From a virus, in the IMG/VR virus record IMGVR_UViG_3300023174_002455, positions 1-25,055 of that record: a stretch of DNA of 25,055 nt; one strand, written 5' to 3'. This document shows, piece by piece, positions 1 to 25,055 of this stretch; positions within the stretch are counted from its first letter, which is position 1, and each line of letters starts with the position of its first letter. The position numbers and the translations under genes are program-made. Below the pieces are notes generated by a model, which was not told the origin of the DNA, searched no databases, and saw only the letters and a list, made by a program, of their open reading frames with translations.

Positions 1-1
1 A

Positions 2-127
2 GTAACAGTATTTCCTACTGCGTTTCCAAAAGCATATATGCATATTGAAGAAGGCAAGTCGTATAAATTTAGTTTTGGTAAAACCAAAGATGGCACGGTA
101 ATTATGGAGGATGTAAATGTCAGTTAA
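2..127 (+). CDS. C-terminal end of a replication protein, probably DNA polymerase III alpha-type (partial)
   Basis: An open frame enters from the left edge and ends with TAA at 125-127, giving 41 residues. The visible part reads like the final beta-strands of an OB-fold: a VTVFPTAF segment, then an IEEGKSYKFSFGK segment. The pattern 'VFP..F ... EGK.Y.F.G' resembles the C-terminal OB domain of bacterial DnaE-type polymerases. The frame overlaps the start of the RecA-like gene by 11 bases, as expected for translationally coupled replication genes. Only the tail is present, so the identity is tentative; another OB-fold replication protein would look similar. Confidence 0.45.
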   Translation, partial: VTVFPTAFPKAYMHIEEGKSYKFSFGKTKDGTVIMEDVNVS

Positions 128-1130
128 TATACAAGAGGTACTATCGCAGTTAGACCCAAGAATTAGAAAGCGTCTTGGAACAGGAGAAGGAATTACCTTT
201 GAGTATCAGCCAACTCCAAGTTTTGGTTTGAATCGTGCTCTAGGTGGTGGGTTACCATACGGAAGACAGGTCCTTATATGGGGCAGTAAGTCTTCTGCTA
301 AATCATCTATGTGCTTACAAATGATTGCTTTAGCACAAAAAGAAGGTAAGGTTTGTGCATGGATTGATTCTGAAATGTCTTACTCAGAAGATTGGGCAAA
401 GCAACTTGGTGTAGATCCAACAAAATTAATTTATTCACAAGCACGTACTATTAGCGATATGGTAGACGTTGGTGTTGGACTAATGAACGCTGGAGTTGAT
501 CTTATTGTAGTTGATTCAATTACCTCAATGCTTCCTGCTATATATTTTGAAAAAGATTCAGATGAAATGAAAGCACTTGAAAATACAAAACAAATTGGTG
601 CAGAGTCTAGAGACTTTAGCAATGCTTGGAAAATGCTTAACTACGCTAACAACAAAGTAAAACCTACATTGCTTGTTCTTATTTCACAATCAAGAAATAA
701 TATTAATGCAATGTACACAAGTCAACAACCTTCTGGCGGTCAGGCTACTAAGTTTTACTCATCTTGTGTGATTAAATTGTTTTCTTCTGAGTCAGAAAAT
801 CAAGCAATCAAAGGAAAGATTAAGATTGGGGACAAACTAATTGAAGAAAAAATTGGCAGAAAGATTCGTTGGGAGTTACAATTCTCTAAAACCTCTCCAG
901 GGTTCCAATCTGGTGAGTATGATTTTTATTTTAGAGGTGACAATATTGGTATTGATGCAATAGGAGATTTAGTTGATACCGCAGAATCTATGGGACTAGT
1001 TAATAGAACTGGCGCATGGTATCAGTTAGATGACGGAATAAAAATACAAGGTCGTGATGGTTTTATAGAACGTGTTAAAGAAGACTTAGCACTACAAGAA
1101 CAAATTAAGGCAAAAATAATTAATGCTTGA
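117..1130 (+). CDS. RecA/UvsX-like recombinase ATPase
   Basis: A 337-residue RecA-fold ATPase, expected to form filaments on single-stranded DNA and drive strand exchange during phage replication and repair. The Walker A region is GSKSSAKSS at residues 56-64, where the usual glycine before the lysine is alanine. Walker B is LIVVDSIT at 129-136, and an ISQSRNN segment near residue 190 fits the RecA L1-side QxR/N region. The length is close to bacterial RecA, although the C-terminal domain is divergent. GGAGG at 106-110 precedes the ATG. It lies just after a probable polymerase end and before a nuclease, a Cas4-like exonuclease and a RuvC-like resolvase, forming a recombination cluster. A DnaB/Sak4-type RecA-core protein is less likely given the full-length RecA-like layout. 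Confidence 0.85.
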   Translation: MSVNIQEVLSQLDPRIRKRLGTGEGITFEYQPTPSFGLNRALGGGLPYGRQVLIWGSKSSAKSSMCLQMIALAQKEGKVCAWIDSEMSYSEDWAKQLGVDPTKLIYSQARTISDMVDVGVGLMNAGVDLIVVDSITSMLPAIYFEKDSDEMKALENTKQIGAESRDFSNAWKMLNYANNKVKPTLLVLISQSRNNINAMYTSQQPSGGQATKFYSSCVIKLFSSESENQAIKGKIKIGDKLIEEKIGRKIRWELQFSKTSPGFQSGEYDFYFRGDNIGIDAIGDLVDTAESMGLVNRTGAWYQLDDGIKIQGRDGFIERVKEDLALQEQIKAKIINA

Positions 1131-1311
1131 GCAAAAGTTTACCGTATATCCTGGCAAGTGGCCATGTAAAACTTGTGAAGAAGTTGTTACATCTTTAAGA
1201 TATTGGAGAGAAACTGGGGATACAACATGGATGTGTACACAAAAACATATTTCAAGAGTTAGTCTATTACCTCCAACAAAGAAAGATTATGAGCGAAAAG
1301 AACGAAAGTAA
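1123..1311 (+). CDS. Small zinc-binding protein
   Basis: A 62-residue protein starting inside the end of the recA-like gene (8-base overlap). Residues C15 and C18 form a CxxC knuckle, and C38 with H42 could complete a CCCH zinc site. The C-terminus is very basic (KKDYERKERK). No named family is recognised. Its place between recombinase and nuclease genes suggests a nucleic-acid-associated accessory role, which is inference only. Confidence 0.65.
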   Translation: MLEQKFTVYPGKWPCKTCEEVVTSLRYWRETGDTTWMCTQKHISRVSLLPPTKKDYERKERK

Positions 1312-1588
1312 AAGAATGGGTGCTAAGCAGCATAAGAATTCTGGTAGAAATACACAGAAGGGTGATGCAACATGGCGTGAATTTGTTGTTGATTTTAAAG
1401 AAGTCAGCAAATCTTTTACATTGAACAAAGATGTATGGGCAAAGGCTGTTACTGATTCTATTCAAGCGGGTAGAGATAAATCTCCAGCCATTATTGTAAT
1501 TCTTGGAGAAGGTAACACAAAAGTAAGACTTGCTATAATTGAAATGAATATGCTAGAACAATTAACAGAGGAGGAATATAATGTCTGA
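1289..1588 (+). CDS. Putative Hjc-like Holliday junction resolvase (PD-(D/E)XK-type)
   Basis: A 99-residue protein with the layout of small phage junction resolvases. A basic glycine-rich N-terminus (GRNTQKGDATW, residues 19-29) is followed by a VDFKE core at 34-38, a KSFTL...W.K segment at 41-52, and PAIIVILGEG on the final strand at 66-75. The D-x-K of VDFK would be the metal-binding motif; the upstream acidic ligand is not obvious. It would cut branched DNA before packaging. The start at 1289 overlaps the previous gene by 23 bases; an in-frame ATG at 1316 is an alternative. A RuvC-like gene sits 1.5 kb downstream, so the two could overlap in role. The family call rests on pattern recognition. 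Confidence 0.5.
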   Translation: MSEKNESKRMGAKQHKNSGRNTQKGDATWREFVVDFKEVSKSFTLNKDVWAKAVTDSIQAGRDKSPAIIVILGEGNTKVRLAIIEMNMLEQLTEEEYNV

Positions 1589-1895
1589 AACAGGACCACA
1601 GAAAACAACACTTGATATGGTAAATGGTTTAACAGAGATTGCAGACTATATGCAAGACGAAGAGTTGACCGTTGCACTAACTATGATTGCAAAGATTATC
1701 ATAAAGCCAGATATTCCCCTTCAGGCTGCTAGTCTTGAAATTGTGAGACTACAAGCCATTGCAGCAAAGATGTCCTTTAAAGCCACTTGGATGGCCAATG
1801 TTGACAAATCCGACAGGGCAAAGAAAAACATATACTTTACAGCAGCACAAGCAATAAACGATTTGGTATCAGCGCTTAAATACATAATGCGCTAA
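1581..1895 (+). CDS. Small helical phage protein of unknown function
   Basis: A 104-residue protein predicted to be almost entirely alpha-helical, with heptad-like stretches such as LTVALTMIAKIII and AINDLVSALKYIM. It has a strong ribosome site (GAGGAGG at 1567-1573) and overlaps the upstream nuclease gene by 8 bases. No catalytic motif, cysteine pair or membrane segment is visible. The neighbourhood suggests a recombination or replication accessory role, but I do not recognise the family. Confidence 0.7.
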   Translation: MSETGPQKTTLDMVNGLTEIADYMQDEELTVALTMIAKIIIKPDIPLQAASLEIVRLQAIAAKMSFKATWMANVDKSDRAKKNIYFTAAQAINDLVSALKYIMR

Positions 1896-1897
1896 CC

Positions 1898-1906
1898 TGC
1901 TATAAT
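1898..1906 (+). promoter_or_regulatory. Extended -10 promoter upstream of the Cas4-like gene
   Basis: TG at 1898-1899, C, then TATAAT at 1901-1906 forms an extended -10 box. No good -35 is visible. The predicted start near 1913 leaves a 15-base leader containing AAAGG before the ATG at 1928. It sits in one of the few gaps between genes in this part of the window. Confidence 0.55.
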
Positions 1907-1927
1907 TAATATAAACAAAGGACAAAA

Positions 1928-2788
1928 ATGGCTAAAAATTTATTAGAACAAGTTATGACTAAAAGCACTAAAAAGAAAGTAACAAACAGCGAAGAAGATG
2001 AAAACTTTGTTGAAGGTTTGCCAACTGCTATAAATGCTGGCTATCTTGTTAAAACAAAAACAAGGTTTGTTAAAAAGAATAATTTTTCTGCATCTAGTTT
2101 GGCCTATGGCGCAGGTGAGTGTCCAAGGTATTGGACTCTAGCATTTGATGGACAAATTACTTACGATAACTCAGATGCCATGGGCGTAGCAAACAGAACA
2201 CAAGGAACTCTTGGACATGGAAGAATACAAGAGGCAATAGAGGCTTCTGGTTTACTTGCACAAGATATGGAGTTTGATCCAATACCAAGAAAATATAGTC
2301 AACAAACTCATCCAGCAATGGAGTTTAGAGTTAAAACTGATGATCCACCTTTTGACGGGTATGGAGATGTCATGATTGACTACAAGGGTGAAAGACTTGT
2401 TGGTGAAATTAAAACAATAAAAAATGAAGAGTTTGAATACAGGAAAATAAATAGACGACCTAAGATGGCTCATCTAATGCAGTTATTGTTGTATATGAAG
2501 GTTTGGAAAATGCGTAAAGGTGTTATGATTTACGAAAATAAAAACACTCACGAATTACTTACTTTGCCAGTTGTATTAAGTGAACGCTATCGTGCTTGGG
2601 CAGAAGAAGTTTTTGAATGGATGAAATTGGTTTACAAGAATTGGCAAGAAAAACAATTGCCAGAAATTCCTTATCGTTCAAATTCAAAAATTTGTAAAGT
2701 ATGTCCTATTCAAAAAGCATGTGCTGAAGCAGGAGATGGAACAATTAAGATTAAACCTATGAGATTGTTAAAAGACGAAGTGGATTAA
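1928..2788 (+). CDS. Cas4/RecB-like PD-(D/E)XK exonuclease with Fe-S cluster cysteines
   Basis: A 286-residue nuclease. The core shows H98 in a GHGRIQ segment, D147 in GYGDVMID, E160-I-K162 in GEIKT, and a QLLLYM helix at 185-190. These are the ordered motifs of RecB/Cas4/AddB-type nucleases. Four cysteines, C65 near the N-terminus and C256, C259 and C265 near the C-terminus (CKVCP...C), fit the split arrangement that holds a 4Fe-4S cluster in Cas4 and AddB. It probably trims DNA ends to feed the RecA-like recombinase encoded upstream. No cas1 or repeat array is visible, so a CRISPR role is not implied. The promoter at about 1900 suggests it begins a new transcript. Confidence 0.85.
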   Translation: MAKNLLEQVMTKSTKKKVTNSEEDENFVEGLPTAINAGYLVKTKTRFVKKNNFSASSLAYGAGECPRYWTLAFDGQITYDNSDAMGVANRTQGTLGHGRIQEAIEASGLLAQDMEFDPIPRKYSQQTHPAMEFRVKTDDPPFDGYGDVMIDYKGERLVGEIKTIKNEEFEYRKINRRPKMAHLMQLLLYMKVWKMRKGVMIYENKNTHELLTLPVVLSERYRAWAEEVFEWMKLVYKNWQEKQLPEIPYRSNSKICKVCPIQKACAEAGDGTIKIKPMRLLKDEVD

Positions 2789-2793
2789 TCAAT

Positions 2794-3084
2794 GTGAAAC
2801 TATGTGAAAGATGCGAGACCCCATTTAAACCAAAAGTAAGTTATCAAATTTATTGTGGAGATGTTTGTAGAGAAGAATCCACCAAAATAAAGATAGCCGA
2901 AAGATATCAAATAACTCGTAGACAAAAAAGAATAGGTAAAAAAAGACTTTGTATTGGCGGTTGTAAAGAACAACTTTCAATATATAATGACTCTGGCTTT
3001 TGCCCTAACTGCAATATAAATAAAAAAGAAGTAGACAAAATGTTAAAACAACTAAAGGGATTTTTTGACTATGAACAAGAATAA
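2794..3084 (+). CDS. Double zinc-knuckle small protein
   Basis: A 96-residue protein starting with GTG six bases after the nuclease stop. It has two cysteine sets: C4-x2-C7 with C21-x3-C25, and C53-x3-C57 with C70-x2-C73, so two zinc sites separated by a very basic linker (residues 31-52). The first half resembles the CxxC...YC...C motif of phage proteins related to the HNH/treble-clef class, but no HNH catalytic histidine is evident. Basic and zinc-bearing, it probably binds nucleic acid; the function is unknown. Confidence 0.65.
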   Translation: MKLCERCETPFKPKVSYQIYCGDVCREESTKIKIAERYQITRRQKRIGKKRLCIGGCKEQLSIYNDSGFCPNCNINKKEVDKMLKQLKGFFDYEQE

Positions 3085-3643
3085 TCCAAAAACAATTTGC
3101 GCTATTGATGCAAGCACTACAAGTCTTGCCTTTGCATTATTTAACAATAAAAAACTTACCACAGTTGGAAAAATAAAATTTGAAGGAAATACAAACTATC
3201 AAAAAGTAATGGATGCATGTGCAAAAACAAAAGCATTTTTTGAATACTCTGGCGGTTTTGAAGCAATTGTAATAGAGCACACAGTTTTTATGAATAGTCC
3301 AAAAACTGCTGCAGATCTTGCACTTGTTCAAGGAGCATTACTGGGAGCAGCAGGCTTAACTGGAACAAAACAAATAGGAACAGTAGCACCAATTACTTGG
3401 CAAAATTATTTAGGAAATAAAAGATTAACAAAAGAAGAACAAATAAATATTAGGGCAAAAAATCCAGGCAAGTCAGACTCTTGGTATAAATCTTATGAAA
3501 GACAGATTAGAAAAGAAAGGACTATTAAGTTAATTGAAATCAACTACGATAAAAGTATTAACGATAATGACGTTGCTGATGCTTGTGGTATCGGCCATTG
3601 GGCTATTAATAACTGGAATAAAGCAATGAGAGTGGAGGAATAA
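3071..3643 (+). CDS. RuvC-like Holliday junction resolvase (RNase H fold)
   Basis: A 190-residue RNase-H-fold nuclease. Acidic residues sit where RuvC-type enzymes carry them: D13 on the first strand (CAIDASTTS), E69 on the fourth (IVIEHTV), and D167/D170 in the C-terminal helix motif NDNDVADACGIGHWA. It would resolve four-way junctions formed by the RecA-like protein and debranch DNA before packaging. I chose ATG 3071 over TTG 3065 because AAGGGA at 3055-3060 is better spaced from it; 3065 remains possible. An unusual basic insert around residues 115-150 separates the third and fourth acidic motifs. Confidence 0.8.
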   Translation: MNKNNPKTICAIDASTTSLAFALFNNKKLTTVGKIKFEGNTNYQKVMDACAKTKAFFEYSGGFEAIVIEHTVFMNSPKTAADLALVQGALLGAAGLTGTKQIGTVAPITWQNYLGNKRLTKEEQINIRAKNPGKSDSWYKSYERQIRKERTIKLIEINYDKSINDNDVADACGIGHWAINNWNKAMRVEE

Positions 3644-4287
3644 TGCCAGAGTTAAACGCTAACATACCACCAATTGAGTGTTATGTACGTGGTAATTTTT
3701 TAAGAGATCAAGAAGATAGTCATGACAAATATTTTCCATGTGTAATTTTTGGTGTGTCTAGTATTAAAAGTAGAAGCCCTTTATTTCATTTCTTAATGGA
3801 AGATGGAGGAATTTGGTGGAGAATGCCAATCAATGCATTCTGCACAAAGCCAGGAGTTCCTGAAGAGCCAATCTACAACCTTGTGCTTTGGAACTCTTTT
3901 AGTCCACACATAGCAGTTACAAAATTTGAAAACTTAAGTAACATGAGAATGTCTTACATAGACAGAAATAAAAATAATATTGGTGGAAAATATTTATTTA
4001 CTTTGGATTGGCATAATCCAGAAAGTAACATTCTGGATGATGGATATTCAGAAAGTCCAGGGCAACACAAATGTGGTCATGTTATTCAAAGAGATGATGG
4101 AAATTTTGCGGTACAGCCTAATAACCGTATTAGATTAAAAGAACCATCATTCGTAACCAAGAAAGATCTAGTAATACAAAGACTTATAAATACAAATAAG
4201 TGGGATGTTGAAAGTTACGATAAATGGGTTTTAGAAGACTCAAATGCGTATGACTATGATATTTCTGAGACAGAAGTTGACAAATAA
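3643..4287 (+). CDS. Conserved-looking phage protein of unknown function
   Basis: A 214-residue protein with a strong ribosome site (GTGGAGGA) and a TAATG overlap with the resolvase gene. It is rich in aromatic residues, with strands such as PCVIFGVSS, LFHFLMEDGGIWWRMP and NLVLWNSFS, suggesting a soluble beta-rich fold. The acidic C-terminus (DSNAYDYDISETEVDK) may be flexible. No catalytic signature or family is recognised. Its location in the replication-recombination block is the only functional hint. Confidence 0.75.
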   Translation: MPELNANIPPIECYVRGNFLRDQEDSHDKYFPCVIFGVSSIKSRSPLFHFLMEDGGIWWRMPINAFCTKPGVPEEPIYNLVLWNSFSPHIAVTKFENLSNMRMSYIDRNKNNIGGKYLFTLDWHNPESNILDDGYSESPGQHKCGHVIQRDDGNFAVQPNNRIRLKEPSFVTKKDLVIQRLINTNKWDVESYDKWVLEDSNAYDYDISETEVDK

Positions 4288-4291
4288 TACT

Positions 4292-4447
4292 ATGGCTGCT
4301 AAACTATATACAAGCGAGGCTTGGCTCCGTAAAAGGTTTGTTATGGACAAAAAGTCTCCACAAGATATTGCCAAGGAGTGCGGGACTAGTGTTGAAACTA
4401 TCTATGTATACCTTGCAAAATTTGGATTTAGGAAATCAAAACGATGA
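4292..4447 (+). CDS. Small helix-turn-helix protein
   Basis: A 51-residue protein. Residues 22-46 read as a resolvase-like or sigma-region-4-like helix-turn-helix (SPQDIAKECGTSVETIYVYL), and the termini are basic. I chose ATG 4292 because it follows the upstream stop by four bases; an in-frame ATG at 4244 would add 16 residues overlapping the previous gene. No clear ribosome site is seen, so translation may be coupled. It could be a small regulator or a DNA-binding adaptor. Confidence 0.65.
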   Translation: MAAKLYTSEAWLRKRFVMDKKSPQDIAKECGTSVETIYVYLAKFGFRKSKR

Positions 4448-5196
4448 TACCTAAAATTATTTGGCAAACACATAAAGAAGAATATGAAAAATTACCAAAA
4501 TACATAATAGAATGTATTGATACTTGGAAAACAATAAATCCAACATTTGAATATAGATATTTTGATGATAAGGATATGGATAGTTTTATATTAAAATATT
4601 TTGGAAAAGAATGGTTAGAAATTTTAAACAACTGCCCTATTAAAATTATGAAAGTTGATACTTGGAAGTATATGATTTTATACGTGTATGGTGGTGTTTA
4701 TATTGACATTGACTATATTTGTAGTTTGCGAATAGAAGAATGGCTAGATGAAAATAATAACTTGGTTATTTTTCAAGACGATAGGTTTCCAGAATTTACT
4801 CAAGCAATATTTGCTTCAGAACCTAAAAATATTATTTTAGAAGAAGTATTAAGATTAACTAAAAATGATTTATTAAAAATAAATTACAAAAAAGAAATTA
4901 TTAATGTTGGAAGATTAACAGGGTATAAACAATTTAGTATAGCAATAGACAATGTTTTACAATTAAAAAATAAAGAAAGGGCTGGGCTTATTAGTAATTA
5001 TGAAGATTTTAATAATTTAGATATTGTTAAAAATATGAAAATACATACTCCATATTTTAAAAAATGGGATAGATTTAATAAAAAAAATCCATTATTTTAT
5101 TCAGTTCATGGAAGACTATCATGGGAAAATAACTATGGCAATTGGTTAGAATTACAAGAAGAAAAAAACAATAACTTAAGGAAAAATAATGTCTAA
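4444..5196 (+). CDS. GT32-type glycosyltransferase (DXD, capsular-polysaccharide type)
   Basis: A 250-residue protein with the hallmarks of the GT32 (Och1/capsule-type) family. The N-terminal strand is IPKIIWQTH (residues 2-10), then CIDTWKTINP, then the core KVDTWKYMILYVYGG leading to the DXD motif D88-I-D90 in YIDIDY. The enzyme would move a sugar from a nucleotide sugar to an unknown acceptor using a metal ion. Length is typical. It starts in an ATGA overlap with the HTH gene and ends 8 bases into the next gene, so it is embedded in the early operon. The DNA looks more A-rich and the protein richer in Lys/Asn/Ile than its neighbours, which suggests acquisition. The target could be host surface glycan, a virion protein or modified DNA. 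Confidence 0.85.
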   Translation: MIPKIIWQTHKEEYEKLPKYIIECIDTWKTINPTFEYRYFDDKDMDSFILKYFGKEWLEILNNCPIKIMKVDTWKYMILYVYGGVYIDIDYICSLRIEEWLDENNNLVIFQDDRFPEFTQAIFASEPKNIILEEVLRLTKNDLLKINYKKEIINVGRLTGYKQFSIAIDNVLQLKNKERAGLISNYEDFNNLDIVKNMKIHTPYFKKWDRFNKKNPLFYSVHGRLSWENNYGNWLELQEEKNNNLRKNNV

Positions 5197-5527
5197 ATTA
5201 ACTGCAGTATATAAAGATGTTAAAGATTTTAAATGTGACGATCTCTATCTTCAATCAATTGGGGCGCCATCGGGCAACTTAATTTGGCAAACATGTCATT
5301 CTATAGCCCAAATGCTTATACAAAAAAACATAGCATATGGCGATTCTGCATTTGATCCTGTAAGAATTTTTAGCAAGTCTGATCCAGCAGAACAACTTAA
5401 AGTTAGAATTGATGACAAACTAAGTCGTCTTATGAAAGGCACAGACTATCCTGGAGACAACGATATTGACGATCTAATAGGATATTTAGTTTTGTTAAAA
5501 ATAGCAAAGGAAAAAAATGTCAACTGA
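5189..5527 (+). CDS. MazG-like/all-alpha NTP pyrophosphohydrolase-type phage protein
   Basis: A 112-residue protein with the pattern KNIAYGDSAFDPVRIF (residues 46-61), RIDDKLSRL (near 73-81) and DIDDLIGYLVLLKIA near the C-terminus. This order of a K-x-AYG motif, a conserved R.DDK helix and a D..DLIGY helix is seen in small phage proteins related to MazG-like nucleotide pyrophosphohydrolases. It may hydrolyse or monitor nucleotides, but the acidic metal-binding set is incomplete by eye. AAGGA precedes the start, and it lies immediately before the terminase genes. Confidence 0.55.
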   Translation: MSKLTAVYKDVKDFKCDDLYLQSIGAPSGNLIWQTCHSIAQMLIQKNIAYGDSAFDPVRIFSKSDPAEQLKVRIDDKLSRLMKGTDYPGDNDIDDLIGYLVLLKIAKEKNVN

Positions 5528-6053
5528 AACAGAACTAATTGAGCATCTTGATGAAGTTAACAAAGTAGTTACAGAATATCTTAAAGGCCAAGATCCAACA
5601 AAAATTTCTAAAGAATTAGATATTCCTCGTACTCGTGTTGTTTCGTTAATCAATGAGTGGAAGGTTATGGCATCTGCAAATGATGCAATTCGTGCTCGTG
5701 CTAAAGAAGCACTTGCTGGAGCAGATACGCACTATACTAAACTTATTACAAAGGCTTATGAAGTAATTGATGAATCAAGCATGACTAATAATCTTAGTGC
5801 AAAGACTCAAGCGATTAAGTTGGTAATGGATATTGAGAAATCTAGAATTGAAATGTTACAAAAAGCAGGACTCCTAGAAAATAAAGAACTTGCAGAAGAG
5901 ATGGTTGAAATTGAAAGACGACAAGAAGTTCTTGTTGAAATCTTAAGAGACATTGCCTCAACCCATCCAGAGGTTCGTGATTTAATTATGAGACGTCTTT
6001 CTCAGATTGCTAAAGAAGGAGAGGTAATCACAATTGTCCAAGATGTTCAATGA
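5517..6053 (+). CDS. Probable terminase small subunit
   Basis: A 178-residue protein directly before and overlapping the large terminase gene by 20 bases. Its N-terminal 50 residues contain a helix-turn-helix (YLKGQDPTKISKELDIPRTR, near 17-36) that would recognise the packaging site. The rest is helical with charged heptads (residues 95-150), suited to oligomer formation. Known small subunits combine an HTH with a coiled-coil oligomer region, which fits. The assignment is by position and architecture rather than a specific motif. Confidence 0.65.
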   Translation: MSTETELIEHLDEVNKVVTEYLKGQDPTKISKELDIPRTRVVSLINEWKVMASANDAIRARAKEALAGADTHYTKLITKAYEVIDESSMTNNLSAKTQAIKLVMDIEKSRIEMLQKAGLLENKELAEEMVEIERRQEVLVEILRDIASTHPEVRDLIMRRLSQIAKEGEVITIVQDVQ

Positions 6054-7818
6054 TTTTTTAGAAGTTTTAAAAGAAAATCAATTTGATGAAATTCCAGTAG
6101 ACGCAAAAACATTTGTTGAGTCTGCGGATTATCTTGGCCAGCCAGAATTATCTTTAATTCAATATGAAATTGTAGAAGCAATGAGTCAAATTTATCGTAA
6201 AGAAGAACTACAAGAAATATTTGGATCTGTTGCTGGTGCTCAATATTTTGATAAATACACTAAAAATGAAATTATTTTACAACTTGGAAAAGGATCTGGA
6301 AAAGACTTTGTATCAACAGTAGCCTGTGCATATATAGTTTATAAACTCTTATGCCTTAAAGATCCTGCTAGGTATTATGGAAAACCAAGCGGGGATGCAA
6401 TTGATATCATCAACGTAGCCATTAACGCACAACAAGCAAAGAACGTATTCTTTAAAGGATTTAAAACTAAGATAGAAAAATCACCATGGTTTGCAGGAAA
6501 ATATAATGCAAAGGCTGATAGTGTTGAATTTGATAAATCAATCACAGTTTACTCTGGACACTCAGAAAGAGAATCGCATGAAGGTTTAAACTTATTACTT
6601 GCAGTTCTTGATGAAATTTCTGGTTTTGCATCTGAAGTTGGAACTGGCAATGAGCAAGGTAAAACTGCAGAAAATATCTATAAAGCATTTCGTGGATCTG
6701 TAGACTCTCGTTTTCCAGATTTAGGTAAAGTAGTATTGCTTTCATTCCCTCGTTACCCAGGCGACTTTATTTCTAAAAGATATGAAGATGTTATTGCAGA
6801 AAAAGAAACTATTGAAAAGAAACATCTCTTTATTATGAATGAAGACCTGCCACATAATGACCCAAACAATCAATTTGAAATTTCATGGGAAGAAGATACA
6901 ATACTTTCTTATAAAGTTCCAAAGGTTTTAGCACTTAAAAAACCAACTTGGGAAGTAAACCCTACTAGAAAAATAGATGATTTTAAATTAGCATTTTACA
7001 CAGACCTTGGAGATGCCATGATGCGCTTTGCATGCACACCAACATTTGCATCAGATGCATTTTTTAAACAAAAAGATAAATTAGAAAAGTGTATGACATT
7101 AAGAAACCCAGTTGATAACTTTAGAAGGTTTGACGAATCATTTAAACCTGATCCAGAAAAAATATATTATATTCATGCTGACCTTGCACAGAAGCATGAC
7201 AAGTGTGCTGTAGCAATTGCTCACGTAGATAAGTGGGTAAATATTCAGGTTATCAAAGATTATCAACAGGTAGCGCCAATGGTTATTGTTGATGCAGTTG
7301 CTTGGTGGGAACCAAAAGCAGAAGGTCCAGTTAATTTATCAGAAGTAAAACAGTGGATCATTAATTTACGCAGACAAGGCTTTAACATTGGAGTTGTTTC
7401 ATTTGACCGTTGGCAGTCATTTGATATTCAGCAAGAATTAAAAGCGGTAGGCATAAAGACCGACACCGTATCTGTTGCTAAAAAACATTATGAAGACTTG
7501 GCAATGATGGTATATGAAGAGAGAGTTGCAATACCAAGAATTCCTTTGTTACTGGAAGAAATGTCAGAACTTAAAATTATGAAAAATACTAGAGTTGACC
7601 ATCCACGTAAAAAATCTAAGGACCTGGCAGATGCTGTATGTGGCGCTGTTTTTGGAGCAATATCACATACGCCTAAAGATTCTAACCATGAGATTGAGAT
7701 TCATACTTGGTCTACCTCTACACGACTTGCAGAGAAGCAGAAGGCTATGGTAGAATTAGACAACAGGGAAATGCCTAATGATGTTAGAGATTTTCTTGAC
7801 AGATTAAATATAATATAA
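6034..7818 (+). CDS. terL: Terminase large subunit (packaging ATPase-nuclease)
   Basis: A 594-residue packaging motor. The ATPase half has Walker A GKGSGKD at residues 85-91 and Walker B LLLAVLDE ending in D193-E194. The C-terminal RNase-H-like nuclease shows D383 in YIHADLAQKHDK, D458 in VVSFDRW and D530/D533 in SKDLADAV. It cuts concatemeric DNA and pumps it into the prohead. I chose the TTG at 6034 because AAGGAGAGG at 6016-6024 is nine bases upstream; ATG 6043 is the alternative. This gene is the firmest evidence that the window is a tailed phage genome. Confidence 0.95.
   Translation: MSKMFNDFLEVLKENQFDEIPVDAKTFVESADYLGQPELSLIQYEIVEAMSQIYRKEELQEIFGSVAGAQYFDKYTKNEIILQLGKGSGKDFVSTVACAYIVYKLLCLKDPARYYGKPSGDAIDIINVAINAQQAKNVFFKGFKTKIEKSPWFAGKYNAKADSVEFDKSITVYSGHSERESHEGLNLLLAVLDEISGFASEVGTGNEQGKTAENIYKAFRGSVDSRFPDLGKVVLLSFPRYPGDFISKRYEDVIAEKETIEKKHLFIMNEDLPHNDPNNQFEISWEEDTILSYKVPKVLALKKPTWEVNPTRKIDDFKLAFYTDLGDAMMRFACTPTFASDAFFKQKDKLEKCMTLRNPVDNFRRFDESFKPDPEKIYYIHADLAQKHDKCAVAIAHVDKWVNIQVIKDYQQVAPMVIVDAVAWWEPKAEGPVNLSEVKQWIINLRRQGFNIGVVSFDRWQSFDIQQELKAVGIKTDTVSVAKKHYEDLAMMVYEERVAIPRIPLLLEEMSELKIMKNTRVDHPRKKSKDLADAVCGAVFGAISHTPKDSNHEIEIHTWSTSTRLAEKQKAMVELDNREMPNDVRDFLDRLNII
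7809..7814 (+). promoter_or_regulatory. Possible -10 box before the S-layer-like gene
   Basis: TATAAT at 7809-7814 lies at the end of the terminase gene, with a predicted start near 7821 and AAGGAG at 7825-7830 before the ATG at 7835. A TTGACA at 7796-7801 is only seven bases away, so it is not a matched -35. An independent promoter here is plausible but unproven. Confidence 0.35.
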
Positions 7819-7834
7819 ACTAACAAGGAGAATA

Positions 7835-9451
7835 ATGAATTCATTTAAAAAAATCGCTTTAGTTATGGCTGCAGCCGTGACAAGCACATTTTTTGTTGCA
7901 ATTCCACAGGCTCAAGCAGCGGTAACTAACGGATATGTATTATCCGATTCGTTGGCTGCAGGTGCTCGTGGTGTAACAGTATTAGCAGACACAACCAAAG
8001 CAGAGGCTGGAGTTAATGCTGTAGTCGTATTAACCACTAGTGATACTTTGGCTGCAACAGCAGACGATAACGTAACGTTAGAAGTTGCTGGTCCTGCATC
8101 ATTTACTGACTACACAGCAGCAGGATCAAACCCTACAGGGGTTACGCTTACTAGTTTAGGTAAGTTATTTACATTTACAGCAACCACAACCGCAGCAGTA
8201 AACTTACCAACAAACGTTAAGTTAACTGTTAATGGTGCAGGCACTGTAACTGTAACTCAAAAGAAGAAGGTTGGAGCAACCACTTCTACAATTGATATTA
8301 AAACAATTTATGCAGGAACAACTGCAAAGACAAATGTTTTGTCTGTAGCAGATTCTTATGTTCGTGTACAAGATACATCAACAGCAGGAACTCTAACATC
8401 TAGCGTAGATGTTGCTACTGCAACTAGTGTTACAAATACTGGCACAGGATATATTAATGTTCGTGCAATGGATGCTTATGCAGCACAACTATCAACTAGT
8501 GGTGTAATTCAAGCAAGCGCAACTGGTGGTGCGGTAGTAGCATGGGATGGTGCTCCAAGCACACAAGTTAATGCAGCAGCCAAAACTGGTACTGCTGGAG
8601 TTTTATATGTAGTTCAAGGAACTGCAAATGAAAACAAGCCAGTAAATACAACAGTTACAATTACATTTAATGGCACAGTTCTTGCAACAAAGACCATTAC
8701 ATTTACAGGTCGTGCAGCATCTATTCTAGTAACTGGAGTAGACATTGCACAATCTAACGGAGCACGTACAGGAACCTATGACTTTGTAGTCAAGGATTCT
8801 GCTGGTAATCAGTTGGCTAGTATTACTCCAAGTGCTGATGCAACCAAGTACACATCTCAAGTAACATCTGTTTCTGTAGGTGGGGCATCATCTGCTACTG
8901 CCGTACAAACAGGTGGTTGGACATGTGCTTCAACATCAGGTTCAGCAACAGTACGTCTTTCATATACCCACACAGATGCAACAGTTATTTATTCAAATGA
9001 CTTTATTGCAGCATGTGCTAGCGGTGTAAATAAGTACACAGCAACTCTTGATAAAAAAGAGTACAAGGCTGGAGAAATTGCAACACTTACAATCTCAGCA
9101 ACAGATATTAATGGTGCTAAGGTTTACGGAGCAGCAACTCTAGGCGCTGGTGTAGTAATTTCAGGTGGACAGTTAACAGCAGTTTCTGCTGCAACTTCTG
9201 CAGATGCATTTGATGCCAATGGATCAAGATTAATTAAATTTACAGTAGGTAATACTGCTGGATCATATAATTTAATTGTAGATCTACCAGCATACGTAGC
9301 AACTGATTCAGCAAAGGTAGTTTCTTACTCCGTTGTTGACTCTTCAGGCTCAGTATCTAATGCTCAAATTTTGCAATCAATCGTTGCACTTATTGCAACA
9401 ATTAACAAGCAAATTGCAGCACTACAGAAATTGATTCTCGCAAAGAGATAA
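7835..9451 (+). CDS. Exported S-layer-like surface protein
   Basis: A 538-residue protein with a clear Sec signal peptide: basic NSFKK, a hydrophobic core, and a likely cleavage after residue 28 (AQA-A). The mature part is rich in Ala, Thr, Val and Ser and reads as serial beta-sandwich or Ig-like domains. The C-terminal 35 residues form a compact amphipathic helix (ILQSIVALIATINKQIAAL followed by a short basic tail), a style of ending I associate with S-layer-like proteins of aquatic actinobacteria; that link is from memory. It has an AAGGAG ribosome site and a strong terminator downstream. A virion role is possible, but the signal peptide argues for export across the host membrane, perhaps to alter the cell surface or block superinfection. 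Confidence 0.75.
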   Translation: MNSFKKIALVMAAAVTSTFFVAIPQAQAAVTNGYVLSDSLAAGARGVTVLADTTKAEAGVNAVVVLTTSDTLAATADDNVTLEVAGPASFTDYTAAGSNPTGVTLTSLGKLFTFTATTTAAVNLPTNVKLTVNGAGTVTVTQKKKVGATTSTIDIKTIYAGTTAKTNVLSVADSYVRVQDTSTAGTLTSSVDVATATSVTNTGTGYINVRAMDAYAAQLSTSGVIQASATGGAVVAWDGAPSTQVNAAAKTGTAGVLYVVQGTANENKPVNTTVTITFNGTVLATKTITFTGRAASILVTGVDIAQSNGARTGTYDFVVKDSAGNQLASITPSADATKYTSQVTSVSVGGASSATAVQTGGWTCASTSGSATVRLSYTHTDATVIYSNDFIAACASGVNKYTATLDKKEYKAGEIATLTISATDINGAKVYGAATLGAGVVISGGQLTAVSAATSADAFDANGSRLIKFTVGNTAGSYNLIVDLPAYVATDSAKVVSYSVVDSSGSVSNAQILQSIVALIATINKQIAALQKLILAKR

Positions 9452-9466
9452 TTTCTTAATAAAATT

Positions 9467-9499
9467 AGAGGGTAGATTAATTTCTACCCTCTTTTTTAT
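9467..9499 (+). terminator. Rho-independent terminator after the S-layer-like gene
   Basis: GAGGGTAGA (9468-9476) pairs perfectly with TCTACCCTC (9483-9491) around a 6-base loop, flanked by an extra A-T pair and followed by T6 at 9492-9497. It lies 16 bases after the stop at 9451. This is the clearest intrinsic terminator in the window and separates the two long exported-protein genes. Confidence 0.9.
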
Positions 9500-9509
9500 T
9501 GCATTAAAA

Positions 9510-9518
9510 TGGTATAAT
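9510..9518 (+). promoter_or_regulatory. Extended -10 promoter for the 869-residue exported protein
   Basis: TG at 9510-9511, G, then TATAAT at 9513-9518. It begins just past the terminator, so transcription must restart here. The predicted start near 9525 gives a short leader with GGAGAT at 9539-9544 before the TTG start at 9554. GTTATA follows at 9529-9534, a downstream element shared with three other promoters in the window. Confidence 0.6.
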
Positions 9519-9553
9519 TACTAATATAGTTATACATTGGAGATGCCCCTTAA

Positions 9554-12163
9554 TTGAGTAAATTAAAACGAAGACTATTAATAGCCTTTGGGGTAGGTTT
9601 ATGCGTAACAATTTTTGGAATAATGGCACCAGACCATGCTGGCGCTACAGAAAATCAAGAACAAGTTGTTGTAAGTCCTGCTCAACAAGCAGTTAACTCT
9701 GCCCTTTCTACTGCTACAACAGAGGTCCAGCAAGCGATTACAGCCACAAACAACGCCTTAGTAGAGGTAACACAAGCACAAACCGAATATTCCCAAGCCC
9801 AATCTGTCACGGCAGAAATAACATCAAAAATATCTTTGGCTAATACAGAAATAAATAATGTTCAAACTGCTATTAATACTATTAGTAATATTGATTTATC
9901 TGTTACAGCAGTAGATCAAAGTTCTCAGATAGTTCAAGATGCAAAGACTACGGTAACTACTGCAACTACCGCTATAAATAATATAGCCACACAAATAACA
10001 GAGGCTCAAACAGCAATATCTGAAGTTGTAGTTGCAAAGTCAGAAGCAGTGTCATCACAGTCAACTGCTCAAACCGAACTAACCCAAGCAAACATAGCAA
10101 TTGATAATGCTCAAAATGCTGTAAATGCATTACAGGCAACAATTGGAACCAGCACAAATGTTTTGGCTGGCGTTGATGATGCTGGAGTTAGAATGAATTT
10201 ACCCTTCAATCTATTAATGGGACAGACTTTATATAATAATGTTTATGTAGGATCAAATGCAACAATTACCTTTGGTGTAAATGAAGGACAAAATTATTAT
10301 TCAACTCCAAATGCTCCATCTGTGTCTATTGCTGGATGGGACTGGACAACTTGGAGTACAGGAACAGGAATTACTTATGCAACCACTGGAACAAGTTTAG
10401 ATATTGCTTGGGATCTTCGTCCTTATCCACAACGAGATGCTTCTACACAAATGGTTCAAGTTAGATTTAATGCTGATGTAAATCCAACTAATGGGGCATG
10501 GATGGCAGATGTTACTGCTACTGGTCCAATTCCAAATGGTGCTAGATTTAATTATAGACAAACAACTGGTGGTGCAGTAACTAATATTATAGATACAAAC
10601 CCTGGATCAGGTTTTGCTGGACAAATAAGTCAAGGTGCATCATTTACTCCATATATAGATCCAAATACATCAACTGTTCAAGCAGCAGTAGATGCAGCAA
10701 ATGCAACAATTACTCAACTTAATCAAAGTCTTTCTCCAGTTGTTGCACAAAATGCATCAAATACTGCTGCATTAAATGCTATTAATATAACATCATTAAA
10801 TAATACAGTTAACTCTGCTATATCAACAAAAAATACTTTACAGACAACATTAAATACAAGAACCATAACATTAACTAATGCTATTAACAATAATATTCCA
10901 ACTCCTGCTCCAATACTTGCAGAGCCTATTATTGAAGGAACTACGGTTATTATTGCTCCAGAACTACCGACAGGATATACAGCAAATACTTGGTTTTATC
11001 AAGTTATAACAAATGATCTAACAGCAGCAAATCCTTATACTGGAGGAACATACAATACAGATGGAGCGCCAGAATCTATTCAATTAACTGGTTTGACAGA
11101 AGGTGCTACATATATTATTAGAGTTGCTAACTGGTCTGGTCCATTAAGTGATTATTCAGAAATTATAATTTCAATCCCCTCTCCAAGTGCAAGCCTAAAT
11201 ACTGGTGGAATAACTTATGAGCCTATTTATAATCCACCAGTAGATATCCCTACAGATATCCCTACAGATATTCCAACAGATATCCCTACAGATATTCCAA
11301 CAGATATCCCTACAGATATTCCAACAGATATCCCTACAGATATTCCAACAGAATTAGCAGATATGACTTCAGATCAAATTCAAGCAGTTGTTGAAGATTT
11401 AATTAACAGCGGACCAGTCACAGAATCAGATGCTGCAGCAATACTAGATGCTTTAATAGCAGATGGAAATATATCAATAAGCGAAATATCAAATTTAACA
11501 TCTAACTTAACAGATGGTGGAATTACAGCAACTGAATCAGCATTAATTGTAGATGCTCTTACAGCAGATGGTGTAGTAACAAATTCAGAAGTCACAGCAT
11601 TAGTTGAAGTCCTTGTATCTGAAGGTGGATTGTCTGCAAGTGAAGCAGCCTTAATTGTAGATGCATTATCTGCAGATGGAAATATTACTACTTCAGAAGT
11701 AAATAACTTATCAGACGCTTTAACACAAGATGGAGTATTTACATTAGCAGAAAAAGATTTAGTAGCAGAGGTATTAGTTATATCTGCAGATGGAGGAGCA
11801 GTAACTGCTGCCAACATAGAAGCGGCGGGATTAGAATATCGTGATCTTCCTCCTACAATTCCAGTAGAGGTAAGAGAAGATGCAAGCGGTAATCCTGTAG
11901 TTATTACTGCAGAAGTAGCCTCTGCACTGCTTGTATTAGAAAGTCCAGCAGCATTATTAGGAGCAGTTGCTACTTGTTTTAATCCAGATGAGGCAATTGA
12001 AGGTTTGACAGAAGAGCAAAAATGTGAATTAGGCAAAGCACTACTTAATATAGGTGCCGATATGTCTATTCCAGAACGTAAAAAAGCAGAAGATATTGTG
12101 GTTGTAACGATAATTGCTGGTCAATTAATTGTTGCTACTGCACCTAGAAGAAGGAGAAACTAA
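9554..12163 (+). CDS. Large exported, C-terminally anchored repeat protein
   Basis: An 869-residue protein starting at TTG 9554 (GGAGAT ten bases upstream). Residues 1-31 form a signal peptide (KLKRR, hydrophobic core, HAGA). About 35-200 is an Ala/Thr/Gln-rich coiled coil. About 205-373 is a beta domain opening with MNLPFNLLMGQTLYNNVYVG, like surface modules with a 'VYVGSNATITFG' strand. About 374-446 is a second coiled coil and 450-546 a fibronectin-III-like region. Residues 566-597 are eight PTDI repeats. About 619-756 contains repeats with EF-hand-like ADGN-I-S/T-SE loops. The end is hydrophobic (IVVVTIIAGQLIVA) followed by RRRRN, which suggests a membrane-stop anchor. This architecture fits a cell-surface fibre better than a tail fibre, although a virion role is not excluded. 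Confidence 0.75.
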   Translation: MSKLKRRLLIAFGVGLCVTIFGIMAPDHAGATENQEQVVVSPAQQAVNSALSTATTEVQQAITATNNALVEVTQAQTEYSQAQSVTAEITSKISLANTEINNVQTAINTISNIDLSVTAVDQSSQIVQDAKTTVTTATTAINNIATQITEAQTAISEVVVAKSEAVSSQSTAQTELTQANIAIDNAQNAVNALQATIGTSTNVLAGVDDAGVRMNLPFNLLMGQTLYNNVYVGSNATITFGVNEGQNYYSTPNAPSVSIAGWDWTTWSTGTGITYATTGTSLDIAWDLRPYPQRDASTQMVQVRFNADVNPTNGAWMADVTATGPIPNGARFNYRQTTGGAVTNIIDTNPGSGFAGQISQGASFTPYIDPNTSTVQAAVDAANATITQLNQSLSPVVAQNASNTAALNAINITSLNNTVNSAISTKNTLQTTLNTRTITLTNAINNNIPTPAPILAEPIIEGTTVIIAPELPTGYTANTWFYQVITNDLTAANPYTGGTYNTDGAPESIQLTGLTEGATYIIRVANWSGPLSDYSEIIISIPSPSASLNTGGITYEPIYNPPVDIPTDIPTDIPTDIPTDIPTDIPTDIPTDIPTDIPTELADMTSDQIQAVVEDLINSGPVTESDAAAILDALIADGNISISEISNLTSNLTDGGITATESALIVDALTADGVVTNSEVTALVEVLVSEGGLSASEAALIVDALSADGNITTSEVNNLSDALTQDGVFTLAEKDLVAEVLVISADGGAVTAANIEAAGLEYRDLPPTIPVEVREDASGNPVVITAEVASALLVLESPAALLGAVATCFNPDEAIEGLTEEQKCELGKALLNIGADMSIPERKKAEDIVVVTIIAGQLIVATAPRRRRN
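11249..11344 (+). repeat. Eight tandem 12-base units encoding PTDI
   Basis: Eight in-frame copies of a CCN-ACA-GAT-ATN unit. From unit 2 onward the codon forms alternate strictly between CCTACAGATATT and CCAACAGATATC, so the true period becomes 24 bases. Units 1 and 2 break the alternation. A ninth degenerate copy encodes PTEL. The array makes a stiff proline-rich linker, and its near-identity points to recent slippage or unequal exchange of the 24-base unit. Confidence 0.95.
11408..11820 (+). repeat. Degenerate EF-hand-like protein repeats
   Basis: Within the 869-residue protein a motif of about 20 residues, (I/L)VDAL-x-ADG-x-(I/V)-(S/T)-x-SE, recurs, alternating with a variant containing GGIT or GGLS-x-(T/S)E. 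The Asp-Gly turn followed by an Ile and a Glu resembles the calcium-binding loop of EF-hand or dockerin-like repeats, but only one or two of the usual acidic ligands are present per loop. Calcium binding is possible but unproven. Confidence 0.6.
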
Positions 12164-12164
12164 A

Positions 12165-12338
12165 ATGAAAAAGTTCAAAGAATGGGGCATGGCAGCCCTA
12201 AACGAAAACTTTACATTTCTTGGCTTCTTTGTAGCATGGGTGGTTTTAGAGGGAAGCGCAAAGACGGTGGTTGGGTATGTAACCCTAGCATCAGTAGCCA
12301 TATGGTTTGCAACCATAGGAATTCGTAAAGAAGACTAA
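12165..12338 (+). CDS. Small membrane protein, holin candidate
   Basis: A 57-residue protein. ATG 12165 is chosen because AAGGAG at 12151-12156 is correctly spaced and the gene then starts one base after the upstream stop. Two hydrophobic stretches (about residues 16-30 and 34-53) flank a short turn, with a basic N-terminus and an RKED tail. Its size and position three genes before the endolysin fit a holin or holin-like protein. No specific holin family is recognised. Confidence 0.6.
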   Translation: MKKFKEWGMAALNENFTFLGFFVAWVVLEGSAKTVVGYVTLASVAIWFATIGIRKED

Positions 12339-12357
12339 TAGTCTTATCTAATAATAC

Positions 12358-12387
12358 TATAATTCATTTTTTAATGTATAGTATAAT
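12358..12387 (+). promoter_or_regulatory. Tandem -10 boxes before a leaderless lipoprotein gene
   Basis: TATAAT occurs at 12358-12363 and again at 12382-12387. Counting the second as -12 to -7 puts +1 at 12394, the A of the lipoprotein ATG, so the message would be leaderless. No Shine-Dalgarno sequence precedes that ATG. The first box could give an alternative 24-base leader. The -35 matches are weak for both. Confidence 0.6.
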
Positions 12388-12393
12388 ATTAGT

Positions 12394-12579
12394 ATGAAAA
12401 GATTGACGTCAGCCCTACTTTGCGGTATACTTGTAATAAGCCTTTCTGCTTGTTCAAGTCGTTACAGGTATGCCTGTCAAGACCCAGCAAACTGGAAAGA
12501 AGCAACATGCAATCCGCCAGTATGTGAAGCAAACGGGGTATGCACAAAAGATTTAGTAAAGGAAACTGACAATGGGTAA
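12394..12579 (+). CDS. Small lipoprotein
   Basis: A 61-residue protein with a lipoprotein signal: basic MKR, hydrophobic core, and lipobox L17-S-A-C20. The mature part is about 42 residues with four further cysteines (C28, C39, C44, C50), which could form two disulfides outside the membrane. The message looks leaderless, and the end overlaps the next membrane-protein gene by 8 bases. Sited between small membrane proteins and the endolysin, it could be a lysis accessory or a superinfection-exclusion lipoprotein; the sequence does not decide. Confidence 0.75.
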   Translation: MKRLTSALLCGILVISLSACSSRYRYACQDPANWKEATCNPPVCEANGVCTKDLVKETDNG

Positions 12580-12976
12580 AAGAAGGACGCAAGCAGAACT
12601 AGATGGTTTACTTAAATTTATTCTAGGTCTTACTTTAGGGTCAATTTTATTTTTTACAACAATGGGTATTTTATATGCCCTCGTTTTTGTTGAGCAACCA
12701 TTAACTGGTCAATCCGAAAACGACAAAATGTTTTTTAATGTTCTTGGTAGCGTAGCAACATTTATTACTGGAACACTTGCAGGTATTTTAATTGGTCAAT
12801 CTGGTGCAAAAGATATTATGGATGCACAGTTGTCTAACAAGGAAATGGATTCTAAAAATACATTAGCAGATAAAAAACTTGAATCAGAAATTGATGAAGC
12901 AAAAGCACGGAGATTAAACAAACCTGATGGCGCAATGCCAGAGGAACAACCCGTTGATGCAAATTGGGATAAATAA
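12572..12976 (+). CDS. Two-span membrane protein, holin candidate
   Basis: A 134-residue protein with two hydrophobic segments (about 13-40 and 54-76) followed by a highly charged cytosolic tail (residues 85-134, rich in Lys, Glu and Asp, with coiled-coil character). It overlaps the lipoprotein gene upstream and joins the endolysin gene by a TAATG overlap, the usual holin-endolysin arrangement. It is a better-placed holin candidate than the 57-residue protein at 12165, although the two could act together. No family motif was recognised. Confidence 0.65.
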   Translation: MGKRRTQAELDGLLKFILGLTLGSILFFTTMGILYALVFVEQPLTGQSENDKMFFNVLGSVATFITGTLAGILIGQSGAKDIMDAQLSNKEMDSKNTLADKKLESEIDEAKARRLNKPDGAMPEEQPVDANWDK

Positions 12977-13551
12977 TGGCGGAGCAAGGTACAGCAACAC
13001 GTCTTATTGAAGTTGCTACTGCAGAAGTAGGAACTGTTGAAGGTCCTAAAGATAATGAAACCAAGTATGGTAAGTTTACTAAAGCAGATTTTCAGCCATG
13101 GTGTGGATCATTCGTTAACTGGTGTGGCAATGAGGCTGGAGTAAAAATTCCAAATACCGTTTACACTCCAGGTGGTGCACAAGCATTTAAGAAAGCAAAC
13201 TCATGGATTGATGGTGATTTAGCAGATCCAGAGCCAGGAGATATTGCATATTTTGATTTCCCATCTGACGGGGTAGACAGAATTAGCCACGTAGCAATAG
13301 TAGTAGCAGACAATGGAGATGGAACAGTTTGGTGTGTTGAAGGAAATACTTCAGGAGATCCAAAGGGCAGCCAACGTAATGGTGGAGAGGTTTGTAAAAA
13401 ACTTCGTGCTTTTAAGAAAAACAAAAAAGGAATTATGGTTTCAATTGTAGGGTTTGGTAGACCAAAGTTTGGTTCTGCCCCTGCAGGAACTGCTAAAAAA
13501 TCTCAAAATAAACCAAAAACATGCTCAACATGTGGTCAAACTATTAAATAA
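12976..13551 (+). CDS. CHAP-domain endolysin
   Basis: A 191-residue peptidoglycan hydrolase. The CHAP active-site cysteine is C43 in QPWCGSFVNWC, the histidine is H105 in ISHVAIVV, and E122/N124 in CVEGNTS complete the site. This amidase/peptidase class cleaves cell-wall peptides. There is no signal peptide, so release depends on a holin, and holin candidates lie just upstream. The C-terminal 40 residues are a basic Lys-rich linker and a CSTCGQTIK zinc-knuckle-like tail that may aid wall or protein binding. Confidence 0.88.
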   Translation: MAEQGTATRLIEVATAEVGTVEGPKDNETKYGKFTKADFQPWCGSFVNWCGNEAGVKIPNTVYTPGGAQAFKKANSWIDGDLADPEPGDIAYFDFPSDGVDRISHVAIVVADNGDGTVWCVEGNTSGDPKGSQRNGGEVCKKLRAFKKNKKGIMVSIVGFGRPKFGSAPAGTAKKSQNKPKTCSTCGQTIK

Positions 13552-13557
13552 AGGTGT

Positions 13558-13586
13558 TTGAATAAGCAATAACGCTTTGATATAAT
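13558..13586 (+). promoter_or_regulatory. Promoter for the proteasome-like gene
   Basis: TTGAAT at 13558-13563 and TATAAT at 13581-13586 are separated by 17 bases, with TGA directly before the -10. It has both a good -35 and an extended -10, among the strongest promoters here. The predicted start near 13593 gives a short leader with GAGGGGG before the ATG at 13613. GTTATA at 13591-13596 repeats the downstream element of other promoters. Confidence 0.75.
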
Positions 13587-13612
13587 TAAAGTTATACTCT
13601 GAGGGGGAAACT

Positions 13613-14143
13613 ATGACCGTACTTGCTGTTGTGCGTGATCACGCAACTAATAAAATATATATGGCTGGTGATCGTGGTGCCTCAGATGACAATACAATTC
13701 TTCCATTAACATCTCCAAAGGTTTGGAAACTTGGTCCATATTTGCTTGGATATGCAGGAGCACTAGATGGAGAACGTATTAGATATAATTTTAATCCATA
13801 TGTTCCAGATATAAAAGATTTAGATAAATTTATGCAAACTAAGTTTATTAAACAACTTAGAAATTTTTATGAAGATTGGTGGGTAGACACTACTAAAGAA
13901 GGTGATCTAGGTCTTATTATTTGTATTAAAGGTCAAATATATGAACACAATGCTATTGACATGTCCCTGTCAAAATATAATTTAGATTATTTGGCAATGG
14001 GTTCAGGAGCAGAGTATGCTTATGGATACCTATTTGCTACAGAAAAATCTAAAAACCCTCGTAATCGTGTTGTTGGAGCAGTAAGCGCAGCAATAAAATT
14101 TAGTCCAACCTGTATGGGTCCAGTTGACGTGGTAAGTGTATGA
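13613..14143 (+). CDS. Proteasome beta-like (HslV/Anbu-type) Ntn-hydrolase
   Basis: A 176-residue protein with the layout of a 20S/HslV beta subunit. T2 would become the N-terminal nucleophile after Met removal, in a TVLAVVRD first strand. GDRGASDDN (19-27) matches the Asp-x-Arg-x-(T/S) motif, SPKVWKLGPYLLGYAG (34-49) supplies the catalytic lysine K36 and the GYAG turn, and MGSGAEYAYGYL (129-140) matches the conserved G-S-G helix start. There is no propeptide. It is predicted to be a threonine protease. Actinobacteria carry 20S proteasomes, so it may have come from a host or work beside its system. No unfoldase partner lies nearby. Possible roles are degrading host proteins or processing virion proteins. 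Confidence 0.8.
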   Translation: MTVLAVVRDHATNKIYMAGDRGASDDNTILPLTSPKVWKLGPYLLGYAGALDGERIRYNFNPYVPDIKDLDKFMQTKFIKQLRNFYEDWWVDTTKEGDLGLIICIKGQIYEHNAIDMSLSKYNLDYLAMGSGAEYAYGYLFATEKSKNPRNRVVGAVSAAIKFSPTCMGPVDVVSV

Positions 14144-14226
14144 AAAAAATAATAAAAAAAATTAAAAAATATTTTTATATTAAAAAAATAAAAAAACAAG
14201 ATAAAAAAACAAAATATGTATACTAA
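14140..14226 (+). CDS. Possible 28-residue lysine-rich peptide
   Basis: An ATGA overlap with the proteasome-like gene opens a 28-codon frame that is over half lysine, with interspersed Ile and Tyr. It ends inside the start of the next gene. The DNA is extremely A-rich (runs of up to eight A), so an open frame by chance is quite possible. The close overlaps on both sides are the main support. It may simply couple translation across the 72-base gap. Confidence 0.3.
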   Translation: MKKIIKKIKKYFYIKKIKKQDKKTKYVY

Positions 14227-15001
14227 TAATTTTGATTATTGGAGTCACATTCAAGATTTTTCTGAAAATTTTAATTCTAAATCATTTTCAGTAGGTCATA
14301 ACATAAATTATGAAAAAAATTTATTAGGGTTTCGTTGTGATGAATTTATAACAACTCATAAAGGCAAGCATCTGCTTTTTTCTGGATGCTCTCATACATA
14401 TGGAGTTGGTTTAAAAAAAGAAGAAGTTTGGGCTTATAAAGTTTATGATAAAATAAGTAAAATAAATAGTTGTTCTGGATATTTCAACATTGCAGAAGGA
14501 GGAAATAATATATCAAATTCTATTTTAAATATATTTAAATATTGTAAACAATTTGGCAATCCAGATTTAATATTTATTAACTTACCAAGTCACTCAAGAT
14601 TTTTTAATTATAAAAAAGATGAATCTTCCTATCGCCTAATAAATTATAAAGAATTTGATGATATGTACTATATTATAAAATTAATAAATTATAATTATTA
14701 TTTTATGCTTGAACAATATTGTAACACTAACAAAATAAAATTATTTTCATTTAGTTGGGACGTTGATAAAAACAGAACACCATTTTTTGAAACAACAAAT
14801 AATCTTTTTAATGAGTATAAATTTAAAACTTTTCATTTTATTGATGAATCAATTTTATTTGACAATTTGTTTTCTTTAAAACAAAAATATGATAATGAAT
14901 TTTTTGATAAAGCAAGAGATGGACAACACCGAGGCACTGGGACGCACATGTTTTGGTCAGATTTTATTTATAATAAATATTTAGAAAGTTTTAACAAATG
15001 A
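14216..15001 (+). CDS. SGNH/GDSL-hydrolase-like protein
   Basis: A 261-residue protein with ordered SGNH-type blocks. Block I is LLFSGCSHTYGVG, with the likely nucleophile S59. GGNN at 95-98 resembles the block III glycine-asparagine turn. INLPSHSRF follows the hydrolase core strand, and D235-x-x-H238 in ARDGQHRGTG fits the C-terminal catalytic Asp-x-x-His. Such enzymes remove or transfer acyl groups on sugars and lipids. The DNA is far more AT-rich than its flanks and the protein is rich in Asn, Lys, Phe and Tyr, pointing to foreign origin. The stop overlaps the carbamoyltransferase start (ATGA), so the two probably act on the same substrate. Confidence 0.65.
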   Translation: MYTNNFDYWSHIQDFSENFNSKSFSVGHNINYEKNLLGFRCDEFITTHKGKHLLFSGCSHTYGVGLKKEEVWAYKVYDKISKINSCSGYFNIAEGGNNISNSILNIFKYCKQFGNPDLIFINLPSHSRFFNYKKDESSYRLINYKEFDDMYYIIKLINYNYYFMLEQYCNTNKIKLFSFSWDVDKNRTPFFETTNNLFNEYKFKTFHFIDESILFDNLFSLKQKYDNEFFDKARDGQHRGTGTHMFWSDFIYNKYLESFNK

Positions 15002-16422
15002 TAATTCTTGGTATAAACGAAACATCTCATGATGCGTCAGTGTCATTACTTGAAAATGATAAAATTTTATTTGCAGGGCATGCAGAAAGATATAGCAAAC
15101 AAAAAAATGACTGGTATATCAATGATAGTTTAGTAAAAGATGCTTTGCAGTATGGCACACCAGATTACATTGCCTACTATGAAAAGCCTCTCCTAAAGGC
15201 CTCCAGACTGGCTTTAAGGGGTGGATCTGGAGAATGGAAACCAAGGTTTGATCTTCCTGGCATTCCAAGAAAATCTTTTAGTCATCACTATTCTCACGCA
15301 GCAGCAGGATACTATACTAGCAAATTTAATGATGCTGTTGTTGTAGTACTAGATGCAATTGGAGAATACAATACTTCTACAATCTGGACAGGTGAAGGTA
15401 ATAAAATTAAATTAAAATATAAAAAAAATTATCCAGTAAGTTTTGGATTATTTTATTCAGCCTTTACGCAGTTAATTGGACTTATGCCAAACCAAGAAGA
15501 ATATATTATGATGGGTATGGCAGCATACGGCGACTGGACAAAACACTATAAAAAAGTTAACGAATATTTCCCTTCACATAATATTCAAAAATATAATTTT
15601 CATAAAGGAATTGCCGACTGGGGATGGATTAATTCTGAGCAAGATAAATTTGATATTGCAGCAGCAGTACAAGTAGTATATGAGCAAAGGCTTAATGATT
15701 TTATGCGTATGGCAAAAATAATTACTGGTAAAGATAATCTTGTTTTTATGGGTGGATGTGCTTTAAATTCTTCTGCAAACACCTTATTATGGAATATATT
15801 TGATAATGTTTGGATTATGCCAAACCCTGGAGATGCTGGAAGTTCTTTGGGAGCAGCAGCAGCACTATATGGCAAACATTTAAAATGGAAAGATCCATAC
15901 CTTGGCTATGATCTTGGAGGAAAGTATCCTGTTCAGCAAATTGTTGACGGTATATTAAAAGATGGAATTGTAGCAGTAGCAACAGGAAGAGCAGAGTATG
16001 GACCAAGAGCACTAGGAAATAGAAGTATTCTTGCGGATCCAAGAGATCCAGAGGTAAAAAATAAAGTTAATTTAATTAAACAAAGAGAGTTGTTTAGACC
16101 TTTTGCACCAGTAGTTATGGCAGAGCATGCATCAGAATGGTTTGATATGAATTTTGAAAGTCCATATATGCAATATACAGTAAAATGTTTAAAACCAGAA
16201 AAAATACCGTCCGTTGTTCATGCTGACGGAACATCTAGAGTTCAAACTGTAAGTAAAAGTCAGCATTTAGGGCTGTGGACTGTTCTTGAAAAGTTTTATA
16301 AGATAACTGGAGTACCAGTTTTACTTAATACTAGTTTAAACATTAAAAGGCAACCTTTGTTTAACGATGAGAATGATATTTATTTATGGGAAAAATATTA
16401 TAATAACAAGATTATTAGATAG
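14998..16422 (+). CDS. O-carbamoyltransferase of the NodU/CmcH/TobZ family
   Basis: A 474-residue enzyme that would transfer a carbamoyl group from carbamoyl phosphate via carbamoyl-AMP. The N-terminal Kae1-like half has ILGINETSHDASVSLL (3-18), the metal-site region SHHYSHAAAGYY (95-106), VVVVLDAIGE (115-123) and MGGCALNSSANT. The C-terminal half has RAEYGPRALGNRSILADPR, LFRPFAPVVM and VPVLLNTSLN. It is shorter than the usual 550-600 residues and the last 20 residues diverge after LNIKRQP, so the C-terminal tail may be eroded. Known members carbamoylate Nod factors, antibiotics and, in some phages, hydroxymethylated cytosine. No cytosine hydroxymethylase is seen here, so the substrate is open: surface sugar or DNA base. 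Confidence 0.88.
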   Translation: MIILGINETSHDASVSLLENDKILFAGHAERYSKQKNDWYINDSLVKDALQYGTPDYIAYYEKPLLKASRLALRGGSGEWKPRFDLPGIPRKSFSHHYSHAAAGYYTSKFNDAVVVVLDAIGEYNTSTIWTGEGNKIKLKYKKNYPVSFGLFYSAFTQLIGLMPNQEEYIMMGMAAYGDWTKHYKKVNEYFPSHNIQKYNFHKGIADWGWINSEQDKFDIAAAVQVVYEQRLNDFMRMAKIITGKDNLVFMGGCALNSSANTLLWNIFDNVWIMPNPGDAGSSLGAAAALYGKHLKWKDPYLGYDLGGKYPVQQIVDGILKDGIVAVATGRAEYGPRALGNRSILADPRDPEVKNKVNLIKQRELFRPFAPVVMAEHASEWFDMNFESPYMQYTVKCLKPEKIPSVVHADGTSRVQTVSKSQHLGLWTVLEKFYKITGVPVLLNTSLNIKRQPLFNDENDIYLWEKYYNNKIIR

Positions 16423-16426
16423 TTAT

Positions 16427-16455
16427 TTGACAGAAATAATTCAATGGTGTATGAT
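16427..16455 (+). promoter_or_regulatory. Consensus-like promoter producing a leaderless mRNA
   Basis: TTGACA at 16427-16432 and TATGAT at 16450-16455 are separated by exactly 17 bases. Counting on, +1 is 16462, the A of an ATG. The message for the small acidic protein would therefore have no 5' leader. This is the best -35/-10 pair in the window and follows the carbamoyltransferase stop by four bases. Confidence 0.8.
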
Positions 16456-16461
16456 TTATAT

Positions 16462-16680
16462 ATGGCAAATTTTGATGATATATTAAAAAACTTACAACAA
16501 GAAGAATCTAGTTTTAATGAGTTTAAAATTTGGTTAGAAAATGGAATTGAGCGGGGATGGGTAACAGAGCCGTTTTGTAACACTCATGAAGGAGATCCTT
16601 ATATGAGCGAACCAGAAGCACAAGAGTGGGAAGAGGGCGGAGACCCTTGTCAAGTAGTAATTAAAATAATAAACAACTAG
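16462..16680 (+). CDS. Small acidic phage protein
   Basis: A 72-residue protein. I chose ATG 16462 over the in-frame ATG 16444 because the latter lies within the promoter spacer, while 16462 coincides with the predicted transcription start; no ribosome site exists for either. The sequence contains WVTEPFCNTHEGDPY and an acidic EAQEWEEGGDPC stretch, a pattern I recall from small proteins of actinobacterial phages. Two cysteines and a histidine (C38, H41, C63) might bind metal. Function unknown. Confidence 0.75.
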   Translation: MANFDDILKNLQQEESSFNEFKIWLENGIERGWVTEPFCNTHEGDPYMSEPEAQEWEEGGDPCQVVIKIINN

Positions 16681-16693
16681 TAGAAAGATTAAA

Positions 16694-17359
16694 ATGAAAA
16701 AAATAATTTATGGCTTAACGATTTTATTGTTTTCTGTATTTATAAACCAACCAGCAAATGCAGGTATGAGTGTTGGGCAAATGGTAGGAAGTGGCGTAGT
16801 TGAAGCACCACAAGCCCCATCTTTTGCACCCAGCACTGGTGTCCCAACTAATGGATCTTTTGCAGTTGTAGATAGCAATGGTAGTGTGACAAACACGGTC
16901 GTTTGTGGTAGTTATTGTGCCAATGGTACATTTGGTCCAGGTGGAGATATGGCTGTGCTTCAAATTCCAAACAGCGATTCTGGAATTTGGTTTGGTCCAA
17001 GAACTACAACATATGATAAAGAATCTAAAACTTTTACTGCAACAAATCCAACATCTGAAGAAATTGAAACAATAGATGGAGACTCTTCTACAAAAATTTT
17101 TGGTAATAGAACATTAACGTTTGTTTCTGGAAATGTGTTTATAGATTCAAGTGGCAGTCCACAGGGAATTGCGACAGGTTGGTCAGAGAATTCATTGGCA
17201 AGTGTTTCTGTAACAAGTAACAATATTAAAGAATCTTTAGACTTGGGCAACAAAAAAACAAGTCAACAAGTGAGAGACTTAATACAAAATTCTAATTTAT
17301 TATTGTTAAATGACAGAGTGCAAGTATTAATAAACCTACTTGGAAATTGGGTTAAGTAA
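16694..17359 (+). CDS. Exported protein of unknown function
   Basis: A 221-residue protein with a Sec signal peptide (MKK, hydrophobic core, cleavage after ANA at 23). The mature chain begins with a Pro/Gly/Ser-rich segment (30-55), then NGSFAVVDSNGSVTNTVVCGSYC, where two cysteines five residues apart could form a disulfide. Beta-rich repeats and a helical C-terminus (SQQVRDLI onward to LLGNWVK) follow. It is the fourth exported product in the window. No enzymatic motif is seen. It directly follows the small acidic gene and precedes the tRNAs. Confidence 0.7.
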   Translation: MKKIIYGLTILLFSVFINQPANAGMSVGQMVGSGVVEAPQAPSFAPSTGVPTNGSFAVVDSNGSVTNTVVCGSYCANGTFGPGGDMAVLQIPNSDSGIWFGPRTTTYDKESKTFTATNPTSEEIETIDGDSSTKIFGNRTLTFVSGNVFIDSSGSPQGIATGWSENSLASVSVTSNNIKESLDLGNKKTSQQVRDLIQNSNLLLLNDRVQVLINLLGNWVK

Positions 17360-17369
17360 TACAAATGTT

Positions 17370-17444
17370 GCGAAAGTAACTCAATGGTAGAGTACTACCT
17401 TGCCAAGGTAGATGTTGCGAGTTCAAATCTCGTCTTTCGCTCCA
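17370..17444 (+). tRNA. tRNA-Gly (anticodon GCC), CCA encoded
   Basis: The acceptor GCGAAAG (17370-17376) pairs fully with CTTTCGC. The D arm is ACTC-AATGGTA-GAGT, the anticodon arm is CTACC with loop TTGCCAA (anticodon GCC) and GGTAG, and the T arm carries the TTCAAAT loop. The discriminator T is followed by an encoded CCA at 17442-17444. It reads GGC and GGT. Confidence 0.96.
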
Positions 17445-17445
17445 A

Positions 17446-17517
17446 GGCCCTATCTTCTAGTGGTCAGGATACCAGGCTTTCATCTTGGTGAGCAGAGTTC
17501 AATTCTCTGTAGGGCTA
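17446..17517 (+). tRNA. tRNA-Glu (anticodon TTC)
   Basis: The acceptor GGCCCTA (17446-17452) pairs with TAGGGCT (17510-17516), with a G-U first pair. The anticodon stem CCAGG/CTTGG has one wobble and the loop CTTTCAT gives anticodon TTC. The T stem is CAGAG/CTCTG around TTCAATT. Discriminator A517 is followed by CAA, so CCA is not encoded and must be added. It starts two bases after the tRNA-Gly CCA, so both likely share a transcript. Confidence 0.95.
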
Positions 17518-17524
17518 CAAATTC

Positions 17525-17533
17525 TGATATAAT
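17525..17533 (+). promoter_or_regulatory. Extended -10 promoter for hsp20
   Basis: TGA-TATAAT at 17525-17533 lies eight bases after tRNA-Glu. The predicted +1 is near 17540. GTTATA follows one base later. The same TCTGATATAAT-n-GTTATA arrangement recurs before the gene at 20096, including the TATAA-nnn-TTATA inverted repeat. Confidence 0.7.
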
Positions 17534-17537
17534 AGTT

Positions 17538-17564
17538 ATATACCTGCCCATAAGGGGGGTATAT
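17538..17564 (+). promoter_or_regulatory. Hairpin in the hsp20 5' leader
   Basis: ATATACC (17538-17544) pairs with GGTATAT (17558-17564), and CCC (17547-17549) pairs with GGG (17554-17556) across a small TG/G internal loop, closed by ATAA. It lies at the very start of the predicted mRNA and ends about 16 bases before the AAGGGG ribosome site. It could stabilise the message or act as a temperature-sensitive element. Confidence 0.6.
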
Positions 17565-17592
17565 TAACTTATTCGCTTGAAAGGGGAATAAA

Positions 17593-18009
17593 ATGGTAAC
17601 ACAGTTCGCAATGGATCTATTCAATGATCCTTTTTTTATTGGCTTTAACAGAGAGTTAGGCCGTTTAAGTACAGCACATAAAATAAATTCACAATCATAT
17701 CCTCCATATGATCTTCTGAAACTAGATGAAGATACATACCGTTTATCTGTTGCTATCGCAGGATTTACTAAAGAAGATATTAATGTTTCAGTAGACAATG
17801 GAACCCTTGTAATTAAAGGTGAAATTGTTGAGGTCACAGATGCTGAAGTAGTTCACAAGGGAATTGCTGGTCGTAAGTTTGTACGATCCTTTGCTCTTGG
17901 TGAATATATGGAAGTGTCTAGTGCAGAACTAAAAGACGGAATGCTGACAATTAATATTGTTCGTGTTATTCCTGAAGATAAAAAACCTAAAATAATTAAA
18001 ATCAAATAA
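17593..18009 (+). CDS. hsp20: Small heat-shock protein (Hsp20/IbpA family)
   Basis: A 138-residue ATP-independent chaperone that would hold unfolded proteins during infection. The alpha-crystallin domain opens with YPPYDLLKLDEDTYRLSVAI (36-55), continues AGFTKEDINVSVDNGTLVIKGE, and contains GIAGRKFVRSFALGEYMEV and AELKDGMLTINI. The C-terminus has an IIKIK ending with the I-x-I motif that docks subunits into oligomers. AAAGGGG precedes ATG 17593; ATG 17611 is a weaker alternative. Hsp20 genes are known from marine and freshwater phages, where they are thought to aid virion assembly. Confidence 0.92.
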   Translation: MVTQFAMDLFNDPFFIGFNRELGRLSTAHKINSQSYPPYDLLKLDEDTYRLSVAIAGFTKEDINVSVDNGTLVIKGEIVEVTDAEVVHKGIAGRKFVRSFALGEYMEVSSAELKDGMLTINIVRVIPEDKKPKIIKIK

Positions 18010-18028
18010 TAATAACAACCTGGGCATG

Positions 18029-18057
18029 TTGCAAAACTGCCTATTATTTGATATACT
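18029..18057 (+). promoter_or_regulatory. Promoter for the FmdB-like gene
   Basis: TTGCAA at 18029-18034 and TATACT at 18052-18057 are 17 bases apart, with TGA before the -10. The predicted +1 near 18064 gives a 19-base leader containing AAAGGAGAG before the ATG at 18083. Both hexamers and the ribosome site are good. Confidence 0.75.
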
Positions 18058-18082
18058 TGTAGTAGAAATTAAAGGAGAGTTT

Positions 18083-18256
18083 ATGCCTAGGTACGATTAT
18101 AAATGCTCTATATGTTCTTCACAAATTGAGTTTGAAAAAACAATTGAAGAAGATAGGTTTCCAGTATGTTGTAATGAATCTATGCAAAGACTTTGGAGTG
18201 CTCCCGCTGCAATTTTTAACGGTAGCGGATTTTATTCAACCGACAACAGAAAGTAG
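18083..18256 (+). CDS. FmdB-like zinc-ribbon protein
   Basis: A 57-residue protein beginning MPRYDYKCSICSSQIEFEK, the standard opening of FmdB-type putative regulatory zinc ribbons (tyrosines, then CxxC, then E..). The second metal pair is C29-C30 (VCC) rather than a spaced CxxC, which is slightly unusual. The end GSGFYSTDNRK matches the family's usual GxGFY-T tail. ATG 18083 is chosen for its AAAGGAGAG site; an upstream frame to 18026 lies within the promoter. The family's biochemical role is not established. Confidence 0.85.
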   Translation: MPRYDYKCSICSSQIEFEKTIEEDRFPVCCNESMQRLWSAPAAIFNGSGFYSTDNRK

Positions 18257-18259
18257 ATG

Positions 18260-18265
18260 TATAAT
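18260..18265 (+). promoter_or_regulatory. -10 box positioned for a leaderless mRNA
   Basis: TATAAT at 18260-18265 places +1 at 18272, the A of an ATG that opens the CDKC...FCNHH protein. The box overlaps an in-frame ATG at 18257, which therefore is unlikely to be the start. A weak TTCAAC lies at 18235-18240 with a 19-base spacer. Confidence 0.6.
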
Positions 18266-18271
18266 AATACT

Positions 18272-18529
18272 ATGACTAACATTGTTCAAGAACATCCCAG
18301 CGTAGTTTCAAAAGAATACATACTAAATGCCAATGATCGTTGTGATAAATGTCAAGCACAAGCCTTGGTTAGAGTTAAAGGTATATCAGGACAATTAACA
18401 TTCTGTAATCATCATTATGAAAACATAATGAATAATCCTGAATCACACAATAAGATGATGGCTTTTTTAGTAGAAATTCTTGATGAGCGTGAAAAACTTA
18501 TTAAAGACAAAAAAATAGGGGGAATATAA
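18272..18529 (+). CDS. Small zinc protein like actinobacterial DUF7455
   Basis: An 85-residue protein with NDRCDKCQAQALVRV (21-35) and LTFCNHHYENI (42-52). The pattern DRCD.C.AQA.VRV, then a short gap and L.FC.HH, is the signature of a small conserved actinobacterial protein family that I know as DUF7455. C24, C27, C45 and H47/H48 would hold zinc. The C-terminal 35 residues are a charged helix not present in short host homologues, from memory. A host-like actinobacterial gene in a phage supports the host inference; the function is unknown. Confidence 0.75.
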   Translation: MTNIVQEHPSVVSKEYILNANDRCDKCQAQALVRVKGISGQLTFCNHHYENIMNNPESHNKMMAFLVEILDEREKLIKDKKIGGI

Positions 18530-18936
18530 TGTATGAGTATTTTGTAAAAGAAGTAAAAAATGTTGTTGATGGAGATACTATTGATGTTGTTATTGATTTA
18601 GGTTTTGATATTTTGTTTGCATCTCGTGTTCGTTTGGCTGGTATTGACACTCCAGAGTCACGCACAACTGATAAAGCAGAAAAGGCCCTTGGTCTTGAAG
18701 CAAAAGAATATTTAAAAAAATATCTTAAAGATGCAAAATCTGTAGTAATTCGTACAGAAAAAATGGATTCTTCAGAAAAGTATGGTCGTATTCTTGGCTG
18801 GGTCTATGTTAATGGAGAGTCCGAATCGGTCAATAATAAAATGATTAATGATGGTTATGCTTGGGGATACCTTGGTGAAACTAAAGTTAAAGACTTTGAT
18901 GCATTAAAAAAGGCTAGAGTTAAATCTGGTAAATAA
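18529..18936 (+). CDS. Staphylococcal-nuclease-like (SNase) thermonuclease
   Basis: A 135-residue nuclease with all the key SNase positions: VVDGDTIDV (12-20, D16), RVRLAGIDTPES (33-44, with R35, D40 and E43) and KYGRILGWV (84-92, R87). By coincidence the numbering equals that of mature staphylococcal nuclease. It would cleave DNA or RNA using calcium. There is no signal peptide, so it acts inside the cell, for example in host DNA breakdown or nucleotide recycling. It joins the upstream gene by a TAATG overlap. Confidence 0.92.
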   Translation: MYEYFVKEVKNVVDGDTIDVVIDLGFDILFASRVRLAGIDTPESRTTDKAEKALGLEAKEYLKKYLKDAKSVVIRTEKMDSSEKYGRILGWVYVNGESESVNNKMINDGYAWGYLGETKVKDFDALKKARVKSGK

Positions 18937-18941
18937 AAAAT

Positions 18942-19709
18942 ATGACTAATGATGACGAATGGAATGAGTCACACATTGGTTTTGTTGGATTGCCAAGACC
19001 ATTTTCAAAAGTTTTAAAACAACATCAAGTAAGGCATGCCTTGGCTCCAAAAACACCAATACCTTGGCAATCTAGAGCACAAAATAATCAAGATGGTTTT
19101 TTAAGAATAGTACAAGAAAATGAAGATATTGTTTATTCTAAAAACCTATGCTCTTATTGTGGAGTAAAAATAAATAATGATGAGAATGTTATTAGATGGA
19201 AAAATAAAGAATTAAATAAGATAAAACATGATGGAAGATTTGTTTTATCAGATATACACCCACTGCATTTAACCTGTATGAAACAAACAAGGGTATACTG
19301 TCCAGGAATGAAGAAAAAAAAAGAAGAAGAATTTGAGTATGGGAAATATATAGATTTAGAAAAAAATGCAAAAACAGAAAGAGAGTTTGTGCTTAAACTA
19401 ATGATAGAAAATTTTATTAATGTTTTTTATTTTACTGCAGATTGGTGTCAACCATGCAAAAATATTAAACCAATAATAAAAGAAATAAATAGAGAAAAAG
19501 TTGGATTAAAATTTCATATGATTGATGCAGACATAGAACAAGAGTTGGCTAAAAAATTTAAAATTCAGTCCTTACCAACCTTCATAATTATTAATCAAGG
19601 CAAAGAAATACAAAGACTAACGGGGTTACAAACAAAAGAAAAATTGCAAGAGTTTTTAACTTTTGCTGAAATGGGGAACCATGAAGAAGTTATTAAAAAG
19701 GATGTTTAA
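18942..19709 (+). CDS. Zinc-domain/thioredoxin fusion protein
   Basis: A 255-residue two-domain protein. The N-terminal ~130 residues carry a zinc-binding-like set: C70-x2-C73 in LCSYCGVKI, then SDIHPLHLTCM with H106, H109 and C112, and C120, resembling a treble clef. Residues about 145-248 are a thioredoxin fold with active site W168-C-Q-P-C172 and the cis-proline loop SLPTFIIINQG. The thioredoxin would reduce disulfides; the N-terminal domain may choose the partner. No ribosome site is clear, so translation is probably coupled to the nuclease gene. The fusion itself is unusual. Confidence 0.8.
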   Translation: MTNDDEWNESHIGFVGLPRPFSKVLKQHQVRHALAPKTPIPWQSRAQNNQDGFLRIVQENEDIVYSKNLCSYCGVKINNDENVIRWKNKELNKIKHDGRFVLSDIHPLHLTCMKQTRVYCPGMKKKKEEEFEYGKYIDLEKNAKTEREFVLKLMIENFINVFYFTADWCQPCKNIKPIIKEINREKVGLKFHMIDADIEQELAKKFKIQSLPTFIIINQGKEIQRLTGLQTKEKLQEFLTFAEMGNHEEVIKKDV

Positions 19710-20058
19710 TCCAGATGGGAAAAACATGAGTTCAGATGAAAATGAAATGATTGAAAAATTAATCCTTGAAGGAGCACTTGAGGTTGCTGGTGTTGATTCT
19801 GAAGATGGCTCATTGCTATATTCATTTACCTCCAAAATTGAGCAGGTAATGCCAGAACTTTATCACGATCACCTTAATAAAGTTAATGCTGAAATACTTT
19901 CATTATGGGAAAGAGGATATGTAGACATAGACTTTTTAGCAAAAGAGCCAATAGTAACAATTACAAATAAGTCTTTTGATCCTGTAGAAATGTCAAAACT
20001 ACGTAAGCAAGACGTCTGGGCTATAGAAGAACTTAAACGCCTAACCCGTAAGAAATAA
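19681..20058 (+). CDS. Phage protein of unknown function
   Basis: A 125-residue protein. ATG 19681 is chosen (GGGG four bases upstream) over an upstream TTG at 19663; either way it overlaps the thioredoxin gene. Basic start MKKLLKRMF, then an acidic helical body with IEKLILEGALEVAGVDSEDGSLLYSF and a basic RLTRKK end. It appears helical and soluble, with no catalytic or cysteine motifs. Not recognised beyond being phage-like. Confidence 0.65.
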   Translation: MKKLLKRMFNPDGKNMSSDENEMIEKLILEGALEVAGVDSEDGSLLYSFTSKIEQVMPELYHDHLNKVNAEILSLWERGYVDIDFLAKEPIVTITNKSFDPVEMSKLRKQDVWAIEELKRLTRKK

Positions 20059-20061
20059 CTC

Positions 20062-20070
20062 TGATATAAT
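20062..20070 (+). promoter_or_regulatory. Extended -10 promoter upstream of the 20096 gene
   Basis: TGA-TATAAT at 20062-20070 (TCTGATATAAT), with GTTATA at 20072-20077 forming a TATAA-TCG-TTATA inverted repeat. This is nearly identical to the hsp20 promoter. The predicted +1 is near 20077. The short leader includes AACCT-AGG-AGGTT (20079-20091), a small hairpin that would hold the AGGAGG ribosome site. Confidence 0.7.
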
Positions 20071-20095
20071 CGTTATATAACCTAGGAGGTTTGAT

Positions 20096-20863
20096 ATGCC
20101 AGCAGGAAAAGGAAAGCCAGCAGGAGGATATCATGCAGGAGCCAAAGGCTCTTATGGATGCAATGGATTTCCAACAGTAAGTGCAGACGGAACAGTTCAT
20201 GGATGCCATCCAACAAAAGCACAAGCACAAGCACAGGCTCGTGCTATTTTTGCTAGTACTGCACAAAAATTTATTTCTATTATAGAAAAATCAATGCCTA
20301 AAGAAGGTGATTTTGTTATTGCATCTGGTGAAGATGAAGTTTATGTTGGAATTATTCAATATGTAATGACAGATGGTATGTTTGGAATAGAATATTCTGA
20401 TTATTCTTTAAAAGCATCAACAGAAGAACCAGTAGTTTTAGTTCGTATTCTTGAATTTGAAGAAGGTTATGGATGGGATGAAACTGAAAATTTAATTGGC
20501 GTAAATGCTTCTATGATAACAAAAATTGAACCATTATTTATTCCAGATCTTCAAAATAATAGTGCTATAAATTCAGAAGTTGCCATGACAATGAATGATA
20601 CTCAAATTGGTAAAGCAAAAAAACCAAAGTATGAAGATTTTATTAAACCAAGAAGTGGTGGTAGTGAACCATCCAATCCAAAACTTTATGCAGCAGTTGT
20701 ACAAGCAGCAAAAGATAAATTTGATGTTTATCCATCTGCCGTTGCTAACTCTTGGGTAGTTCAAGAATATAAACGTCGTGGTGGTACATATAAATCAAAA
20801 TTAAAATCTACAACAAAAAATATTTGGGGCGGAGCATTTGATCCTCTGACATTTGAAAAATAA
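20096..20863 (+). CDS. Multi-domain phage protein, possibly head-morphogenesis associated
   Basis: A 255-residue protein. The N-terminal ~60 residues (Gly/Ala/Lys-rich, with CNGFPTVSADGTVHGCHPT and an AQAQAQARAIFAST helix) look like a small module found attached to phage structural proteins. The middle (65-160) is a beta-rich, SH3-like stretch beginning EGDFVIASGEDEVYVGIIQY. The C-terminal ~60 residues (LYAAVVQAAKDKFDVYPSAVANSWVVQEYKRRGG...) form a helical module resembling DUF5872-type domains of viruses. The ribosome site AGGAGG is strong. A role in the virion or its maturation is inferred from module resemblance only. Confidence 0.6.
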   Translation: MPAGKGKPAGGYHAGAKGSYGCNGFPTVSADGTVHGCHPTKAQAQAQARAIFASTAQKFISIIEKSMPKEGDFVIASGEDEVYVGIIQYVMTDGMFGIEYSDYSLKASTEEPVVLVRILEFEEGYGWDETENLIGVNASMITKIEPLFIPDLQNNSAINSEVAMTMNDTQIGKAKKPKYEDFIKPRSGGSEPSNPKLYAAVVQAAKDKFDVYPSAVANSWVVQEYKRRGGTYKSKLKSTTKNIWGGAFDPLTFEK

Positions 20864-21024
20864 TGTCTAATAAATCTTCTGCTTCTTATTATTCAAATCA
20901 TGCATTTAATCCAATGCAAATTAAAAATGGTAGAATTGTTCGTTTAAGAAAAGACGGTAGCATTAAAGCGGACTTAGGTCCATACATAGTAAAACATAAA
21001 AAGGTGGTAAATAATGGCAAATAA
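20863..21024 (+). CDS. 53-residue basic phage protein
   Basis: The frame starts in a TAATG overlap with the 20096 gene and ends with TAA at 21022-21024. The protein opens SNKSSASYYSNHAFNP, has a basic strand-rich core (GRIVRLRKDGSIKADLG), and ends KHKKVVNNGK. The tight overlap, coding-like AT-rich third positions and the turn-rich basic core support a real gene. Function unknown. Confidence 0.6.
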   Translation: MSNKSSASYYSNHAFNPMQIKNGRIVRLRKDGSIKADLGPYIVKHKKVVNNGK

Positions 21025-21124
21025 AGAACAAAAGGGTAATGCTAATAAAAAGAAAGAGCCAAAGATGACTCTTAAAGAAAAACGTGCTGCCAAACAAGAA
21101 AAGAATAATAAGAAAAATGGCTGA
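21014..21124 (+). CDS. 36-residue lysine-rich phage peptide
   Basis: ATG 21014 has AAGGTGG six bases upstream. The product is MANKEQKGNANKKKEPKMTL followed by 16 more basic residues. Short 'KEQKGN..KKKPK' proteins are common in tailed phages, from memory. It overlaps both flanking genes by 8-11 bases. Probably intrinsically disordered; role unknown. Confidence 0.6.
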   Translation: MANKEQKGNANKKKEPKMTLKEKRAAKQEKNNKKNG

Positions 21125-21485
21125 TACATACACTCCTACATCTGGCATGAAGGCTGCTGCTCGTCGTGCTTTAAAATGGAAAGCAGATGGCAAGGCTAAA
21201 GGAGCAGGAACTCCAGTAGGCTGGGGTCGTGCAACTGATATTGTAAATGGATCGGCAATGTCTCTTAGTACTGTTAAAAGAATGTATTCTTTTTTCTCAC
21301 GTCACGAGGTAGATAAAAAAGGTAAGGGATTTTACGATGGTCCAGAGTTTCCGTCCAATGGAAGAATTATGTGGGATGCTTGGGGTGGAGATGCAGGATT
21401 TTCGTGGAGCCGTGCAATTACACAAAGAGAAAAGAAAAAACTAGAAAAGATTTGGCAGGGAACTGCCTTTGATTTAAGAAAGTAA
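21117..21485 (+). CDS. Stand-alone phage domain often fused to head-maturation proteins
   Basis: A 122-residue protein. ATG 21117 is chosen because it follows in overlap with the 36-residue gene; a GTG at 21084 is an alternative. The order GMKAAARRALKWK, GAGTPVGWGRATDIVNGSAMS, LSTVKRMYSFFSRHEVDKKGKGFYDG, then PSNGRIMWDAWGGDAGFSW is a recognisable module: 'RA.DI.N...LS..TVKRM.SFF.RHEVDK.G.GF....PS.GRI.W..WGGD...W'. I know it mainly as a part of phage prohead-protease or capsid-associated proteins. Here it stands alone. Its biochemical role is not known to me. Confidence 0.75.
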   Translation: MADTYTPTSGMKAAARRALKWKADGKAKGAGTPVGWGRATDIVNGSAMSLSTVKRMYSFFSRHEVDKKGKGFYDGPEFPSNGRIMWDAWGGDAGFSWSRAITQREKKKLEKIWQGTAFDLRK

Positions 21486-21491
21486 GGGGCA

Positions 21492-21653
21492 ATGCAGAAT
21501 TTAGAAAAAAATGAATTGATTCAACTGGTAGGATTTTATAAGCAAAAACTATCTGACGTAGAACTAGAGTCATTAAAACTACAACTTGAGGTTAATAAAC
21601 TTAACTCTATGGTTTTAAATTTAAGCCAAGGACCAGTTAAAAAAACTAAATAA
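21492..21653 (+). CDS. 53-residue coiled-coil protein
   Basis: ATG 21492 follows AAGGGG at 21485-21490. The product (MQNLEKNELIQLVGFYKQKL, then LESLKLQLEVNKLNSMVLNL) has leucine heptads over most of its length, indicating a short coiled coil, and ends in a basic KKTK. It fills the gap between two larger genes with one-base spacing downstream. Small dimeric phage protein of unknown role. Confidence 0.6.
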   Translation: MQNLEKNELIQLVGFYKQKLSDVELESLKLQLEVNKLNSMVLNLSQGPVKKTK

Positions 21654-21654
21654 T

Positions 21655-22083
21655 ATGGAATATTTATTAGTTATAGGCTTGACATTGTTGTCTTATTGGT
21701 CTATAATTAAAATATCAAACAAAAGAAGAATGATATTTTTAAACAAAAATAAATATAGACAAAGTTCTATTTATGAAATAGTTAAAGATGTTGTTCCAAA
21801 GCAAAGGTTTGATAAGCCTAAAGTTATAACGCAATCTCAAAGACATATTCAAAAAAATATGTTAAGAGTCGTAATAGCAGAAGGAAGTGCATACTGGATA
21901 TTGAATAATGTTTTTTATACTGCAAATGCTATAAATGGCAGAGTAGATGAAGAAACAATAAAACCATTAGATATTGAAAATATGCCAACAAAAGAATTAG
22001 ACAAGATGTTATCAATACTTGATGACTTAAAACAAGGGGCGGAACCAAATGATAGTGGCAGTACAAGGAACAAAGGAATTTAA
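21655..22083 (+). CDS. Single-span membrane-anchored phage protein
   Basis: A 142-residue protein with one N-terminal membrane segment (LLVIGLTLLSYWSIIKI, 4-20) followed by a basic cytosolic stretch (SNKRRMIFLNKNKYR). The rest is mixed, with VVIAEGSAYWILNNVFYTANAI near 73-94 and an acidic helical C-terminus (TKELDKMLSILDDL). The positive-inside rule puts the C-terminal domain in the cytoplasm. It overlaps the next gene by 35 bases. No family recognised. Confidence 0.65.
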   Translation: MEYLLVIGLTLLSYWSIIKISNKRRMIFLNKNKYRQSSIYEIVKDVVPKQRFDKPKVITQSQRHIQKNMLRVVIAEGSAYWILNNVFYTANAINGRVDEETIKPLDIENMPTKELDKMLSILDDLKQGAEPNDSGSTRNKGI

Positions 22084-22399
22084 CGACTATAACGTATTCC
22101 TTCGTGCCATGAGCGTTGCTTTATCTGGCATGAAAGATGGAGATAATGATTTTATTATTTACTCCGCTGGCCCATCAAGAATAAATCACTTTGTTTCAGA
22201 GTTTTCTAATTTATCAGAACGAGGAATGAAAGCAAGAGGCAAAAAGATTAAGTTTTATAATGCTGCGCCAATATGGTTAAGTGAAAATATAAATCAAATT
22301 AATTATTTTGTTTTTTTAAGTCGTCCAAAAGAATCAAAATCAAAATTAGTTTTAGTTGCAGAAGCCAACAATATTGATGTTGGTCTTTTTAGGTATTAG
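22049..22399 (+). CDS. SLOG/YspA-like Rossmann-type protein
   Basis: A 116-residue protein opening MIVAVQGTKEFNDYNVFLRA, a first strand plus glycine turn as in SLOG-superfamily nucleotide-binding proteins (DUF2493/YspA-like). DFIIYSAGPSRINHFV follows as the second strand with the AG turn, then a basic helix and IKFYNAAPIW. It ends with KLVLVAEANNIDVGLFRY. Such folds bind nucleotides or sense nucleotide-derived signals. The final motif of larger families is absent, so this is a minimal version. Start supported by AAGGGGC at 22034-22040. Confidence 0.5.
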   Translation: MIVAVQGTKEFNDYNVFLRAMSVALSGMKDGDNDFIIYSAGPSRINHFVSEFSNLSERGMKARGKKIKFYNAAPIWLSENINQINYFVFLSRPKESKSKLVLVAEANNIDVGLFRY

Positions 22400-22408
22400 G
22401 AGAATAAA

Positions 22409-22618
22409 ATGATTATTAGAAGTTTAAATACAATGGAAAAAATTATAAATAAAAATAAAAATCTATTATGGCTTGGATGGGATGTAGTTGATTTAAAAGA
22501 ATCGGATACTGCAAAAACATCTCCTATGGGCATTAGAGTAAAAGATAAATGGTATTTGCATAGAATTTATAAACCTGGTCGTAATGGTTGGGACATACCA
22601 AATAAGTATAAGGATTAG
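22409..22618 (+). CDS. Small phage protein of unknown function
   Basis: A 69-residue protein with a good ribosome site (AGGAG at 22398-22402). It has a helical N-terminus and a beta-rich end (LLWLGWDVVDL, then GIRVKDKWYLHRIYKPGRNGWDI). High tryptophan and basic content suggests a compact nucleic-acid- or protein-binding domain. Not recognised. Confidence 0.65.
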   Translation: MIIRSLNTMEKIINKNKNLLWLGWDVVDLKESDTAKTSPMGIRVKDKWYLHRIYKPGRNGWDIPNKYKD

Positions 22619-22620
22619 TC

Positions 22621-22902
22621 TTGAAGCAGCATTTGTGGAAAGACGAAGCCTTGTGTTTAGGAATGGACAACAACGCATTTTTTGATAAATATGAAGATCA
22701 TGAAGGATCTAGAAGAGATGTTGACGCACTTTGCAAACAGTGTCCAGTAAAAAAAGTATGCTTTGCAAATGGCATATCTGGAAAAGAGTGGGGCGTCTGG
22801 GGCGGAGTTTATTTAGAAGGTGGAGAAGTCTCAAGAGAGTTTAATAAACATAAAACAAAACAAGACTGGTCAAATACTTGGCAAGCCTTAACAATGGAAT
22901 AA
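22621..22902 (+). CDS. whiB: WhiB-family Fe-S transcription regulator
   Basis: A 93-residue WhiB protein. The four cluster cysteines are C12, C38, C41 and C47 (C..CPVKKVC), and the turn GVWGGVY lies at 58-64. A charged C-terminus follows. WhiB proteins hold a 4Fe-4S cluster and act with the primary sigma factor in actinobacteria; phage versions can alter host transcription. It starts with TTG at 22621, preceded by AAGGA. WhiB is essentially restricted to actinobacteria and their phages, so this gene is the best host indicator in the window. Confidence 0.95.
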   Translation: MKQHLWKDEALCLGMDNNAFFDKYEDHEGSRRDVDALCKQCPVKKVCFANGISGKEWGVWGGVYLEGGEVSREFNKHKTKQDWSNTWQALTME

Positions 22903-22905
22903 AAT

Positions 22906-23634
22906 ATGAAAAATAAACTACCAAATAATTTAAATTTAATTTCTATTTCTGGGTGTGGTCATTCTGGAACTACACTAACAGCAACTGTTTTAGGTGCACA
23001 CAAAAACTTATTATTAATTCCAACTGAAACAAGGATGTTCCTTGACGAATCATACGATATTAATAATTTTATTTTTAATAACTATTCAGATAAAGAAACT
23101 ATGGTCATAGAAAAAACTCCAAACCATCTATATGTTTTAGATAAAATAAAAAAAGAATATCCAGATACTAAGTTTATATTAAATATAAGAGACCCAAGAG
23201 ACATAGTCTCATCACTTTATAGCAGGTTTGAAGATTGGAATAAGTCAATTGATAGGCTTAAAAAAGACTTTGAATATGTAAAAAAGTTTTATTTATTTGG
23301 ACATTTAGTTAAATATGAAGACATTGTTAATAACTTTGAAGATACCTTTATTGATATTTGTAAATATATAAAAATAGATTTTGATGAAAATATGTTAGAG
23401 TATTATAAATATGCTCCAAATTGGTACGGAGTAGAAAATCCAAAAGATAGTGATGGAAAAGACAAAGTATATAAAAATAATATTAGTAATCACGAAATAA
23501 GACGATCTTGGCAAGTAAAGCAACCGCTTTTTGACGGTACTGGTAGATGGAAAAAAGAACTAAGCAGTAGTCAGATAGACGATGTAGTAAAAAATATTGG
23601 AGAAATGGCCAACTTCTTTGGGTATACTATATAA
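22906..23634 (+). CDS. PAPS-dependent sulfotransferase-like protein
   Basis: A 242-residue protein with the two PAPS-binding signatures of sulfotransferases. The 5'-phosphosulfate loop is SISGCGHSGTTLTATVLG (13-30), and the 3'-phosphate motif is NIRDPRDIVSSLYSRF (93-108), with R95 and S103 placed as expected. An EKTPNH segment (69-74) fits the substrate-side region of the family. It would move sulfate from PAPS to a hydroxyl or amine on a sugar, lipid or protein. The next gene looks able to make PAPS. The DNA is A-rich and the protein Lys/Asn/Ile-rich, like the other cargo genes. The start follows the whiB stop by three bases without a clear ribosome site. Confidence 0.85.
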   Translation: MKNKLPNNLNLISISGCGHSGTTLTATVLGAHKNLLLIPTETRMFLDESYDINNFIFNNYSDKETMVIEKTPNHLYVLDKIKKEYPDTKFILNIRDPRDIVSSLYSRFEDWNKSIDRLKKDFEYVKKFYLFGHLVKYEDIVNNFEDTFIDICKYIKIDFDENMLEYYKYAPNWYGVENPKDSDGKDKVYKNNISNHEIRRSWQVKQPLFDGTGRWKKELSSSQIDDVVKNIGEMANFFGYTI

Positions 23635-23635
23635 T
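23630..23635 (+). promoter_or_regulatory. Possible -10 box before the APS-kinase fusion gene
   Basis: TATAAT at 23630-23635 overlaps the sulfotransferase stop. The predicted +1 near 23642 would give a 9-base leader with GGAG before the ATG at 23651. There is no TG extension and no clear -35, so support is weak. Confidence 0.3.
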
Positions 23636-23650
23636 GGTTATGGAGAAAAA

Positions 23651-24412
23651 ATGATTATACAAATAATTGGACTACCTGGCTCTGGTAAAACGGAACTAGC
23701 AAAAACCCTTAAAGAGCGTATCAATGCTATTCATCTTAATGCAGATGAAGTACGTGCAACAGTTAACTCTGATCTTGGATTTACCGTTGAAGATCGCATA
23801 GAGCAGGCAAGGCGTATGGGGGCTATGGCAAGACTTATTGCTAATCAAGGAGTTGCTCCAGTTATTGTAGACTTTGTTTGCCCAACAGATGCGACAAGAG
23901 AAGCATTTGGTAAACCAGATATTTTAATTTTTATGGATACAATTAAAGAAGGCAGATTTAAAGATACAAATAAGATGTTTGTGGCACCAAAAGAATTTGA
24001 CTTCATGTTTTCTGATCATGAAAAAGATTCATACGAAAAAGCAAGTTTAATTATTTCTTTGTTTGAACTACATGATTGGTCTGCACCAACAACACTTATG
24101 CTTGGTCGCTATCAACCATGGCATGAAGGGCATCATGCTTTGTATTTACAGGCTGGAATGAGAACAAATCAAGTACTACTTGGAGTACGTAATACACATA
24201 ATACTAGCAAAAAGGATCCACTTACATTTGATGAAGTAAAGGGTTATATTGCTAAGGATGAGTTTATGAAAGATGCAATGGTATTGCGTTTGCCAAACAT
24301 TACTAACATTGTCTATGGCCGTGACGTGGGATATAAAATTGAACAAGTAGATTTGGGGGTAGACATTCATGCTATTTCGGCTACTGAAAAACGTCGTGAA
24401 CTGGGTATCTAA
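23651..24412 (+). CDS. APS kinase-like/HxGH nucleotidyltransferase fusion
   Basis: A 253-residue fusion. Residues 1-140 resemble APS kinase (CysC): P-loop GLPGSGKT (7-14), HLNADEVRATVNSDLGFTVEDRIEQARRMG (28-57), and VIVDFVCPTDATREAF (71-86). Residues 147-253 are a HUP-type nucleotidyltransferase with GRYQPWHEGH (152-161) and ISATEKR (242-248), as in NMNAT/cytidylyltransferase enzymes and akin to the ATP sulfurylase fold. If the second domain activates sulfate, one protein would make PAPS from sulfate and ATP in the same domain order as animal PAPS synthase. An NMN- or other nucleotide-adding role is the alternative. ATG 23651 is chosen for GGAG upstream. The sulfotransferase gene ends 16 bases before. 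Confidence 0.8.
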   Translation: MIIQIIGLPGSGKTELAKTLKERINAIHLNADEVRATVNSDLGFTVEDRIEQARRMGAMARLIANQGVAPVIVDFVCPTDATREAFGKPDILIFMDTIKEGRFKDTNKMFVAPKEFDFMFSDHEKDSYEKASLIISLFELHDWSAPTTLMLGRYQPWHEGHHALYLQAGMRTNQVLLGVRNTHNTSKKDPLTFDEVKGYIAKDEFMKDAMVLRLPNITNIVYGRDVGYKIEQVDLGVDIHAISATEKRRELGI

Positions 24413-24500
24413 TGTTGGACACGGAATTGCAGATGCAGAAGATAGATTTGTTAAAAGCATGTTTGAAGAGGATATAGATCATGAAAGTAACGAAGACTAG
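24396..24500 (+). other. Short open frame or frameshifted extension after the fusion gene
   Basis: A 34-codon frame from GTG 24396 (after the start codon: NWVSNVGHGIADAEDRFV..., then SMFEEDIDHESNED) runs across the gap between the fusion gene and the DUF2061 gene. Its codons are coding-like and acidic, but there is no ribosome site. It may be a small gene, a former C-terminal extension of the fusion gene lost by frameshift, or chance. A competing 21-codon frame starts at ATG 24412. Confidence 0.25.
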
Positions 24501-24684
24501 ATCATTTGTTAAAGCACTAAGTTATCGCATTTGGGGAACACTATCCTCTGTTGTTGTTGCTTATGTCATTACAAAAAATGTTTCGTTATCTATAACAATT
24601 GCTTTTTGGGAAACAGTTGTAAAAATATTTATTTACTATGGACACGAACGTGTATGGAATTATGTTCAATGGGGTAGAAAATGA
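24481..24684 (+). CDS. DUF2061-family small membrane protein
   Basis: A 67-residue protein with the DUF2061 layout: a basic start, K.LSYRIWGTL (11-21), a first membrane span (21-31), TKNVSLSITIAFWETVVKIFIYY (31-53), and the hallmark HERVWN near the end. AGAGGA precedes the ATG. The family's function is not established. I have an uncertain recollection of DUF2061 domains occurring beside or fused to sulfate-activation genes; here it lies directly after the APS-kinase-like fusion, so a role in that pathway (for example sulfate entry) is a fair guess. Confidence 0.8.
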   Translation: MKVTKTRSFVKALSYRIWGTLSSVVVAYVITKNVSLSITIAFWETVVKIFIYYGHERVWNYVQWGRK

Positions 24685-24914
24685 TGTATACAGACGAAAT
24701 GCGTAGGGCTGTACACTCCATCACACCGCCTAAAGGATTTGGCATAGAGATTATTGACAATGAGCACTTTCTTACAGTAAAATTAGATGAAAGAAAATTT
24801 TTACACATGGGGCACGATGATAAAATATCAGCCCTTCAATATGTAGTAAAAATAAAAAAGGCTTTAGAGATAAACGGAGCAATTGTATTAGTTACAAGAG
24901 AGGCAGTAAAATGA
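24681..24914 (+). CDS. Small phage protein of unknown function
   Basis: A 77-residue protein starting at ATG 24681 in an overlap with the DUF2061 stop; the next codon (24684) is also ATG. It looks like an alpha/beta domain: PPKGFGIEIIDNEHFLTVKLDE forms two strands, followed by an amphipathic helix (DDKISALQYVVKIKKALEI) and a final strand (GAIVLVTRE). No catalytic motif is seen. Confidence 0.65.
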   Translation: MMYTDEMRRAVHSITPPKGFGIEIIDNEHFLTVKLDERKFLHMGHDDKISALQYVVKIKKALEINGAIVLVTREAVK

Positions 24915-25042
24915 TAAAACAGATTGGCTTGTTTTTTATTTGTAAAATTAAATCACATAACCTTGTTGACGCTGGCTCTTGTCCATTTACTGGTAAAAGT
25001 TATTCAGCCTGTCTAAGATGTGGAGTAACAGTAACAAAATGA
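24911..25042 (+). CDS. 43-residue zinc-binding phage protein
   Basis: The frame opens in an ATGA overlap with the upstream stop and ends with TGA at 25040-25042. The product has C11-x4-H16 in FICKIKSHNL, C24, and C34-x2-C37 in ACLRCG. Short phage proteins with C....H, C and CxxC sets are widespread and probably bind one zinc ion. Function unknown. Confidence 0.65.
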   Translation: MIKQIGLFFICKIKSHNLVDAGSCPFTGKSYSACLRCGVTVTK

Positions 25043-25055
25043 AAAAGAAAATAAT
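25039..25055 (+). CDS. Start of a gene running off the right edge
   Basis: ATG at 25039 overlaps the stop of the preceding gene (ATGA), and the frame (MKKKI) stays open to the end. The overlap style matches the rest of the operon, so this is probably the next gene. Nothing can be said of its product. Confidence 0.4.

Follow-up and report, generated by a model that had tools for sequence, protein, structure and literature searches.

A gene directly behind the terminase gene of a freshwater phage encodes, in our reading, a homologue of the main S-layer-like protein on the surface of Nanopelagicales, which is exported and re-coats the infected cell, likely masking its receptors; we hold this reading, taken as a whole, at about even confidence. 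The gene lies at 7835..9451 (+ strand) of the window, by which we mean the whole 25,055-nt stretch of DNA that was analysed (IMG/VR record IMGVR_UViG_3300023174_002455, positions 1 to 25,055). The Nanopelagicales, actinobacteria that are probably the hosts of this phage, belong to the most abundant bacteria of fresh water, and little is known about phage recognition and competition in this group. The finding names their likely main surface antigen and shows that phages of a large clade carry homologues of that antigen and trade them, which may serve as a marker for phage-host matching.

The tie of a phage S-layer-like protein (SLP) to a Nanopelagicales host locus appears to be new, as do the universality of a slot for it behind terL in this phage clade and the exchange of alleles at that slot. 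What is already known is one annotation of a putative S-layer protein in a marine methylophage (PMC9004378) and the sheath-like proteins of archaeal viruses (PMC11576556). In the literature searched, with subscription papers and preprints outside the search, we found no S-layer or coat proteins in Nanopelagicales phages.

The gene behind the terminase and its product

The SLP ORF (type A allele; 538 aa, ATG start, with relatives and host homologues) begins 16 nt 3′ of the gene for the terminase large subunit (TerL; 6034..7818, + strand; PHROG terminase matches), which is the upstream flank of the slot; the first-pass annotation had likewise placed it directly after the terminase. The start codon is preceded by a strong ribosome-binding site, AAGGAG (7825..7830, + strand), and most relatives keep this site in an alignment of the upstream regions. 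We observed a dN/dS of ∼0.21 among the type-A relatives, that is, purifying selection across the full protein length, and relatives of SLP are encoded at at least 113 IMG/VR loci. Therefore, the ORF is a real gene rather than a chance reading frame. The terminator of its own that had been assigned to the gene was found at 9467..9492 (+ strand) as an intrinsic terminator with a 10-bp stem and a T-run; a hairpin and T-run were present 3′ of the SLP gene in 97 of the 108 loci, with compensated changes in the stem. Sigma-70-like promoters around the gene showed no excess over chance expectation, and therefore we claim no promoter for SLP.

Residues 1-28 (7835..7918, + strand) form a Sec-type leader, MNSFKKIALVMAAAVTSTFFVAIPQAQA/A (the slash marks the predicted cleavage point), having K5K6 in the n-region, a hydrophobic core with a mean Kyte-Doolittle value of 2.1 and an AxA site. 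The Sec signal peptide noticed in the first pass is thus present by its sequence features, and the AxA-type site is kept in all of the 115 slot proteins; cleavage of the leader is probable from these features. The leader, MNSFKK..., is common to every phage body type and differs from that of the host SLPs (MSTKT...), and no SLP gene with a host-type leader was found among the viral contigs. The mature part (residues 30-538) is rich in Ala, Thr and Val as had been noted (16% T, 16% A and 12% V), a composition that resembles that of the host SLPs. Searches of Pfam, PHROG, NCBIfam and PDB sequences with the window protein gave no match.

We modelled the protein by AlphaFold2 using 20 relatives; the mean pLDDT was 63, and the part N-terminal to residue 166 had low confidence. 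The confident part of the model consists of three Ig-like beta-sandwich domains (residues ∼166-292, 293-396 and 397-503; 8330..9343, + strand; compared by Foldseek and VIA-align), which agrees with the beta domains proposed before, and these are followed by a C-terminal helix (residues 509-537; 9359..9445, + strand). The claim of a compact amphipathic helix at the C-terminus was borne out in part: the helix was recovered, and its amphipathic character is weakly suggested by a hydrophobic moment of 0.29 against 0.17 in shuffles, 9% of which were equally high. The type-B allele, modelled separately, has the same plan, beta domains and then a C-terminal helix (490-563). The solved structures with a fold like that of SLP are strings of Ig domains, namely FdeC, invasin, intimin and the S-layer proteins Sap and SbsC. 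Against the SLP model, Sap and SbsC scored Z ∼9, and intimin, invasin, FdeC and filamin scored equal or higher. The modelled Ig-string fold fits a surface protein without pointing to S-layers in particular. In Pfam and NCBIfam, SLP matched none of the curated domains for S-layers or cell-wall anchoring (SLH, CWB2 or SlpA-type).

The tails are partly independent of the bodies. Other phages have other tails instead of the helix, among them a host-type 'TITCVKGK...CPxGYKKK' tail, which some type-A proteins carry. This tail terminates secreted proteins throughout Nanopelagicaceae (206 stretches); could it be an undescribed sorting or anchoring tail? Among the phage SLPs, the form TITCVKGKxTKKVTxVxPxCPxGYKKK was observed in those of L015 (8001-9689), L093, L125, L137 and L153.

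Homologues at a surface locus of Nanopelagicales

Our first searches for host homologues, with the single window protein against genome contigs and with a profile against 12 host genomes, were empty. An order-wide profile search did find homologues, and therefore we ascribe the earlier blanks to low sensitivity and coverage. The search covered 296 genomes of Nanopelagicales, the order to which Ca. Planktophila lacus belongs. The phage type-B profile matched 71 of them (best E 3e-117), and Ca. Planktophila lacus and two IMCC isolates were among these; the phage type-A profile matched four (E 1e-29 to 1e-41); such rarity of strong type-A matches among the sequenced hosts (4 of 296) counts against our main reading. 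When 296 genomes sampled across the entire phylum were searched with the type-B profile, the only match was in the Ca. Planktophila lacus reference genome.

The window protein is homologous to the host SLP over nearly its full length. In local BLAST, it matched a host SLP with an E value of 1e-39, compared with 0.003 for the best of 200 shuffled queries. Matches to a host SLP were obtained for 109 of the 115 slot proteins, the main ones with 32-42% identity. The last 32 residues, which include the C-terminal helix, are 65-72% identical between the phage type-A proteins and the host SLPs, the same range as between hosts. The first-pass annotation had taken the protein for a host-style, S-layer-like one and had pointed to its C-terminus in particular; strong Nanopelagicales homologues at a conserved surface-glycan locus, with relatives down to the last ∼32 residues, agree with this. 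Of the outcomes that it had named as refuting, a lack of kin among host surface proteins was thus not what we observed. A recent host-to-phage transfer was rejected on the 32-42% identity, type A being no closer between phage and host than between host and host.

The host SLP gene resides in a locus with the order ECF sigma, SLP, Wzy_C O-antigen ligase, Ugd (UDP-glucose dehydrogenase-like) and epimerase, where the gene names beyond sigma and Wzy_C were assigned by inspection. Type A and type B host alleles occupy this one chromosomal locus, which is only partly visible in the type-A host G064, at a contig edge. The phage copy sits behind terL and not between the ECF sigma gene and the O-antigen ligase; therefore, it is a phage-borne homologue and not a host orthologue. 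The host SLPs (Ca. Planktophila lacus NZ_CP016769.1, ∼89.1-91.0 kb; G138:C1, ∼101.9-103.6 kb) are homologous over the mature phage protein and, like it, have a beta region and then a helix-like C-terminal tail, with similar composition, tail types and high codon adaptation. Apart from its position and the limited identity, the phage SLP differs from them in its leader, its own terminator and its exchange between phages. In the tree, phage type A is nested inside the host type-A clade (100/86) and type D is nested elsewhere among the hosts, and therefore at least two transitions are needed.

Type-C alleles match another host secreted protein, which is smaller and lies outside the S-layer-like locus (two host genomes), and therefore the term 'S-layer' may not fit all the alleles. 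These host homologues of the type-C slot protein are at L297:5615-6646 and L298:1-925. Host and phage proteins tested against Pfam and NCBIfam gave no confident match. The host SLP presumably forms an S-layer lattice.

We measured codon adaptation (CAI) against ribosomal-operon codons for the host, and also against capsid-protein codons for the phage. In two host genomes, SLP reached 0.736 and 0.735, where the ribosomal medians were 0.70 and 0.69, and was above every sampled background gene; in a third it stood at the 85th percentile only, a further point against our main reading. Among the window genes, SLP ranked first by host ribosomal codons. In a 91.6-kb relative (G297), it was second of 63 genes by capsid-protein codons and third by host ribosomal codons, after the major capsid protein and the putative major tail protein. 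Codon usage of this kind suggests high expression of the phage SLP.

A slot with exchanged alleles

The usual gene order at the phage loci is recA, exonuclease, ruvC, terS, terL, SLP, P869, holin region and endolysin. We surveyed the slot in 68 further related phage contigs with TerL, rather than SLP, as the query, which is less biased, and observed that the complete genes of at least 250 aa behind TerL were secreted proteins with the leader MNSF/LKK in 47 of 47 cases. The slot proteins have four body types, A (that of the window; 74 proteins), B (26), C (16) and D (2), and one fragment was left unassigned. Phage genomes carry one SLP each, and in some phages the gene has been relocated, for example next to tRNA-Asn in L037 and L051. 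There, tRNA-Asn(GTT) is immediately 5′ of the relocated gene (L037:7862-7935 and L051:2121-2194), a possible insertion point.

Deposited phages had no SLP relatives in the type-A and type-B searches. By TerL, the nearest deposited phages are Streptomyces phages of Stanwilliamsviridae, such as Yaboi (NC_048730.1), with 54% identity. They share with the window a syntenic block of recA, exonuclease, ruvC and terL (window 117-7818; NC_048730.1 62415-71001), but have an HNH endonuclease and tRNAs after terL, without SLP. From the TerL identity and the synteny up to terL, we conclude that the window belongs to a freshwater relative of Stanwilliamsviridae that carries the slot.

Next to the near constancy of the slot, its content varies independently of TerL. 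The identities of TerL and SLP were uncorrelated over 90 loci (r=0.07; 4005 non-independent pairs), and therefore we regard it as a fixed slot with swapped alleles. The window and L003 share 79% identity in TerL and 97% in SLP, and L014 and L181 share 98% in TerL and 23% in SLP. At the DNA level, the identity between L014 and L181 was 93% at the TerL end, 80% in the first 15 codons, 43% in the body and 85% in the terminator, and that between the window and L003 was 72% at the TerL end and 96% in the body. The identity jumps at the leader and at the terminator, which argues that whole mature alleles are exchanged between the conserved leader and terminator. The alleles traded between near-identical phages differ strongly (23-50% identity). 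This cassette nature of the slot was absent from the first-pass annotation.

Possible roles of the phage protein

We propose that SLP would be made late and at a very high level and exported via Sec. Its C-terminal helix or tail would then attach it to the same cell-surface partner that the host protein uses, and SLP would be incorporated into the host coat or laid over it, covering the infected cell. The altered coat would hide or replace the surface recognised by incoming phages, and the infected cell and its debris would stop adsorbing sibling and rival virions (superinfection exclusion). Receptor masking, superinfection block and S-layer replacement, the functions offered in the first pass, are all compatible with the evidence. 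We prefer receptor masking as the best explanation for the trade in such divergent alleles among phages that are nearly identical. A further step, which is possible but which we hold tentatively, is that the slot is a coat-switching slot of lytic phages, where whole mature alleles of the major host surface protein are traded and the infected cell is re-dressed in a coat that differs from its own and becomes invisible to competitors. If true, coat switching would be antigenic variation carried by a virus.

Related systems are known. S-layer proteins are phage receptors in Clostridioides difficile (PMC10100898, PMC12680318), and CwpV of this bacterium is a cell-surface protein acting in superinfection exclusion (PMC4737114, PMC6127314); CwpV is a phase-variable host gene product that blocks DNA injection, whereas SLP is phage-encoded. 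In the available part of the report on Methylophage Melnitz, Gene_23 is annotated as an S-layer-type protein and the authors postulate protection from superinfection (PMC9004378). Melnitz, a lytic marine phage of a streamlined aquatic bacterium, resembles our phage in having a putative S-layer protein, a likeness by description; what that part of the report gives is an annotation in one phage, with no counterpart at a host locus, no conserved slot and no exchange of alleles (PMC9004378).

Whether phages change the host coat is a testable question, and so is the purpose, which could be the exclusion of rivals, a weaker wall or the survival of the cell. A role in egress, where phage subunits co-assemble with those of the host and the lattice of the coat is weakened so that lysis completes, is a real rival to masking with some points in its favour, and we consider it unlikely. 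The slot is just 5′ of P869, a putative holin region and a CHAP endolysin, and the conserved tail would permit co-assembly. There is a proposed precedent in the sheath-like (SH) proteins of archaeal viruses, which are secreted, are related to a surface-layer protein of the host and occur in many virus genomes (PMC11576556). However, SLP is not a truncated poison but a full-length protein with purifying selection along all of it, the type C alleles match another host protein, and L037-like and L059-like phages have the SLP gene apart from the lysis genes. SH proteins are amyloid-type proteins of 150-350 aa from archaea, whereas SLP, at 538 aa with a string of Ig-like beta sandwiches in place of an amyloid core, comes from bacterial phages with a swapping slot and falls outside the SH definition. 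As far as can be judged from sequence, the evidence seems compatible with both masking and co-assembly.

Coat maintenance, with the phage supplying subunits after host shut-off and the cell kept intact against osmotic stress, grazers and lytic enzymes until lysis, is likewise a real rival, which we consider slightly less likely than egress. The codon adaptation, at the level of capsid proteins, is as expected for a many-copy coat, and the architecture and composition are those of the host protein, but maintenance alone does not explain why near-identical phages so rapidly exchange alleles of only 23-50% identity.

The first-pass annotation had offered, as its alternative, a head or tail decoration of the virion taken from the host. 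The very high codon adaptation, next to that of the major capsid protein, and the frequency of Ig-like domains on phage particles speak for this. Phage particles assemble in the cytoplasm, yet the Sec leader is conserved across all alleles. In the 91.6-kb relative, the structural module (portal, protease, capsid and minor tail) spans 23.8-44.2 kb and SLP is at 63.8 kb, ∼20 kb away and past the replication genes, and some phages have the SLP gene at other loci. Because of the Sec leader and the gene position, we disfavour a virion role as highly improbable.

That SLP is simply an Ala/Thr-rich secreted phage protein without true kinship to the host proteins we regard as next to impossible: A, T, V, S and G abound in the phage and host proteins alike, and a fold made of Ig strings has matches in many proteins without kinship, but the E values reach far below those of the shuffles, the tail identity is high, and the host matches fall in one syntenic locus and not in the wider phylum, a synteny which, with the shuffles also against it, refutes a composition artefact for types A and B.

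P869 (9554..12163, + strand), the usual downstream flank of the slot, is by its sequence features a secreted coiled-coil protein with about ten IPTD repeats, acidic helical repeats and a C-terminal hydrophobic stretch followed by RRRRN. A search for a host relative of P869 gave only low-complexity and weak local matches. P869 remains near TerL in the L037-like phages whose SLP has moved. By eye, we also noted glycosyltransferase-, carbamoyltransferase- and sulfotransferase-like genes at 4444-5196, 14998-16422 and 22906-23634 of the window, respectively, which possibly give this phage additional means of modifying surfaces or DNA.
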